Of a DNA stretch of 64,000 nucleotides, positions 1 to 64,000 are shown in pieces (the stretch's first letter is position 1; each line of letters starts with the position of its first letter). The notes under the pieces are model-generated. The model did not search any database. It was not told where the DNA came from and saw only the letters and a list, made by a program, of their open reading frames with translations. Made by a program: the position numbers and the translations under genes. Origin of the DNA: Wenzhouxiangella sp. AB-CW3 (GTDB taxonomy: Bacteria; Pseudomonadota; Gammaproteobacteria; Xanthomonadales; Wenzhouxiangellaceae); NCBI RefSeq assembly GCF_014725735.1, contig NZ_CP061368.1:1069225-1133224 (forward strand), written 5' to 3'.

Positions 1-51
1 GGTTTAATATCTGAACAGATTACAGCTCTTAACTACAAGGATTCGGTTTGA
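1..51 (+). CDS. 3' end of an unidentified upstream gene (partial)
   Basis: Frame 1 is open from the window edge to a TGA at 49-51, and the other two forward frames close within the first 15 bases. It would be the last 16 codons of a gene lying mostly outside the window. The next gene starts 30 bases later on the same strand, so this could be the previous gene of the same glycan operon. It is too short to identify and could be chance. Confidence 0.25.
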   Translation, partial: GLISEQITALNYKDSV

Positions 52-80
52 TTGTCCATTACCACCAAGAGAAATCATAG

Positions 81-1151
81 TTGAAGTTTCTCATAGAAAT
101 TACGCACCCAGCGCACGTCCACTTTTTTCGTAACCCAATTGAGTGGCTGGCTGAGTCTGGCCATCAGGTAAAAGTGACGAGTCGTGACAAGGATTGCACA
201 CTGGTGCTTCTAGACGAGCTTGATATTCCCCATCAATGCTTGTCAGTCCACTCCGGCGGTGGAAGTCTGGCTATGGCGAGGGAGCTGCTCCTGAGGAATA
301 GGGCATTGGCCAATGTGGTGCGCGAGTTCTTGCCGGATGTCATGGCAGGGGTCGGTGGAACCTCTGCAGCCCAGGTGGGGTGGTACCTTGGTTGCCCTAC
401 CGTAGTCTTTTACAACACGGAACGGGCACACATTCAGAATTTCCTTACATACCCCTTTGCGGATCGAATAATTGTTCCCGACGCTTACCGTGGTTGGGTT
501 CCAAAGAGAAAGGGGTGCCGATATCTTGGCTATCATGAATTGGCAAGGCTCCACCCTTCCCGTTTTCAGCCCGATGTTTCGGTTGCCATAGCCAATGGAT
601 TGGATCCTGAAGGCGATACGTTTCTAATAAGGGTAGTCTCATGGAATGCGAGTCATGATATCGGTCTCAAGGGCTGGAGTATCGATACACTCAAAAGGGT
701 TGTGGGTATTTTGCGTCAACATGGGCGAGTTCTCATCTCTGCAGAAGAAAAGCTTCCCGAGGAGCTTGAAGAGCTGGCTTATGCCGGTAGTCCAGATGCT
801 CTTCATCATGTTATGGGTCATTGCCGGCTGGTTGTCGGTGAGAGCGCAACCATGGCATCAGAGGCTGTAGTAATGGGCGTTCCGGCGGTATATGCAGCAC
901 CATCATTCAGGGGATACATAGAGCAACAGCAGGAGCGATTTGGTCTGGCATGGCATGTCGACCGACCGAATCCGGATTCGATATCCTCTGCCATCTTGAA
1001 TGCACTTGAAACAGATCCCCGTGAATTGGAGCGTCGTCATCAGCGACTGCTTGAGGAGTGTGTAGATGTTGCCAGAATGGCCTATGATGAGTTGCTTTAT
1101 GCTGCTGGCGCTTGGGGAAGCGGTACAGATTCTACGGCCCGGAAGGGTTAG
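81..1151 (+). CDS. DUF354 family protein (glycosyltransferase-like fold)
   Basis: This 356-residue protein begins MKFLIEITHPAHVHFFRNP, the typical opening of the DUF354 family, whose members resemble GT-B glycosyltransferases and sit in surface-polysaccharide clusters. A later segment with GESATMASEAVVMGVPAV (about residues 250-270) matches the nucleotide-sugar-binding half of such folds. The start is TTG at 81, preceded by AAGAGA at a normal spacing; no ATG fits as well. It is followed after 3 bp by a flippase-like membrane protein and then a sulfotransferase, so all three are probably co-transcribed. Its base composition is AT-richer than the rest of the window. The substrate cannot be read from the sequence. 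Confidence 0.75.
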   Translation: MKFLIEITHPAHVHFFRNPIEWLAESGHQVKVTSRDKDCTLVLLDELDIPHQCLSVHSGGGSLAMARELLLRNRALANVVREFLPDVMAGVGGTSAAQVGWYLGCPTVVFYNTERAHIQNFLTYPFADRIIVPDAYRGWVPKRKGCRYLGYHELARLHPSRFQPDVSVAIANGLDPEGDTFLIRVVSWNASHDIGLKGWSIDTLKRVVGILRQHGRVLISAEEKLPEELEELAYAGSPDALHHVMGHCRLVVGESATMASEAVVMGVPAVYAAPSFRGYIEQQQERFGLAWHVDRPNPDSISSAILNALETDPRELERRHQRLLEECVDVARMAYDELLYAAGAWGSGTDSTARKG

Positions 1152-1154
1152 GCC

Positions 1155-2063
1155 ATGCAGAGGCGTTTCTGGTTTCTCGATCAGCATGAAGCCTTGTCTG
1201 TTCGCGTAACAGATTGGCTTGAGCGCCTTTCGTCACACGCCAGAAGGTATCGGTTTATATACGGGGTAGTGGCGTTGATGCTCTTCGTCATTGGCCTATG
1301 GATCTCACTTAGGTCGTTGAAGTTCGAATTGACGGAGTTGAATCTGTTACCTTTGGTGGCTAATCTGTTGATTGGTGCACCCATAGCAATCTGCTTCAAT
1401 GCCATGGGTTTGCAGGTGGCGGGACGAATAACGGGTATTTCCATCGGTTTTTTTCATGCATTTCATGTAACGATTCTGGCGATGGTGACAAACATTCTTC
1501 CAGTTCCAGCCGGAACCATATTGCACTCTTCAGCCTTGTCAGCCCGAGGGGTTGGGTTGGCTCAAGCTGGTGGTGTCATATTGTTGGGAAATCTTGCGAC
1601 CCTGGGTCTGATTGCTACCCTGGTGGGCGTTGCGCTACTGGATTCGATGCCCGCTCTGGCTATTATCCTTTTGATAGCAGGGCTTCCGGTTTTTGTCGGC
1701 TCTGTTCTCGTCGTCAAATACACTGCCGGACGTGCGCTCGCCAGCGCATTTGTATTTCTCCGGCTTGGACGGGCACTCATCTTGGTATTGCGTGTTCAGC
1801 TCTGCTTTCTGGGGATTGGAGTCAGTGTGACCCTGGCTGAAGCTGTTTCAATATCCGGTGCCGTCATTCTGGGAAGTGCTGCCGCTATTTTCCCGGCCGG
1901 ACTGGGTATCAGCGAGGCGCTTGCTGCCACGATGGCGACAGCATTGTCTTTGGCGCCTGCGGCTGCCTTTATGGCAACTGCACTCAACCGCGTGTCAACT
2001 CTTGTTATAGCCGGCATGCTTGTTCCGTTTGGCTTTTGGCGCAGGGGTGCAGGTGATGCCTGA
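1155..2063 (+). CDS. Lysylphosphatidylglycerol-synthase-TM-like (UPF0104) membrane protein
   Basis: The 302-residue product has about seven to eight hydrophobic segments from residue 35 onward after a charged cytoplasmic start. The pattern, including the late motif FPAGLGISEA, is that of the UPF0104 / LPG_synthase_TM family, related to the flippase part of MprF. Here it stands alone without a synthase domain. Members in glycan clusters are suspected lipid or lipid-linked-sugar translocators, which is an inference. It starts 3 bp after the DUF354 gene and overlaps the next gene by 8 bp, indicating translational coupling. Confidence 0.6.
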   Translation: MQRRFWFLDQHEALSVRVTDWLERLSSHARRYRFIYGVVALMLFVIGLWISLRSLKFELTELNLLPLVANLLIGAPIAICFNAMGLQVAGRITGISIGFFHAFHVTILAMVTNILPVPAGTILHSSALSARGVGLAQAGGVILLGNLATLGLIATLVGVALLDSMPALAIILLIAGLPVFVGSVLVVKYTAGRALASAFVFLRLGRALILVLRVQLCFLGIGVSVTLAEAVSISGAVILGSAAAIFPAGLGISEALAATMATALSLAPAAAFMATALNRVSTLVIAGMLVPFGFWRRGAGDA

Positions 2064-2967
2064 TGACTGTTTTGGCAAGAATCTGGTCTTCGTTGTGTCC
2101 GGTGGACGTACCGGGACGCAGTTTTTTGGAGATCAGCTTGGTTCTGCTATAGAAGATTGTTTCTCGGTACATGACCCCGATATCCTATCCGTTTTCCGCG
2201 AAAGGGTAATGAGTCGAATACGAACCTTTGGTTTTCGCCACATGGTAATAGACCGGTTACTACAGAGAAGCGGGCTTCGGGTCATTGGTCAGAGGTTGAT
2301 TACCGGACAAATCGACGAGCGAGAGGCTCTTCAACGTTTGCATCAGATGCGAGATCATTACTACAACAGCATTCCTCAATCTCTGATTGCCGAGAGCAAT
2401 TCACAATGGCTTTATGTCGTTGACCAGTTGGCACGCTTGTGGCCTCATGCGAGGGTTGTCGTTGTTATCCGGGACCCCAGATCGTGGATTCGTTCATGGA
2501 TGAACAAGGGGTATCACCAAAGGCCATACGATCCGGTTAAATTGATACCTCCCGGGCGCCTCAGGCCTGCCGACGTTGGAGACGAACAGTGGGTGTCTCA
2601 ATGGAAACGATTTGACACCTTCGGCCGCCTGGCGTGGGAGTGGCGGTTTGTCTACGGAAGGCTTTATCGACACATGCAGACTAACCCTAATTGCCGATTT
2701 TTTCGATTCGAGGACGTTTTCAATAGGGAAGATACGAGTGCCATGTTTGATTTGGTTCAGTTTTCAGCCAGCCACGACGCTAAGAACTATCCATTTAGGA
2801 TACCTTCAGGCTTCTCAGGCAGGGTGCAGAATGCCAGTGCAGGGAATTCACCCGAATGGCGCGACTGGGATAGCGCTCAGGCCAGGCTTGTTCACCAACT
2901 CTGCGGTGGGCTCATGAGACGGTTTCAATATGGCTTGGAAGATGAGTGGAAACAAAAGCTTGATTGA
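2056..2967 (+). CDS. Sulfotransferase family protein
   Basis: The open frame extends upstream to 2020, but ATG 2056 is preferred: it overlaps the previous stop by 8 bp and begins just before the first conserved strand. The motif VVSGGRTGTQFFGDQL near the N-terminus fits the 5'-phosphosulfate-binding loop of PAPS-dependent sulfotransferases. The strand VVVIRDPRSWIRSW around residue 140 fits the 3'-phosphate-binding motif. At about 303 residues it has the normal size of this family. Its neighbours suggest it sulfates a surface glycan or lipid; the acceptor is unknown. Confidence 0.75.
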   Translation: MPDDCFGKNLVFVVSGGRTGTQFFGDQLGSAIEDCFSVHDPDILSVFRERVMSRIRTFGFRHMVIDRLLQRSGLRVIGQRLITGQIDEREALQRLHQMRDHYYNSIPQSLIAESNSQWLYVVDQLARLWPHARVVVVIRDPRSWIRSWMNKGYHQRPYDPVKLIPPGRLRPADVGDEQWVSQWKRFDTFGRLAWEWRFVYGRLYRHMQTNPNCRFFRFEDVFNREDTSAMFDLVQFSASHDAKNYPFRIPSGFSGRVQNASAGNSPEWRDWDSAQARLVHQLCGGLMRRFQYGLEDEWKQKLD

Positions 2968-3345
2968 TATGATATATGATCGACTGCTTCGGCTTACGGA
3001 TTACATTGCTGGGTTAGGATTAGTGGTATCGATTGTGGAGTTTGGCAGGTTAGGCCAGTTGATGAGAGATATGGTGCTTGAATGAACGTGTTTATGATGG
3101 GTCTGGTCAGAACCGACAGGCCTATCTTGGATTGGAAAGGTCAGTTGAATTTTTCGAGGTTATGGATGATTCTTCCTTGAAGGAATCTTCAGATTGCAGT
3201 GCAAAGTGACAATTGCGCGGTGGCATGGCCAGGATTCCAGTGGCGTTGAGGGCTGTTGCGGGGTCAACAGGCTGCGGTGTGATTCAGCAGGAAGATGAAT
3301 GACAAAATGCTTTTATCTAGTTTGAAGTAGCAGTTTGGTGTATTC
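2968..3345 (+). other. Non-coding or decayed stretch after the sulfotransferase gene
   Basis: No convincing gene is visible. A 38-codon frame (2969-3085) starts 1 bp after the sulfotransferase stop, and a second, offset open frame (3066-3209) continues beyond it, so together they look like one short coding region broken by a frameshift. Neither resembles a protein I recognise and both could be chance. The rest (3210-3345) shows no repeat or clear promoter. Confidence 0.3.
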
Positions 3346-5175
3346 GTGAAAAGTGAACCGATAGTACAGTTGTGGCAGATGTGGCAAAAGCTTCTGGCAG
3401 TTGGGTTGTTTCTGGCGGTAATCCTGTTGTACTGGCCTGGCCTTTCAGGCGCATTTATTTTTGATGATTTTCATAATTTTGTGGAAAACCCGGCCGTTCA
3501 TGTGGACGAGTGGAGCCTGGAGGCTGTAGAGGATGCGGCGACGGCCTATGGTAGTGGGTTGCCACATAGGCCGGTTGCGACTCTCAGCCTGGCCGTGGAC
3601 CATTACTTCTGGGGTGAGGACGCCTTTGGCTTCAAATTGACCAACGTACTCATCCACGCGTTGAATGCATCGTTGGTACTGTTGCTGCTGCTTAAACTGC
3701 AGGGGGAGGTCAACCGGCAATTCCATCAATTCTGGCCACCCTGGAGTGCGTTCGTTCTTGCCGCGGTGTGGGCGTTCCATCCCTTGCAGGTCTCTACTGT
3801 GCTCTATGTCGTTCAGCGCATGGAGATGCTGGCAGTAATGCTTATTTTATTGTCGCTGATTGGCTATCTCCAGGGGCGGCGCCATATGATAGGTGGATCG
3901 GGCAAGGCTGCCGGATGGTTTGCGCTGGCCATGATTTGCACCATACTCGCGATTCTGAGCAAGGAGATCGGGGTATTGGCGCCGTTGCTTATGTTGGCCA
4001 TGGAGCTCGTGGTCTTTCGTTTTTCGTGTTCGACGGAACAGTCAGCACGCCGCTTGAAAGCTTTTTTCGTCAGCCTCGTTGGATTCTACCTGCTGGTGTT
4101 TCTGGTCTGGGTGCTACCGCAGCAGGTCGATCCCGCCCGATGGGCTCATCGAGAATTTACCCAGTACGAGCGGCTATTGACTCAGTTACGTGTATTGCCA
4201 ATGTATATTTACTGGGTGCTTGTGCCGGCTCCGGATCATTATCTGTTTTACTATGACCAATTTTCTCACTCGAAGGGCCTGTTGCGCCCGGTTACAACGC
4301 TCCTGGGAGGAATCTTTCTGGCCTCGCTCGGTGTGGTTGCATGGCTGGTACGAAACCGATCCCCGATGGTTGCGTTAGGCATTGCCTGGTTCTTTGTGGC
4401 TCATATCCTGACCAGCAATGTATTCAGTCTGGAGCTTGTGTTTGAGCACCGAAACTATTTCGCGGTGCTGGGGGGGTTGCTGGCTGTCGCCGGCCTCCTT
4501 CAAATGATCGCTGCGTCGCTGAACCGGCGAATAGTGGCGGTAGCGGCGGCCGCGCTGGTGCTTGGCCTGGGTGCCATTACCGCCACACAAACGGCGACTT
4601 GGGGCAATCAGATGAACCTCGCACTTGCCCTGGTCGAGCGAAATCCGGATTCCGAGCGTGCTGGCCTTGATCTTGGCGAGTTGTACCTGGACTATTCGGA
4701 TGGATATAGTACATCACCCTTTTTTGAGTCGGCAATGCGGCAGTTCGAGCGGGTTGCAGTTGTCGATGGCGCGTCCATTGTTCCGGATCAGGCTCTGGTG
4801 CTCATGAAGTTGGACTCGGGCAGGGCGACCCCACCCGATCTGTGGGACCGTTTGATCGGGAAGCTTCGTGATCAGGCATTGCGGTCAAGAGACTTTGATG
4901 TCGTGCTTAATCTTCTGCGACAGCGGCGAGACGGTGCCGAACTGGACGATGCGAAACTGGATGCAATGTGCCGCACCCTTGTTGAGCGGCGGTTTGTCCC
5001 TGCCCCGGTTCTTGTACAGGTTGGGTACTTTTCCGTACAAGTCCTCGATGACGTTGAATTGGCAGGCCTGGCATTTCGGCAAGCTGCCGATGCCATCAGT
5101 GACGACCGCGAAGCGCTTGAGAGACTGCGCGGATCACTTGCCGACGAGGGCGTGCTGCACCTGCTTGAGGGTTAG
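3346..5175 (+). CDS. GT-C-type multi-pass membrane protein (TMTC-like glycosyltransferase candidate)
   Basis: This is a 609-residue protein with about 11-12 hydrophobic segments in the first 420 residues and a soluble, helix-rich C-terminal part of about 170 residues. The first loop carries FIFDDFHNF, an acidic pair of the kind GT-C transferases use for catalysis. A later loop has HPLQVSTVLYVVQRMEM, resembling bacterial relatives of eukaryotic TMTC mannosyltransferases. The start is GTG 3346. It is a clear paralogue of the gene at 5221-7116, which runs toward it from the opposite strand. Glycosyl transfer from a lipid donor is inferred from fold and motif, not shown. Confidence 0.6.
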   Translation: MKSEPIVQLWQMWQKLLAVGLFLAVILLYWPGLSGAFIFDDFHNFVENPAVHVDEWSLEAVEDAATAYGSGLPHRPVATLSLAVDHYFWGEDAFGFKLTNVLIHALNASLVLLLLLKLQGEVNRQFHQFWPPWSAFVLAAVWAFHPLQVSTVLYVVQRMEMLAVMLILLSLIGYLQGRRHMIGGSGKAAGWFALAMICTILAILSKEIGVLAPLLMLAMELVVFRFSCSTEQSARRLKAFFVSLVGFYLLVFLVWVLPQQVDPARWAHREFTQYERLLTQLRVLPMYIYWVLVPAPDHYLFYYDQFSHSKGLLRPVTTLLGGIFLASLGVVAWLVRNRSPMVALGIAWFFVAHILTSNVFSLELVFEHRNYFAVLGGLLAVAGLLQMIAASLNRRIVAVAAAALVLGLGAITATQTATWGNQMNLALALVERNPDSERAGLDLGELYLDYSDGYSTSPFFESAMRQFERVAVVDGASIVPDQALVLMKLDSGRATPPDLWDRLIGKLRDQALRSRDFDVVLNLLRQRRDGAELDDAKLDAMCRTLVERRFVPAPVLVQVGYFSVQVLDDVELAGLAFRQAADAISDDREALERLRGSLADEGVLHLLEG

Positions 5176-5220
5176 GACCAAGTCGCAACTTTAGTGCTTC
5201 CTGGCGCTTATATGGTTGGG

Positions 5221-7116
5221 TCAATCTCGTCGGCCGACAAGGAATTGGGCAGCCTCGGGATGCCCGGCTGCAGTCAGTTGGGCGGCCCAATCATCGAGCT
5301 GTTCCTGATCCTGGCTTGCGCGTTGCCTTACTTCTCCTAGCACCGTCCTGGGGTCCAGGTGACTATTTTCTGGGAACCGGAGAGCATAGCTGGCGAATGG
5401 CATGAGTAGGTCCGGCGGTGTTTCCGGCCTCCCTGCCAGTGTTTCATAAGTTTTCGCAAGCCACTCGTCGTCTATCGGCAATGGGTAAAGTCTTGCACGA
5501 ACTATTGCGTTTGCCGCCCCCCGGGTCTGAGCACCCATGGGGCGGGATTCGAGCTTGTTGACAAAGCTGTTCCACCAGTCCTCCTCAGCTTCAGCATCGG
5601 CGCTGGCAGCCAGTACGATCAGGGCCTGTTCCGGCATGGGTGAGCTGCGTGGCAATCCCGAAGCATTCTCAAAGGTGCTGACGGCAATCGCATAGAAAGG
5701 CGAGTTCGTGTCGCCTCCCGACATGCTTCCGTAGATGAAGCCGATTTCCAGCCTTGCTCGCTCCGATTCGGGGTTGATCGCGACATGATGCATTGCCAGA
5801 TTAAGCGGATCGCCCCAGGTTGCGGCACGGATCATGGTGAGAGTTGCAAACAATCCAATGGCCAGGATGCCAATGAGCGCCGGTGAGAACCGGACTCGAA
5901 TATTGGGCAGCCAGGTCAGAAGGCAGGCCAAGCCGAGCAAAACCGGGAGCACCGCAAAGTAATTACGGTGCTCGAAGGCCAGCTCAAGATTGAAGATGTT
6001 GCTGGTCAGCGCATGTGCAGCAAAGAACCAGAGAATGGCTAGTGTCAATAGGGGTGCGCTTCGGCGAACGGCCACGGCCAGCGCGATAAGGCTGGCGAGA
6101 AGAAGCCCGCCAAAAAATGTGGACAGGGGCTTGAAGAGGCTGGTGGACGGCGTGTAGTCATCGTAGAAAAACGGCATCCGGTCCAAGATGGGCATCAGGA
6201 TCTGGGAAAGATACAGCGGCAAGATTCGGAGCTGAGTCAGAAGCCGTTCATGCCAGGTAAAGTCCCGAATCTGAAAGGCTTCCGGCCGGGCGAAGGTGGG
6301 GATTACGACCAATAGATAGATGGCCAGCGCGGCAAGCAGGATCAGCCCATGGGAAGCCTTGATCATCAACGCCGTGTGCTGTTTTCTGGCTCCGAAACCA
6401 AACAGGGTCAACTCCAGGCTGAACGCAAATAACACGAACAGCACGGCGGTTTCCTTCGCCAGCAGCCCGATGGCGGCCAGGGCTAATGCGCCGGCTACAA
6501 GTGCCCCCCCGCGTTGCCGCCCCTGGATCTGCCGGCGTCGGCCATGGCAGTAGCTGATGAGTGCCAGCAGGGTGAAGGTGACTGCCAGCATCTCCATGCG
6601 CTGGACAACATAGAGTACGGTCGAGACCTGTAGTGGGTGAATGGCCCATAGGAGGGTAATGGTGCCCGCCCACACGATCAGGTGTCTCGTTCCCGGCGCT
6701 GGGGCGGTGGACTGAGTGTCGTTGAGTCGTAGTGTCTGCGCTTGCTTCAGGAGCTGGGAGACCAGTAGCAGGACAAGCAGAGCGTTGAAGGCATGGATGA
6801 ACAGGTTGGTTTGCTTGAAAGCGCCGGCATCCAGGCCACCGGCGCGGGCATGATCCACTGCGAATGTGATGGTGGCCAGGGGGCGGCCGCGCAAGAATCG
6901 CGAACTGTAGGCGCCGGCCGCTTCACTGAGCGTGTCCTGATTGATTGCATCGGCGTGTACAGCCTGCTGTTCAGTGATATTCGGGATGTCGTCAAAGATG
7001 AAGGAGCCGCTTGTGCCCGGCCAATAGAGGATAAGAACCGCTAGCCCGATTGCCGCGGCAGCTAGCGCAAAGTGCGAAATTCCGCGAGCCTGGCCGGGGA
7101 GCGCGATTTGATTCAT
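5221..7116 (-). CDS. GT-C-type multi-pass membrane protein, paralogue; possible pilin glycosyltransferase
   Basis: The 631-residue protein shares with the gene at 3346-5175 the loop motif FIFDD (residues about 40-45), the HPLQVSTVLYVVQRMEM loop, the FEHRNYFAVL segment and the helical C-terminal tail. It lies on the same strand as, and about 130 bp downstream of, two type IV pilin genes. In Pseudomonas, pilin-modifying GT-C enzymes such as TfpW are encoded next to pilA, so a role in pilin glycosylation is a reasonable inference. The shared architecture suggests an ancestral duplication followed by inversion. The donor sugar is unknown. Confidence 0.6.
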   Translation of the reverse strand: MNQIALPGQARGISHFALAAAAIGLAVLILYWPGTSGSFIFDDIPNITEQQAVHADAINQDTLSEAAGAYSSRFLRGRPLATITFAVDHARAGGLDAGAFKQTNLFIHAFNALLVLLLVSQLLKQAQTLRLNDTQSTAPAPGTRHLIVWAGTITLLWAIHPLQVSTVLYVVQRMEMLAVTFTLLALISYCHGRRRQIQGRQRGGALVAGALALAAIGLLAKETAVLFVLFAFSLELTLFGFGARKQHTALMIKASHGLILLAALAIYLLVVIPTFARPEAFQIRDFTWHERLLTQLRILPLYLSQILMPILDRMPFFYDDYTPSTSLFKPLSTFFGGLLLASLIALAVAVRRSAPLLTLAILWFFAAHALTSNIFNLELAFEHRNYFAVLPVLLGLACLLTWLPNIRVRFSPALIGILAIGLFATLTMIRAATWGDPLNLAMHHVAINPESERARLEIGFIYGSMSGGDTNSPFYAIAVSTFENASGLPRSSPMPEQALIVLAASADAEAEEDWWNSFVNKLESRPMGAQTRGAANAIVRARLYPLPIDDEWLAKTYETLAGRPETPPDLLMPFASYALRFPENSHLDPRTVLGEVRQRASQDQEQLDDWAAQLTAAGHPEAAQFLVGRRD

Positions 7117-7246
7117 GGAGAACAGTGCTCAACCGGGGGTGTTTCTGAAGCGCTCAAGTTTGCTTCCCAATACCTTAAGTGGGTAAGGGTAAATTAATTG
7201 GAGCGGGAAGGGAAGCTGGAGTGGAGAGCGCTCCTGGGCGGCCTCC

Positions 7247-7666
7247 TCAATTCTGATCGCAACCGTCGGGCCGGTATTGGTCATCTATCGGAATCGTGCA
7301 CCTCCAGAGATCGGTTTCATCGTCTCGGTCGATGGTAAGTTCGACACCAGCGATCCTGGGATGACCTGCAAGTTCACAGCGGATGAATCCATCGGCACCG
7401 GGCTCCATTGTAATCTCGCTACAGCGCGTGGTTGAAGTCTGCAGGCCGATGTCGGTCACATCGAAGGTAGTAAGGCTGTTGGCGACCACCAGCGATTCAA
7501 ATGCTGTCTTGCCGCCGGCAATGTCCGAGAGACCGGCATTGACCTGGGCGCGAATCGTGTAGTTCTGGTAGGCAGCCATTGCAATCGAGGCAAGGATGGC
7601 CAGGATGGCAACCACGATCATTAGTTCGATCAGGGTGAAGCCGGAGTGACGTTGATGATTTGCCAT
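7247..7666 (-). CDS. Type IV pilin (second, downstream copy)
   Basis: The start is set at 7666 because it gives a short leader, MANHQRHSG, ending at the prepilin peptidase site before [16 protein letters not shown]. The mature N-terminus is the conserved hydrophobic assembly helix with Glu5. The protein has 139 residues, typical of minor or major pilins. Four cysteines (in TTRC, IRC, WRC and the C-terminal DGC) are conserved with the neighbouring pilin, suggesting two disulfides. It lies 118 bp downstream of the first pilin, separated from it by two GC-rich hairpins that may lower its expression. Confidence 0.9.
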   Translation of the reverse strand: MANHQRHSGFTLIELMIVVAILAILASIAMAAYQNYTIRAQVNAGLSDIAGGKTAFESLVVANSLTTFDVTDIGLQTSTTRCSEITMEPGADGFIRCELAGHPRIAGVELTIDRDDETDLWRCTIPIDDQYRPDGCDQN

Positions 7667-7726
7667 GATAGCGGCTCCAGAGCGAGAGTAAAGATGCACC
7701 CTGCCTGCACAGTGCTAAGAGGGATG

Positions 7727-7768
7727 GGGGGCCATTGGCCCCCGATCCCCGGGGCTCGGTGCGAGCCC
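7727..7768 (-). other. Two GC-rich hairpins between the pilin genes
   Basis: Two inverted repeats lie between the pilin genes: GGGGGCC-ATT-GGCCCCC (7727-7743) and GGGCTCG-GTG-CGAGCCC (7752-7768). Neither is followed by a T-run in the direction of pilin transcription. They look more like mRNA-stabilising or partial-termination structures at the 3' end of the first pilin message than like a classical terminator. Confidence 0.55.
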
Positions 7769-7784
7769 AAAACGCATCGATTAA

Positions 7785-8207
7785 TCAGCCGTCGCAGCCG
7801 TCAGGACGGTATTGCTCGTCGATGTCAGTCGCGTCACAGGTCCAAGTGCCGTCTGTGTCTCGGTTGAGAACAATCTTTTGACCCGCAACCCTCGGGTTAC
7901 CCTTAATGTCAAGGCATGAGATGCTGCCCTGTTCGCCATCAGCAACTTTGATCTCTCCACAGCGCGTGGTTGCGGTCTGCAGGCCGATGTCGCCGGGGTC
8001 GTCGATTGAGCGGCCACGGTTGACCAGCTCTTCGAAGGCGGTCACGCCGCCACGGACATCGGACAGGGCGGCACCGGCCTGCGAGCGGGCCATGTAATCC
8101 TGGTAGGCCGGAATGGCGATCGCGGCCAGGATGGCGATAATGGCCACCACGATCATCAGTTCGATGAGCGTGAAGCCTTTCTGTGCTTGGGTCTTGATGT
8201 TACGCAT
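7785..8207 (-). CDS. pilA: Type IV major pilin (PilA-like)
   Basis: The start at 8207 is preceded by a strong AAGGAG ribosome-binding site and gives the leader [11 protein letters not shown], cleaved before [16 protein letters not shown]. The 140-residue size, hydrophobic N-terminal helix and C-terminal cysteine pair (WTC...DGC) match PilA-type pilins. Two further cysteines are in TTRC and SISC. A sigma-54-type promoter lies about 125 bp upstream, as is usual for pilA under PilS/PilR. It is first in a pilin-pilin-GT-C gene order. Being first and having the best expression signals, it is likely the major pilin. Confidence 0.9.
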
Positions 8208-8331
8208 GGTTTGCTCCTTAATTAAGGTTGGGTCGGATTCGGGAGGGGAAACTCCGCTAGTTCCGTTTGCCAGTTTGCGGTCCCGTGGACCACACAGGGA
8301 GCGGTCGTATTTGCTCCTCGGGGTTAATACA

Positions 8332-8347
8332 TGCATGTAGTGTGCCA
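8332..8347 (-). promoter_or_regulatory. Sigma-54 (-24/-12) promoter for the pilin operon
   Basis: On the minus strand the bases read TGGCACACTACATGCA. This keeps the invariant GG at -24 and GC at -12 with the correct 10-bp spacing and matches the sigma-54 consensus TGGCAC-N5-TTGC at all but two informative positions. Transcription would begin near 8320, about 110 bp before the pilin start codon. Confidence 0.75.
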
Positions 8348-8402
8348 GTGTGTAAAGAGTGTGCTTGGCGTGGTTCATCCAGGATTCAGTCTGTTGGCGG
8401 GG

Positions 8403-8417
8403 TGACAAAATTTGTCA
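8403..8417. promoter_or_regulatory. Palindrome TGACAAA-A-TTTGTCA upstream of the pilin promoter
   Basis: A perfect 7-bp-arm palindrome lies about 85-98 bp upstream of the predicted pilin transcription start. Its TGTC/GACA half-sites resemble the short motifs bound by PilR. The IS element begins 8 bp beyond it, and further GTGAC/GTCAC half-sites occur on the far side of the IS. Confidence 0.4.
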
Positions 8418-8429
8418 TTGGGAGTGGTC

Positions 8430-9314
8430 TTACCCCGCTTCAGTGGACAGTTCAGGTTTTGGGGTTGAAGTGAATTGAGCATAGCGCTTCTCGAACTCCA
8501 TCGGTGCGACTTGACCGAGACTCTGATGTCGACGCCTAGGGTTGTACCAGCCTTCGATGAACTCGAACACAGCCCGGCGGGCCTGCGCATGGTTCCGGAA
8601 CCGGCTGCCCTGAAGCAGTTCGCACTCGAGCGTGGCAAAGAAGCTCTCGGCCATGGCGTTATCGTAGCAGTCTCCAACGCTGCCCATCGAAGGCACTATC
8701 CCGGCCTTGCGGCATTGCTCGCCGAATTCCAGCGAGGTGTACTGGCAGCCTTGGTCGGAGTGGTGGATCACCCGACTCGGCTGCCGGCGCCGGATGGCCA
8801 TCTCCAGGGCATCGAGCACCAGCTCGGCCCGCAGATGACCGGCCATCGACCAGCCGACAATCCGGCGACTGAACACGTCCAGCACCACCGCCAGATACAG
8901 AAAACCCGACCAGGTCGGAATGTAGGTGATATCGGCGACCCAGAGCTGATCCGGACGCTCGGCCGTAAAGTCTCGCTCAACGCGATCCGGGGCGGCACGG
9001 TCAGTCCGGCCGCGTCGGGTGGTCACTACCCAGCGACGCCGGGTCACGCCCACCAGGCCGTCTTCGCGCATCAGGCGCGCGACCCGCTTGCGACCAACTT
9101 GCCAGCCTTCTTCGACCAGGTCGGCGTGGATCTTTGGCGCACCGTAGCGGCCCTTCGAGGCCGCATGATGGGCGCGAATGCGCGCCAACAGACGCGCGTC
9201 CTCGCGCTTGCGGCGGCAGATATCGCGTCGGCGCCACGCGTAGTACCCACTGGTGGAGAGACCCAGCACCCGGCACATCGTGGCAACCGGAAATTCGGCC
9301 CGGTGAGCGCTCAC
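8430..9314 (-). CDS. IS3-family transposase OrfB (DDE integrase domain)
   Basis: The frame encodes the catalytic part of the transposase. It has an HTH_21-like region near the start, then the first Asp in LWVADITYI, the second Asp in VIHHSDQGCQYTS and the Glu in MAESFFATLECEL, the D-D-E triad of IS3 integrase cores. The given start (ATG 9314) is formal. The natural product is probably the OrfAB fusion made by a -1 shift at the A6G run at 9370-9376, because the same frame stays open upstream with the expected KKAAAWFARE sequence. The stop codon lies inside the left terminal repeat. Confidence 0.9.
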   Translation of the reverse strand: MSAHRAEFPVATMCRVLGLSTSGYYAWRRRDICRRKREDARLLARIRAHHAASKGRYGAPKIHADLVEEGWQVGRKRVARLMREDGLVGVTRRRWVVTTRRGRTDRAAPDRVERDFTAERPDQLWVADITYIPTWSGFLYLAVVLDVFSRRIVGWSMAGHLRAELVLDALEMAIRRRQPSRVIHHSDQGCQYTSLEFGEQCRKAGIVPSMGSVGDCYDNAMAESFFATLECELLQGSRFRNHAQARRAVFEFIEGWYNPRRRHQSLGQVAPMEFEKRYAQFTSTPKPELSTEAG

Positions 9315-9624
9315 GAACCGGAACCCTTCTTCGGGGACGACTCGCTCTCCCTGGCGAACCAGGCCGCGGCTTTTTTAAGATCTCGCGTTCCTGGCGCAGC
9401 CGCCGGTTCTCACCGCGCAATTTCGTCAGTTCAGCGCGCTCGGCCGAGGTCAGACCGTCGCCGCGCCGGCCCTCATCGCGGTCGGCCTGGACGACCCAGT
9501 TGCGGATCGACTGCGCGGTTGGTTCGAACTCCTTGGCCAGTGACTCGGGCGTGCGGCCTGAACGGACCAGATCGACCATCTGTTTGCGGAACTCCTCCGG
9601 ATACGGGGAATGGGATCTTGGCAT
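9001..9624 (-). CDS. IS3-family OrfA (helix-turn-helix, leucine-zipper-like)
   Basis: ATG 9624 follows an AGGAGG site by 8 bp. The first 85 or so residues are the OrfA DNA-binding region (YPEEFRKQMVDLVRSGRTPE...AQSIRNWV) followed by the heptad-leucine segment ELTKLRGENRRLRQEREIL. The A6G slippery sequence at 9370-9376 follows directly. Beyond it the zero frame stays open to 9001 by chance but encodes arginine-rich sequence with no family resemblance, so the functional OrfA ends near 9370 or shifts into OrfB. Confidence 0.8.
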   Translation of the reverse strand: MPRSHSPYPEEFRKQMVDLVRSGRTPESLAKEFEPTAQSIRNWVVQADRDEGRRGDGLTSAERAELTKLRGENRRLRQEREILKKPRPGSPGRASRPRRRVPVRERSPGRISGCHDVPGAGSLHQWVLRVAPTRYLPPQARGRASVGAHSRPSCGLEGPLRCAKDPRRPGRRRLASWSQAGRAPDARRRPGGRDPASLGSDHPTRPD

Positions 9625-9704
9625 TTGGAACACCTCCTATTCTCAAAGGATCAGGTGTCCACGAAAGCGGGTCAAGACCAGAGCGTCGGGGTTGCCCCTT
9701 AGTA

Positions 9705-9742
9705 TGTGACAAAAGTCGTCAAAACGTGACGTCAGACGTCAC
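9705..9742. promoter_or_regulatory. Cluster of GTGAC/GTCAC half-sites, including a perfect palindrome
   Basis: The stretch contains TGTGACAAAAGTCGTCA and then the perfect palindrome GTGACGTC-A-GACGTCAC (9726-9742). It sits 150 bp before the membrane/spermidine-synthase gene. Before the IS inserted, it was about 40 bp from the similar palindrome at 8403-8417. It could serve either the pilin promoter (as part of a PilR-type enhancer) or the rightward gene. Confidence 0.4.
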
Positions 9743-9892
9743 ATTCTGGGCCGTTTTGGCGGTCTTGGGTTCCTTTTCGACGGGCCGCCGAGGCGACAGG
9801 ACTGATTCTTCCGACCATTCCTGATTTGCCGATTTCCGGTCACCGGTATAAGCTCTGCCTTGACTTCTTGCCCCATAAATCCGAGGGAATCG

Positions 9893-12800
9893 ATGGAATC
9901 CTCCCTGCTGCGACGCCGCTTCGGCCTGCTGCTGATCATCTTCGTACTGTCCGGCTTTGCCGGACTGATCTACCAGTCGATCTGGTCCCACTACCTGGGA
10001 TTGTTTCTGGGACACGCGGCCTATGCCCAGGCGCTGGTCCTGGCTTTGTTCATGGGCGGCATGGCCATTGGTGCGGCGCTGGTGGCGCAGTTCGGCACGC
10101 GCTGGCGCAACCTGGTGCGGGGCTATGCCGTCGTCGAGCTGATCATCGGTCTGTTCGGGCTGGTGTTCCACTGGGTGTTCGTGGGCATGCTGGGTTTGAG
10201 TTACGATGCCGTCATGCCGGCGCTGGGCGCACCCTGGCTGGTCAACACATGGAAGTGGCTGCTGGCCGGTGCGCTGATCCTGCCGCAGACCATCCTGCTG
10301 GGGATGACGTTTCCGTTGATGAGTGGCGGGCTGATACGGCGCTACCCCAACCAGGACGGCAATGCGCTCGGTGGGCTGTATTTCACCAACAGTATCGGTG
10401 CCGCGGTGGGCGTGCTGGTGGCCGCGTTTGTCCTGATGCCGGCCTTCGGCCTGCCCGGTGCCATGATCACCGCCGGAATCATCAATATTGTGGTTGCCGG
10501 CCTGGCCTGGTGGCTGGGCAGTGGTGGCGAAACGCCGCGCCCGGCTACCGTCACAGGGGATGCCAAGCGCAGTCGAGGCAGCCGACGGTTGCTTTACCTG
10601 GTGCTGGGCGCGACTTTCCTTTCCAGCGCGGCTTCGTTTGCCTACGAGATCATCTTCGTTCGCATGCTCAGCCTGGCGGTGGGCAGTACGTTGCATGCCT
10701 TCGAGCTGATGCTGGGTTCGTTCATCGCCGGGATCGCGCTGGGGGCGCTGTGGATTCGCAAGCGGGCCGATCGTAGCGAGATGCCGCTGAAACTGGTCGG
10801 CGTGTTGCAGATCCTGATGGGACTGACCGCGCTGCTGGCCCTGGCGCTGTATGCCAACGCCTTTACCTGGGTGGGCTTCATGATGGACTCGCTCTCGCGC
10901 ACCGACGGCGGCTACAGCCTGTTCAACCTGGGTACGGCGGCCATTGCCATTCTGATCATGATGCCGACGGCCTTTTTCGCCGGCACCACGCTGCCGCTGT
11001 TTACGGTCGCGCTACTGCGCGACGGGCAGGGCGAGCCCTCGATCGGCCGGGTTTATGCATTCAATACCATTGGCGCCATCGTTGGCGTGTTTGCGGCGAT
11101 TCACTTCCTCATTCCGGTTTTCGGGATCAAGCTGGCGATGATAGTTGCCGCCATTGTCGATATGGCGATTGGTGTTTTCCTGTTGCGGCGCGTGGTGGCT
11201 CGACGGCGCGATTTTGTCAACGTCGGGGCGGGTGTGGCCGTGATGATGGCGGGCACCTGGTTGGTGGTCAACCTGGTGCCTTTCGATTCGTTGCGACTGA
11301 GCTCCGGCGTGTACCGCACCGGCCAGGTGCAGCTGGATGAACAGACCGATATGCTGTTCTACCGTGACGGCAAGACGGCCAGTATCTCGGTGGTCTATCT
11401 TCCGAATGGCACCATCGTCATTGCCACCAATGGCAAGCCGGACGCTTCATTGCAGAACATCCCCAGCCAGCCGCCGACCAGCGATGAACCGACCATGATC
11501 ATTGCCGGCGCTCTGCCACTGGCCTATCTGTCCGAGGCGCGCACCGCGGCGGTCATTGGCTTCGGTTCCGGCATGACCACTCACACGCTGCTGGCTGAAC
11601 CCGGTCTGGAGCGGGTCGATACCATCGAGATCGAGCGCGAGATGGTGGAAGGGGCCGAGTGGTTTGGCGAGCGCGTGGCGCGCGCCTACGAGGATGAGCG
11701 CTCGCAGATCATCATCGACGATGCAAAGAGCTATTTCGCCGGGCAGCAGCACCGCTACGATGTCATCGTTTCCGAACCATCGAATCCATGGATCAGCGGC
11801 GTGGGTGCACTGTTTTCCAAGGAGTTCTACCGCTTCGTGCCCAACTTTCTAGCTGACGATGGGGTGTTCGTGCAATGGCTGCAGCTCTACGAGATTGACG
11901 AGCGGCTGGTCGGCTCGGTCTTGAATGCCATGCTGCCGGCTTTTGCCGATGTCCATGGTTACCTGTCGAACTCCGGTGATCTGCTGCTGGTGGCCAGCCA
12001 GGAGCCGCTTGAACAGCGGGTAGATTATGAACGCCTTTTTGAAGGGGCCATGGCCGATGAGCTGGCACATGTGGGAATCTCGGAGCCGGATCAACTGGGC
12101 TTTCGCCGTGTGGCCGACCGTGAATTGCTGTGGGCTCTTGCAAGTCTATACCGGTCCCCGGCCAACAGCGACTATTTCCCGATCCTTAGCCTGGAGGCGC
12201 CGCGAACTCGCTTTCGCGGGATGACGCCATCTCAGCTTCGGAGTCTGCCTTATCTTGATTTGCCATTGATTGAATGGATGATGGATCGAGCAGTCCCCGA
12301 CAGTTCACTGCCGCTGCCGCAATATGGCCATTATCCTGCAGACGATCTGGCCAACGACGCGCGTACGATCAGGCGCGTTCTGGTCGATGCCGACCGCGAT
12401 GCGATTGATGAACTGGGTAGCCAGTCGCGCCAGTGGGTACTTGAACTTAGTGCAGCCGGACACATTTGCGCGATGGATGGTGGCGACCATTTGGCCGGCC
12501 AGTGGCTCACGGTTCGACTCCTTCAGTTGGCGGAACTCACGCTACCGTACCTGGACGCCGAAGCGTTGCGAGGGGTTCTGATCGACCCGTTATGGCTGAA
12601 CTGCGAAACTTTGCCAGATGGTGTTGAGCGCGTTCTGGATATTCTGTCGGCTAATGCCCGGCGTGATGCTGTCGCAATGGAGCGCCTGGGGCGCGGTTGG
12701 CTGGAAGATCGGGAAAACTTGCCGCCTTCGGTACGAGAGTTCGATGCGTACGCGTTTGCCAGCTTGCAACTGGGGCTGATTGGCCAGGGGCGGAAGGAGG

Positions 12801-12898
12801 AGGCTGGCGCGGTGGAAAGCGAGTACGGCTCGCTGGTGCGTGCCAGGGGTGACTATGGCTTTGCCCGTTCGGTGATCAGGGCCTGGCTTGAGCGATAG
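9893..12898 (+). CDS. Multi-pass membrane protein fused to a spermidine-synthase-like domain
   Basis: ATG 9893 is chosen because GAGGGA lies just upstream; a TTG at 9860 is possible but has no such site. The 1,001-residue protein has about 14 hydrophobic segments in its first 470 residues. A Rossmann methyltransferase/aminopropyltransferase-like domain follows at roughly 480-730, with the acidic nucleotide loop DTIEIEREM, then DDAKSYF and SEPSNPWISG. About 270 residues of unassigned, mostly helical sequence form the C-terminus. Such membrane-SpeE fusions are common in environmental Proteobacteria and their substrate is generally not known. The IS element lies 212 bp upstream. Confidence 0.75.
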   Translation: MESSLLRRRFGLLLIIFVLSGFAGLIYQSIWSHYLGLFLGHAAYAQALVLALFMGGMAIGAALVAQFGTRWRNLVRGYAVVELIIGLFGLVFHWVFVGMLGLSYDAVMPALGAPWLVNTWKWLLAGALILPQTILLGMTFPLMSGGLIRRYPNQDGNALGGLYFTNSIGAAVGVLVAAFVLMPAFGLPGAMITAGIINIVVAGLAWWLGSGGETPRPATVTGDAKRSRGSRRLLYLVLGATFLSSAASFAYEIIFVRMLSLAVGSTLHAFELMLGSFIAGIALGALWIRKRADRSEMPLKLVGVLQILMGLTALLALALYANAFTWVGFMMDSLSRTDGGYSLFNLGTAAIAILIMMPTAFFAGTTLPLFTVALLRDGQGEPSIGRVYAFNTIGAIVGVFAAIHFLIPVFGIKLAMIVAAIVDMAIGVFLLRRVVARRRDFVNVGAGVAVMMAGTWLVVNLVPFDSLRLSSGVYRTGQVQLDEQTDMLFYRDGKTASISVVYLPNGTIVIATNGKPDASLQNIPSQPPTSDEPTMIIAGALPLAYLSEARTAAVIGFGSGMTTHTLLAEPGLERVDTIEIEREMVEGAEWFGERVARAYEDERSQIIIDDAKSYFAGQQHRYDVIVSEPSNPWISGVGALFSKEFYRFVPNFLADDGVFVQWLQLYEIDERLVGSVLNAMLPAFADVHGYLSNSGDLLLVASQEPLEQRVDYERLFEGAMADELAHVGISEPDQLGFRRVADRELLWALASLYRSPANSDYFPILSLEAPRTRFRGMTPSQLRSLPYLDLPLIEWMMDRAVPDSSLPLPQYGHYPADDLANDARTIRRVLVDADRDAIDELGSQSRQWVLELSAAGHICAMDGGDHLAGQWLTVRLLQLAELTLPYLDAEALRGVLIDPLWLNCETLPDGVERVLDILSANARRDAVAMERLGRGWLEDRENLPPSVREFDAYAFASLQLGLIGQGRKEEAGAVESEYGSLVRARGDYGFARSVIRAWLER

Positions 12899-12947
12899 GG
12901 AAAGTGACGTTGTGGGGTGTCGGCAACGCCGGGCAGCCTCGTAAGCG

Positions 12948-13721
12948 CTAGGGTCCGTGAAACCAACCAATTTCTCGAGCCGTGCGCTGGCCTATGGTCA
13001 CTTCTTCGAAACTGCGGGCTTCCCGCTCGGAGTAGGGCGATAGGGGAATCCGGGGCGCCATCAGTTCTGCCTGTGTCTGGGGATAGCGCGGTTTGCGGCC
13101 GGGCTCGGCGTAGCCTTCCGGATGGCGCGGGATCAAGGTGTGAGGGTCGTGCAAGTCGGTGGCGCCGACGGTGTGGAGGATTTCGTGGGCGATGACGACC
13201 AGGCCGCCCTGGCAGTCGGTGTTGCCGGTGACCATGTTGGCGATCACCAGCCGGTATTCGTCCACGGCCACGGGGCAGGGCATGGACGGATGGTTGTCGG
13301 GGTCGTAGTGGTGGGCGATGACGACGATGTCGGGGTTGTTATCGCGGTCGCGGAAGCTGAGTTTCCACCAGTGGATCGATATCCCCCAGCGCAGGCGCTC
13401 GAGTAAGGTGCCGGGCCACGGCGGCGAGACGGGAGCCGATTTCAGGGGTGAACCCATGGCCAGCTCGAAGGGGCGGGCGATGGGGAGGTCGTAGCGGGCC
13501 GCCTGCTCGGAAAAGAACTCGACGATGGGCTGGAAGTCTTCTGCGGTTTGTTCGGCGATATGGCGCTCGGCGCTGTCGCTGTCGTCGGCGTTGTGGGGGT
13601 AGATGACGATCTTTAGCGGTTGGTTCCAGTCCGGTGGCGGCGGCGAACGGTCGATGACGGCCAGCCAGATGACGGCGGCGAGAATGCACAGCAGGGTGGC
13701 TATTCGGATTTTTCGAGGCAT
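12948..13721 (-). CDS. Membrane-anchored metzincin-like zinc peptidase, copy 1
   Basis: The 257-residue protein has an N-terminal hydrophobic anchor or signal (residues 6-22), so the rest is probably periplasmic. HEILHTVGATD at 169-179 fits the metzincin zinc motif HExxHxxGxxD (His169, His173, Asp179, Glu170 as base). A conserved Met211 in AELMAPRIP could be the Met-turn. Aspartate as third ligand is known from snapalysin-type enzymes. A paralogue lies immediately upstream on the same strand. A -10-like TATCCT sits 6 bp before the ATG. I do not recognise a named family. Confidence 0.65.
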   Translation of the reverse strand: MPRKIRIATLLCILAAVIWLAVIDRSPPPPDWNQPLKIVIYPHNADDSDSAERHIAEQTAEDFQPIVEFFSEQAARYDLPIARPFELAMGSPLKSAPVSPPWPGTLLERLRWGISIHWWKLSFRDRDNNPDIVVIAHHYDPDNHPSMPCPVAVDEYRLVIANMVTGNTDCQGGLVVIAHEILHTVGATDLHDPHTLIPRHPEGYAEPGRKPRYPQTQAELMAPRIPLSPYSEREARSFEEVTIGQRTAREIGWFHGP

Positions 13722-13727
13722 GCGGCG

Positions 13728-13733
13728 AGGATA
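13728..13733 (-). promoter_or_regulatory. -10-like hexamer 6 bp before the peptidase start (leaderless candidate)
   Basis: TATCCT on the minus strand ends 6 bp upstream of the ATG at 13721, so transcription would begin at or next to the start codon. The paralogue has TATAAT in the same place. No good -35 box is evident, so the call is tentative. Confidence 0.3.
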
Positions 13734-13837
13734 GGTGTGGGGTGTGATTTTGGTGTGGAGTTATGGGGGTGGGTTGCAGTGAAATAGCGGACGTTGGGAG
13801 GGGATTATGTGTCGTCCGTCGGGGCTGTTACCCCGAC

Positions 13838-14620
13838 CTACTCGGGTGGGTTGGTTGGCCAGTTGATTTCGCGGGCGGTGGCCGGGCCGATGAGGGTTTC
13901 GTGCAGGCTGATGGCTTCGCGGCTGCGAAACGGGGTGAGGGGGATGCGGCCGGCCATGATTTCGGCCTGGTGCTGGGGATGCAAGGGGGTTCGGTTCGGG
14001 TCGGCGTAGCCTTCGGGGTAGAGTGGCAGGCCGGTGGCCGGGTCGTAGAGATCCCCGGCGCCGACGGTGTGCAGGATTTCGTGGGCGAGGACCACATGAT
14101 TGTTGGCGTTGTGCAGGTCATCGGCGACCAGCTTGGCCACGGCCAGGCGCTGGGCGGCGATGGCGATGGAATGCATGGTGCGGGGCAGTTCGTTGGGATT
14201 GTGGTAGCGGGCGACAACGATGATGTCGGGTTTGTTGACCTGGTCGCGGAAGCGGAAGTGCCACCAGCGTACTGATAGCCCCCAGCGGGCGCGGGTGAGC
14301 AGGTTGCGCGAGCGCGGTGGTGCGGTGGGTGCGACTTCGATTTCTGCACCCAGGGCGAGTTCGAAGGGGCGTTCCAGTCCCAGCCCGTAACGGGCAGCCT
14401 GTTCGGCGAAGAAATCCTCGACGGGGAGAAAGTCTGCCAGGCGCCGGTCGGCGATGTGGTCGGCGACCGCCTGGCTGCCGTCGGCGTTGTAGGGGTAGAT
14501 GACCACGCGCAATGGTTCGTCCCAGTCCGGTGGCGGTGGAACGCGGGTGTCGAGCAGGATGGTGACGGTCAGCGCCAGGACGGCAAGCAGCAAGGCGACG
14601 CGCAAACTCTTTCGCGGCAT
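13838..14620 (-). CDS. Membrane-anchored metzincin-like zinc peptidase, copy 2
   Basis: ATG 14620 is chosen because it matches the MPRK start of the paralogue at 12948-13721; the open frame extends further upstream but without similarity. The 260-residue product has a hydrophobic anchor (residues 7-23), the zinc motif HEILHTVGAGD (His180, Glu181, His184, Asp190) and the candidate Met-turn Met222 in AEIMAGRIP. The segments PPPDW, RPFELA and HxRFRD-like stretches are also shared, so the pair arose by tandem duplication. The 116-bp gap between the copies holds no terminator that I can see. Confidence 0.65.
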   Translation of the reverse strand: MPRKSLRVALLLAVLALTVTILLDTRVPPPPDWDEPLRVVIYPYNADGSQAVADHIADRRLADFLPVEDFFAEQAARYGLGLERPFELALGAEIEVAPTAPPRSRNLLTRARWGLSVRWWHFRFRDQVNKPDIIVVARYHNPNELPRTMHSIAIAAQRLAVAKLVADDLHNANNHVVLAHEILHTVGAGDLYDPATGLPLYPEGYADPNRTPLHPQHQAEIMAGRIPLTPFRSREAISLHETLIGPATAREINWPTNPPE

Positions 14621-14627
14621 GGCGGGG

Positions 14628-14633
14628 ATTATA
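14628..14633 (-). promoter_or_regulatory. TATAAT -10 box 7 bp before the peptidase start (leaderless candidate)
   Basis: A perfect TATAAT on the minus strand ends 7 bp from the ATG at 14620, placing the expected transcription start at the start codon. There is no ribosome-binding site between them. The second peptidase has an equivalent arrangement. Confidence 0.4.
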
Positions 14634-14851
14634 CTCGCGATGGCAACATTGTTCCGGCATCCAGTTACCGGGGTGTGTTGACGCTTGGTAATTGCCGCAA
14701 GTGTCTGCACACATCGGCCATGAGCGGGGGCGCCGCGGCGCTGGCATTTTGCCGCGATTGATCTCGTTTACACTGAAACGGGGTGGCGATTGCGTGATCG
14801 TTCCGGTGACTGCAAGGCCGGAGCGATTGTAAAGAGGGAGGTTCGAACGGC

Positions 14852-16933
14852 ATGGTGCAACAACGGTCTCTCGAAGGCCCCAGGCTGGATCTGGTCGGTG
14901 ACATTTCACTGGAAGATCTGACCGCGCTGTTGCTCGACGTTTCGCCGGGCATTTTCTTCCTGCTCGATCGGGCCGGGCGGCTGCGCCTGTGGAATCGGCG
15001 GCTGGAGAAGCTGGTGGGGATCGACGGCGAGCAGATCGCCGGGCGGTCGGCGCTGGATTTTTTCGGCCCGGCCGAGGCCGGCCGAGTTGAACGGGCGATC
15101 GAGCGAGGGTTCGATGCCGGCAGCGTTTCGCTAGAGGCGGCGATCAAGACCGCTTCGGGTGAACAGGTGCCTTACCATTTCCAGGCCCGCCGCGCACAGC
15201 TAGGCCGGCGCACTTGCCTGGCCGGGGCCGGGCTGGATATTTCCCGGGTGATGGAGGTGGAGGAAGAGCACGAGGTACAGCGCGCGCACCTCAAGCGGCT
15301 GGCCCGGCACGTGCCGGGCATGATCTTCCAGTTGCAGCGGGATGGCGACGGCGGGCATTTCAGCATGCCGTTTGCCAGCGCCAAGATCCGCGAGGTGTTC
15401 GGCGTGAGCCATGGCGAGGTGGCCGATGATGCCTCAGCGTTGTTCGATCGCATCCACCCTGACGATATCGAGCGGGTGATGCGCGCGGTCGAAGTCAGCG
15501 CCAGCGGGCTTTCCCCGTTCTACCAGCAGTTCAGGATGTGTCCGCCCAGCGGGCCGTGCAACGACGAAACCGTGGAGTGGGTGGAGGTCAACTCGGGGCC
15601 GGAACGCCGCATGGACGGTTCGATCATCTGGCACGGCTTTGCCCGCCTGGTCACCCGGCGCAAGCGTCTCGAGCAGCGATTGACCCGGCTGGCCTACACC
15701 GACGATCTGACCGGTCTGCCCAACCGTGCGCATCTCTATGCCATGCTCGAGGATGAACTGGCCCTGGCTGCGGCCCGTCGCGAGGGGCTGGCCCTGTTGT
15801 ATCTTGACCTCGACAGTTTCAATGACATCAACGATGCCTGGGGCCATACCGCCGGCGATCGCCTGCTGCGCCGGGTCGCCACCCGCCTGGGGGAGACCAT
15901 GGACGAGCATTGCACGCTTGGTCGGCTGGGCGGTGACGAGTTCCTGGTCATACTGCGCACGGTCGCCGCGGATCGACGGGCCGAAGCGCTGGCCGCGGCC
16001 GTGGCCGAGGCGATGAAGGCGCCCATGCGCCTGGAAAGTCGCCAGGTGCGCATGACCGTCTCCTGCGGGATCAGCCTGTTTCCCGAGGATGCCGACAATG
16101 CCGAGGACCTGGTGCGGCATGCCGATGCCGCCCTGTTCAAGGCCAAGGCCGGCGGTCCGGGGCACTGGGCGCGGTATTCGCCGGAGCTGACCGAGGCGGC
16201 GCGGGCAAGGCGTTACCTGGAAACCGAGCTGCGCACCGCCATTGAGCGGCGCGAGATTCAGGTGGCGCTGCAGCCCATCGTGTCGCTGAAAACCGGTCGG
16301 CCAGTGGCCGTCGAGGCCCTGGCGCGCTGGCACCACAGTGACGACGGCTGGATTTCGCCGGACCGGTTTATCGCCATGGCCGAGAACCGCGGCATGATTG
16401 CCCAGCTTGGCGAGCAGGTGTATCGACGCGCGATGAGCGCTGTTGCCAACATGGATACGGGCTTGCGTCTGGCCATCAATATTGCCCCTTCACAGTTGCT
16501 CGACGAGACCTTTTGCGATCAATTGGTGGCGCTGGCCGAAGAGGTGGGCCTGGATCCGGGGCGGCTGGAGGTGGAGCTGACCGAGCGGGTCTTCATGGAA
16601 GATGCACTTGAACCCATCGACCAGATCCGGCGCCTGCGCGAGGCCGGAATCAGTGTGGCCATCGATGACTTTGGAACCGGGTTCTCTTCGCTCGATTACA
16701 CCCGCCGCCTGCCGGTGCAGCGGCTGAAGATCGATCAGCGCTTTGTCCGGCATATCGAGGACGACGCCACCAGCGGTGCCATCGTGCGTGCGGTCAGCTC
16801 GCTGGCGCGCGACCTGGGCATGCGGGTGACTGCCGAGGGCGTGGAAACCGAGGCCGAAGCCGGGTTCGTACGCGAGGTCGGCTGCGATTGCGCCCAGGGC
16901 TGGTACTTCGGGCGGCCGGAACTGGTGCGATGA
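14852..16933 (+). CDS. PAS-GGDEF-EAL protein (c-di-GMP cyclase/phosphodiesterase)
   Basis: The 693-residue protein has two PAS-like sensor regions (about 25-130 and 140-275). A diguanylate cyclase domain follows with an intact GGDEF at 360-364, and a phosphodiesterase domain with EAL at 488-490. The EAL domain keeps the metal and catalytic segments IDDFGTGFSSLDY and LKIDQRFV. No RxxD inhibitory site precedes GGDEF. No membrane segment is seen, so it should be a cytosolic sensor. Both activities are possible from the motifs; which dominates cannot be read. It is divergent from the peptidase genes and is followed by another GGDEF protein. Confidence 0.92.
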   Translation: MVQQRSLEGPRLDLVGDISLEDLTALLLDVSPGIFFLLDRAGRLRLWNRRLEKLVGIDGEQIAGRSALDFFGPAEAGRVERAIERGFDAGSVSLEAAIKTASGEQVPYHFQARRAQLGRRTCLAGAGLDISRVMEVEEEHEVQRAHLKRLARHVPGMIFQLQRDGDGGHFSMPFASAKIREVFGVSHGEVADDASALFDRIHPDDIERVMRAVEVSASGLSPFYQQFRMCPPSGPCNDETVEWVEVNSGPERRMDGSIIWHGFARLVTRRKRLEQRLTRLAYTDDLTGLPNRAHLYAMLEDELALAAARREGLALLYLDLDSFNDINDAWGHTAGDRLLRRVATRLGETMDEHCTLGRLGGDEFLVILRTVAADRRAEALAAAVAEAMKAPMRLESRQVRMTVSCGISLFPEDADNAEDLVRHADAALFKAKAGGPGHWARYSPELTEAARARRYLETELRTAIERREIQVALQPIVSLKTGRPVAVEALARWHHSDDGWISPDRFIAMAENRGMIAQLGEQVYRRAMSAVANMDTGLRLAINIAPSQLLDETFCDQLVALAEEVGLDPGRLEVELTERVFMEDALEPIDQIRRLREAGISVAIDDFGTGFSSLDYTRRLPVQRLKIDQRFVRHIEDDATSGAIVRAVSSLARDLGMRVTAEGVETEAEAGFVREVGCDCAQGWYFGRPELVR

Positions 16934-17088
16934 GGGTGCTGCCAGTCAGACCGTTGCAGTCTTTGATTTGTTTGCAGTAATGTGAACCGGCACACGGTAT
17001 TGTTTGCCGGTGCGCCGACAGCCAATCAATTTCCAAGGGAGGGATCGCAATCATCAAGCTGGCCCGTAGCGGTGCCTTTATCCTGTTA

Positions 17089-20000
17089 GTGCTGCACATG
17101 CTTGTGCTGGCAGGTCTGGCGGGTGATGGCTGGGCACTGGCCCCGGATCGGGCCTTTCACCACTACGTCAAGGATAGCTGGAGCATCGAGGAAGGCCTGC
17201 CCCAGATCACCGTCAATGCGGTGGTGCAGGGCCCGGATGGCTATATCTGGGCGGCTACCCAGGCCGGGCTATCGCGGTTTGATGGCGTGCGCTTTGCCAA
17301 TTTCAGCCCCGAGGACACTCCCCAACTGCAGGGCATGTTTCTGCGTGCGTTGTTCGTCGACAGCCGGGATCGTCTTTGGATTGGCAGTTACCGGGGTGCC
17401 GCGGTGTACTCGCAGGGCGCATTCCGTGCCGTGGATGACGGGTTCGGGCGCGAGTACGACGTGTTCGGCTTTGCCGAAACCGATGCCGGCGAACTGCTGG
17501 CGGCCACCACCAGCGGGTTGCTGCGCTTGTTCGATGACGTGCTGCTCAAGCCGCAGGATTTTCCCGACGAACCGCTGTGGTCGGTTTTTCACCACGATGG
17601 CCTGAGCGTGGCCGGGGGGCGCGGCGTCGTATTTCATAACGAGAACGGCGAGTGGCGGCGCAAAGTCTTGCCAGCGACCATGGGTGCAGCACAGGTCAAT
17701 GCATTTGCCCGCCATGATGGCCGGCTATGGGCCGGCAGCACACGCGGACTGCTGGTGCTCGACGACAATGAGTGGCAGCAGGTCAGACTGCCCGACCTGC
17801 CACCCGATCTGGTTGTTGAAATGCTGTTCGAGGATCGTGACGAGAACCTCTGGATCGGTGCGGCAGGACGCCTGCTTCGTCTCAGGAACGGTGAACTGCT
17901 GGAAGTGATCGACGATCATGCCCCCTACGCTCTGCCCAGCGTGCGCGCCGCGGCCGAGGACCACGAGGGCAACTTGTGGCTGGGCAGTCAGTGGAGCGGC
18001 CTGTCGCGGCTGTGGAACGGCTGGATGCTCAACTACGATCGCCCCGAGGGACTGCACAACAGCCTGGTCTGGTCGGTGGCCCGGGATGCCGAGGGTCAGG
18101 TCTGGACCGGCACCCTGGATGGCCTGGCCGTGTTTCGGGACGGTCGATTCCGGCAATTGACCACCGGCAATGAACAACCGCACCCGCATGCCTACACACT
18201 GCTGCCGGAGGCCGAGCAGGTTTGGGTGGGCACCCGGGCCGGCCTGTTCGTCTGGAACCGGCTTGAAGAGCGCATCGACCAGCCATCGGGCTTTGCCCCG
18301 CTCAACGGCACCCAGGTCAATGGCATCGTGCGATGGCACCAAGACTACTGGCTGGCCACCAACGACGGCATCTGGCGCTGGGATGGCGAACGCATGGAGC
18401 GAATGGCCGACGCCGATGAGCCGGGCGGGCGGGACGTGCGCGTGCTGTTCGTGGGCGACGGAGACAAGCTACTGGCCGGCGAGCGAAATGGCCTGCTGCG
18501 CTGGACCGGCGAACGCTTTCTGCCGGTCGCCGGGGCTGCCGAGGGGCAGGATGTTTCGTCCATTGCGCAGTCCGATGCGGGCCTGATTGTCGGCACCATG
18601 GATGGAAGGCTCTGGTTTGAGCGCAATGGTCAATGGCACGGATTTGATGGCGATGATGGCCTGCCCGACAACAGTGCCTTTTTCCTGGGGCTGCAGGACA
18701 ACACGCTGTGGGTGGCGGGCTTGCGTGGCATTTATGAATTGCCGATGGCCGCGGTGGATCAGTACCTGGCCGGCGAGATTCCCGTATTGCCCGGGCGCAT
18801 GGTGGTCAACGAACGCGGTGATGTGCCGGGGGCACAGAAGGGGCTTTGCTGCAACGGGGCTGGCAATGCCCGGGGCTTCATGTCCGAGGGCGCTTTCTGG
18901 CTTCCGACGCGCGGCGGCGTGGCGCGCTTCGAGCCCGAGCAGATCGTGCGCAATCCCGAACCCCCGGCAGTGCATCTGGACCGCATGCGAACGCATGGAC
19001 ACTGGCAGGATCTGGCCGGCGTGGAACGGCTGGAGCTGGAAGCGGGCCAGCGTGACCTGAACATCGGCATCGCCGTACTCAGCTATCAACACCCCGACAG
19101 TGTGCAGATCGAGTATCGCCTGGAGGGCTACCAGCCGCGCTGGCTGGCACTCGACGACCCGGGCCAGCGGCAATTGTTCTACACCAACCTGCCCACCGGG
19201 GAGCTTGCGCTGGAGGTGCGGGCCACGAACAACGCCGGTGTCTGGTCGACCGAACCGGCCCGACTGAAGCTGAGCGTGCCGCCGCGCCTTTGGGAAACTC
19301 ATGTCTTCAGGGCATTGCTGCTGTTTGCCAGCGTGCTGATTATCTGGCTGATTTTCAACCTGCGCCTGCGCAAGTTGCAGAACCAGCATGCCGCGCTGGA
19401 GAGCAAGGCGGCCGAGCGCACCGAGGCGCTGCGTGAAGCCAACGAACGCCTGCAGGAATACAGCAGCCGGATGGAAACGGTGAGCATGTCCGACCCTCTG
19501 ACCGGATCCTGGAATCGCCGCTACCTGGTCAACCAGTTGCCCGCTGACCTGGCGCATTTTCATCGCGAGATCGCGCGCGATGGCGATGCCGGCCGGGCCA
19601 TGCTTTTTGCGCTGCTCGATCTGGACCGTTTCCGCGACATCAACGAGCAACATGGACATGGCGGCGGCGACCGGATACTGCGCGACCTGGCCGATGCCCT
19701 GCGCGAGTTCGTCCGTCGTGGCGACTACGTGGTGCGTTGGGGTGGTGAACAGTTTCTGGTGGTCTTCCGGCCCATGCCCAATGACGAAATCCCGGGGGTG
19801 GCCGAGCGCATGGCCGGTATGGTGCGGCAGCGTACGTTCAGTGTTGATGACGGGCAGGCCGTGAAGCTGACCGCATCCCTGGGCATGGCGGCCTATCCGC
19901 CCTATCCCGAGAAACCCGGTGCGCTGACCTGGGAAGACACGGTCACACTGGCCGAGAAGGCGCTGAACCGGGTCAAGCAGACCGGGCGCAATGGCTGGTG

Positions 20001-20118
20001 CCAGGTCGCACCCACCCCATGGGCCGAGCCGGCAACGCTGCTGCGCCGACTCGACCAGCGTATCGAGCAGCTTTTGGACGATCGTCTGCTTGCCGTCGTG
20101 GCCGAATCGGATCGATGA
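17089..20118 (+). CDS. Periplasmic two-propeller sensor with a C-terminal GGDEF domain
   Basis: The protein has a long region of repeated WxGT/NLWLG-type blades (Reg_prop beta-propellers, about 30-600). Then come a Y_Y_Y-like beta domain (about 630-735), one membrane segment (about 743-762), a short coiled coil and a diguanylate cyclase domain. The signature reads GGEQF (885-889) instead of GGEEF/GGDEF, so activity is uncertain; an RxxD inhibitory site precedes it. The formal start is GTG 17089, but the signal peptide is then incomplete. The reading continues upstream to ATC codons at 17050/17053, placed 7-10 bp after GGGAGG, and adds the missing KLAR charged region. Confidence 0.85.
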   Translation: MLHMLVLAGLAGDGWALAPDRAFHHYVKDSWSIEEGLPQITVNAVVQGPDGYIWAATQAGLSRFDGVRFANFSPEDTPQLQGMFLRALFVDSRDRLWIGSYRGAAVYSQGAFRAVDDGFGREYDVFGFAETDAGELLAATTSGLLRLFDDVLLKPQDFPDEPLWSVFHHDGLSVAGGRGVVFHNENGEWRRKVLPATMGAAQVNAFARHDGRLWAGSTRGLLVLDDNEWQQVRLPDLPPDLVVEMLFEDRDENLWIGAAGRLLRLRNGELLEVIDDHAPYALPSVRAAAEDHEGNLWLGSQWSGLSRLWNGWMLNYDRPEGLHNSLVWSVARDAEGQVWTGTLDGLAVFRDGRFRQLTTGNEQPHPHAYTLLPEAEQVWVGTRAGLFVWNRLEERIDQPSGFAPLNGTQVNGIVRWHQDYWLATNDGIWRWDGERMERMADADEPGGRDVRVLFVGDGDKLLAGERNGLLRWTGERFLPVAGAAEGQDVSSIAQSDAGLIVGTMDGRLWFERNGQWHGFDGDDGLPDNSAFFLGLQDNTLWVAGLRGIYELPMAAVDQYLAGEIPVLPGRMVVNERGDVPGAQKGLCCNGAGNARGFMSEGAFWLPTRGGVARFEPEQIVRNPEPPAVHLDRMRTHGHWQDLAGVERLELEAGQRDLNIGIAVLSYQHPDSVQIEYRLEGYQPRWLALDDPGQRQLFYTNLPTGELALEVRATNNAGVWSTEPARLKLSVPPRLWETHVFRALLLFASVLIIWLIFNLRLRKLQNQHAALESKAAERTEALREANERLQEYSSRMETVSMSDPLTGSWNRRYLVNQLPADLAHFHREIARDGDAGRAMLFALLDLDRFRDINEQHGHGGGDRILRDLADALREFVRRGDYVVRWGGEQFLVVFRPMPNDEIPGVAERMAGMVRQRTFSVDDGQAVKLTASLGMAAYPPYPEKPGALTWEDTVTLAEKALNRVKQTGRNGWCQVAPTPWAEPATLLRRLDQRIEQLLDDRLLAVVAESDR

Positions 20119-20176
20119 CGGTAGCATCGGGCCGTCGGCGCGTCCTGCGCCGTTGCAATTGCAAGGAGTGGAATCG

Positions 20177-21550
20177 ATGATCGGAAACATTGGCCTGTTG
20201 CTGGGCCTGGCAGCGCTGATCTTCATGGCATTGCGCGGTATCAACATCCTGGTCGCCGCGCTGGTGGCCAGCCTGATCGTGGCGGTGACCAATCAACTGG
20301 GCATGGCCGAAACCCTGCTGGAATATTTTCCGGCCGGTCCGCTGGGGGCGTTCACCTTTGCCGGGCAGTTCTTCATCCTGTTTCTGACCGGGGCCATCTT
20401 CGGCAAGATGATGTCGACCAGCGGCGCGGCGGCCTCGGTGGCCCGGGCAGTGACCAACTGGCTGGGGGTCCGGCGCACTCTGCTGGTCACGGTGCTGGCC
20501 TGCGGCATGCTGACCTATGGCGGCGTTGTCCTGTTCGTGGTCATCTTCACCATGTATCCGCTGGGCATTGCCCTGATGCGCGAGGCCAACCTGCCCAAGC
20601 GGCTGTTCTGCGGGGCCGTGGCGCTGGGTGCCGGCACTTTCACCATGACCGCCCTGCCGGGCACGCCATCGATTCACAATGTCATTGCCGCCTCGGCCCT
20701 GGGTACGGACCTGTTTGCCGGTATCGGGCCGGGGTTAGTGGCCGCGTTGGTGATGATGGCTGGGGGCATGGCCTACCTGGAATGGCAATGGCGCAAGGCG
20801 CGCACAGCCGGCGAGGGCTACGAATCCAACCAGCGTGATGTGGAAATGGAACAACTGGCGCCGAAGATGGCCTACGGACCTTCCTGGCCCATGGCTCTGC
20901 TGCCGCTGGTCATCGTGCTCGGCACCATTCTTGTGCCCCGACTGAGTGTGGCGGTCGGGCTGGTCGATGACGGCACGCCGTGGCTGGGTTCGCTGTTCGC
21001 GTTCGCCAATGCTCAGCCGGTCGTCTGGCCCAGCTTTGCTCTGCTGCTGGGTTCGCTGTTCAGCGTGCTGTTCTTTGCCACACTGCGCGAACGCACCCTC
21101 GAGGCGATGGGGGCGGGTGCCAACGACAGCGTGATGCCGCTGCTCAACACCGCGGCTGTCATCGGCTTTGGCGGGGTGGTTACGCAGACCGAGGGCTTCG
21201 CCGGCTTCGCCCAGGCAGTCATCGGGCTGGATCTGCCGCCGCTGGTCTCCGTGGCGGCTTCCATCAGCGTGGTATCGGGCATTGTCGGTTCGGCCTCGGG
21301 CGGCCTGCAGATCTTCATGCAGACATTCGCCGAAACCTACCTGGCCATGGGCGTGGACGCGCAGGATCTGCACCGGATTGCCGCGCTGGCCTCGGGCGGA
21401 CTGGATTCACTGCCGCATTCTGGGGCGGTGATCGCCATGCTCACCATCATGGGACTCAAGCATCGCGAAGCCTATCGCGACATCTTTGTCGTCACCGTAT
21501 TGATTCCGATACTGGCCACGGCCGCCGGCATCATCTTTGCCATGCTTTGA
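20177..21550 (+). CDS. GntP-family permease (gluconate/organic acid:H+ symporter)
   Basis: ATG 20177 follows AAGGAG; the frame is open further upstream only as the tail of another reading. The 457-residue protein has about 12-13 hydrophobic segments and GntP-type features such as TLPGTPSIHN and the SASGGLQIFM loop near residue 380. The family imports gluconate, idonate, glycerate or similar organic acids with protons. A KDPG aldolase occurs later in the window but is not adjacent, so the substrate cannot be assigned. The 3' end overlaps the convergent thrC by 20 bp. Confidence 0.85.
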   Translation: MIGNIGLLLGLAALIFMALRGINILVAALVASLIVAVTNQLGMAETLLEYFPAGPLGAFTFAGQFFILFLTGAIFGKMMSTSGAAASVARAVTNWLGVRRTLLVTVLACGMLTYGGVVLFVVIFTMYPLGIALMREANLPKRLFCGAVALGAGTFTMTALPGTPSIHNVIAASALGTDLFAGIGPGLVAALVMMAGGMAYLEWQWRKARTAGEGYESNQRDVEMEQLAPKMAYGPSWPMALLPLVIVLGTILVPRLSVAVGLVDDGTPWLGSLFAFANAQPVVWPSFALLLGSLFSVLFFATLRERTLEAMGAGANDSVMPLLNTAAVIGFGGVVTQTEGFAGFAQAVIGLDLPPLVSVAASISVVSGIVGSASGGLQIFMQTFAETYLAMGVDAQDLHRIAALASGGLDSLPHSGAVIAMLTIMGLKHREAYRDIFVVTVLIPILATAAGIIFAML

Positions 21551-22829
21551 GTCGTTCCCTGAACGCCTCGATGCTGCCTTCAAGCGCTTCGGCTCGTGAT
21601 GGCCGTTCCATCAACTCCGCCAGTGCCGGGGGCAGTGCAACAGATCGACCGATCAGCGGTTCGACCACGCTGTCGAACTTGGCCGGGTGGGCGGTGGCGG
21701 CAATCACGGTCGGCTGCCGGTTGCCGGCCTCGCGTCGACGGGCCAGCACGGCCATGGCACAGGCGGTATGCGGGCAGATGACCCGGCCCTCGCCATCGAA
21801 GACCGTCTTGATCGTGCTGCGAATGGTGTCGTCATCGACCGTGTCGGCGTCGATGCCGGCATCGCGCAGATCACGATCGCGAAAGAACCAGGCCAGCCGT
21901 TCGAAGTTCGAGGGATCGCCGACATCCATGGCATTGGCCAGCGTGCGGATGCCCGGGCGACCGCGGTAGCGCTGGCCGGAAAAGAAGTCGGGCAGGGTGC
22001 GGTTGGCATTGGTGGCAAGCACGACTTCGCCGATGGGCAGGCCGATTTCGCGCGCCAGGATGGCGGCCAGGGCGTTGCCGAGGTTGCCGGTGGGCACGAT
22101 GACATCCACGGGCTGCTCAATCGACCGCCACAGTGCGGCCGTGGCGTGGACGAAATAGGCGATCTGCGGCAGCAAACGGCCGATCGAGATGCTGTTGGCC
22201 GAGGTCAGTGCAAGCTGTCGGGCCAGGTCGGCATCGCCCAGCGCCCACTTGGCCAGGCGTTGGCAGGTGTCGAAATCGCCATCGACGCGAAATGTCGTGA
22301 TGTTGTCGCCAAAGCAGCCGAGCTGGTGGGCCTGCCGCTCCGATACCCGCCCGTCCGGGTAGAGAATGACGACGCGAAACCCCGGCCGGCGATGAAAGGC
22401 TGCGGCGACTGCCGCACCGGTATCTCCCGAGGTGGCGACTATGACGGTCTGCTCGGGTTCGTCTTCTTTCCTCAGGCGCTGCAGGCAGGCGGCAAGGAAG
22501 CGGGCGGCAAAATCCTTGAAAGCGGCGGTAGGGCCGTGGTGCAACTCCAGCATCCAGGTGTAGGGGCCGATGCCGGTCAGCGGCAGCGGAAGATCCAGCG
22601 CCTCGCGACAGATGGTGGCCAGCTCGTCGGTCAGTTCGCTGTCGGCGAAAAAGTCGGCCAGTACCTGTTCGGCCGTTGCCGGCAGGTCGCTGCAACCGGC
22701 CAGGTCCGCCGGTGAGAATGCGGGCAGCGACTCGGGAACATACAAGCCACCGTCCGGTGCCAGCCCGGCACGCAGCGCCGTGGCCAGCGTGGCCGGTGCA
22801 GTCTGATCTCGTGTGCTAATGAAATTCAT
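21531..22829 (-). CDS. thrC: Threonine synthase
   Basis: The 432-residue PLP enzyme converts O-phosphohomoserine to threonine. The N-terminus [19 protein letters not shown] and the PLP lysine in GPTAAFKDFAARF (Lys105, near Lys107 of the E. coli enzyme) identify it. A phosphate-binding loop (VIVATSGDTGAAV) follows. It is the last gene of thrA-thrB-thrC and overlaps thrB by 4 bp (ATGA). Its 3' end overlaps the permease gene on the other strand, leaving no room for a separate terminator. Confidence 0.95.
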   Translation of the reverse strand: MNFISTRDQTAPATLATALRAGLAPDGGLYVPESLPAFSPADLAGCSDLPATAEQVLADFFADSELTDELATICREALDLPLPLTGIGPYTWMLELHHGPTAAFKDFAARFLAACLQRLRKEDEPEQTVIVATSGDTGAAVAAAFHRRPGFRVVILYPDGRVSERQAHQLGCFGDNITTFRVDGDFDTCQRLAKWALGDADLARQLALTSANSISIGRLLPQIAYFVHATAALWRSIEQPVDVIVPTGNLGNALAAILAREIGLPIGEVVLATNANRTLPDFFSGQRYRGRPGIRTLANAMDVGDPSNFERLAWFFRDRDLRDAGIDADTVDDDTIRSTIKTVFDGEGRVICPHTACAMAVLARRREAGNRQPTVIAATAHPAKFDSVVEPLIGRSVALPPALAELMERPSRAEALEGSIEAFRERLKAWQR

Positions 22830-23785
22830 GGTGCCTGCTGTTCGCTGTTCTCGTCGTCGATCAGTCGGGCACCCGGCGCATCGACCGGGCTGACCAGTGC
22901 ATCGGCCTCAATTCCCTGGGCAATGAAGGCCTGTTTCATGTGCCCGGCGGCGGCTTCGGCCCGTGGGCGAGCATCGAACCAGGCAAAAACCGACGGTCCG
23001 GCGCCGGAAATCGAAGCGCCCATGGCGCCGTGTTTCAGGGCTGCTTGCTGGACGGCCTCGAATCCGGGGATCAGGGCCATTCGGTGCGGTTCGACCAGCA
23101 CATCGGACAGGCCGGCTCGGATCAGGCCGAGATCGTCGCGAAAACAGCCCGCCAGTACCAGGGACAGGTGTGTCTGCTGGGCAACAATGGTGTCGATGTC
23201 GTAATGACGATCCAGTACACGGCGCGCATCGCGCGTGTTGATGCGCAAGTGAGGATGAATAACGGCGGCATGCAGGCCGGCCGGCACCGGTATCGGTACC
23301 AGGCGATCTGGCGTGGCCAGCACCAGCCCGCCGAGCAGTTGCGGGCCGACGTTGTCGCCGTGCAGCGAACCACTGGCGACCGACTCCCCGGCCAGGGCAT
23401 GCGGGTACAGGGCCTTGTGCGGCAAGGGACGTTTGAGCAGGGCATTGACCGCGACCACCGCCGCGGTGGCCGAAGCGGCCGATCCACCCAGGCCCGAGCC
23501 CAGTGGTATGCCTTTTTCAATGTGCAGCTCGACGCCCAGCTTGCGGTCATGAGCCTCGAGCAGAGAAATGACGGCACGCCCGGCGGTGTTGTCTTCGGCT
23601 GCCAGGGGCAGATCGGTGACCGTGCCGCTGATGGCGGCGATGCGCACGCCAGGCTGTTCGATGCGCCGGGCGGTGACCCGGTCGCCGGGGCCTTCGATGA
23701 CATGGCCGAGCAGGTCATAACCCACACCGACGTTGCCAACCGAGGCCGGTGCGAACGCTGTGGCCTGGGCTGGCCTTGCGTTCAC
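22826..23785 (-). CDS. thrB: Homoserine kinase
   Basis: This GHMP-family kinase of 319 residues phosphorylates homoserine in the threonine pathway. The glycine-rich ATP loop [14 protein letters not shown] is at 92-105, and the C-terminal GHMP motif [14 protein letters not shown] is around residue 265. It overlaps thrA and thrC by 4 bp on each side, so the three are translationally coupled. Confidence 0.95.
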
Positions 23786-26244
23786 AATCGTGCCCCGAGG
23801 TGGGCTGCCACCCTTAGCAGATCCGCGAACACGCCGGCGGCGGTGACTTCTGGCCCGGCGCCCGGGCCCTGGATGATCAGCGGATTGTCGCGGTAGCGTT
23901 CGGTGGTGAAGGCCACCACGTTGTCGGTCAGGGCCAGGTTGGCAAAGGCATGATCGTCGGGCAGTTCGGCCAGGTGCACTGAAGCGCGGCCGGACTCATC
24001 GAGCGAGGCAATGTAGCGCAGCACCTGTCCGCTGGCGCTGGCCTTCTCGACACGATCGGCCATGATCTCGTCCTGCTCGGGCAGGGTGGCCATGAAGCGC
24101 TCCACATCCAGCCGCGTCAGGTGATCGGGGCACAGGCTCTCGACCTCGATGTCGTCAAGGCCGATCTCCAGTCCCATTTCGCGAGCGAGAATCACCAGCT
24201 TGCGGGCCACATCGGTGCCGGACAAGTCGTCGCGGGGGTCGGGTTCGGTGTAGCCGGCCTCGCGCGCTTCGGCCACCAGTGCGGCAAATGACATGCCCGG
24301 CTCGAAGCGATTGAACAGCCAGGCCAGGGTGCCGGAAAAAATGCCTTCGATGCGCAGTATGCGGTCGCCGGTATCGAGCAGGTCGCGCAGCGTCTGAATC
24401 ACGGGCAGTCCGGCGCCGACGGTGGCTTCGTAGCGCCAGCGTGCACCGCCACGGCTGACCTGGTCTCGTATTGAAACGTAGCGTTCCAGCGGACCGCTGC
24501 CCGCATGCTTGTTGGGCGTGATGACGTGAATGCCGCGCTTCAGCCAGTCGGCGTAGCGGTCGGAAACTCGATCGCTGGCGGTGCAGTCGATGATCAGTGC
24601 GTGCGGCATGTGGCCATCATCGATATGATCGGTGAGCTGATCGAGATCGGCGGTCAGATCGTCATCGTTGAGCGGGCGATGATCGGTGAGGTGGCCATCG
24701 GCACCCGACAGCCGCATGCGGCGCGAGGCGGCAATGGCGCTGAGGCGAATGTCGAGCCGGCCCTGCTCGAACAGCCGCTGGCGGGCCTGCTCAAGCTGCT
24801 CCAGCAGGACTCCGCCCACCTGGCCGGGGCCGATCAGTCCAATCGAAAGCGTTTGCTCCGACAGATAGAAGCCGGCGTGAATGGCCTTGAGCGCACGTTC
24901 GGCATCGACCTCGTCGACGGCCACGGAAATATTGCGCTCCGAAGCCCCCTGGGCGATGGCGCGCACATTGATGCCGGCCCGCGCCAGCGACGAGAACAGC
25001 CGTGCCGCCACGCCGGGTGTGCCGGCCATGCCCTCGCCGACGATGGCCAGTACACGAATGCCCGATGAACTGAAAATGCGCTGGATGAGTCCATGGCGCA
25101 TCTCGCGCTCGAAGGTCTCTTCGAGCAGGCGGCAGGCGCGCTCGGCATCATTCTGAGGCACGACCAGGCAGATCGAATGCTCGGAGGATCCCTGCGAGAT
25201 CATGGTGACCGACACGCTGGCGCGGTTGAGTGCGGAAAACACCCGTTCGGCTGTGCCCGGCACACCGATCATGCCCGCCCCCTCGATGGTGACCAGGGCC
25301 ATGTCGCTGATGCCGGAAATGCCCTTGACCGGTGGTTGCGGGTGGCCGTCGGAGTCGATGCGGGTCCCTGCGCAGTCGGGCTTGAAGGTGTTGCGAACCA
25401 GCACCGGGATATTGGCCTCCAGCGCCGGGCTCAGCGCCTGGGGGTGAATGACCCGGGCACCGAAGTAGGCCAGCTCGAAGGCTTCGCGGTAGGAGAGGTG
25501 ATCCAGCAGTTGCGCCTGCGGCACCTGGTCGGGGTCGGCCGACAGCAGGCCATCGACATTGGTCCAGATATGAATCTCGTCGGCGTCGAACAGACGCCCG
25601 AAGATGGTTCCGGAATAGTCAGAACCGTTTCGGCCCAGCGTGGAGATACGACCGTCGGCCCGACGACAGATGAAACCGGTCATGACGTAGCGGCTTGATG
25701 GCTGCTCGCGTCTCAGGCGAGCAAGACGCTCGCTGCTTTCCGTCCAGTCGACAGCCGTCATCATGGCCGTCGGGCGGGTGCGCAATACCTCGCGCGCATC
25801 GACAAACACCGCGTCCTCGCCGAGCTGGCGCAGATGGGCCGAAAGCAAGCGTGCCGACAGCACTTCGCCGAGGCCGGAAATCAGCTCGATGGCCTCGATC
25901 GGCGCCGTGCCCATCAGTGCCAGGCTGAGCAGCAACTGGTTCAGTTCATCAAAGGTCTGGTTGATGTGCGCCCGGGTGGATTCCAGTTCATCGGGTTGAT
26001 CAAGCAATGCGCTTGCCGTATCGAGATGCCGTGCGCGCAGCGCATCGATACGCTCGTGCCATCCGGACTCCCCGGCCGCAGCCTGGCCGGTGAGGCCCAC
26101 CAGTTCGTTGGTGACACCGGCCATGGCCGAAACCACCACGGCCTGGGCCGGGTCGTCGCGTTCGATCAGCAGGCCCGCGACATGACGGAAACAGTCGGCA
26201 TCAGCCAGGCTGGTGCCACCGAATTTATGAGTGAACCATTGCAT
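23782..26244 (-). CDS. thrA: Bifunctional aspartokinase / homoserine dehydrogenase
   Basis: The 820-residue protein joins an aspartokinase (about 1-290, KFGGTS at 7-12, with the NGSDYSG loop), two ACT domains (about 310-460) and a homoserine dehydrogenase (about 465-820, with [13 protein letters not shown] as the NAD(P) loop). It catalyses the first and third steps from aspartate to threonine and methionine. The ACT region implies feedback control, probably by threonine. It is the first gene of the thr operon. I see no attenuator leader peptide in the 95 bp upstream. Confidence 0.96.
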
Positions 26245-26338
26245 GGGTAGTCTTCTTGCTTTTCAGGCTTCCAATCAGGCAGTTTAGCCTTATCCGACAG
26301 GCCTGTGGCGCCAGTCTTCCTGCCGGCTCGCCTGCGGG

Positions 26339-27421
26339 TCACCAGACCCAGATGATGGCCAGCCCCAGCATGGCCACGGCCGCCAGGCCGGCCGCCACAG
26401 CCGGTCGCCAGCCGATGGCTCGCAGATGGGCGGGCCGCACCGCCATGGCCAGTGCGGCCATGGCCATGGCAAAGACCAGGCGACTGATCTGTGTGCTGGC
26501 ATCAATCAGCATCTCCCAGGCCGGATGTTCGGGCCCCAGCCAGGCGTCGCCCATGCTGCGCACGAACGACAGCGCGATGAAGGCCAGTATGAACAGTGGC
26601 GGTGCCACGCCTGCCGCGCCGGGCTCGTTCCGGCGGCTGACCATCCAGACCACGGCTGGAATCAGCAACAGCATGGCCGCATTTCGAATCAGTTTGCTGA
26701 CTGTAGCCGCGGTCACGGTGGCGTCGCTGCCGGAAATCTGTTCGTGCATGACAGCGCTGGCGGTGACCTGTGCGGTGTCGTGTATGGCCGACCCCAGTAC
26801 CAGGCCGATACGCTGTGGATCGGCTATCAGATGTTCGAGCATGGGCGGATAGAGCACGGTGGCGATCAGTCCGATCAGGGCGATGCAGGCCACTGCATAG
26901 CTGGTTTCTTCGGCTCGGGCGCGCATACCGGGGGCTGCCGCGGCAATGGCCGATGCGCCGCAAATCGCGGTACCCACGGCCAGCAGTGCGCCCAGGCGTG
27001 GCCCACTGCCGAATCGCCGGGTCAGCCACAGGGCCAGGGCCAGTCCCAGCAAGGTGGTGGCAGCGGCCAGCGGCAGCGCCCGGACACCCAGCTGTCCCAG
27101 CTCGAAAAGGCTCAGTTGCAGCCCGATCAGGGCGACGGCGAACTTGAGCAAGCCGCCACTTGCCAGGGCCAGGCCCGGGCTCCATGTCGGTCGTCCGGCC
27201 GCCGCACCGGACAGCGCCAGCCCCATCAGGATGGCAACCAGCATCATGCCGACAGGCCAGCGACCGACCGGCGGTGGCAACTGTTGCAACCCGAACACCA
27301 GCAATCCGGCCGCCACTGCCACGCCCAGGGTCACGGCCAGGCCGGGTGCGGCATTACGAAGCAATCCACGATCCTGGGCTGGTGGCATGATCGGCGAGTC
27401 GGCGCGAAAGGCCGACACCAT
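26339..27421 (-). CDS. YeiH/UPF0324-type membrane transporter
   Basis: A protein of about 360 residues with 9-11 hydrophobic segments matches the YeiH (Cons_hypoth698) family, often annotated as putative sulfate exporters. The segments LLAVGTAICGASAIAAAAP and GSAIHDTAQVTASA are characteristic. The start is uncertain: ATG 27421 follows AAGGA, while 27388 would fit the usual family N-terminus. The longest frame (to 27553) overlaps the divergent peptidase gene and is unlikely. Its 3' end is 94 bp upstream of thrA on the same strand, so it may read into the thr operon. Confidence 0.75.
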   Translation of the reverse strand: MVSAFRADSPIMPPAQDRGLLRNAAPGLAVTLGVAVAAGLLVFGLQQLPPPVGRWPVGMMLVAILMGLALSGAAAGRPTWSPGLALASGGLLKFAVALIGLQLSLFELGQLGVRALPLAAATTLLGLALALWLTRRFGSGPRLGALLAVGTAICGASAIAAAAPGMRARAEETSYAVACIALIGLIATVLYPPMLEHLIADPQRIGLVLGSAIHDTAQVTASAVMHEQISGSDATVTAATVSKLIRNAAMLLLIPAVVWMVSRRNEPGAAGVAPPLFILAFIALSFVRSMGDAWLGPEHPAWEMLIDASTQISRLVFAMAMAALAMAVRPAHLRAIGWRPAVAAGLAAVAMLGLAIIWVW

Positions 27422-27528
27422 ACGCCAAAAGGGGTCCTTGCGGGGCGGCTGTTTCAGCCATGACTTGTACCGGAAGGAGAATCTGGCATCATGAGTGGGT
27501 TTTTGCTCATACCCCATGGAAGTGACAC

Positions 27529-29607
27529 ATGAAAAAAGCATGCAGTGTGGCAATGGCTGCCGGCCTGGCAGTCTCGGGAGTGGTCATGGCCGAAGATGAT
27601 CCGTTTCTCTGGCTCGAGGAAGTCGAGGGCGAGAAGGCGCTGGAGTGGGCCGAAGGCCAGAACGAACGCTCGCTGGACTATCTCAAGTCAAAGCCCCAGT
27701 TTGAGCCCATCCACGACCGCGTCCTGGAAATTCTGACTTCCGACGATCGCATCGCCTATCCCTCGCTGATGGGGGGCGAGGTGTACAACTTCTGGCGCGA
27801 TGGTACCCACGTGCGCGGCATCTGGAGAAAGACCTCGCGCGAGAGCTACCGCTCCGACTCGCCGGAGTGGGACGTGATCATCGACCTCGATCAGCTCGCC
27901 GAGGAAGAAGGCGAAAACTGGGTCTGGGCCGGATCGAGCTGCCGCTATCCGGACTACGATCGCTGCCTGGTGGGCCTGTCTATCGGTGGGGCTGATGCCG
28001 CAGTGCGACGCGAGTTCGACCTCGAGTCGCGCACTTTTGTCGAGGACGGCTACGTGCTGCCCGAATCCAAGAGCCAGATTGCCTGGCGCGATCGCGACAG
28101 CGTCTTTCTCGGCCCGGCTTTTAACGACGAGGAGATGACCGACTCTGGTTATCCGCGCACCGTGCGCATCTGGGAGCGCGGCACGCCGCCGGAGGATGCC
28201 GAGCTGGTCTATGAAGGCGAGCGCGGCGATGTCTCGGTCTCGGGCATGCGAATCTGGGACGGGGACGACTACTACGACATGATCGTGCGCGCCCCCGGAT
28301 TTTTCACCCGCCATTACTATCACTACACGGATGGCGAGGTCAGCCGCATCAACGTGCCCGAGGATGCCAGTATCGTCGGACTGATCAACGGCCAGTTGCT
28401 GGTGGATCTGAAGTCTGACTGGACAGTGGGCGAGACCACGTTCCGGCAGGGCGCCCTGGTGGCCGGTCCCATGGAGAGCTTTGAAAGTGAGTCGCCAGAG
28501 CTGTCTGTGCTCTACCAGCCCGGAGAGCGTTCTTCGATTGCGGGCGTGTCGACCACCGAGAGTTCTGTCCTGGTCAATGTTCTGGACAATGTGGTCAGCC
28601 GTCTCGAGCGCTTCACGCATGACGGTGATCAGTGGCATTCGGAGTCGCTGTCGGTGCCGGACATGGGGTCGGTCAGCGTGGTCAGCACCGATGACCGTTC
28701 CGACCGCTTCTTCTACAACTACACCGGCTTTCTCACCCCCTCGACCCTGTTCGAGGCCAATGCCGCCAACAACAGTCACGAAGAAGTGCGCTCCGAGCCG
28801 AGCTGGTTCGATGCCGAGGGGATGGTGGTCGAACAGTACGAGGCCGAATCGGCCGATGGCGAGCGCATCCCGTATTTTGTCGTCAAGCCGGCCGGCTTCG
28901 AGGCCGATGGCAGCAACCCGACTTTGCTGAGCGCCTACGGTGGTTTCGAGATCTCGCGTACGCCGTTTTACTCGGGCGTGATCGGCACCTCCTGGCTGGA
29001 GCGCGACGGCGTCTACGTGCTGGCCAATATCCGTGGCGGCGGCGAGTTCGGTCCGCGCTGGCACCAGGCCGCGCTGCAGGAGAATCGCCAGCGTGCATTC
29101 GATGACCTGATTGCCGTGGCCGAAGACCTGATCGAGCGCGATATCACCTCGCCGGATCACCTGGGCATTCAGGGTGGCTCCAATGGCGGGCTGCTGGTCG
29201 GTGCGGTCATGGTGCAGCGTCCGGACCTGCTCAATGCCGTGGTCTGCCAGGTGCCGCTGCTGGACATGAAGCGCTACCACAAGCTGCTGGCCGGTGCGAG
29301 CTGGATGGCCGAGTATGGTGATCCGGATGATCCGGAGCAGTGGGCCTACATCAAGGAATACTCGCCGTACCAGAATGTCTCGGCTGATGCCGACTATCCC
29401 AAGGCGTTTTTCACCACCTCCACGCGTGACGATCGCGTTCACCCGGGGCATGCCCGCAAGATGGTGGCGAAGATGCTCGATCAGGGCCACGACGTGCTCT
29501 ATTACGAGAATATCGAGGGCGGCCACGGCGGCGCGGCCAACCTGGAGCAGCAGGCCTACATCTCGGCGCTGATGTACAGCTACCTCCACGACCGCCTTGC
29601 TGAGTAG
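27529..29607 (+). CDS. Prolyl oligopeptidase family (S9) serine peptidase, secreted
   Basis: The 692-residue protein starts with a signal peptide ending near ...VVMA-EDD (cleavage about 21/22), so it should act in the periplasm. A seven-bladed propeller region (about 70-420) precedes the alpha/beta-hydrolase domain. The catalytic Ser551 lies in GGSNGG, the Asp is 634 or 635 in TRDDRVHPG, and His666 is in EGGHGG; spacing matches prolyl oligopeptidases. Substrates would be short proline-containing peptides, by family. The gene is divergent from the YeiH-type gene. Confidence 0.9.
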   Translation: MKKACSVAMAAGLAVSGVVMAEDDPFLWLEEVEGEKALEWAEGQNERSLDYLKSKPQFEPIHDRVLEILTSDDRIAYPSLMGGEVYNFWRDGTHVRGIWRKTSRESYRSDSPEWDVIIDLDQLAEEEGENWVWAGSSCRYPDYDRCLVGLSIGGADAAVRREFDLESRTFVEDGYVLPESKSQIAWRDRDSVFLGPAFNDEEMTDSGYPRTVRIWERGTPPEDAELVYEGERGDVSVSGMRIWDGDDYYDMIVRAPGFFTRHYYHYTDGEVSRINVPEDASIVGLINGQLLVDLKSDWTVGETTFRQGALVAGPMESFESESPELSVLYQPGERSSIAGVSTTESSVLVNVLDNVVSRLERFTHDGDQWHSESLSVPDMGSVSVVSTDDRSDRFFYNYTGFLTPSTLFEANAANNSHEEVRSEPSWFDAEGMVVEQYEAESADGERIPYFVVKPAGFEADGSNPTLLSAYGGFEISRTPFYSGVIGTSWLERDGVYVLANIRGGGEFGPRWHQAALQENRQRAFDDLIAVAEDLIERDITSPDHLGIQGGSNGGLLVGAVMVQRPDLLNAVVCQVPLLDMKRYHKLLAGASWMAEYGDPDDPEQWAYIKEYSPYQNVSADADYPKAFFTTSTRDDRVHPGHARKMVAKMLDQGHDVLYYENIEGGHGGAANLEQQAYISALMYSYLHDRLAE

Positions 29608-29639
29608 CCCGATACCCGACCGCTGTTTTCGCCACGTGA

Positions 29640-29707
29640 GGCACAGAGTGCACAGAGGAAAATCAGTCAGTTGAAAAACTCTGTGATCTCTGTGTCTCTG
29701 TGGTGAA
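29640..29707. repeat. CACAGAG/CTCTGTG palindromic repeat element
   Basis: Two CACAGAG copies (9 bp apart) face three CTCTGTG copies (8-9 bp apart) across a 20-bp AT-rich centre, so the transcript can fold into a long imperfect hairpin. It lies between the S9 peptidase and rpoH. I recall similar CACAGAG-rich palindromes scattered in many environmental genomes. The rest of 29608-29839 shows no gene. Confidence 0.6.
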
Positions 29708-29839
29708 TGCCGCCGCCTGCTTGCAATGGCGTTGCTGTGGCCCAAGGTCTGGAACTTCGGGGAGGAGAAACCGGTCGAATTGCCCGAGTGAGACAAAAAA
29801 GTACCGATTTACTCCCGTATAGCGGGATTGCACTCCAAC

Positions 29840-29848
29840 TGATATAAT
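29840..29848 (+). promoter_or_regulatory. Extended -10 promoter for rpoH
   Basis: TGATATAAT combines a perfect TATAAT with the TGn extension that can substitute for a -35 box. No good -35 is present at 17 bp; a TTGCAC at 29828 is too close. Transcription would start near 29855, giving a leader of only about 20 nt containing the AAGGAGG site. Confidence 0.5.
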
Positions 29849-29874
29849 ATCGGGTGGATTTGAAGGAGGAACGA

Positions 29875-30732
29875 ATGGGCAAGGATCTCGTACCAAGCCA
29901 TCTGCTCGCACCGGCCGGCACCGGATCGCTGGACTCCTATATTCAGGAGGTCAACCGCATTCCGGTCCTGAGCCTGGAAGAAGAGCAGAGCCTGGCGCGT
30001 CGCTACCGCGACCAAGAGGATCTCGATGCTGCGCGCATGCTGGTCATGTCGCATCTTCGTTTCGTGGTGCATGTTGCCCGTGGCTACTCCGGCTACGGGC
30101 TGCAACTGGGCGATCTTGTCCAGGAAGGCAATATCGGCCTGATGAAGGCGGTCAAGCGCTTCGACCCTGACCAGGGCGTGCGTTTGGTGTCGTTTGCCGT
30201 GCACTGGATTCGTGCCGAAATCCATGAGTTCATCCTGCGCAACTGGCGCATCGTCAAGGTGGCCACCACCAAGGCGCAGCGCAAGCTGTTTTTCAACCTG
30301 CGCAAGCAGAAGAAGCGCCTGGGCTGGCTGAACCAGTCCGAAGTCAACGCCGTGGCCGAAGATCTGGGCGTCAAGCCCGAGGTGGTCATGGAAATGGAAT
30401 CGCGCCTGTCGGGCCAGGATATCGGTTTCGACATGTCCAACGACGACGACGATTCGACCTACGTTGCTCCGGCCGCCTACCTGGAAGGGCTGTCAGCCTC
30501 TCCCGACGAAGCCGCCGAGGCCCAGGATTGGGAGCAGCATCACCACAACCTGCTGTTTGACGGCATCGAGAATCTGGACGATCGTTCGCGCGATATCATC
30601 CAGAGCCGCTGGTTGCTCGACCCCAAGGCCACGCTTCAGGAGCTGGCCGACAAGTACGGGGTATCTGCAGAGCGAATTCGCCAGCTAGAGGCGGCTGCGC
30701 TCAAGAAGCTCAAGGCTCGATTCGAAGCCTGA
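29875..30732 (+). CDS. rpoH: Heat-shock sigma factor RpoH (sigma-32)
   Basis: ATG 29875 follows AAGGAGG and gives 285 residues, the normal length. Region 1.2 reads [21 protein letters not shown]. Region 2 has the [20 protein letters not shown] helix and the [12 protein letters not shown] segment that melts the -10. The RpoH box-like stretch ([14 protein letters not shown]) is at about 137-150. Region 4 ends with [19 protein letters not shown]. The protein directs transcription of chaperone and protease genes. The short leader leaves little room for an E. coli-type RNA thermometer, apart from structure inside the coding region. Confidence 0.97.
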
Positions 30733-30754
30733 GAATCTGTTGTAATCGGTTTGA

Positions 30755-30783
30755 GCAAAGGCGGCCCGCGGGCCGCCTTTTGC
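30755..30783. terminator. Bidirectional rho-independent terminator between rpoH and the bestrophin-like gene
   Basis: AAAGGCGGCCC and GGGCCGCCTTTT form an 11-bp GC-rich stem with A-run and T-run on opposite sides. It can therefore serve both rpoH (plus strand) and the convergent bestrophin-like gene (minus strand). Confidence 0.85.
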
Positions 30784-30795
30784 GTTAAGAGAGAC

Positions 30796-31698
30796 TCAGA
30801 ACAGGTATCCCAGCCCGCGCGGTTTCACCGGTTCGGGCAGGTTTTCCTCACCCAACAGTTCACGCAGGTCGATCTCGATGGTTCGGGCGAGATAGTCCAG
30901 CGGCACGTCGTTGACCGCGTTCTCGAAGGGTCTTTCGATGTAGCGGCCGACGTACTCGAGCATGATGTAGGCATAGCCGATGATGATCGCGAACGGAATT
31001 GCCCAGTAGCCCAGGTGACCGGCCAGGCTCAGGGGTAGCACGAACAGGAAGACCACCAGGGTGTAATAGACAAACCAGGTGTACTGCATCGGGAAGGGGG
31101 TTTTCTTGAGCCGTTCGCAACTGCTCAATGACTCGTTGAAACCCTGGATCAGCTCGGTGAAGCGCACGTGACGGTAGGCGTCCAGGTGGCCGTCGTCGGC
31201 CAGTTGCCGCAGCGTCGCTCCCTGGGTCTCGAGCAGGGCCAGGGGCGGGGTCTGGCGCCTGGCGGCCGCGGCGCGTTCGGCATCCAACAGCAATCCGTCG
31301 AGTTCGCTGCCGGGCGGGAGTTTGCGCAGGAAGCGATTGAGCCACCAGGCAAAGGCGATCTGGCGGTGGACCAGTGCTCGGCGCGTTTCGGCAGTGGCCT
31401 CGCCGCCGCTGATCAGACCCTTGACCAGCAGGGCGAAACTGCGCGAGTCGTACTTGAGCTTCGACCAGATCCGATGCCCTTCCCACCAGCGCCCATAGGC
31501 CGAGTTGTTGCGAAAGCCGATCAGAAAGGCCAGGGCCGTACCCAGGAATCCGGCGGCATAGGACAGCGCTTTCAGCAGTTCCCGGGGAAACTGCTCCATG
31601 ACCAGGCAGGCCAGCGCCGTGAAAGCGACCAGCAACAATAGCCGGGGCCAGGTGAACCACAGCAGCTTGGCCAGCGAGATTCTGCGAGTGACGATCAT
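30796..31698 (-). CDS. Bestrophin-like (UPF0187/YneE family) membrane protein
   Basis: The 300-residue protein has two hydrophobic hairpins, near residues 15-60 and 205-250. It carries the family signature FLIGFRNNSAYGRWWEGHRIW (in two parts at about 60-80). Bacterial bestrophins form pentameric ion channels; ion selectivity cannot be predicted here. It starts 3 bp after the lysR stop on the same strand and is probably co-transcribed with that regulator. Confidence 0.85.
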   Translation of the reverse strand: MIVTRRISLAKLLWFTWPRLLLLVAFTALACLVMEQFPRELLKALSYAAGFLGTALAFLIGFRNNSAYGRWWEGHRIWSKLKYDSRSFALLVKGLISGGEATAETRRALVHRQIAFAWWLNRFLRKLPPGSELDGLLLDAERAAAARRQTPPLALLETQGATLRQLADDGHLDAYRHVRFTELIQGFNESLSSCERLKKTPFPMQYTWFVYYTLVVFLFVLPLSLAGHLGYWAIPFAIIIGYAYIMLEYVGRYIERPFENAVNDVPLDYLARTIEIDLRELLGEENLPEPVKPRGLGYLF

Positions 31699-31701
31699 TC
31701 C

Positions 31702-32607
31702 TCAATCCTCCTGAAGGGCCGCGAAGCGTTCGGCCAGAAAATCGATCAATCCGCGCACCGCCGGCAGCAGGCCGCGACGCGAGGGAAACACCGCGTGAAT
31801 GATCTCACGCGGCGGCGCCCATCCTTCGAGCACTCGCACCAGCCGCCCCTGCGCGAGTTCCTCGCTCATCATCATGGTGGGCAACTGGACGACGCCGATG
31901 CCGGCCACGGCGGCAATCCGCAGGCTGTTCATGCTGCGCGTGACCAGGCGCGGGTGGTGGTTGATTCGCACATCCGATCCGTCGGGGCCGAGCAGGTGCC
32001 ACTGGTGGCGGTGCTGGGCCCGGCCCAGGGCGAGGCTGGGCAGGGCGGCCAGGTCGGAGGGCGTATCGGGCCGGCCATGTTGTTCCAGTAAATCCGGGCT
32101 GGCCACGAGGCACTGGCCGCGGTCGGCCAGGGTCCGCAATATCAGGTCGCTGTCCTCCAGCGGCGGTGGGCGCACACGAATGGCGATATCGAAGCCTTCC
32201 TCGATCACGTCCACGCGGCGGTTGGTGGCGTCCAGATGCAGTTCGACCCGCGGGTGGCGTTGTTGGTAATCGGCCAATATGTCGGCCACGCGCGCATCGA
32301 GCAAGGCCACCGGGCAACTGATGCGCACGACGCCGCAGGGTTCGCTGCGCAGGCTTTCAATGGCCTCTTCGGCGGCCTCGGCCTGGATGAGCATGGCCTT
32401 GCAGTGCTGGTGGTAGATGCGCCCGATCTCGGTGACGCTGACATGCCGGGTCGATCGGTTGAGAAGCCGCGCGTCCAGGCGCTCCTCCAGCGCGGCGATG
32501 CGCCGGCTGAGCTTGGACTTGGGTACGCCCAGCGCGCGACCGGCGGGTGCGAAACCGCCATGGTCGACCACCTGCGCGAAGTAGTAGAGATCGTTGAGAT
32601 CCTGCAC
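31702..32607 (-). CDS. LysR-family transcriptional regulator
   Basis: The 301-residue protein has the LysR winged helix in the first 60 residues (YFAQVVDHGGFAPAGRALG, then SKLSRRIAALEERL) and an effector-binding domain after residue 90. The start is GTG 32607. A perfect 9-bp-arm palindrome lies 6 bp upstream of this start, between it and the divergent pirin gene, the usual place for an autoregulatory LysR operator. Pirin and the bestrophin-like gene are the likely targets. The effector is unknown. Confidence 0.92.
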   Translation of the reverse strand: MQDLNDLYYFAQVVDHGGFAPAGRALGVPKSKLSRRIAALEERLDARLLNRSTRHVSVTEIGRIYHQHCKAMLIQAEAAEEAIESLRSEPCGVVRISCPVALLDARVADILADYQQRHPRVELHLDATNRRVDVIEEGFDIAIRVRPPPLEDSDLILRTLADRGQCLVASPDLLEQHGRPDTPSDLAALPSLALGRAQHRHQWHLLGPDGSDVRINHHPRLVTRSMNSLRIAAVAGIGVVQLPTMMMSEELAQGRLVRVLEGWAPPREIIHAVFPSRRGLLPAVRGLIDFLAERFAALQED

Positions 32608-32612
32608 CGATA

Positions 32613-32636
32613 CACCGTTCCGAATATGGAACGGTG
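32613..32636. promoter_or_regulatory. Perfect inverted repeat between lysR and pirin (candidate operator)
   Basis: CACCGTTCC and GGAACGGTG flank a 6-bp centre (GAATAT). The repeat lies immediately before the lysR start and about 90 bp before the pirin start. It is symmetric enough either to bind a dimeric regulator or to fold as a hairpin over the lysR ribosome-binding region. Confidence 0.65.
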
Positions 32637-32722
32637 AGTATAAATTCTACCTACTACCGGCGCCAGCGTTCTGGCTTCAGAATGTCCTCCAACCTGATGA
32701 TCACGTTCGCAAGGAGGACGAC

Positions 32723-33589
32723 ATGAAAAGCATCTCCGGAATCTACAGCGCACCGCCGCGTCACTGGGTGGGTGACGGCTTCCCCGTTCGTTCCCTGTTC
32801 TCGTACAACAGCCATGGCCGGCACGTCAGCCCGTTTCTGCTGCTCGATCACGCCGGCCCGATGGACTTCGAGCCGGCCGAAAGGCCGCGTGGCGTGGGCG
32901 AGCACCCGCATCGCGGCTTCGAGACGGTGACCATCGTTTATGAAGGCGAGGTCGAGCACAGGGACTCTACCGGCGCCGGCGGCAGGATCGGCCCGGGAGA
33001 CGTTCAGTGGATGACCGCCGGCAGCGGCATTCTGCACGAGGAATTCCATTCGCAGGCATTCACCCGCGCCGGCGGCACCCTGGAGATGGTGCAGCTGTGG
33101 GTCAACCTGCCGGCCGCGCACAAGATGACCGATCCGTCCTACCAGACGCTGCTCGATGCCGATATTCCGGCGGTCGATCTACCCGATGGCGCCGGACAGG
33201 TGCGGGTCATCGCCGGCGAGCTTGACGGCCACCGCGGCCCGGCGCGCACCTTCACGCCAATGCACGTGTGGGATCTGCGGCTGAACCGTGACGGCGCCGC
33301 CCGGCTCGATCTGCCCGCGGGCTGGAACGGCCTGCTGGTGGTGCTTCGGGGCACGGTGCAAATCAACGATGCCGAGATTGCCCGCGAAGGCGAGCTCGTG
33401 GCGCTCGGTGCCGAGCGCGAAGGCGTGGTCGTGGAGTCCAACAACGACGCGACCGTGCTGGTGCTCTCGGGTCAGCCCATCGACGAGCCCATCGTCGGTC
33501 ACGGCCCCTTCGTGATGAACACCGAAGAGGAGATCCGGCAGGCCCTGCACGACTTTTCCACCGGGCAGTTTGGCGCTATTCCCGCCTGA
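32723..33589 (+). CDS. Pirin family protein (YhhW-like bicupin)
   Basis: ATG 32723 follows AAGGAGG. The 288-residue protein has the pirin N-terminal cupin with metal-binding residues in GEHPHRGFETVT and QWMTAGSGILHEE (two or three His plus Glu). A second, degenerate cupin follows from about residue 170. Bacterial pirins such as YhhW have quercetinase activity in vitro; the in vivo role is unclear. It is divergent from lysR, and the intervening palindrome suggests LysR control. Confidence 0.9.
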   Translation: MKSISGIYSAPPRHWVGDGFPVRSLFSYNSHGRHVSPFLLLDHAGPMDFEPAERPRGVGEHPHRGFETVTIVYEGEVEHRDSTGAGGRIGPGDVQWMTAGSGILHEEFHSQAFTRAGGTLEMVQLWVNLPAAHKMTDPSYQTLLDADIPAVDLPDGAGQVRVIAGELDGHRGPARTFTPMHVWDLRLNRDGAARLDLPAGWNGLLVVLRGTVQINDAEIAREGELVALGAEREGVVVESNNDATVLVLSGQPIDEPIVGHGPFVMNTEEEIRQALHDFSTGQFGAIPA

Positions 33590-33609
33590 ATCCGCCTCAG
33601 CCCGCAAGC

Positions 33610-33629
33610 GCCGGCCACGCAGGGCCGGC
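33610..33629. terminator. GC-rich hairpin between the convergent pirin and sohB genes
   Basis: GCCGGCC-N6-GGCCGGC forms a 7-bp stem without a T-run in either direction. It may act as a weak or Rho-assisted terminator. The rest of 33590-33750 has no gene that I can see. Confidence 0.4.
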
Positions 33630-33750
33630 CTACTCGATAACGTGCCCCCTTGCGTAGGCCGGGGTAGCGGAGGTCGAAGTGCGGGTGCGTTTTGCCACAG
33701 GCAAGAAGCGGTCGCGCGAAGGCCGACTGCGCGAATCCCTGGCGAAACGA

Positions 33751-34728
33751 CTACCGAACCAGGGCGTTGGCGGTCTGCGACAGCATCCTCGCCAGCCAGG
33801 GTTGCTTGCCGGTCCAGCGCAGGTGGAACAGGTCGGCCTGTTCGCTGGCTTTCAGCAGGTAGTCGTCGCTGGTGATCAGTTCGTCGGCCAGCTTGTGGTC
33901 GATGGCGCGGGTGCCGAGCCAGTATTCACCCGTGGCGATCTCGTCCAGGTCGACCTGCGGGCGGTGAGTGCCGACGAATTCCTTGAACAGCGCGTGCACG
34001 TCCTCGATTTCTTCCTGGAACTTGCTTCGGCCTTCCTCGGTGTTCTCGCCGAAAAGCGTGACGGTACGCTTGTGTTCCCCGGCCATGAACTGCTCGTATT
34101 CGATGTCGCGTTCCTTGAGCCAGCGGTTGAAGTTGGGCAGCTGGGCGATTACTCCGATGGAGCCGAGGATGGCAAACGGCGCGGCGATGATGCGGTCGGC
34201 CACGCAGGCCATCATGTAGCCGCCGCTGGCGGCGATCTTGTCGACCGATACGGTCAGCCGGATATTGCGATCGCGAATTCGCATCAGCTGGGCGGCGGCC
34301 AGCCCGTAGGCATGAACCTGGCCACCGGCGGATTCGAGCCTGACCAGTACCTCGTCGTCCTCGCTTGCCGTGGTCAGCAGCGCGGTGATTTCCTCTCGTA
34401 GACCGGTCAGTGCCGAGGCGCGGATATCGCCGTGAAAATCGAGCACCCACAGGCGCGCCCGCTTGTCAGCGGCCTGCTGCTTGCGACGTGCCTTCTCGGC
34501 CTTGCGCTCGGCCTTGAACTGTTTGCCCGGCAGCAGATTGGCCTTGATGGTCATCGCTGCCCGTCGGTAGTCTTCGTTGAGCTTGCGCACTTCCAGGCTG
34601 CCGGGCGAGGGCGCTCCGCTTTGACCACGCTGCATGCGTCCGGCAATGGCGGCGATCACGACCAGCACGGCCAGCAGCAAGGTGACCAGTTTGGCCAGAA
34701 AGATGGCGTATTCGGCGAGATGCTCCAT
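33751..34728 (-). CDS. sohB: SohB-type inner-membrane peptidase (S49 family)
   Basis: ATG 34728 gives a 325-residue protein with one N-terminal membrane segment (about 8-28), an Arg/Lys/Ala-rich linker (about 60-85) and a ClpP-like S49 domain. The Ser is in KIAASGGYMMACVAD near residue 160, and a downstream Lys should complete the Ser-Lys dyad. The linker and length match SohB rather than SppA. It probably degrades membrane-associated peptides. The frame upstream of 34728 shows no similarity and overlaps the promoter region of the divergent gene. Confidence 0.92.
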   Translation of the reverse strand: MEHLAEYAIFLAKLVTLLLAVLVVIAAIAGRMQRGQSGAPSPGSLEVRKLNEDYRRAAMTIKANLLPGKQFKAERKAEKARRKQQAADKRARLWVLDFHGDIRASALTGLREEITALLTTASEDDEVLVRLESAGGQVHAYGLAAAQLMRIRDRNIRLTVSVDKIAASGGYMMACVADRIIAAPFAILGSIGVIAQLPNFNRWLKERDIEYEQFMAGEHKRTVTLFGENTEEGRSKFQEEIEDVHALFKEFVGTHRPQVDLDEIATGEYWLGTRAIDHKLADELITSDDYLLKASEQADLFHLRWTGKQPWLARMLSQTANALVR

Positions 34729-34893
34729 TGGCGGTCTGTCCTCGGCAATTGATGAAGGCCAGTTTACCGGCAGTGCCGGGGGCGGGGTGAATCGTTCTGC
34801 TTGAGTGGTGGTGCTTGTGGCATCATTGTTGCGGTCCCGGCGCGGACATTCTCTGCCTGACGACCCATTGCCACTGTGATCCGGAGTGCTGCC

Positions 34894-35850
34894 ATGCCAA
34901 TGACGTCCTGCGCCGTGATCGGCGCTGGCTACCTGGGGAAGTTCCATGCCCAGAAATATGCCGCATTGCCCAATGCCGAGCTGCGGGCCGTGGTCGATGT
35001 CGACCGCCAGGCCGCACAGTCAAGCGCATCGGAGTGCGGCTGCCCGGCCCTGGCCGACTACCGCGAGCTGCTCGGCGAGGTTGATGCGGTTTCCATTGCC
35101 GTACCCACGGTGCATCACTTCGAGGTGGCGCGCGACTTCCTGTCTCGCGGCACGCATGTGTTGCTGGAAAAGCCCATGACCAGCACGCTCGACGAGGCGC
35201 GCGAGCTCAACCGGATCGCTCGCGAGCAGGACGTCGTGTTCCAGATCGGTCACCTGGAGCGATTCAACTCGGCCTTTCTGGACCTGGCCGACGTCGACCT
35301 CGCGCCGCTTTTCATCGAGTGTCACCGGCTGGCCCCTTTCAAGCCCCGGGCGACCGATGTCAACGTGGTGCTGGATCTGATGATCCATGACATCGACCTC
35401 ATCCTCGGTATCGTCGGCAGCCCGGTGAAATCGTTGGCCGCCAGCGGCACACCCGTGCTCTCGAAAGGCATTGATATTGCCAATGCGCGGCTGGAGTTCG
35501 AGAACGGCTGCGTGGCCAACGTCACCTCCAGCCGGGTCAGCATGAAATCGGAGCGCAAGATGCGCATGTTTCAGTCCGACGCCTATATCTCGATCGATTT
35601 TCAGAACTCCGGGCTGGCCATCCATCGCATCGGCGACAAGGAAATGTTCCCTGGCGTGCCTGAGATACTGCGCGAAGAGTCGACCTTCGAGAAGAACGAC
35701 GCGCTCAAGGCCGAGATCGCCGCCTTCCTGGAATCCATTCAGCAGGGTGTGCCGGTGGTGGTCAGCGGCGAAGATGGCGAGCGCGCGCTGGAAACGGCCA
35801 TCCGCATTACCGACATGGTGCAAGCCAACTATCCCGGATCAAATCAATGA
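34894..35850 (+). CDS. Gfo/Idh/MocA-family oxidoreductase, GnnA-like
   Basis: ATG 34894 follows GGAG; a GTG at 34876 is less likely. The 318-residue enzyme has an NAD(P) Rossmann loop (VIGAGYLGKFHAQ), the EKPMTST motif near residue 95 and a C-terminal domain with DLMIHDIDLIL. The pairing with an aminotransferase in an ATGA overlap matches GnnA-GnnB of Acidithiobacillus and Leptospira. Those enzymes convert UDP-GlcNAc to the 3-amino sugar used for amide-linked lipid A. WbpB/WlbA-type O-antigen oxidoreductases are the main alternative. Confidence 0.75.
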   Translation: MPMTSCAVIGAGYLGKFHAQKYAALPNAELRAVVDVDRQAAQSSASECGCPALADYRELLGEVDAVSIAVPTVHHFEVARDFLSRGTHVLLEKPMTSTLDEARELNRIAREQDVVFQIGHLERFNSAFLDLADVDLAPLFIECHRLAPFKPRATDVNVVLDLMIHDIDLILGIVGSPVKSLAASGTPVLSKGIDIANARLEFENGCVANVTSSRVSMKSERKMRMFQSDAYISIDFQNSGLAIHRIGDKEMFPGVPEILREESTFEKNDALKAEIAAFLESIQQGVPVVVSGEDGERALETAIRITDMVQANYPGSNQ

Positions 35851-36953
35851 ACCCGATTCCCATGGTTGACCTCGAGCTGCAATATCGTCAGCTCGAAAAC
35901 GAAATCAACCCGGCCATTGCCGATGTGCTGGCCGGTACCCGTTTCATCCTGGGTCCCAATGTGACCGAGTTCGAACAGGAAGCAGCCGACTATCTGGGGG
36001 TGAAACATGCCCTGGGCTGCGCCTCTGGCACCGACGCCCTGCACCTAGCGCTGAGAGCGGCCGGTATAGGGCCCGGCGACGAGGTGATCACCACGCCGTT
36101 TACCTTCATCGCCACGGCCGAAGCCATCGCCTATTGCGGCGCCACCCCGGTATTCGTCGATATCGACGCGAGGACCTTCAATGTCGATCCGGAGGCCGCG
36201 CGTGCTGCGATCACGGACCGGACGCGGGCACTGCTGCCGGTTCACCTGTTCGGGCAGCCGGCCGACATGGCCGCGCTGCAGGTTCTGGCCGAGGAGCACG
36301 GGCTGTTGCTCATTGAGGACTGCGCACAGTCTTTCGGTGCCGCTATCGATGGCAGGCAGACCGGCTCATTCGGGCTGGCCGGCTGTTTCAGTTTCTTCCC
36401 CAGTAAGAACCTGGGTTGCTATGGCGACGGTGGACTGATCACCACCAGCGACGATCAGCTCTTCGAGACCCTGTGGACGCTGCGCAACCATGGGCGCAAG
36501 GCCGGCGACTACTACCACGAGATGGTGGGCTACAACAGTCGACTCGACGAGATCCAGGCCGCCATCCTGCGCGTCAAGCTCGCTCGTATCGATCAGTTCA
36601 ATGAACAGCGCCGACGCGTGGCACAGGCCTACGGTCGCCTGCTGGGCGACACCGAGCTGGTGATGCCGTATGAGGACGGCATCGGTCGTCATGTCTACCA
36701 CCAGTTCACCATGCTTGTGCCCGAACAGCGGCGCGAGGCCTTGATGCAGGCGCTCAGAGACGAGTCCATCGCCAGTGCCGTCTACTATCCGACACCGCTG
36801 CACCAGCAGCCGGCCTTTGCCGATCTGGGCGTGCACGATGGATTGCCGGTCAGCGAAGAAGTCAGCAAACGCTGCCTTTCGCTGCCGGTCTTTCCGGAGA
36901 TGACCGACGAACAGATCGAGCGGGTCAGCGACTGCCTGAAACGAGCACTGTAG
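35847..36953 (+). CDS. DegT/DnrJ/EryC1/StrS aminotransferase, GnnB-like
   Basis: The 368-residue PLP enzyme has the family features GCASGTDALHLAL (about 57-69), EDCAQSFGA (157-165) and the PLP lysine Lys187 in FFPSKNLGCYGDGG. Such enzymes transaminate a keto-sugar nucleotide, usually with glutamate as amino donor. The start overlaps the oxidoreductase stop by 4 bp, so the two make a two-step 3-amino-sugar module. No glycosyltransferase or acetyltransferase accompanies them, which favours a lipid A (GnnAB-like) role over O-antigen. Confidence 0.85.
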   Translation: MNPIPMVDLELQYRQLENEINPAIADVLAGTRFILGPNVTEFEQEAADYLGVKHALGCASGTDALHLALRAAGIGPGDEVITTPFTFIATAEAIAYCGATPVFVDIDARTFNVDPEAARAAITDRTRALLPVHLFGQPADMAALQVLAEEHGLLLIEDCAQSFGAAIDGRQTGSFGLAGCFSFFPSKNLGCYGDGGLITTSDDQLFETLWTLRNHGRKAGDYYHEMVGYNSRLDEIQAAILRVKLARIDQFNEQRRRVAQAYGRLLGDTELVMPYEDGIGRHVYHQFTMLVPEQRREALMQALRDESIASAVYYPTPLHQQPAFADLGVHDGLPVSEEVSKRCLSLPVFPEMTDEQIERVSDCLKRAL

Positions 36954-36982
36954 CGTCGTCGACAAGAGGTGCCCTGGCCGAG

Positions 36983-38266
36983 ATGTCTTCCATGATCCGA
37001 AGTCTTTGGCTGGCGCTTGTGCCCTGGCTTGCCGTCGGGCCACTCATGGCCGGCGAGCAGGACCAGTTGCAGATGCTGGTCTTTCACAGCGACATCTGTC
37101 CACATTGCCAGGCCCAGGAACCCTTTCTCGATGCTCTGGAAGCGGCGCATGACGGTCTGGTGGTGCAACACTACGAGGTCAGGCAGGTTGCCGAACACCG
37201 CCAGCTTTTCCGCGCTGTGGCCGCGGCTCATCAGGAGAGTGCCGACTCGGTACCGGCCATCTTCGTGGGCGGGCGCGCCTGGGTGGGCGACAGCGGCCTG
37301 ATCCGTCGGCAGATCACCGCTCATGTCGAGCACTGCCTTGAACAGGGCGATTGCCCGGACTCCACCCGAACCGATCAGGTGTTCGAACCTGGAGAGCGAG
37401 CTCGCGATCCGGTTGCCTTCGACCTGCCGTTGGTCGGCACCATCGACCTGATGGTCCAGCCGCTGACACTGTCGACGGCCCTGATCGCCTTTGTGGATGG
37501 CTTCAACCCCTGCTCGCTCTGGGTATTGACGATCCTGCTGGCGCTGGTGATCCATTCCGGTTCGCGCAAACGTATCCTGATCGTCGGGCTCACCTTTCTG
37601 GCGGTGACCGCCTCGATCTACGGCCTGTTCATCACCGGCGTATTCGGCGCCATGAACCTGGTTGCCATGTCGGGCTGGCTGTACCCTGTAGTGGCCGTGT
37701 TCGCGCTGACTTTTGCCCTGGTCAACATCAAGGATTACTTCTGGTTTCAGCGCGGCCTGTCGTTCACCATCGACGAGCGTCACAAGCCGGGGATCTACCG
37801 CCGCATGCGCGACCTGATCCGCAGCGGCCGGTCGGTGACCGCATTGATCGGGGCCACGGTTCTGATGGCTGCCGGAATCGCCTTCATCGAACTGCCGTGC
37901 ACGGCCGGGTTTCCGGTGATCTGGAGCGGCATCGTGGCCAGCCACGATGTCGACTGGCTCCACTTCACATTCCTGCTGGGACTTTATCTTCTGATTTACC
38001 TGGCCATCGAGCTGGTCATCTTCTTTATCGCACTGGCCACGCTGCGGGTGGATCGGTTCGAGGAACGGCATGGCCGCATCCTCAAGCTGATCGGCGGCAT
38101 CATCATGCTGGCGCTGGCCGGGGTCCTGCTGCTTGCTCCGGAGCTGATGCACGATATTCGTGGCGCCCTGGGCGTGTTTTTCGGGGCTTTGCTGGTGACT
38201 GCGGTGATTCTTTTCTTTCACCGAATCCTGCTGCCAAGGCTGGGCCTTCACCTCGGAGACGAGTAA
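36983..38266 (+). CDS. Thioredoxin-like domain fused to a DsbD/CcdA-like membrane domain
   Basis: The 427-residue protein starts with a signal peptide, then a short glutaredoxin/thioredoxin-like domain with CPHC at 39-42. The remainder (about 155-420) has seven to eight hydrophobic segments with two cysteines, in FNPCSLW (Cys177) and ELPCTAGFP (Cys306). These are placed like the electron-carrying pair of CcdA/DsbD. The layout suggests transfer of reducing power across the inner membrane to or from the CPHC domain. It has no DsbD alpha-type domain. The partner is unknown. Confidence 0.75.
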   Translation: MSSMIRSLWLALVPWLAVGPLMAGEQDQLQMLVFHSDICPHCQAQEPFLDALEAAHDGLVVQHYEVRQVAEHRQLFRAVAAAHQESADSVPAIFVGGRAWVGDSGLIRRQITAHVEHCLEQGDCPDSTRTDQVFEPGERARDPVAFDLPLVGTIDLMVQPLTLSTALIAFVDGFNPCSLWVLTILLALVIHSGSRKRILIVGLTFLAVTASIYGLFITGVFGAMNLVAMSGWLYPVVAVFALTFALVNIKDYFWFQRGLSFTIDERHKPGIYRRMRDLIRSGRSVTALIGATVLMAAGIAFIELPCTAGFPVIWSGIVASHDVDWLHFTFLLGLYLLIYLAIELVIFFIALATLRVDRFEERHGRILKLIGGIIMLALAGVLLLAPELMHDIRGALGVFFGALLVTAVILFFHRILLPRLGLHLGDE

Positions 38267-38399
38267 AAAGGGGAATGCTGCGCCCGCTGTCGCGGGCTTG
38301 CCCTTCGGGCTGTCGCTTCGCTCCAGCGATTGTGCGCTGACGCGCACAATTCGAACCTGATTGTTATTGTCGGAGGTTCGAATTGAGCCGCTGGATACG

Positions 38400-38430
38400 A
38401 AAAAGCCCCGTCTGGGGTGACGGGGCTTTT
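38400..38430 (-). terminator. Rho-independent terminator in the outer 180-bp repeat
   Basis: On the minus strand AGCCCCGTCACCCC...GACGGGGCT forms a strong stem followed by TTTTT. It is the equivalent of the terminator at 38580-38607 in the inner copy and would stop transcripts that read through the first one. Confidence 0.8.
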
Positions 38431-38579
38431 CTAAATTTGGCGCGCCCGGAAGGATTGCTGCGCCCGCTGTCGCGGGCTTGCCCTTCGGGCTGTCGCTTCG
38501 CTCCAGCGATTGTGCGCTGACGCGCACAATGCGAACCTGATTGTTATTGTCGGAGGTTCGAATTGAGTCGCTGGATACG

Positions 38580-38607
38580 AAAAAGCCCCGTCAAGGTGAC
38601 AGGGCTT
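38580..38607 (-). terminator. Rho-independent terminator of tRNA-Arg
   Basis: Minus-strand AGCCCTGTCA-CCT-TGACGGGGCT (one G-U pair) is followed by TTTTT. It begins about 11 nt after the CCA end of the tRNA. Confidence 0.88.
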
Positions 38608-38617
38608 AATCTGAAAT

Positions 38618-38694
38618 TGGCGCGCCCGGAAGGATTCGAACCTCCGACCGCCTGGTTCGTAGCCAGGTACTCTATCCAGCTGAGCTACGGGCGC
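38618..38694 (-). tRNA. tRNA-Arg(ACG)
   Basis: The 77-nt gene folds into a full cloverleaf: acceptor GCGCCCG pairs with CGGGCGC, the anticodon arm is CCTGG-CTACGAA-CCAGG with anticodon ACG (read as ICG for CGU/CGC/CGA arginine codons), and the T-loop is TTCGAAT. The CCA end is encoded. A strong promoter precedes it and a terminator follows. Confidence 0.97.
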
Positions 38695-38709
38695 GTCGCA
38701 AAGCGAGGC

Positions 38710-38738
38710 ATTATGGAGAAGGGGGGTGCTTCTGTCAA
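38710..38738 (-). promoter_or_regulatory. Sigma-70 promoter of tRNA-Arg
   Basis: On the minus strand TTGACA is followed, after a 17-bp spacer, by CATAAT. The GC-rich discriminator (GCCTCGC) just downstream is typical of promoters under stringent control. Confidence 0.85.
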
Positions 38739-38752
38739 GTCCGTTTTGGATC

Positions 38753-38890
38753 CTGTCGCCCCGGAATCGCCGCAGGCGATATCCGGGACCCCGCACGGTG
38801 GTCGTGGCATGGGGTTGAACAAGGGCTGCCTTGCAGATGCTGGGCGTGCGAGGTCCCGGCTCTTCGGCCGGGACGACGGGGAGGGTGGGG
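38753..38890. repeat. Single dispersed copy of the 172-bp repeat element
   Basis: The stretch is clearly similar, in the same orientation, to the unit repeated seven times at 58382-59585. It shares CGGAATCGCCG, AGGCGATATCCGGGA, GGCATGGGGTTGAAC and a GGTCCCGG/CCGGGA hairpin near the end. It starts 15 bp behind the -35 box of the tRNA promoter and is more diverged than the array copies. Confidence 0.8.
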
Positions 38891-38893
38891 TTT

Positions 38894-38920
38894 GAAGTGT
38901 GAAGTGTGAAGTGTGAAGTG
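38894..38920. repeat. GAAGTGT heptamer repeat
   Basis: Nearly four tandem copies of GAAGTGT directly follow the dispersed element. The same heptamer occurs ten times next to the array near 58.3 kb. The remaining 38921-39036 contains TATAAT at 38997, a likely -10 for the next gene, but no gene. Confidence 0.9.
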
Positions 38921-39036
38921 GAGGCGGCATCCTTTGGCGAGTGGGTTCCTGTCCGACAGATACAGCGGATGCGCACATGCAATATTAGATAGGGCTTATA
39001 ATAACGGTTTTATCCAGCATCAGGATGCCCAGGCCC

Positions 39037-39993
39037 ATGACTGAATCCCGTTCCGAACCTCTCTGTGCCCATGTGCCGCTGCCGTTGTTTGCCTCGGTCA
39101 TGGGGATTGCCGGGCTCGGGCTGGTCTGGCGTGCAGCGGAGGAGGCCTGGGGGCTGGCGCCGGTGGTGTCGGTTGCGGCCACGGTGGCGGCCGCCGTGGT
39201 CTTTGTCGTTTTGCTGGCGCTTTATGTCTGCAAGTCGGTTCGCTATCGTTCCAGGGTCATGGTGGAGCTGGCCCACCCGGTGCGCATCAATTTTCTGCCG
39301 ACACTTTCGATCAACCTCATTCTGCTGGGCATACTGTCCAGACCCTGGCTGGGGCCAGTGTCCGACGGGCTGTGGCAGGCCGGTGCATTGCTGCAGCTGA
39401 TTCTGACCATTGTCATCGTCAATGTCTGGTTCGAGGCCGAGCGTCCGGCGGATTCGATCAACCCTGCCTGGTTCATACCGGCGGTTGGCAATGTGCTGGT
39501 GCCGCTGGCCGCGATACCTTCCGGGCAGGAGTTGGTGGCCTGGTTTTTCATGAGTATCGGTCTGTTTTTCTGGGTCATTCTGGGCACGATGGTGTTCTAC
39601 CGACTGGTCACCAAGCCTCCCATGCAGCCCCCCATGCAGCCAACGCTGGTAGTGATGCTGGCGCCCCCCTCGGTGGCCTTTCTGTCCTGGCTCCAGATCG
39701 CCGGTGAGCTCAACGGGCCGGGCTATTTCTTCTACGCCGTTGCGCTGCTTACATTTCTTGTGCTGCTCCCACAGCTACCGCGGTTTTTCCGTCTGCCCTT
39801 TTTCCCGTCCTGGTGGGCCTATACCTTTCCATTGGCGGCGTTCACCGTGTCCAGTCTGGCGTTTGTCGAGCAGTACGGTTTGGAGCCGGGGGCAATTCAG
39901 ATTGGATTGGTGGCATTGACTACCGCGGTGATTCTGCTTGTCGCCGGCCGGACCATCGTGGCTGTTGCCCGGGGAGAAATGAGCAAGCACTGA
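39037..39993 (+). CDS. SLAC1/TehA-family (TDT) membrane transporter
   Basis: The protein has about ten evenly spaced hydrophobic segments and 318 residues, with PLPLFASVMGIAGLGLVWR near the start, as expected for the voltage-dependent anion channel / tellurite-resistance TehA family. ATG 39037 is preferred to 39025 because the latter leaves no room for a ribosome-binding site. The transported anion is unknown. A TATAAT lies about 35 bp upstream. A cupin protein follows closely. Confidence 0.8.
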   Translation: MTESRSEPLCAHVPLPLFASVMGIAGLGLVWRAAEEAWGLAPVVSVAATVAAAVVFVVLLALYVCKSVRYRSRVMVELAHPVRINFLPTLSINLILLGILSRPWLGPVSDGLWQAGALLQLILTIVIVNVWFEAERPADSINPAWFIPAVGNVLVPLAAIPSGQELVAWFFMSIGLFFWVILGTMVFYRLVTKPPMQPPMQPTLVVMLAPPSVAFLSWLQIAGELNGPGYFFYAVALLTFLVLLPQLPRFFRLPFFPSWWAYTFPLAAFTVSSLAFVEQYGLEPGAIQIGLVALTTAVILLVAGRTIVAVARGEMSKH

Positions 39994-40028
39994 TGGCCGA
40001 GGAAGAGTGTTTTCGAAGGAGAAAGTCC

Positions 40029-40403
40029 ATGAGTAAAGTCGATCAGTCCATCGTTCCCATAGTTCGGGAGGCAATGAACAATGATGCCTTTCGCGATGAG
40101 GTGATGACCGGCAAGGAGTGCCAGGTCGTGCTGATGAGTATCAGGCCTGGCGAGGAGATTGGCTCGGAGGTGCACGATGATCATGACCAGATCCTGGTCT
40201 TCGTCGAAGGCAACGGCCAGGCCGTGCTCGATGGCCAGGTGCGTGAAGTGGGAACCAACGATCTGGTCTTCGTTCATGCCGGGGTCGAGCACAACTTCAT
40301 CAATACCGGGACTCGGCCGCTGAAACTCTACACTGTGTACGCACCACCCGAGCATCCGGCTGGTACTCGCCATGAAAGCAAGGACGAGGCGGAAGGTGGC
40401 TGA
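40029..40403 (+). CDS. Small cupin-domain protein
   Basis: ATG 40029 follows AAGGAGA; an earlier ATG at 39993 is possible. The 124-residue protein is a single cupin barrel with metal-binding candidates in GSEVHDDHDQILVFVEG and HAGVEHNFINTG (three His, one Glu). Its function cannot be stated beyond the family. It starts 35 bp after the transporter gene and may be in one operon with it. Confidence 0.85.
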   Translation: MSKVDQSIVPIVREAMNNDAFRDEVMTGKECQVVLMSIRPGEEIGSEVHDDHDQILVFVEGNGQAVLDGQVREVGTNDLVFVHAGVEHNFINTGTRPLKLYTVYAPPEHPAGTRHESKDEAEGG

Positions 40404-40450
40404 GATTGGCTGATGCGCCGGGGACCGGCGCATCAGTTCATCCGGAGTGA

Positions 40451-41077
40451 TCAAAGCGCTCCCAGCAGCTCCCGGGCTCGTTGCTCAAGGGCATCGAAAT
40501 CGTGGGCAAGGACGAGTTCCGGGTCGAACAGAGGGGCGACATAGCCCACGGCCAGGGCGCCGGCTTCCAGCCATTTGCTGGCATTGTCCCGGGTCACGCC
40601 GTGGGTGGGCACGATGTTGAGGAAGGGCATGGGCCCCAGGCAGGCCTTGACGAAATCAGGGCCGATTCCGGGGGCTGGAAACAGCTTTTGAAGCGGTGCG
40701 CCGGCGCGATGCGCGCGCAGCATTTCGGTGGGTGTGTGTGTGCCCGGCATGGCGGCCACGTCAAGCTCTGTGGCGGCACCAATGACGGCCTCGTCGACGA
40801 CGGGCGAAACCAGGAAGCGGGCACCGGCCTCGACCGCCCGCCGGGCCTCGTCGACTTCCAGCACGGTACCGGCGCCAACGATGACATCCGGGTGGCGCCG
40901 TGAAAATTCACCGATGAGATCGTAGACATCGGGGATGGTCAGGGTGAACTCGCAGATGGTGAATCCACCGCGCACCGCCGCCTCCATGGCGCCGATGGCC
41001 GCTTCGGCCGAATCGGTTCTGAGGATGGCCGAAGCGCGGGTCTGGCGGAGTCGGTTGACAAAATCTGTGGGAGTCAT
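40451..41077 (-). CDS. eda: 2-keto-3-deoxy-6-phosphogluconate aldolase
   Basis: The 208-residue class I aldolase has Glu43 in CEFTLT and the Schiff-base Lys131 in QKLFPAPG, matching Glu45/Lys133 of the family. It cleaves KDPG to pyruvate and glyceraldehyde-3-phosphate, the last Entner-Doudoroff step, and often also KHG. ATG 41077 is used because earlier codons add no conserved residues. It lies 44 bp after murB on the same strand; no edd gene is nearby. Confidence 0.88.
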   Translation of the reverse strand: MTPTDFVNRLRQTRASAILRTDSAEAAIGAMEAAVRGGFTICEFTLTIPDVYDLIGEFSRRHPDVIVGAGTVLEVDEARRAVEAGARFLVSPVVDEAVIGAATELDVAAMPGTHTPTEMLRAHRAGAPLQKLFPAPGIGPDFVKACLGPMPFLNIVPTHGVTRDNASKWLEAGALAVGYVAPLFDPELVLAHDFDALEQRARELLGAL

Positions 41078-41121
41078 GGTGGTTTGACGCTCTCTTCGAA
41101 GTGAGTTTCGCTTTGACAAGT

Positions 41122-42156
41122 CTAAGATGTTTGCGGGCCCATGAGTCGGGGTTCGGGTTCCAGTCGGAGACCATAGGTCTGTTGCACGGAATCGATGATG
41201 GCCTGGATCAGTGTCTTGAGGTCGCTTGCCTTGGCCTGGCCGCGGTTGACCAGGACCAGTGCATGGCGGTCATAGACGGCGGCATCGCCGACCGACCGGC
41301 CTTTCCACCCCAGGCGCTCGATCATGGCGCCGGCGCCGAGTTTGATGTCCCCGTCAGGCATGGGCCAGTGGGGCAGGTCGGGGTGGTCACGTAGCACCTG
41401 CTCGGCGTGATTCGCCTCCAGCACGGGATTCTTGAAAAAGCTGCCGGCGTTGGGCATCCGTGCCGGATCGGGCAGGCGGTGGCGCCGCAGTCGCATGACG
41501 TGTGCGGCCAGTTGTTCCGGCGTGGGCTGGCGAATGCCGGCTGCGTCCATGGCATTCTTGAGACTGGCATACCCGGTCTGTGGCTGGAAGCGGCGCGACA
41601 CCCGGACCGTGACCGAAGTGATCAGGAAGCGTTCGGGAGCAATGGATTTGAAATAGCTGTCGCGATAGGCGAACGCGCAGTCCTCGCGTTCGAAGGTTCG
41701 CATCCGACCGGTCTGGCGATCCCAGGCCCTGAGCCGTTCGAAAACCTCGGCCAGTTCGATGCCGTAGGCACCGATGTTCTGCATGGGCGCCGCACCTACC
41801 GAGCCGGGAATCATGATCAGGTTCTCCAGCCCGTGCAGCCCGCGCCGGATGCAGCGGACGACCAGCCGGTGCCAGTTTTCCCCGCCTGCGGCCGTGACCA
41901 GCACCTGTTCGTCGTCTACGGGCTCGAAACTCACGCCTGACAAGCGGTTGAGCAGAATCCGGCCGGGCCAGTCACCGATGAACACGGTATTGGAGCCTCC
42001 GCCGAGCATCAGCTCCCGAAGCTCGGTGGGTGGCATTTGGCCAAGCTGGTCGGGGTGGTTCAGAAGGATCAGTTCCCTGGCGCGGGCCGGCAGTCGGAAA
42101 CTGCTCAGTGCCGTGATGTCGGCGTCGGTGATGATTTCAGGCGGCGGTGTCTTCAT
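41122..42156 (-). CDS. murB: UDP-N-acetylenolpyruvoylglucosamine reductase
   Basis: The 344-residue FAD enzyme makes UDP-MurNAc for peptidoglycan. The flavin loop LMLGGGSNTVF, the segment IPGSVGAAPMQNIGAYG and the proton-donor serine in NAGSFFKNPV are all present, as in E. coli-type (type I) MurB. ATG 42156 lies inside the end of pyrD (20-bp overlap), so the two genes are coupled. Confidence 0.95.
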   Translation of the reverse strand: MKTPPPEIITDADITALSSFRLPARARELILLNHPDQLGQMPPTELRELMLGGGSNTVFIGDWPGRILLNRLSGVSFEPVDDEQVLVTAAGGENWHRLVVRCIRRGLHGLENLIMIPGSVGAAPMQNIGAYGIELAEVFERLRAWDRQTGRMRTFEREDCAFAYRDSYFKSIAPERFLITSVTVRVSRRFQPQTGYASLKNAMDAAGIRQPTPEQLAAHVMRLRRHRLPDPARMPNAGSFFKNPVLEANHAEQVLRDHPDLPHWPMPDGDIKLGAGAMIERLGWKGRSVGDAAVYDRHALVLVNRGQAKASDLKTLIQAIIDSVQQTYGLRLEPEPRLMGPQTS

Positions 42157-43171
42157 CGACAGTCTGCCAGGCGCGAATGCAGTCATGGACCAGCCTCGGG
42201 CCCTGGTAGATGAAGCCGGTGTAGATCTGGACCAGATCGGCACCGCAGCGCCGCTTGTCCGCGGCATCCTCGCCACGGGTTATGCCGCCCAGGCCAATGA
42301 TGGGGAAGTCGGTACCCAGGACTTCGCGTGCACGCCTGAGCGTGGCATCGGCCAGGGATTTGACCGGCGCCCCACTGAGTCCTCCGGCTTCGTCGGCGTG
42401 GGCATGGCCGGCCACCCGGGTTCGGTCCAGCGTGGTGTTGGTGGTGATCAGTCCATCGATGCCCGAGGTGGCTATCACTTCCAGGGACGCGGTCAGCGCG
42501 GCCGGTTCCCAGTCCGGGGCGATCTTGATCAGCAAGGGGCGGCAGGTTTCATTTGACTCGTCCAGGCTGTTGCGTGCGCGGACCAGTTCGTCGAGAAACT
42601 CGCGCAGGTGCCCGGTGTCCTGCAGTTCGCGCAGGTTGGCGGTATTGGGCGAGGAGATGTTGACCGTGATGTAGTGGCAGTGCGGGTGAACCTTTTCCAG
42701 GCAGAAGCGGTAATCCGCCGCTGCCTCGTCCACCGGCGTGTCCTTCTGTTTGCCGATATTGGCGCCGATAATTCCGTCGTAGCGGGTGGACTTCAATCGA
42801 TCGACCAGATGGTCGACTCCCTTGTTGTTGAAGCCCAGGCGATTGATCAGCGCCTGGTGTTCGGGCAGCCGGAACATGCGCGGCTTCGGGTTGCCCGGCT
42901 GGGGCCTGGGCGTGACCGTGCCGACTTCGACAAAGCCGAAGCCGAGCTGGCCGAGTGCATAGATATGGTCCCCGTTCTTGTCCAGCCCGGCCGCCAGCCC
43001 GACCGGGTTGGGAAAGCTCAGTCCCATCAGCTCAACAGGCGCCGAACGCGGACAACCACCCACCAACCGCGGCAGGCCAACGAAGCGGCCCGCCGACAGC
43101 GCATTCAGCGCGACATCGTGCGCCATCTCCGGGGGGAGAAGAAAGAGTCCGTTTCTCAGCCAGGTATACAT
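42137..43171 (-). CDS. pyrD: Dihydroorotate dehydrogenase (quinone), class 2
   Basis: The 344-residue membrane-associated flavoprotein oxidises dihydroorotate in pyrimidine synthesis. It has the class 2 N-terminal amphipathic helix (MYTWLRNGLFLLPPEMAH), VGLAAGLDKNGD, INRLGFNNKG and the catalytic serine region VNISSPNT. ATG 43171 gives the expected length, but no ribosome-binding site is visible: a heptamer-repeat element comes right up to the start codon. Confidence 0.95.
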   Translation of the reverse strand: MYTWLRNGLFLLPPEMAHDVALNALSAGRFVGLPRLVGGCPRSAPVELMGLSFPNPVGLAAGLDKNGDHIYALGQLGFGFVEVGTVTPRPQPGNPKPRMFRLPEHQALINRLGFNNKGVDHLVDRLKSTRYDGIIGANIGKQKDTPVDEAAADYRFCLEKVHPHCHYITVNISSPNTANLRELQDTGHLREFLDELVRARNSLDESNETCRPLLIKIAPDWEPAALTASLEVIATSGIDGLITTNTTLDRTRVAGHAHADEAGGLSGAPVKSLADATLRRAREVLGTDFPIIGLGGITRGEDAADKRRCGADLVQIYTGFIYQGPRLVHDCIRAWQTVDEDTAA

Positions 43172-43260
43172 AAGGTTCTGGGTTCGAGGCTCTAGGTTCG
43201 AGGTGTTCAGTGGTGTGGATTTCCTCGTACCTAGGACCTCGAACCTCGTACCTCGTACCT
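43172..43260. repeat. Heptamer-repeat cruciform between pyrD and the aldehyde dehydrogenase gene
   Basis: From 43174 the plus strand runs in 7-base steps (GGTTCTG, GGTTCGA, GGCTCTA, GGTTCGA), and from 43224 the same kind of heptamer runs on the opposite strand (AGGTACG, AGGTACG, AGGTTCG). A perfect 11-bp inverted repeat (43194-43204 with 43236-43246) joins them. The element fills the whole gap and abuts both genes. Confidence 0.8.
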
Positions 43261-44790
43261 CTAAAGGTCGAACTTGATGCCCTGGGCCAGCGGCATTTCG
43301 CGCGACCAGTTGATGGTGTTGGTCTGGCGGCGCATGTAGGCCTTCCAGGAATCCGAGCCGGACTCGCGTCCGCCGCCGGTTTCCTTCTCGCCACCGAAGG
43401 CACCGCCGATCTCGGCGCCCGAGGTGCCGATGTTGACGTTGGCAATGCCGGTGTCCGAACCCTTGTGTGAAAGGAAGAACTCGGCATTGCGCAGGTCGGT
43501 GGTGAAGATGGCAGACGACAGGCCCTGGCGCACGTTGTTGTGCTTTTCCATCGCCTCTTCCAGGGTCTTGTAGGAGATCACGTACAGGATGGGCGCGAAG
43601 GTTTCCTCCTGCACGATGTCCCATTCGTTCTCGGCCTTGATGATGGTCGGTTCGACGAAAAAGCCTTCGCGGTCGATGCGCTTGCCGCCGGTCAGTACCT
43701 TGCCGCCGGCTGCCTGTGCCCGTTCGACTGCCTGTTCGAAACGCTCGACGGCGCTTTCGTCGGTCAGCGGGCCCATCAAGGTGTCCTCATCCAGCGGGTC
43801 GCCGATGCGTACCTGCCCGTAGGCCTTGACCAGCGCTTCGGTGACCTTTTCTTCGATTGATTCGTGCACGATCAGTCGCCGCGTGGTGGTGCAGCGCTGA
43901 CCGGCGGTGCCGACGGCACCGAAGACAATCGCCGGCACGGCCAGGTCCAGGTCGGCAGTCTCGTCAAGAATGATGGCATTGTTGCCGCCCAGCTCCAGCA
44001 GGCTTTTGCCCATGCGCTTGGCAACGCGTTCACCGACCATGCGACCGACCTGGCTGGATCCGGTAAACGACATCAGGGCCACGCGCTCGTCGTCGATGAA
44101 GCGCTCGGCCAGTTCGTGGCCGTCTTCCATGAAGGATGTGAACACCGGCGGATAGTCGGTATCGGCCAGCGCCTCGTTGATGATGTTCTGTACCGCCGCA
44201 CAGCACAACACGCCCTTGGGGCTGGGCTTCCACACGGTGGCATTGCCGCAGATGGCCGAGATGAAGGCGTTCCAGGCATAGACGGCGACGGGAAAGTTGA
44301 AGGCGGTAACCACCCCGACCACGCCGAGCGGATGCCACTGTTCGTACATGCGGTGCCCGGGTCGTTCGGAATGCATGGTGTTGCCGTAGAGCATGCGCGA
44401 CTGGCCAAGGGCGAAATCGCCGATATCGATCATTTCCTGAACTTCGCCGTCGCCCTCGGGCTTGATCTTACCCATCTCCAGCGACACCAGCGAGCCGAGT
44501 GCGTCCTTGTAATCCCTCAGTGCATCATTGGCCAGGCGCACGGCATTGCCGCGTTCGGGTGCGGGGATCATGCGCCAGGCATCGGCGGCTTCCTGCGCGG
44601 TCTGGATAACCTTTTCGTATTCGGCCTGTGTCGCGGCGCTGACTTTCGCAATCACCGAGCCGTCGGTGGGATTGATCGATTCGATCAGCCGGTCATCGCG
44701 GATCTCGGACCACTGGCCCGGGCCGAAGCAGACGCCGGGGTTGATGTCGTTGAGTCCGAGGCGCTTGAGAAGGTCGCTGTGTGTGCTCAT
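43261..44790 (-). CDS. Aldehyde dehydrogenase, ALDH7 type (aminoadipate-semialdehyde/piperideine-6-carboxylate dehydrogenase)
   Basis: The 509-residue NAD-dependent enzyme shows the ALDH7/AmaB-like segments [29 protein letters not shown] with the general base Glu, and [12 protein letters not shown] with the catalytic Cys near residue 300. The family oxidises alpha-aminoadipate semialdehyde in lysine breakdown. ATG 44790 follows GAGAGG. No other lysine-catabolic gene is in the window, so the physiological role is inferred from family only. Confidence 0.88.
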
Positions 44791-45120
44791 GGTACTGGTG
44801 TTCCTCTCGAATTGGGCTTTATTTGGAAACAGACCATTATCGCACCGATGGCGGCGCGAGTCAGAGCGCAGCATGATATTCTTGCCGGCAGGAATCGAGG
44901 GTGTTTCCCCGGCTGAACCCGCCGCCATGAAGGCGGCCGGCCGGTTTGTGTACCCTTGAGCGCAAACGAGTCAACCCGGCGATGCCCCGGACGCAAGATG
45001 CTCCGGGATTATGTGTCCGCAATGGTCGGCAATAGCCGGGGTTATCGAAACTATCCGGCCGGGCTGTGGTCAGTTGACCAGGTGCCCGGCCGTCTGCCAA
45101 GAAAGCCGAGGACGGCCCAG

Positions 45121-45702
45121 ATGGGCGAACGGGAAGTTGATCAAGCGCTGGTAGAGCGTGTACAGAAAGGAGACAAGAAGGCCTTTGACTTGCTGGTCTC
45201 GAAATACCAGCACAAGATCATCAGCCTGATTTCACGCTATGTCTCTGATCACGCCGAGGCCATGGACGTGGCCCAGGAAGCCTTTATCAAGGCTTACCGG
45301 GCCTTGCCACGGTTTCGCGGCGACAGCGCGTTCTACACCTGGATCTACCGGATCGCCATCAACACGGCCAAGAATCACCTGGTCGCTCAGGGCCGCCGTC
45401 CGCCGCTTTCGGATGTCGATGCCCAGGACGCGGAACAATTTCAGGTTGATACGCGTCTGAAGGAACAGGATTCGCCCGAGCATGAGCTGCTTCGACAGGA
45501 AATCGAACGCACCATCAACGAGGCGATTGCCGACCTGCCCGAGGATCTGCGCGTGGCCATCACGCTTCGGGAAATGGAAGGCATGAGCTACGAAGAGATT
45601 GCAACGACCATGGATTGCCCGATCGGCACCGTGCGATCAAGGATTTTTCGGGCCAGAGAGGCCATTGACGCTCGCCTCCGCCCCCTTCTCGACAATCAAT
45701 GA
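45121..45702 (+). CDS. rpoE: Extracytoplasmic-function sigma factor RpoE/AlgU
   Basis: ATG 45121 is 7 bp after GAGGAC and gives 193 residues, close to AlgU. Region 2 has QEAFIKAYRALPRFRGDSAFYTWIYRIA and region 4 has DLPEDLRVAITLREMEGMSYEEIA. It is the first gene of rpoE-mucA-mucB-rseC-mucD and controls the envelope-stress response. A weak candidate for an autoregulated promoter (GAAACT, 17 bp, TCAGT near 45050-45080) is visible but not convincing. Confidence 0.95.
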   Translation: MGEREVDQALVERVQKGDKKAFDLLVSKYQHKIISLISRYVSDHAEAMDVAQEAFIKAYRALPRFRGDSAFYTWIYRIAINTAKNHLVAQGRRPPLSDVDAQDAEQFQVDTRLKEQDSPEHELLRQEIERTINEAIADLPEDLRVAITLREMEGMSYEEIATTMDCPIGTVRSRIFRAREAIDARLRPLLDNQ

Positions 45703-45718
45703 ATACGGACGACAAACG

Positions 45719-46351
45719 ATGAGTGAATCGAACCGGGAACACCTCTCCAGCCTGATGGACGGGGAACTCGAACGCGGTGCGCAAAAGTTTCTGCTGCGGC
45801 GCATCGGCGACGACTCCGATATGCAGTCTGCCTGGCAACGCTTCCACACGGTTCGAGCTTGCTTGCACGGTGAATTCCAGGGGGGTTCCGACCTGTCGCA
45901 ACGAGTGGCCGAGGCGCTGGCCGATGAGCCCGTACCTGGTGCGAGCAACAGCCGCCTGCGAACCTGGCTGAAGCCGGTGGCCGGTGGCGCCATTGCCGCC
46001 AGCGTGGCCCTGGTGGCCATCGTCGGCATCAACACCACCATGGTCGATCATCAGACGTCCCAGTCCGAACAGCCCGGTTTTGTCAGTCAGTCCACGTCGC
46101 TGGATCAGCCATTTGCGCGCTCCACAGTCAGTTCAACGGTGCCGGTGAGCTTTTCCGACAGCAGTGATGCCGAGCGCCAACGTATCAGTGGACATGTGCT
46201 CAGGCATCATCAGGCCTCCGGTGGCGCCGGCTTTGTTTCATATGTTCCCATCGTGACCGGCGTGAGCAGCGAAGGCGTGGAGATTCGCCTGCAGCCACGA
46301 CCGTCGGAAGATGAAAGGCCGGCTCGGGACTCAGGCTCCACGGGACGCTAG
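45719..46351 (+). CDS. mucA: Anti-sigma factor MucA/RseA
   Basis: The 210-residue protein has the cytoplasmic anti-sigma N-terminus (HLSSLMDGELERGAQKFLLRRI...AWQRFHTVRACL), one membrane segment at about 84-105 and a periplasmic tail. It holds RpoE inactive until cleaved by DegS/RseP-type proteases. It lies 16 bp after rpoE. Confidence 0.92.
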   Translation: MSESNREHLSSLMDGELERGAQKFLLRRIGDDSDMQSAWQRFHTVRACLHGEFQGGSDLSQRVAEALADEPVPGASNSRLRTWLKPVAGGAIAASVALVAIVGINTTMVDHQTSQSEQPGFVSQSTSLDQPFARSTVSSTVPVSFSDSSDAERQRISGHVLRHHQASGGAGFVSYVPIVTGVSSEGVEIRLQPRPSEDERPARDSGSTGR

Positions 46352-46354
46352 ATC

Positions 46355-47362
46355 ATGAAAGCTTCCTTCCGCAATGGAGGTCTCACGGCCCTGACCACGC
46401 TGTGGATCGCGGCCCTGATCAGTGGCCCCCTGCAGGCCGACGAGGAAGTTCAGCACTGGCTCGATCGTATGGCCCGAGCGGTCGAAACGCTGGATTACCG
46501 CGGCACCCTGGTTCACGTGCGCGAAGATCGTGTCGATACCCTGCGGATCATTCACCGGGCCGATGAAGACGGCGTGCGCGAGCGCATCTATGCTGTCGAT
46601 GGCGAACCGCGAGAAGTCCTGCGTGATGGCAACAAGGTTCGCTGCCTGTTGCCCGGTGACGAGCCCCAGGTGATGGAAAGCCAGCTGGCCGGTCGCCTGC
46701 TGCCCCATCTGCCGGTCAATCGCCTGACCAGTCCGGAGTCGGCTTACAACATGAGTCTGGAAGGGCAGGACCGGGTGGCCGGCATGATGACCCGGAGGAT
46801 CAGTATCGATCCGCGAGACCAGTATCGATATGGTTACCGGCTATGGCTCGAGGAAAGCACCGGCATGCTGTTGCGTTATGCACTGACTGACCCCGAAGGC
46901 CGCCAGCTGCAGCAGCTTGCCTTTACCAGTATCGAACTGGGTGCCTCCATTTCCGATTCCGAGCTGGCCCCGGCGATGACCGAGGCGCCGAGAACCCTGA
47001 CCACCCTGCTCGACGACAACGAGGGCCGGGTGGGCACTGGCCGGCGTCATGAAGCCTTCCAGGACCGTGTGCCGCCGGGCTTCAAGCTGGCCAACATCGG
47101 CCAGGGCCGTGCCGAGAACGGGGAAGAATTCGAACATCTGCTGTTCAGCGACGGCCTGGCCAGTTTTTCCATTTATCTCGAACCGGCCGGGCCCGAATCA
47201 ACGGGTAGTCGCATCAAGGCCATGGGTGCAGTACACGTGTTCACCGACCAGAGCGGTGGGCGTTCGCTGACCGTGGTCGGCGAAGTCCCTGCTGAAACGG
47301 TTGAGTATGTCGGTCAGCGCTTCCGGCTTGGAAGCGGGGAAAGTGGTCCTTCCGGCGATTGA
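46355..47362 (+). CDS. mucB: Periplasmic sigma-E regulator MucB/RseB
   Basis: The 335-residue protein has a signal peptide (cleavage near residue 28) and the LolA-like MucB/RseB fold with VETLDYRGTLVHVRED near the start. It protects MucA from proteolysis and senses misfolded envelope components such as lipopolysaccharide. It begins 3 bp after mucA, and its stop overlaps the ATG of rseC. Confidence 0.92.
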   Translation: MKASFRNGGLTALTTLWIAALISGPLQADEEVQHWLDRMARAVETLDYRGTLVHVREDRVDTLRIIHRADEDGVRERIYAVDGEPREVLRDGNKVRCLLPGDEPQVMESQLAGRLLPHLPVNRLTSPESAYNMSLEGQDRVAGMMTRRISIDPRDQYRYGYRLWLEESTGMLLRYALTDPEGRQLQQLAFTSIELGASISDSELAPAMTEAPRTLTTLLDDNEGRVGTGRRHEAFQDRVPPGFKLANIGQGRAENGEEFEHLLFSDGLASFSIYLEPAGPESTGSRIKAMGAVHVFTDQSGGRSLTVVGEVPAETVEYVGQRFRLGSGESGPSGD

Positions 47363-47826
47363 TGCAGGAGCATTCCTGGCAGGTTGCCGAAGTCCTGGCA
47401 AGCCGCGAAGGGCACCTTCGCCTCGGTTTCGACCGGCCTGATTTCTGTCAGCGCTGCCGGTCGGGGCAGGGATGTGGCGCCGGTGTGTTCGCGGCCCTGT
47501 TTCCGCGCCGGCGGCTTGAGATCGATGTGCATGGCGAACCGCTTGCAACCGTTGGCGACTGGGTGCGCGTGGGGTTGCCGAACCGGTCACTGGCCCTGGC
47601 GGCCGCTCTGGTCTATGGTTTGCCGCTGAGCGGCTTCGTGTTCGGGCTGTTGCCGGCTCACTTTCTGGTCGACAGCGGTCCGTTGCGCGACTTGCTGGCG
47701 CTGATTTTTGGCTTGGCTCTGGCAATGGCCGGCTGGCGACTGGGCCAGGTGTTGTTGCCACGCCAGGTGCGCCCGGTTATCGAGCCATTGTCTTGCCGAC
47801 CGACCACCTCCAGATCATCCACTTGA
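47362..47826 (+). CDS. rseC: RseC/MucC-family membrane protein
   Basis: The 154-residue protein has an N-terminal cysteine cluster (Cys29, Cys32, Cys38 in CQRCRSGQGCGAG) and two membrane segments (about 70-95 and 100-120), as in RseC/MucC. The family modulates RpoE and is linked to SoxR reduction in E. coli. ATG 47362 overlaps the mucB stop by one base. Confidence 0.85.
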   Translation: MQEHSWQVAEVLASREGHLRLGFDRPDFCQRCRSGQGCGAGVFAALFPRRRLEIDVHGEPLATVGDWVRVGLPNRSLALAAALVYGLPLSGFVFGLLPAHFLVDSGPLRDLLALIFGLALAMAGWRLGQVLLPRQVRPVIEPLSCRPTTSRSST

Positions 47827-47854
47827 CGAGTCCAATCAGAACTCCGGAGCAATC

Positions 47855-49264
47855 ATGCTGAATAGATTCCTGAGCATCACTGTCTGCCTGGTCGCATTCG
47901 CTTTGCAGGATGCCCATGGCGCACGTGAAGATTTCACCGACCTGGTCGAGAACTCGATTCCGGCGGTGGTCAATATCGAGACCACGCGCTTCGGTTCACG
48001 GCCGTCCGAGCAGCCTGAAGAACGCAGCGACATGCCCGAAGACCTGCCGGAGATGTTCCGGCGCTTCTTCGATCCGCATGGTCAGGGCCCGCGAGGTCGT
48101 CCTGATCGACGTGGTGGCGGTTCGGGTTTCATCATCGATGATGACGGTCTGGTGATCACCAATCATCATGTGATCGAAGGTGCTGACGAGATCATCGTGC
48201 GCCTGGCCGATCGGCGCGAGTTCGAGGCCGAACTGGTCGGTTCGGACGCCCAGACCGACATCGCGGTGCTGCGTATCGATGCCTCCGACCTGCCGACCCT
48301 GGAGTTCGGAGAAACCCAGTCGCTCAAGCCCGGCGAGTGGGTCATCGCGATCGGTTCACCGTTTCAGTTCGAACAGTCGGTCACCGCCGGCATTGTCAGC
48401 GCCAAGGGAAGAACCCAGGGGGCGCAGCAGCAGTACGTGCCCTTTATCCAGACCGATGTCGCCATCAACCGGGGCAATTCCGGTGGGCCGCTGATTCGTA
48501 CCGATGGCAGCGTGGTGGGTATCAACTCCTGGATTCTCAGCTCGCACGGCGGCAATATCGGCCTGTCGTTTTCCATTCCGGTCGAAGTGGCCATGAATTC
48601 GGTCGAGCAGCTGCTGGAACATGGCCGCGTTCGCCGTGGTTACCTGGGCGTGGAAATCGGCGAGGTGACTCGTGACCATGCTGATGCAGCCGATCTGGAC
48701 CGGCCCATAGGCGCCCTGGTCAGCCGGGTGCAGCCCGACAGTGCAGCCGAGGCCGCCGGTGTGGAAGTGGGCGACATCATCATTGAATTCAATGGTTTGC
48801 CGGTCAAGCGCAGTGGCGACCTGCCGCCGATGGTCGGCATGGTGAGGCCGGACTCGGAGGTCGAGCTGGTCGTGTGGCGCTGGGGTGAGCGCAAGACCCT
48901 GACCACCCGTCTGCATGAGCTCGATGAAGACGATGTCGACGTGCCAGCCGACGAGGGGCCGGTTGAACCGACCAATGCCCTGGGCCTGGTGGTCGAACCG
49001 CTCAGCAGTGAGATGCGTCGTCGCATGGGCGATCCGGAAGGCGGTGTCCTGATTCGCGATGTCGAAAGCGACAACGCCTATCGTGCCGGCGTGCGCAGCG
49101 GCCAGCTCATTCTCATGATCAACAACCAGCGCATTGGCGGCATGGACGACTTCAATGCCATTGTCGATGCCCTGCCGGAAGGCCGGACAGTGGCGCTGCT
49201 GGTCCAGCGCTCCGACGGCAACACGGCCTTTATCGCCTACCAGCCGGAAGGACAGGGCGACTGA
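47855..49264 (+). CDS. mucD: Periplasmic serine protease MucD (DegP/Do family)
   Basis: ATG 47855 gives 469 residues with a signal peptide (cleavage near 22). The trypsin-like domain has His105 (ITNHHVIEG), Asp135 (TDIAVLR) and Ser209 (GNSGGP), almost the positions in E. coli DegP. Two PDZ domains follow (about 275-370 and 385-465). It degrades misfolded periplasmic proteins and dampens the sigma-E response. It is the last gene of the muc operon. Confidence 0.95.
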   Translation: MLNRFLSITVCLVAFALQDAHGAREDFTDLVENSIPAVVNIETTRFGSRPSEQPEERSDMPEDLPEMFRRFFDPHGQGPRGRPDRRGGGSGFIIDDDGLVITNHHVIEGADEIIVRLADRREFEAELVGSDAQTDIAVLRIDASDLPTLEFGETQSLKPGEWVIAIGSPFQFEQSVTAGIVSAKGRTQGAQQQYVPFIQTDVAINRGNSGGPLIRTDGSVVGINSWILSSHGGNIGLSFSIPVEVAMNSVEQLLEHGRVRRGYLGVEIGEVTRDHADAADLDRPIGALVSRVQPDSAAEAAGVEVGDIIIEFNGLPVKRSGDLPPMVGMVRPDSEVELVVWRWGERKTLTTRLHELDEDDVDVPADEGPVEPTNALGLVVEPLSSEMRRRMGDPEGGVLIRDVESDNAYRAGVRSGQLILMINNQRIGGMDDFNAIVDALPEGRTVALLVQRSDGNTAFIAYQPEGQGD

Positions 49265-49352
49265 TCGCCGCCCGGCGCACCGCACGGTCGAGCATGACTG
49301 CCTCAGCCGTGCGGCCCACTTGGGTTAATATACTCAGGTTGTCCCGACCACA

Positions 49353-49374
49353 CGCCCCCGGTCTGCCGGGGGCG
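49353..49374 (+). terminator. GC-rich hairpin between mucD and lepA
   Basis: CGCCCCCGG-TCTG-CCGGGGGCG forms a 9-bp perfect stem followed by only TTT. It could end the muc operon, but since it lies 17 bp before lepA it may also be an attenuator or translation-affecting hairpin if lepA is transcribed from the AT-rich stretch at 49325-49331. Confidence 0.6.
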
Positions 49375-49390
49375 TTTCGATTGTGAACTT

Positions 49391-51196
49391 ATGACCGATA
49401 CCCGCCGAATCCGAAATTTTTCCATCATCGCGCATGTCGATCACGGAAAGTCCACCCTGGCCGATCGTTTCATCCAGGTCTGCGGCGGGCTGACCGATCG
49501 GGAAATGGCCGCACAGGTGCTGGATTCGATGGATCTTGAACGCGAGCGCGGGATTACCATCAAGGCCCAGAGTGTGACGCTGGATTTCCAGGCGGCCGAC
49601 GGGCAGATCTACCAGCTCAATTTTATCGATACACCGGGGCATGTAGATTTTTCTTACGAGGTGTCGCGCTCACTGGCCGCCTGCGAAGGTGCATTGCTCG
49701 TGGTCGATGCCGCGCAGGGCGTGGAGGCCCAGAGTGTTGCCAATTGCTACACGGCGGTCGAGCAGGGCCTGGAAGTCATTCCGGTAATCAACAAGATCGA
49801 CCTGCCGGCTGCCGATCCCGAGCGCGTCAGGCACCAGATCGAGGACATCATCGGCATTGATGCCTCAGATGCCCTGCTGGTCAGTGCCAAGACCGGTGAC
49901 GGGGTGCGCGAGATCCTGGAAGCCCTGGTAGACCGGATTCCGGCACCGGAAGACCGCTCCGACGCCCCGCTCAAGGCGCTGATTGTCGACTCCTGGTTCG
50001 ACAACTACCTGGGCGTGAACTCGCTGGTGCGCATCAAGGAGGGGCGGCTGGATAAAGGCGACAAGATCCGGGTGATGTCGACCGGTGAAGAATACGGCGC
50101 CGACCAGATCGGCATTTTCACGCCCAAGCGCACGCCCGGCAAGACGCTGCACTGCGGACAGGTCGGCTTCATTTCGGCCGGCATCAAGGAAGTGCATGGT
50201 GCACCGGTCGGTGACACCATCACCACCGCCCGCGAGCCGGCCGAAAAGCCGTTGCCGGGATTCAAGGCGCTGCAGCCACGGGTGTTCGCCGGCATTTTTC
50301 CGGTCGATTCATCCGACTATCCCGATTTGCGCGAAGCACTCGACAAGCTGCAGCTCAATGATTCCTCGCTGCAGTTCGAGCCCGAAACCTCCGTGGCCCT
50401 GGGCTTCGGCTTTCGCTGCGGGTTTCTCGGCATGCTGCACATGGAAATCGTGCAGGAGCGTCTCGAGCGCGAGTACGATCTCGACTTGATCACGACCGCA
50501 CCGACGGTCATCTACGAGGTCGAACTGACTGACGGCGAAGTGCTCACCCTGGACAACCCGGCGAGCATGCCGCCGGTCAACAAGATTGCCGAGATCCGCG
50601 AGCCGGTGATTCTGGGCAATATTCTTGTGCCGCAGGACTATGTCGGCCCGGTCATCGGGCTGTGCGAGGAAAAGCGGGGCCACCAGCGCGACATGCGCTT
50701 TATCGGCGGACAGGTCCAGCTGACCTACGAGCTGCCGATGTCGGAAGTGGTGATGGATTTCTTCGACCGGCTCAAGTCGGTCAGTCGCGGCTTCGCCTCT
50801 TTCGAGTATGATTTCCTCCGTCACCAGGCCGGGCCTTTCGTGCGGCTTGACTTGTTGATCAACGGCGAGAAGGTGGATGCGCTTTCGACCATCGTGCACC
50901 GTGAGGCGGCCGACAGGCGTGGCCGCGAGCTGGCCGAACGCATGCGCGAGCTGATACCGCGGCAGATGTTCGATATTGCCATCCAGGCGGCCATTGGCTC
51001 GCACATCATTGCCCGGTCCACGGTCAAGGCTTACCGCAAGAATGTCACGGCCAAGTGCTATGGCGGCGATATCACGCGCAAGCGCAAGTTGCTGGAAAAA
51101 CAGAAGGCCGGTAAACGGCGCATGAAGCAGGTCGGCAAGATCGACATTCCCCAGGAAGCGTTTCTGGCCGTGCTGCGAACCGACCAGGAGAAATAA
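49391..51196 (+). CDS. lepA: Elongation factor 4 (LepA)
   Basis: The 601-residue GTPase has [12 protein letters not shown] (G1), the [10 protein letters not shown] switch I, DTPGHVDF (G3) and NKIDLP (G4). The EF4-specific C-terminal domain ends with [27 protein letters not shown]. It acts on the ribosome during stress-affected translation. Only 5 bp separate it from lepB, the usual gene pair. Confidence 0.97.
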
Positions 51197-51201
51197 GCAT
51201 C

Positions 51202-51984
51202 ATGAATCTGGATTTTGCCCTGATCCTGACCGTGCTGACGCTGGTCACCTTCGTGTTCTGGGTGATCGAGCGCTTCTGGCGCAAGCGCCGGCAGGCCGAG
51301 GCCGAAAAACCGGTTGAAAAGACCGTCGAGGTGGTCGGATCGCTGTTTCCGATACTGCTGATCGTGCTGCTGTTCCGGTCCTTTCTGTTCGAGCCGTTCA
51401 AGATTCCTTCCGGCTCAATGATTCCGACGCTCTGGATTGGCGATTTCATCGTCGTCAACAAGTATGCCTATGGGCTCAGGCTGCCGGTTGGCAATCACCG
51501 TTTCATGGAGATCGGCGATCCGGAGCGCGGTGACGTGGCCGTGTTCCGCTACCCGGTGGATCCGCGCATCAACTACATCAAGCGCATCATCGGCCTGCCC
51601 GGCGATACCGTGACCTATCGCAACAAGGTGCTGTTCATCAATGGCGAGCCGGTCACCCAGGACAGTGAAGGCCGCTGGGTGGGCGAGGGCCTGAACCGGA
51701 ATCCACCCGGTACGCGCCCGGAAAAGCGCCTGGAACACCTCGGAGAAGAGCCTCACAATATCGTCATCTACCCTGATCGTCCCGATGTCGAAACGCGCAC
51801 CTGGACCGTGCCCGAGGGGCAATACTTTGTGCTCGGAGACAATCGTGACCAGTCGCTCGACAGCCGGGCCTGGGGCTTTGTGTCCGAGGACCTCCTGGTG
51901 GGCCGCGCCGTGCGCATCTGGATGCACTGGGACTGTTCGCGCGGCTGTGTGGACTGGGGAAGAATTGGTGATAGAATTCAGTGA
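51202..51984 (+). CDS. lepB: Signal peptidase I
   Basis: The 260-residue membrane peptidase cleaves signal peptides of exported proteins. Two N-terminal hydrophobic segments precede the catalytic Ser72 (PSGSM) and Lys127 (YIKRIIGLPGD). The GDNRDQSLDSR box E lies near residue 215. It follows lepA by 5 bp. Confidence 0.97.
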   Translation: MNLDFALILTVLTLVTFVFWVIERFWRKRRQAEAEKPVEKTVEVVGSLFPILLIVLLFRSFLFEPFKIPSGSMIPTLWIGDFIVVNKYAYGLRLPVGNHRFMEIGDPERGDVAVFRYPVDPRINYIKRIIGLPGDTVTYRNKVLFINGEPVTQDSEGRWVGEGLNRNPPGTRPEKRLEHLGEEPHNIVIYPDRPDVETRTWTVPEGQYFVLGDNRDQSLDSRAWGFVSEDLLVGRAVRIWMHWDCSRGCVDWGRIGDRIQ

Positions 51985-52036
51985 AAAGGGGTCGAGAGAC
52001 TGAATATGCCGGGATAGCAGCGAGGGAACGCAAGGA

Positions 52037-52408
52037 ATGACCGCAATCGAAAGACAACGCGGGCTGAGCCTGCCGGGTTTCATGGGGCTGCTGGTCCTGG
52101 TGCTGTTCTTTACCTACATCGGCATCAAGCTGGTCCCCATCTATCTCAACCACATGTCCGTGGTCAGCGAGATGAAGGCGGTGGCCGAACAGTCCGGAAT
52201 CGCGAGTGAAACGCCCCAGGCCATCACCCGCCAGCTGATGGACCGGTTCAACATCAGCTACGTGGACCATGTCGATGCCGATCACGTCAGCATTGAGCGT
52301 GGCGATGTCGGTATGGAAATGGTCGTCGAGTACGAAGTGGAGACCCATCTGATCGCCAACATCGATGCGATCGTCAAGTTTCAACGTGTCGAACGACTCC
52401 AGGACTGA
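52037..52408 (+). CDS. DUF4845 family membrane protein
   Basis: The 123-residue protein begins with the short basic stretch and single membrane segment (about 10-30; LPGFMGLLVLVLFFTYIGIKL) of DUF4845. Its small outer domain probably faces the periplasm. It sits between lepB and rnc in many Gammaproteobacteria; its function is not known. It overlaps rnc by about 23-44 bp, depending on the start used there. Confidence 0.85.
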   Translation: MTAIERQRGLSLPGFMGLLVLVLFFTYIGIKLVPIYLNHMSVVSEMKAVAEQSGIASETPQAITRQLMDRFNISYVDHVDADHVSIERGDVGMEMVVEYEVETHLIANIDAIVKFQRVERLQD

Positions 52409-53135
52409 CCGACCGCGGGCCCTGCCCGGCATCGACTACCAGTTTCGAGACCCCGGTCTGCTCGAACGTGCGCTGACCCACCGAAGTTGCGGGCCGGGGC
52501 ACTACGAGCGGCTTGAATTCCTCGGCGATAGCCTGCTCAGCCTGGTCATTTCCGAGCAGCTCTATCGGCGCTGGCCACACGCTCCTGAAGGTGATCTCAG
52601 CCGGCTTCGCTCCCGCCTGGTGCGTGATGTCACGCTGGCCTCGCTGGCACGCGAACTGGATCTGGGCCCGCACCTCAGGCTGGGTGCGGGCGAGCTTCGC
52701 AGCGGCGGCTTTCTGCGTGACTCGATACTGGCCGATGTGTTCGAGGCGCTGCTCGGAGCCATTTACCTCGATGGCGGTTTCGATGCGGCCCGGCAGGTGA
52801 TCTGCACATTGTTCGAGCCCAGGCTGCAATCCCTGCCCGATGCCGATTCGCTCAAGGATCCGAAAACCCGGCTTCAGGAGCTGCTGCAGTCGCGAGGATA
52901 CGCTCTGCCGGAATACCAGGTCATCGAAGAGTCAGGGGCCGATCATGCCAAGCGTTTCCTAGTCGAATGCCGGGCGCAGGATTTGATTGCGCCAGTCACC
53001 GCCGAGGCAGGCAGCCGGCGCAAGGCCGAGCAGGCCGCCGCCCGAATCATGCACGAACGCCTGGTCGAACATTTCGACGGCCGGGCCGATGAAGGAAGTC
53101 AAGTGAACGAGGCAAACGGAACCCAACCATCATGA
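52386..53135 (+). CDS. rnc: Ribonuclease III
   Basis: About 249 residues. The RNase III signature YERLEFLGDSLL carries the metal-binding acidic residues, with the second set in ADVFEALLGAIYLD. A double-stranded-RNA-binding domain occupies roughly 155-225. It processes rRNA and other structured RNAs. The start is ambiguous: GTG 52386 gives an N-terminus near family length, and ATG 52365 would add seven residues. Both lie inside the upstream DUF4845 gene. Confidence 0.95.
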   Translation: MSNDSRTDRPRALPGIDYQFRDPGLLERALTHRSCGPGHYERLEFLGDSLLSLVISEQLYRRWPHAPEGDLSRLRSRLVRDVTLASLARELDLGPHLRLGAGELRSGGFLRDSILADVFEALLGAIYLDGGFDAARQVICTLFEPRLQSLPDADSLKDPKTRLQELLQSRGYALPEYQVIEESGADHAKRFLVECRAQDLIAPVTAEAGSRRKAEQAAARIMHERLVEHFDGRADEGSQVNEANGTQPS

Positions 53136-54019
53136 CCGGCCGATGCGGATATGTGGCCCTGCTGGGCCGGCCCAACGTGGGCAAGTCGACGTTGCTCAAC
53201 GCGCTGGTGGGCGAGCATCTGGCCATCGTGACGCACAAGGCACAGACCACGCGCCACCGGATCACCGGCATCGTCAACCGCGACCAGGGTCAGGCGATCT
53301 TCGTCGATACGCCCGGCTTGCACAGGCGCCGCGATCATGCGCTCAATCGTCGTCTCAACCGCATTGCCTCCGATACCCGTCGTGGCGTCGATGTCACCGT
53401 GATGCTGCTCGATGCCAGCCGTCTGACCGACGAGGATCGCATGGTGCTCGACCTGGTCAAGAAGCAGGATGGGCCGAAGATTCTCGCTTTCAACAAGATC
53501 GACCAGCTCGATGATCGAACCGTCCTGCTCGGGCAAACCGCGGAGTTGACCGCGGAGGTCGATTTCGATGCCGTCGTATACCTGTCGGCCCGACGTGGCG
53601 ATGGACTCGACGACCTGATCGACGAGGTGTTCCGTGCCTTGCCTGAGGGCGAGCCGGTGTTCGAGCCGGGACTGTTTACCGACCGTTCGGAACGCTTTCT
53701 AGCCGCTGAGATGATTCGCGAACAACTGATGCTGCAACTGCACCAGGAAATTCCCTACGGACTGACGGTGCAGATCGAACAGTTCGACCGCAGTGCCCGG
53801 CGAGTGGAGATAAAGGGTCTGATCCTGGTGGCATCGAACCGCCACAAGGGCATGGTCATCGGGCGCCAGGGGCAGGTGCTCAAGCGCGTGGGCAGCCGGG
53901 CGCGTCACCGGATTGCCGAGCTGCTGGGAGAGCGCGTGCACCTGGAGCTGCATGTCAAGGTCAGGGATGGCTGGGTCGATGACGAGGGAGCGCTCGACGA
54001 GTTCGGTTATTCCTCATGA
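53132..54019 (+). CDS. era: GTPase Era
   Basis: The 295-residue protein has a GTPase domain with GRPNVGKSTLLNAL (G1), KAQTTRHRITG (switch I, effector), DTPGLH (G3) and NKID (G4), followed by a KH RNA-binding domain (about 200-290, GRQGQVLKRVGSRAR). It helps 30S subunit assembly through 16S rRNA binding. It overlaps rnc and recO by 4 bp each. Confidence 0.97.
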   Translation: MTGRCGYVALLGRPNVGKSTLLNALVGEHLAIVTHKAQTTRHRITGIVNRDQGQAIFVDTPGLHRRRDHALNRRLNRIASDTRRGVDVTVMLLDASRLTDEDRMVLDLVKKQDGPKILAFNKIDQLDDRTVLLGQTAELTAEVDFDAVVYLSARRGDGLDDLIDEVFRALPEGEPVFEPGLFTDRSERFLAAEMIREQLMLQLHQEIPYGLTVQIEQFDRSARRVEIKGLILVASNRHKGMVIGRQGQVLKRVGSRARHRIAELLGERVHLELHVKVRDGWVDDEGALDEFGYSS

Positions 54020-54732
54020 GCGCCGATCAGGCGCAGCTCGGATGGGTGCTGCACCGGCGTCCATGGCGTGAATCTAGCCTGCTGATCGAGTTTTTTGGCC
54101 GTGAACAGGGGCGCACCGGACTGGTGGCGCGGGCCGCGCGCTCGGCAAGGTCGCCGTGGCGCGGGCTGGCCGAGCCCTTTGCGTTGCTTTCGGCGCGGTG
54201 GACCCGGCGCGGCGAGATGGGCACACTCACCGGGCTGGAACCGGCCGGCCATCGTGTCATGCTCAGCGGCCGGGCATTATGGTGCGGGCTGTATGCCAAC
54301 GAGCTGATCATGAAGCTGCTGGCCCGCGACGATCCCTCACCAGAAATCTTCGAGGCCTATGCATTGCTGATCGAGCAACTGGGCAATGATCAGCCCCTGG
54401 CGTCGGCCGTGCGGACCTTTGAGCTGGCATTGCTGGGTGCGCTGGGAGTGGCTCCGGATTTCACGCATGACGCGAACGATGGGTCGCCGATTGACCCTTC
54501 GGCACGCTATCATCTCGACCCCGAGGCCGGATTCTTGCCGGTCCAGCGCGACGGACAGGCCGTCTATGCCGGGCAGACCATTCTGGCCCTGGCCGGACAG
54601 GTCGAAGAGTCCGCCGCGGGTGCGCTCGATTCGAGACGCCTGATGCGCCAGTTGATCGATCATCAACTGGCCGGACGGCCGCTGGAAAGCCGTCGTCTGT
54701 TCGAGAAACCATCGAGTCCAAAGCGGAGTTGA
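54016..54732 (+). CDS. recO: DNA repair protein RecO
   Basis: The 238-residue protein has the N-terminal OB-fold signature ([19 protein letters not shown]) and a helical C-terminal part. It loads RecA on gapped DNA together with RecR. No zinc-binding cysteine cluster is present, which is normal for this side of the Proteobacteria. It is coupled to era by a 4-bp overlap and is followed 7 bp later by pdxJ. Confidence 0.93.
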
Positions 54733-54739
54733 CAGTCTG

Positions 54740-55456
54740 ATGACCACACCCTTGCTGGGCGTCAATATCGATCATGTAGCCACGCTGCGACAGGCCCGAC
54801 GCGGGCATTATCCCTCGGTGGTGCAGGCCGCACTGGTGGCCGAGCAGGCCGGGGCGGACGCCATCACCATCCACCTGCGCGAAGACCGGCGTCATATTCA
54901 GGACGATGATGTCCGCCTGCTGGCCGAAACCATCGCCACGCGCATGAACCTGGAGCTGGCGGTCACCGACGAGATGCTGGCCATTGCCGAACGCATCCGC
55001 CCGACAGATATCTGCCTGGTGCCGGAACGCCGCGAGGAACTAACCACCGAAGGCGGACTTGACGTAATCGCCGGTCGCGAAAACATTGCCGCGGCTTGTG
55101 CGCGCCTGGGCGAGGCGGGCATGCGCGTCAGCCTGTTCGTGGATGCCGATCCGGCGCAACTGGAGGCTGCCGTGGACTGCGGTGCCCCGGTGGTCGAACT
55201 GCATACCGGCGCTTACGCCGAAGCCCGCGGGCGGGTGGCCGTTGATGAGCTATCGCGTTTGCGCGCGGCCGTGGAGGCCGGTCGTCGGCTGGGGTTGACG
55301 GTCAATGCCGGGCATGGACTGAACTACCACAATGTTGGGCCGGTTGCCGCCATTGACGGCATTGCCGAACTCAATATCGGGCATGCCATCGTGTCGCGTG
55401 CCGTGTTTACCGGCCTGGATGCCGCGGTGCGCGAGATGAAGCGCCTGATGTCCTGA
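54740..55456 (+). CDS. pdxJ: Pyridoxine 5'-phosphate synthase
   Basis: The 238-residue TIM-barrel enzyme condenses 1-deoxyxylulose-5-phosphate with 3-amino-2-oxopropyl phosphate in vitamin B6 synthesis. [16 protein letters not shown] at the start, [12 protein letters not shown] near residue 45 and [12 protein letters not shown] near 192 identify it. It ends the rnc-era-recO-pdxJ run, and the next gene converges on it with only 4 bp between. Confidence 0.96.
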
Positions 55457-55460
55457 ATGC

Positions 55461-56234
55461 TCAGATGTGCTTGAGTGACTGGCGTGTTGCATGCGCCACG
55501 CGCAGGAAGTTGAGATAGGTGGTGCCCGGCGAACTGTCCAGGCTACTGATCAGGCGCTGGCGCAGCATGTGGCAGGCCTGGGTCATGCGTGTGGCCCCGG
55601 CGTAGCCGCCGGCACCGGCCCACTGGTGCAGCAGCTTCGAGGCCGTTTCGAAGTCGCCCTGCGAAATCATCTCATCGAGCTCGGGGAGTTTTTCGTCCAG
55701 TTCGGCGGCCAGCATGTCCTGCAGGCGGGTGGCCAGGTCGACGTCGTGGTTGGAGGCGGCCAGGGCGCGCTCACGATCGATCAACTGGGTGGGTGCGATC
55801 TTCTGGTCCTCCTGCGGGTTGCGTTCGGCCGAGGGGTCGAACAGGGCCTCGATGGCGTTGAGCAGGGTTGGTATGGATATGGGCTTGTTGAGGTAGTCAT
55901 CGAAGCCGGCGTCGAGCAGTCGGACGCGTTCTTCCGGACGGGCGTCGGCGGTCAGTGCGACAATCTGCGCGTGCGCGGAGCGGGTTTCGAGATCGCGTAT
56001 CCTGTTGGCCGTGGCCAGTCCGTCGAGTTGTGGCATGTGCAGATCCATCAAAATGACATCAAAGTCCTGGTCGGCGCACAATTCGATGGCGCGGTGCCCA
56101 CTGGGGGCCAGGGTGATGCGGCCAACAAAACGACCCAGACCGGCCTTGAGAAACTCCCGGTTGATCTCGTGGTCGTCGACGGCCAGCACACTCAGGTTTT
56201 CCACTGAGTAAGTCGATGAGCGCTTCGATGTCAT
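55461..56234 (-). CDS. Response-regulator receiver fused to an Hpt domain
   Basis: The 257-residue protein has a receiver domain (about 12-132) with the acidic pocket Asp20/Asp21, phosphorylation site Asp64 (ILMDLHMP) and Lys117 (YLNKP). An Hpt domain follows (about 155-255) with His203 in LLHQWAGAGGYAGATRM, which resembles the Hpt of BarA-type kinases. It has no kinase or DNA-binding domain, so it looks like the detached output half of a hybrid kinase or a phosphorelay shuttle. Its 5' end overlaps the maximal frame of the divergent gene. Confidence 0.88.
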   Translation of the reverse strand: MTSKRSSTYSVENLSVLAVDDHEINREFLKAGLGRFVGRITLAPSGHRAIELCADQDFDVILMDLHMPQLDGLATANRIRDLETRSAHAQIVALTADARPEERVRLLDAGFDDYLNKPISIPTLLNAIEALFDPSAERNPQEDQKIAPTQLIDRERALAASNHDVDLATRLQDMLAAELDEKLPELDEMISQGDFETASKLLHQWAGAGGYAGATRMTQACHMLRQRLISSLDSSPGTTYLNFLRVAHATRQSLKHI

Positions 56235-56275
56235 GCCCCCAATATAGCCCGAGCGCGCCAGCTTGCAAGCCTGGA

Positions 56276-58270
56276 TTGCGCAGCACTGTGCTGCTGATCA
56301 CGTGGCTTCTGGTCTCCGCAGGCAGCAAGGCGTACTCGGAGCTGGTGATCGAAAGTGGACCGGGTCGTGCCGGAGACCTGACCTGGGAGGAAATCAGCAC
56401 GCGTTACGTGCCGGCCGGTGCAGCCGAATCCGGGAAGTGGTGGCTGCAGGTCAGCGGGCTGGAGTGGGCCGGTTTCGGTGCCTTGGGGCAGGTCCGGCTG
56501 GAGTGTCTTGACGGGCGTGTGGTTGTTGGCGGCCCGGTCTGCCGCAATGGTCGCATTCACTGGCTTGACGGCCCCTGGGACCTGGAATGGCAGGCCGCCT
56601 TCGGGTTGGATAGCGATCAACACGGGGTGCGTCTGAGCCTGGATGGTCAATGGCTGGACGCCAGCATGCAGTGGTCAGCCGATGCCGGCTTGTTGTCGGC
56701 CTCGGTCGTGCTGGATGGTCTCGATCTCGGCGCACTGCCCGAAGCGTTCCTGGCCAGTCAGGGACTGCGTGAGCTGGAAGGGCAGGTGTCGGGCCGGGTG
56801 GACTTCGAACCCGGGCAGCTGGGCGGCGGCCTTCGTGTTGCAGGGCTGGGTTTTGACAGCGAAGACGGCAATACCGCTGGATTTGCGCTGGACCTGAATG
56901 TAGGCCTGGCGCTGATGCTCGACCAGGCCCCGCCGGTCCTCGACCTGGAACTGGACGTGTCGGCCGGTGAGCTGCTGGTCGGTTCGCTCTACCTGCCCCC
57001 GCCGGATGAAACGATGCGCATCGAACTGGCGGGGATGACGTTTGACGAGGGCCGCTGGCGGATCGGCAGGATCAGACTCGACGATCCCGATGCCGTGCAC
57101 CTGGAGGGGCAGTTGCAGTTGTCGGCGGGTGAGTCGGGCTGGAATCTGGATCAGCTTCAGTTCGATATCGTTGAGCTGCGTTTTCCGCTGGCCTGGGAAC
57201 GCTGGCTGGATGGTCCGCTGTCCGCGCACGGCCTGGCCGGACTGGATGCCGCGGGGCGACTTGCGGGCAACCTGAAGCTGGCCCCGGGGCAGTTCGGGCT
57301 GGATGCGCAGATCGAGTCGCTGACCGTGGACGACCCGCAGGGCCGTTTTTTTATCGAAGAGATGACAGCTGATGCGCGCATCGACGATTCCGGGCACTCG
57401 CTTGTCATGGAGTGGGCCGCGATGTCGCTCTACGGCTTGCCGTTCGGGGCGTCGTCGCTTCGCCTGGCCGGTGATGACGAGCAGCTTGTGCTGGTCGAAC
57501 CCCTGTCGATGCCGCTGCTCGACGGCGCGGTGGTGGTGGAACGACTGCTTTGGGAGCAGGGCGACAGTGATGAACGCGAGTTGCAGCTCGATGCACGAAT
57601 CGAGCCGCTGGAACTGGCCGAATTGACAAGCCTGCTGGGCTTTCCGGTGTTCGGCGGCGTGTTGTCAGGCCGTTTCCCGGGCGTGCGGTATGTCGACGAA
57701 GTACTGAACTTTACCGGCGGCATCGATATCCAGGCCTTTTCCGGCGAGATACGCCTGGATGAGCTGGCCATAGAACGGCCATTCGGCACCTTGCCGGCCA
57801 TGGCGGCACAGGTCGAGTTCAGACGCCTGGACCTGGCCGAGCTGACCGGGGCATTCAATTTCGGACACATGGAAGGGCAGCTTTCGGGCCATATGCGCGA
57901 CCTGCGCCTGCTGGACTGGCGGCCGGTGGCCATGGATGCGCGAATCTTCACGCACGACGATGCCCGACGGCGCAGAATCAGCCAGCGTGCCGTGGAGAAC
58001 CTGTCAAACCTCGGCGGGGCCGGCGGGGCGCTGATTACCGGCACGGTGCTGCGTGTGTTCGACGAGTTTCCCTACCGCCGGGCCGGACTGGCCTGCCGGC
58101 TCAGCAACAACATCTGCCACATCGATGGCATTGCAGCGCATGAGTCCGGTGGCTTTTACATTGTTCAGGGCCGGGCACTGCCGCGCCTGGACATTGTCGG
58201 TCACCGGCGGCTGGTGGACTGGCCGCAGTTGATGGCGCAGTTGGCGGGGATGATGGAGGGGGAGGATTGA
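56276..58270 (+). CDS. AsmA/YdbH-like envelope protein
   Basis: The open frame begins at 56216, overlapping the divergent REC-Hpt gene. TTG 56276 gives a much better signal peptide (RSTVLLITWLLVSAGSKAYS) and is preferred. The mature part of about 640 residues is beta-rich with long alternating segments. The C-terminal stretch (ENLSNLGGAGG, then FDEFPYRRAGLACRLSNNIC and GGFYIVQGRALP) resembles YdbH-type intermembrane lipid-transport proteins. The resemblance is from memory of the family, so the role in moving lipids between membranes is tentative. Confidence 0.6.
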   Translation: MRSTVLLITWLLVSAGSKAYSELVIESGPGRAGDLTWEEISTRYVPAGAAESGKWWLQVSGLEWAGFGALGQVRLECLDGRVVVGGPVCRNGRIHWLDGPWDLEWQAAFGLDSDQHGVRLSLDGQWLDASMQWSADAGLLSASVVLDGLDLGALPEAFLASQGLRELEGQVSGRVDFEPGQLGGGLRVAGLGFDSEDGNTAGFALDLNVGLALMLDQAPPVLDLELDVSAGELLVGSLYLPPPDETMRIELAGMTFDEGRWRIGRIRLDDPDAVHLEGQLQLSAGESGWNLDQLQFDIVELRFPLAWERWLDGPLSAHGLAGLDAAGRLAGNLKLAPGQFGLDAQIESLTVDDPQGRFFIEEMTADARIDDSGHSLVMEWAAMSLYGLPFGASSLRLAGDDEQLVLVEPLSMPLLDGAVVVERLLWEQGDSDERELQLDARIEPLELAELTSLLGFPVFGGVLSGRFPGVRYVDEVLNFTGGIDIQAFSGEIRLDELAIERPFGTLPAMAAQVEFRRLDLAELTGAFNFGHMEGQLSGHMRDLRLLDWRPVAMDARIFTHDDARRRRISQRAVENLSNLGGAGGALITGTVLRVFDEFPYRRAGLACRLSNNICHIDGIAAHESGGFYIVQGRALPRLDIVGHRRLVDWPQLMAQLAGMMEGED

Positions 58271-58286
58271 AGGTGGGTTCTTGGTT

Positions 58287-58385
58287 TTAGGTGTTAGGTG
58301 TTAGGTGTTAGGTGTGAAGTGTGAAGTGTGAAGTGTGAAGTGTGAAGTGTGAAGTGTGAAGTGTGAAGTGTGAAGTGTGAAGTGT
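58287..58385. repeat. TTAGGTG and GAAGTGT heptamer arrays
   Basis: Four copies of a TTAGGTG-type heptamer are followed by ten perfect copies of GAAGTGT (58316-58385), which run straight into the first 172-bp repeat. The same TTAGGTG heptamer reappears at the far end of the array (from 59587). Confidence 0.95.
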
Positions 58386-59585
58386 GAAGGAGTGGCGGGC
58401 ATGTGCCCTCTCCCTGTCGTCCCGGAATCGCCGTAGGCGATATCCGGGATCTCGCACGGCGGGTCTGGCATGGGGTTGAACGAAGGCTGTCGTGTCGATG
58501 TCGGGCGTGCGGGGTCCCGGCGCTGCGGCCGGGATGACGGGGGATGAGGGAAGGTGTGAAGGAGTGGCGGGCATGTGCCCTCTCCCTGTCGTCCCGGAAT
58601 CGCCGTAGGCGATATCCGGGATCTCGCACGGCGGGTCTGGCATGGGGTTGAACGAAGGCTGTCGTGTCGATGTCGGGCGTGCGGGGTCCCGGCGCTGCGG
58701 CCGGGATGACGGGGGATGAGGGAAGGTGTGAAGGAGTGGCGGGCATGTGCCCTCTCCCTGTCGTCCCGGAATCGCCGTAGGCGATATCCGGGATCTGGCA
58801 CGGTGGGCCTGGCATGGGGTTGAACGAAGACTGCCGTGCCGATGCTGGGCGTGCGGGGTCCCGGCGCTGCGGCCGGGATGACGGGGGAAGAGGGAAGGTG
58901 TGAAGGAGTGGCGGGCATGTGCCCTCTCCCTGTCGTCCCGGAATCGCCGTAGGCGATATCCGGGATCTCGCACGGCGGGCCTGGCATGGGGTTGAACGAA
59001 GACTGCCGTGCCGATGCTGGGCGTGCGGGGTCCCGGCGCTGTGGCCGGGATGACGGGGGAAGAGGGAAGGTGTGAAGGAGTGGCGGGTGTGTGCCCTCTC
59101 CCTGTCGTCCCGGAGTCGCCGTAGGCGATATCCGGGATCTCGCACGGCGGGCCTGGCATGGGGTTGAACGAAGACTGCCGTGCCGATGCTGGGCGTGCGG
59201 GGTCCCGGCGCTGCGGCCGGGATGACGGGGGAAGAGGGAAGGTGTGAAGGAGTGGCGGGCATGTGCCCTCTCCCTGTCGTCCCGGAATCGCCGTAGGCGA
59301 TATCCGGGATCTCGCACGGCGGGTCTGGCATGGGGTTGAACGAAGGCTGTCGTGTCGATGTCGGGCGTGCGGGGTCCCGGCGCTGCGGCCGGGATGACGG
59401 GGGATGAGGGAAGGTGTGAAGGAGTGGCGGGCATGTGCCCTCTCCCTGTCGTCCCGGAATCGCCGTAGGCGATATCCGGGATCTCGCACGGCGGGTCTGG
59501 CATGGGGTTGAACGAAGGCTGTCGTGTCGATGTCGGGCGTGCGGGGTCCCGGCGCTGCGGCCGGGATGACGGGGGATGAGGGAAG
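58382..59585. repeat. Seven tandem copies of a 172-bp repeat
   Basis: Units start at 58382, 58554, 58726, 58898, 59070, 59242 and 59414, each exactly 172 bp and nearly identical. Each has outer inverted ends (GTCGTCCCGG and CCGGGATGAC), a hairpin around GGAATCGCCG-TAGGCGATATCC and one at GGTCCCGGC-GCTGC-GGCCGGGA. Copies 1, 2, 6 and 7 form one sequence variant and 3, 4 and 5 another, which suggests duplication of blocks. All three minus-strand frames are open across the array, but because 172 is not a multiple of three the frame changes with each unit, so I do not regard them as genes. Confidence 0.97.
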
Positions 59586-59588
59586 GTG

Positions 59589-60854
59589 TTAGGTGTTGGG
59601 GGTTAGTTCTTTTACTTTGACCTTGCGGATTCGTTTGTCGACCATGTCGACGATGGTGAAGATCTGGTTGCCGATTTTGAGGCTGGTGCGGCCGTCGGGT
59701 AGCGATTCCAGGTGCTCCAGGATCAGGCCGTTGACGGTTTTGGCGCCGCTGGTGGGTAGTTCCCAGTCGAGGCGGCGGTTGAGCATGCGTAGCGTGGCGC
59801 CGCCGTCGATGATCCAGCCGCCGTCTTCGAGTTTGCGAATCAGCTTCTGACGGCCGCCGCCTTCGGTGGTGTATTCGCCGACGATCTCTTCGAGGATGTC
59901 GTCCAGGGTCACCAGGCCCTGAATGTCGCCGTATTCGTCGACCACCAGGGCCAGGCGCCGTTCGCGGCTCTGAAATTCGAGCATCTGCTGGGTCAACGGT
60001 GTGCCTTCGGGGACGAAGTAGGGGCTGCGCACTGCCTTGAGCAGGCCGTCGCGGTCGAGGCGGTTCTGGATCAGGCGCGAGATGATGGTGCGGATGTGCA
60101 GCAGGCCGACGATATGGTCCAGGTCGCCGCGCCAGACCGGCATGCGCGTGTAGATGCTGCCGGTCAGGGCCTGCATGATGTCGTCCCAGTCGGCGTCGAG
60201 ATCGATGCCGACGATGTCTTGTCGCGGCACCATGACATCGTCGACCGTGCCATGTTCGAGGTCGAGGATGTTGATCAGCATCTGCCGGTGATCGAGCGAG
60301 ATCTGCCGGCCGCCCTCCTTGACCAGCGTGCGCAACTCTTCGCGGCTTAGTGAATCCTGGTGCAGCCCCTGCTTCTTGACCCCGAAGGGTCTAAGCAGGG
60401 TTGCCGCCATGAGATTGACCAGCCACACGGCCGGGTAGAGCACCCTGAGCAGCGGCGTCAAAACATAGCTGGCCGGGTAGGCAATGCGCTCGGGGAAGAG
60501 CGCGGCCAGGGTCTTGGGGGCCACCTCGGCAAAGATCAGGATGACCAGGGTCAGGGCCAGCGTAGACACCCAGATGCCGCCTTCGCCCAGCAGGCGCAAG
60601 GCAATCACGGTGGCGATGGATGCGGCCAGGATATTGATCAGGTTGTTGCCCAGCAGAATCAGGCCGAACATGCGGTCGGGCTTGGCCAGCAGGCGCTGGG
60701 CCAGGCGCGCACCCCGGTGGCCCTTGCCGACCTGGTGCCGCAGCCGATAGCGGTTGAGCGCCACCAGCCCGGTCTCGGAGCTGGAGAAGAATGCCGACAA
60801 CACCACCAGAACGGCCAGCAGAATGAACAGCGTCGTCAGGGGAAGCTGGGCCAT
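59589..60854 (-). CDS. corB: CorB/HlyC-type CNNM transporter
   Basis: The 421-residue protein has an N-terminal DUF21 membrane domain (four hydrophobic segments, about 5-150), a tandem CBS-domain pair (about 200-325) and a C-terminal CorC_HlyC domain (about 340-415). This is the CNNM/CorB family linked to magnesium or cobalt handling. Location next to a ypjD-like gene and ffh matches the E. coli yfjD-ypjD-ffh region. The repeat array ends 3 bp beyond its stop codon. Confidence 0.88.
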   Translation of the reverse strand: MAQLPLTTLFILLAVLVVLSAFFSSSETGLVALNRYRLRHQVGKGHRGARLAQRLLAKPDRMFGLILLGNNLINILAASIATVIALRLLGEGGIWVSTLALTLVILIFAEVAPKTLAALFPERIAYPASYVLTPLLRVLYPAVWLVNLMAATLLRPFGVKKQGLHQDSLSREELRTLVKEGGRQISLDHRQMLINILDLEHGTVDDVMVPRQDIVGIDLDADWDDIMQALTGSIYTRMPVWRGDLDHIVGLLHIRTIISRLIQNRLDRDGLLKAVRSPYFVPEGTPLTQQMLEFQSRERRLALVVDEYGDIQGLVTLDDILEEIVGEYTTEGGGRQKLIRKLEDGGWIIDGGATLRMLNRRLDWELPTSGAKTVNGLILEHLESLPDGRTSLKIGNQIFTIVDMVDKRIRKVKVKELTPNT

Positions 60855-60866
60855 GGCAGGTCGCTC

Positions 60867-61694
60867 TCAGGCCCCGGCCGAGATCATCCAGCTGCGATCC
60901 AGGAAGACCTCAAGTACCAGCTTGGATCCGAAGTAGCCCAGTGCCAGGACGAACATGGCCACCAGCGTCCAGCGAACGGCCCGTCTGCCGCGCCAGCCCA
61001 GCCAGTGGCGACCGGCCAGCAATGCCCCGAAAAGCACCCAGGAGAGCAGGGACAGCGTGGTCTTGTGCACCAGGTGCTGGGCAAACAGGTTATCGACAAA
61101 CACCATGCCGCTGATCAGCCCGAGAGTCAGCAGGGCCCATCCGGCAACGATCAGCCGGAACATGATCGTCTCGATGACCGCCAGCGGCGGCAGAAACTCC
61201 AGCCGCCGGACCAGTGGCGGGTGTCTGAGTGCGTAATCCTGGGCGGCCAGCAGTATGGCATTGATCGCCGCGATCGACAGCAGGCTGAAAGCCATCAGCG
61301 AGCTGACGATATGCAGGCGGGTGGTCGTCGACAGCGCATCGAGGATCAGCGGCTCGGCCGGTGCCAGCCACTGCAGGCTGACGCACAGCGCCGCGCCTGG
61401 CAGCGCGATGATGCCGGCCTCGAACGACCGGGTCGGCAGGCTGGTGATCAGCAGCGTGGCCACGATCAGCAGTGCGACCAGCGAGAGCATGTTGATGAAA
61501 TTCACATCCCAGCCCGGCGCCGTACCCACGGCGTGGGCCACGGCAATGGCATGCAGCACAACCGCCAGCGCCGCCAGTATCAGCCCGGTGTGCCGAAAAC
61601 GGTGCCGGTCGCGCAGCTCCGCCATCACCAGGTCGATGGCCGCGCCCAGGTAGACGGCGATGGGCAGCAGAAAAATGAGAGCGTTATTGTCCAA
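60867..61694 (-). CDS. YpjD-like cytochrome c assembly (CcsA) family membrane protein
   Basis: The 275-residue protein has eight hydrophobic segments and the CcsA/CcmC-type core. No tryptophan-rich WWD loop is obvious, so a direct haem-export role is doubtful. It corresponds in place to E. coli ypjD, upstream and divergent from ffh. It lies 12 bp before the corB-like gene on the same strand and is probably co-transcribed with it. Confidence 0.82.
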   Translation of the reverse strand: MDNNALIFLLPIAVYLGAAIDLVMAELRDRHRFRHTGLILAALAVVLHAIAVAHAVGTAPGWDVNFINMLSLVALLIVATLLITSLPTRSFEAGIIALPGAALCVSLQWLAPAEPLILDALSTTTRLHIVSSLMAFSLLSIAAINAILLAAQDYALRHPPLVRRLEFLPPLAVIETIMFRLIVAGWALLTLGLISGMVFVDNLFAQHLVHKTTLSLLSWVLFGALLAGRHWLGWRGRRAVRWTLVAMFVLALGYFGSKLVLEVFLDRSWMISAGA

Positions 61695-61724
61695 GGATTG
61701 CCGATTGAGGAAACTCCGTCCCAG

Positions 61725-61730
61725 TATAAT
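61725..61730 (+). promoter_or_regulatory. -10 box for ffh
   Basis: A perfect TATAAT lies 31 bp upstream of the ffh start in the short gap after the divergent ypjD-like gene. No -35 hexamer with ideal spacing is visible; TTGCCG at 61698 is 21 bp away. Confidence 0.4.
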
Positions 61731-61761
61731 GTCTCAAGGACGATTCGTAAGAAGCATTCTC

Positions 61762-63135
61762 ATGTTCGATCAACTCAGTAAACGCCTGACCGGAACACTC
61801 GACCGCCTCAAGGGGCGCGGACGCCTGTCCGAGGACAACATCCGCGAAGCACTCAGAGAGGTTCGCGTCGCGCTGCTCGAGGCCGACGTGGCCCTGCCCG
61901 TGGTCAAGGACTTCATCGCCCAGGTTCGCGAGCGCGCCGTTGGCCAGGAAGTCAGCGCCAGCCTCAAGCCCGGCCAGGCGCTGGTCAAGATTGTGCACGA
62001 GGAGCTCAAGCGGGTGCTGGGCGAGCAGCAGTCGCCGCTGAACCTGGAGCGTCAGGCGCCGGTGGTCATTCTGCTCGCCGGCCTGCAGGGCGCGGGCAAG
62101 ACCACCACCGCCGGCAAACTTGCCCGACTGCTGCACGAGCGCCACGGCAAGAAAGTCCTCATGGCCAGTTGCGATATCTACCGCCCGGCGGCCATCGACC
62201 AGCTCGAGACCCTGGCCGGGCAGGTCAATGCCGACTTCTACCGTTCCGAGCACAGCGACGATGCCGTGGCCATCGCCCGCGATGCCAGGGATCATGCCCG
62301 TACCCAGTTCGCCGATGTCCTGATTCTCGATACCGCCGGCCGCCTGGCCGTCGACGAGGCCATGATGGACGAAATTCGCCGGGTCCACGGCGAAGTCGAC
62401 CCGGCAGAAGTGCTGTTCGTGGTCGATGCCATGACCGGTCAGGATGCCGCCAATACCGCCAAGGCCTTCCATGAAGCCCTGCCGCTGACCGGCGTCGTGT
62501 TGACCAAGACCGATGGCGACGCCCGCGGCGGTGCAGCGCTCTCGGTTCGCCAGATCACCGGCGCGCCGATCAAGTTTCTGGGCACTGGCGAGAAGGTCGA
62601 CGGGCTCGAACCGTTTCACCCCGACCGATTGGCCTCGCGCATACTGGGCATGGGCGATGTGCTCAGTCTGGTCGAGGAAGTCGAGCGCAAGGTCGACCAG
62701 AAGAAGGCGAGAAAGCTCGCCGGCAAGGTCGGCAAGGCCAGCCGGCGTTTCGGGCTCGACGATTTTCGTGACCAGCTCATGCAGATGGAGAATCTTGGCG
62801 GCATGGGGTCGCTGATGGACAAGCTGCCGGGCATGGGCAATCTGCCCGATGCGGTCAAGTCGAAGGTCGATGACCGCCAGACCCGGCGCATGGTCGCCAT
62901 CATCAATTCGATGACACCGCAGGAGCGACGCTATCCCGACATCATCAAGGGCTCGCGCAAGCGCCGCATTGCCGCCGGTGCCGGCTTGCCGATCCAGGAC
63001 GTCAACCGGCTGCTCAAGCAGCACAAGCAGATGCAGAAAATGATGAAGAAGGTCGGCTCCAAGGGCGCCATGGCAAAAATGATGAAGCGCCTGCCCGGTG
63101 GCGGACTGCCCGGCGGTGGCGGCATGCCGTTCTGA
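61762..63135 (+). CDS. ffh: Signal recognition particle protein Ffh
   Basis: ATG 61762 gives 457 residues. The N domain starts [22 protein letters not shown], and the G domain has [24 protein letters not shown] and [13 protein letters not shown]. The methionine-rich M domain from about 325 binds 4.5S RNA and signal sequences. It targets membrane proteins co-translationally to FtsY and SecYEG. It is followed by rpsP and rimM, the usual order. Confidence 0.98.
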
Positions 63136-63256
63136 GGCGCCTTTCCGCCTCTTCCCTTCATTGACAGAGTCAGGTAAAATTGCGGGTTTGCCGATTCAGC
63201 AAGTTTCAGCAGTGCCGGGGCCGAAGTGGCTTCGGGGCTCATTTTCAGGAGAGAAC

Positions 63257-63514
63257 ATGGTCAAGATTCGTCTCAGCCGGGGTGGCGCCAAGAAGCAGCC
63301 CTTCTATCACATCGTGGTGACCGACAGCCGCAACTCGCGCGACGGCCGCAACATCGAACGTCTGGGGTTCTTCAACCCGGTCGCTCGTGGTCAGGATGAG
63401 CGCCTGCGCCTGGATACCGATCGCGTCGACCACTGGGTCAAGCAGGGCGCGCAGGTTTCCGAGCGCGTCAGCAAGCTGGTGATCGAGGCGCGCAAGGCCC
63501 AGCAGGCTGCGTAA
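63257..63514 (+). CDS. rpsP: Ribosomal protein bS16
   Basis: The 85-residue 30S protein begins [20 protein letters not shown], the classic bS16 N-terminus, and contains [16 protein letters not shown] 63257 follows AGGAGA. Its stop overlaps the rimM start by one base (TAATG). Confidence 0.98.
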
Positions 63515-64000
63515 TGGACGGCCCGCGGTCGTCGGAGCCGGTCGTCGTCGGCCGCTTCAACGGACCGTGGGGCGTACAGGGCTGGGTGCGAGTCTTCTCC
63601 CATACCCGGCCCCCGGCCGCCATCTTCGACTACGGCCCCTGGCTGGCCGAAGACGGCACTGAAGTGGTGGTCGAGGACTGGCGCAAGGCCGGTCCCAGGC
63701 TGGTCGCGCGCCTAAGCGGTATCTCCACGCCGGAACAGGCCGCGGCCCTGGGTCGCTCGAACATCCGGGTGGCCCGCTCCGAGTTGCCCGAGTCCACTCC
63801 CGGACACTACTACTGGCATGACCTGATCGGGCTGGAGGTCTACAACCTCCAGCAGCACCACTTTGGCCAGGTGGCCGCCCTGATCGAAACCGGCGCTCAC
63901 GATGTGCTCGATGTCCGTGGCGGAACCCGCGATACGATCCTCATCCCCTTCGTCATCGATGAATTCGTGCGGGAGGTCGATCTCGACCAGAGTAGGATCG
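63514..64000 (+). CDS. rimM: 16S rRNA processing protein RimM (partial, runs off the window)
   Basis: From ATG 63514 the frame is open to the window end (162 codons). It contains the RimM N-terminal barrel (VVVGRFNGPWGVQGWVRVFS) and the PRC-barrel part (YYWHDLIGLEVYN, then LIPFVIDEFVREVDLD). RimM helps mature the 30S head and binds uS19. It is coupled to rpsP by a one-base overlap; trmD and rplS would be expected next. Confidence 0.95.
   Translation, partial: MDGPRSSEPVVVGRFNGPWGVQGWVRVFSHTRPPAAIFDYGPWLAEDGTEVVVEDWRKAGPRLVARLSGISTPEQAAALGRSNIRVARSELPESTPGHYYWHDLIGLEVYNLQQHHFGQVAALIETGAHDVLDVRGGTRDTILIPFVIDEFVREVDLDQSRI

Follow-up and report, generated by a model that had tools for sequence, protein, structure and literature searches.

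The tRNA-Arg(ACG) locus

The genome of Wenzhouxiangella sp. AB-CW3 consists of one contig of 3,844,697 bases, and the window considered here is a 64-kb stretch of it (64,000 nucleotides, numbered from its first letter). In the window ARAGORN calls one tRNA gene only, for tRNA-Arg(ACG), which lies at 38618..38694 on the minus strand (65.7 bits with the Rfam tRNA model); the 5′ strand of its T-arm lies at 38648-38635 and its last 19 nt at 38636-38618. An array of two repeat units runs 3′ of the gene in the tRNA's own direction, and all features described below are on the minus strand. A first-pass annotation had proposed two tandem 180-bp units behind this tRNA, leaving the strand unstated, and the tandem period is exactly 180 (38452-38631 and 38272-38451, 91% identity). 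The units differ at 16 positions, 13 in the trailer and terminator and 3 in the remaining ~140 nt.

The proximal unit 1 (38438..38617, 180 nt) comprises a trailer, an intrinsic terminator directly after the tRNA (38579..38607), a 14-nt inverted segment of the T-arm (38549..38562), a core and a CCA-bearing copy of the tRNA 3′ end. The distal unit 2 (38272..38437) has the same order of parts, with its terminator, recognized as an inverted repeat, at 38400..38430 and its 14-nt inverted segment at 38369..38382. The inverted segment reads TTCGAACCTCCGAC in both units and is a perfect complement of tRNA positions 38648-38635. It is followed by a ~10-nt spacer, a direct copy of the T-arm start (AGGTTCG) and the four-hairpin core. 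With its T-loop junctions (GGTTCG...ATCC), the core spans 38452..38537 in unit 1 and 38272..38357 in unit 2; the two score 51.6 and 52.2 bits, respectively, with R1, a covariance model built from seven cores, with the cores of this window left out of training. The hairpins SL1 to SL4 are at 38530-38509, 38508-38494, 38490-38480 and 38477-38462 in unit 1, and at 38350-38329, 38328-38314, 38310-38300 and 38297-38282 in unit 2. The terminator, T-arm-like inverted repeat and four hairpins that had been assigned to each unit could thus all be located, and the inverted repeat turned out to be specific to tRNA-Arg(ACG). The 140-nt stretch of unit 1 from 38579 to 38440 has a folding z of −6.05 against dinucleotide shuffles.

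At the end of the T-loop, unit 1 picks up the tRNA sequence again (AATCCTTCCGGGCGCGCCA, 38438..38456), which is the sole extra copy of the last 19 nt of the tRNA. Unit 2 stops at this same point of the T-loop, terminating in GCAGCATTCC; the earlier statement that each unit ends with the last 19 nt includes the tRNA's own end in its count and holds for unit 1, the copy being lost from unit 2.

Two open reading frames at this place, 38563-38895 (plus strand) and 36785-38527 (minus strand), are translations of the antisense strand of the tRNA (ARPEGFEPPTAWFVARYSIQLSYGR) or of the cores (RVSAQSLERSDSPKGKPATAGA, twice). The RtT-like element at Arg(ACG) is in this way a source of false gene calls.

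Junctions at the T-loop

Across the loci collected, the usual junction is one in which the core joins the 5′ half of a T-arm (GGTTCGAA) to the 3′ half of the tRNA, on the strand of the tRNA; an unbroken copy of that tRNA stands alongside. Nothing is replaced by the core in the common form, and its excision would restore TTCGAA-TCC, a normal T-loop. Two layouts occur. In the downstream layout, seen at AB-CW3 Arg(ACG) and at E. coli tyrT, the tRNA is followed by an inverted T-arm, often with a terminator in between, then by the direct T-arm start, the core and the tRNA 3′ end. In the upstream layout, a tRNA leader and a tRNA 5′ half reaching to GGTTCGAA precede the core, and a shortened 3′ half and then the intact tRNA follow it; in the upstream units L009, L012 and L014 of AB-CW3 and L085 of a relative, only ~8-13 nt of the 3′ half are kept. 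Direct head-to-tail multimers of the core were found at L100 and L133. A simple consensus scan with no background control, applied to 59 downstream arrays of the genus, placed a terminator ahead of the core, on the tRNA side, in 45 and beyond the core in 29.

At L014 (1230-1760, minus strand), two upstream pseudo-tRNA-Ser copies have an altered anticodon stem-loop (CTCCCTTGGCTCAAGGGAG) in comparison with the intact tRNA-Ser(GCT).

Distribution in the genome, genus and family

The same core is present elsewhere in AB-CW3. DNA search, pattern search and R1 identified it at Arg(CCG), Thr(CGT), Ser(CGA), Ser(GCT), Ser(TGA), Ser(GGA), Gln(CTG) and Glu(TTC), and a remnant was seen by eye at Thr(TGT). 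R1 matches this genome 17 times at E≤1, never more than 500 nt from a tRNA and always on its strand. AB-CW3 is reported to have 46 tRNA genes (PMC7691419), and 500 nt on either side of these amount, by our arithmetic, to ~1.3% of the genome. The recurrence of the core at other tRNAs, together with the folding z of unit 1, confirms that the initial observation goes beyond chance.

Similar units, which the first-pass annotation had suggested seeking in relatives, are present there: R1 has matches in 24 of 30 Wenzhouxiangella genomes, AB-CW3 included. Within the genus there are 121 matches at E≤0.01 in 84 loci, 102 of them within 500 nt of a tRNA called by ARAGORN, and every one of these 102 shares the strand of the tRNA. 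Fifteen of the other 19 lie within ~410 nt of a contig end. The host tRNAs in the genus are Arg (ACG, CCG, CCT), Ser (four isoacceptors), Thr (two), Glu and Gln; two matches are nearest to a Pro gene and have flanks that look like Arg. In 70 of 99 testable cores, the sequence on the right is identical to the neighbouring tRNA's 3′ half for at least 8 nt from the start of that half; the 29 that fail this 8-nt test comprise all six Glu-linked cores, nested cores, cores with degraded ends and cores whose adjacent tRNA is of another kind.

Thirty of the 47 R1 matches in other genera were looked at. Twenty lie no more than 500 nt from a tRNA, 19 of them on its strand; five are in loci without a called tRNA, each less than 130 nt from the end of the stretch, and five are farther from a tRNA, three of these in one array interspersed with other genes (L179). 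A scan of the order with R1 under stricter filters matched 32 of 398 genomes, all 32 of them Wenzhouxiangellaceae. This restriction reflects the limit of R1, because the Rfam RtT model (RF00391) matches other families and also one genome of the genus (G006) and one of the family (G048) in neither of which R1 found a match.

Some loci depart from the common pattern. In Wenzhouxiangella sp. XN79A (L179/L353, G076:C33), Arg(ACG)-flanked units are spread over ~6.8 kb behind one tRNA. A subtilase gene is among the genes between the units, a GNAT acetyltransferase gene is found at the last unit, two related ORFs of ~90-100 aa each lie behind a unit, and the final core is fused to a degenerate tRNA-Arg body. 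At L098, L112, L119 and L143 a core-like element is situated ~140 nt downstream of tRNA-Glu, with a right flank unlike the tRNA-Glu 3′ half; at the first three of these, tRNA-Ala precedes tRNA-Glu. The cores of relatives are often less than 200 nt from a contig end (for example L070, L107, L135 and L141). The arrays seem to break short-read assemblies, and counts from draft genomes may then be too low.

Inverted segment and spacer

In 42 downstream units at Arg and Thr tRNAs, the inverted segment matches the complement of its own tRNA at an average of 12.2 of 14 positions, and at 14 of 14 in 28 units. Exact copies are found in 7 of 16 units at Arg(ACG), 2 of 5 at Arg(CCG), 6 of 7 at Arg(CCT), 8 of 9 at Thr(CGT) and 5 of 5 at Thr(TGT), and 9 of the 14 inexact segments belong to Arg(ACG) units like those of the window. 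Exact complementarity is maintained even though the T-arm varies among species: that of Thr(CGT) comes in four versions, one with a TTCGAC T-loop, each mirrored exactly by the inverted segment. Ser, Glu and Gln units, which have no copy of the 5′ strand, match at 6-10 of 14 positions, a rough background. In many Ser units, to judge from the sequence, the segment instead resembles the complement of the 3′ strand of the T-arm, as in E. coli. Such fidelity of the inverted copy could be maintained by gene conversion or by pairing.

The spacer between the inverted and the direct T-arm is A-rich, and 17 of 23 distinct spacers hold two successive ARN triplets, against 7.7 in shuffles. We take this motif to be that of an Hfq distal-face site, and treat it as a lead only.

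Structure of the core

Comparative analysis argues for a conserved structure. The seven cores share 32 pairs, with 100% of cells paired and 7 pairs changed on both sides, whereas slid controls were 32-42% paired, and the covariation was equalled in none of 500 shuffles. Across 16 minimal cores from three phyla, 95% of cells are paired, as opposed to 24-44% in slid controls, and 6 of 9 pairs show double changes. Two facing columns in SL2 hold G and A in all 16 minimal cores, followed in 14 of them by an A.G or A.A step, which constitutes a tandem G.A; a tandem GA motif is remarked on for RtT in a covariation paper (PMC7657543). Taken singly, eight short cores fold weakly better or no better than shuffles (z from 0.1 to −2.2), and it is therefore the comparative evidence that bears the structural claim. 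Since the sequences for A5 and for R2, a model of the minimal core, were chosen by exact pattern, their invariant flanks are so by construction.

Relationship to RtT

The initial comparison with rtT is right, the order of parts at E. coli tyrT being the same. Three units 178 nt apart lie there after tyrV, and a unit contains an inverted T-arm (GGGGAAGGAT), GGTTCGAC, hairpins including ACCCGAAGGG, and then AATCCTTCCCCCACCACCA. The annotated RttR RNA begins 8 nt past the tRNA and stops at the CCA of the first tRNA-end copy, which makes unit 1 at AB-CW3 Arg(ACG), ending in the corresponding CCA, its counterpart. The AB-CW3 array adjoins a tRNA on the same strand and carries a copy of its 3′ end, its tandem units fall in the range of about 178-180 nt, and an inverted T-arm segment stands ahead of the core. 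E. coli rtT/RttR has in common with it the ~180-nt tandem units after a tRNA, the 3′-end copy with CCA, the inverted T-arm before the core, the position of the core between GGTTCGA and the tRNA 3′ half, and a hairpin of the CCCGAAGGG type. The two differ in several respects: a terminator precedes the core in AB-CW3, and none was seen by eye before the core at E. coli tyrT; the inverted part copies the 5′ strand of the T-arm at Arg and Thr in Wenzhouxiangella and the 3′ strand at E. coli Tyr; and Wenzhouxiangella, unlike E. coli rtT, has the element at several isoacceptors per genome and in upstream pseudo-tRNA units.

Model searches were run in both directions. RF00391 scores 134-138 bits on the E. 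coli tyrT units, with matches 178 apart, and 45.9, 45.9 and 41.9 bits on a Wenzhouxiangella Ser array (L116), where the gathering cut-off is 45. Among 33 family genomes, 20 were matched at E≤0.1, and the cut-off was passed in five (G048, G042, G006, G043 and G016), that is, in relatives of the units described here. The Arg(ACG) units themselves, searched over 37600-39600, have no RF00391 match at E≤1 and so fall short of the 45-bit cut-off; the best score in AB-CW3 is 23.8 bits, for a Ser(GCT) unit. Conversely, R1 detects 13 of 31 RtT-bearing loci at E<0.02 and 18 of 31 at E≤0.05, reaching 40.7 bits in other families and giving a weak match at E. coli tyrT (18.8 bits, E 0.02). R2 scores 15.5 bits on the AB-CW3 window (E 0.08). 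We consider kinship to RtT well supported, and do not file the window units as RtT members, as they lie below the RF00391 cut-off.

Within the Gammaproteobacteria, RF00391 matches 65 of 369 genomes at E≤0.001, 23 of them above the cut-off. A tRNA lies within 500 nt in 27 of the best 30 of these loci, always on the same strand (27/27) and with the match downstream in 24; the hosts at these 27 are Gln (10), Ser (9) and Tyr (8).

In the published accounts consulted, rtT is chiefly a side product of a single tRNA operon of E. coli, and one of them also places RtT at ‘many other tRNA operons’ of E. coli (PMC4986893). The same source reports RtT RNA in Actinobacillus pleuropneumoniae by RT-PCR; Arrc20 and Arrc21 of that species are, like the units described here, RtT-family RNAs beside tRNA genes, in an upstream position, and differ in the tRNAs concerned (Asn, Lys). 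A Thioalkalivibrio RtT RNA is reported to be expressed, and up at 10 °C (PMC8092127).

Occurrence in other phyla

One genome from each of 84,980 species was searched with a strict pattern (GGTTCGAACCGAGC, 3-30 nt, GAGCTCG), which gave 89 stretches with 114 matches by our count. Eighty matches are within 500 nt of a tRNA, and 79 of these 80 are on its strand. Beside Wenzhouxiangellaceae, the taxa are Gemmatimonadota, where inserts at tRNA-Ser form tandem units ~86-123 nt apart, and Bacteroidales, where inserts at tRNA-Cys are upstream units. At L221 (the same place as L310) the tRNA-Cys is 88 nt away. About fifteen matches in other taxa that have no such flanks look like chance occurrences. With R2 under strict filters, which makes the prevalences lower bounds (query genomes included), at least 17 of 395 genomes were matched in the phylum of the Gemmatimonadales genome G766 and at least 4 of 395 in that of the Bacteroidales genome G762. 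Among the Bacteroidota matches are variant forms such as CACGAGC...GACTGATGGAGG...TAATCC, located close to Val, Met and Arg tRNAs. Such variants were noted at L333-L336, L321 and L328, and L321 has the inverted T-arm GGATGAGAA found in E. coli and in Wenzhouxiangella Ser units.

The wider class of tRNA-linked repeats that had been suggested is borne out by cores at other tRNAs of AB-CW3 and in the genus, by RtT matches in the Gammaproteobacteria and by similar inserts in two further phyla. No description of T-loop-inserted repeats beyond RtT was found in the open-licence literature, and as far as that search reaches, the T-loop rule, the upstream pseudo-tRNA layout, the inverted segment that tracks its host and the two further phyla are new.

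Spread and possible function

How cores resemble one another bears on how they spread. For 102 cores, the nearest neighbour is at another tRNA of the same genome in 22 cases, at the same tRNA of another genome in 37 and neither in 43; since these counts alone are mixed, a permutation test was applied. Both genome and tRNA explain core similarity, with excess identities of 0.037 and 0.044, respectively, each reached in 0 of 2000 permutations over 75 arrays. Gain and loss are visible as well, in that the one-contig genome G045 is matched only at Arg(ACG), with three units, and G000 at nine tRNAs. The T-loop rule, the copied flanks, the multimers, the patchiness and the similarity by both genome and tRNA fit an element that would persist at tRNAs and also pass between the different tRNAs of one genome. 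Gene conversion can also make the flanks track the tRNA.

The reading towards which we lean is that the array is a tRNA-anchored, structured RtT-type element that spreads via T-loops and has a core working, putatively, as an RNA. Anchorage in T-loops would in this case go with a probable spread between tRNA genes and, plausibly, with an RNA of ~180 nt; an RNA function of the core is plausible from the modelled structure and by analogy with RtT elsewhere. The core would move between tRNA genes by entering a T-loop. Only insertions accompanied by partial duplication of the tRNA gene would survive, because, we propose, a working tRNA is then kept, and recombination between direct copies would afterwards multiply the repeats. 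Upstream units could be transcribed from the duplicated tRNA leader and downstream units by read-through of the tRNA terminator. As a terminator stands before the core in most downstream arrays by the consensus scan, and in the window by sequence, read-through or upstream units would have to supply the RNA, and release of a small RNA from the AB-CW3 locus, raised as possible in the first-pass annotation, stays putative. If the RNA were trimmed, like E. coli RttR, at the CCA closing the tRNA-end copy, its length in AB-CW3 would be ~180 nt (38617-38438). Leads for the role of such an RNA are pairing of the inverted segment with the T-arm of the host and recognition of the tandem G.A hairpin by a protein.

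A broader version, which we put forward tentatively and would not call probable, makes RtT the best-known member of a cross-phylum class of very small (~40-100 nt), RNA-structured elements that are mobile, enter tRNA genes precisely in the T-loop and in one orientation, and are kept through partial tRNA duplication, those at Arg and Thr producing an RNA with a 14-nt antisense of their own T-arm. If the T-loop anatomy is general, one insertion rule (a core between TTCGAA and the tRNA 3′ half) unites rtT, the gammaproteobacterial repeats and the inserts of Gemmatimonadota and Bacteroidota, and the purpose of rtT-type RNA, its mode of spread and the persistence of an intact tRNA become testable. 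For annotators it would also serve as a search rule, since the arrays give rise to spurious ORFs and fragmentary tRNAs and are frequently located at the ends of contigs.

Alternative explanations

The array could be purely selfish DNA, a minimal non-autonomous mobile element whose target, the T-arm, is recognized in DNA, perhaps as a folded single strand, and whose hairpins serve a recombinase, with no role for an RNA. We regard this as possible and somewhat unlikely. Precise T-loop junctions, head-to-tail multimers, the occurrence of one core at many isoacceptors and in three phyla, its patchy distribution and the within-genome similarity of cores at different tRNAs all accord with it. Against it, the core is on the tRNA's strand in every one of the 102 cases in the genus and no recombinase was identified; the tandem G.A, the covarying stems and the reports of RtT RNA elsewhere fit an RNA as well. 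The search for an enzyme of movement covered Y1/RAYT transposases in 43 family genomes and the six genes neighbouring the AB-CW3 array, and identified no driver. Y1 (PF01797) is present in 19 of the 43 genomes, and was not found in the core-bearing genomes G090 (99% complete), G024 (97%), G003, G013 and G019 (99%); its presence is uncorrelated with the cores, and RAYT/Y1 was rejected as the driver. REP/BIME repeats with RAYT (Y1) transposases are likewise short palindromic repeats in intergenic DNA, but the elements described here sit at tRNA T-loops on one strand and show no correlation with Y1 genes. Carriage by phages was also rejected, no viral contig holding the one strict core pattern searched.

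Integron attC sites are oriented, hairpin-rich and tandem, and in these features resemble the present units, which differ in being tRNA-anchored and in that genes between units were seen in one genome only (L179).

That the units are a cis-acting device of the tRNA operon, a cluster of terminators or attenuators and not a separate source of RNA, seems improbable to us. Terminators before and after the downstream cores, as found by the uncontrolled consensus scan, would suit such a device, as would the Rfam type line for RtT (Cis-reg) and the rtT-like candidate attenuators reported in Enterobacteria, where some rtT-like elements are tied to BIMEs (PMC2965389). Yet the core is mostly behind the terminator, and termination in cis would require no CCA-bearing copy of the tRNA 3′ end and no inverted segment specific to the tRNA.

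Still less probable, and rejected here, is the scar of an island integrated by a tyrosine integrase, with the extra tRNA 3′ end as the attachment-site repeat left behind. The direct repeat in the array does begin in the T-loop, as tRNA 3′-end repeats at att sites do. The six flanking genes, however, encode an oxidoreductase, an aminotransferase, a nearest protein without a family, SLAC1, a KDPG aldolase and an S49 peptidase, and none is an integrase; the insert is a multimeric, structured unit of 180 nt with a core common to unrelated tRNAs, and upstream units duplicate the 5′ half of the tRNA instead.

A simple local tandem duplication without function would account for the exact 180-nt period and the 91% identity, and it can be set aside as very improbable in view of the recurrence of the core in relatives and at further tRNAs, the conserved pairing, and the location of 13 of the 16 unit differences in the trailer.

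Other repeats in the window

A second set of repeats occupies 58283-59589, where seven 172-bp direct repeats, 97% alike, are preceded by eleven GTGTGAA heptamers. The 172-bp unit contains CCCGGAATCGCCG(T/C)AGGCGATATCCGGG, and the same string occurs at ~38760-38790, near TGAAGTG heptamers (38893-38920).
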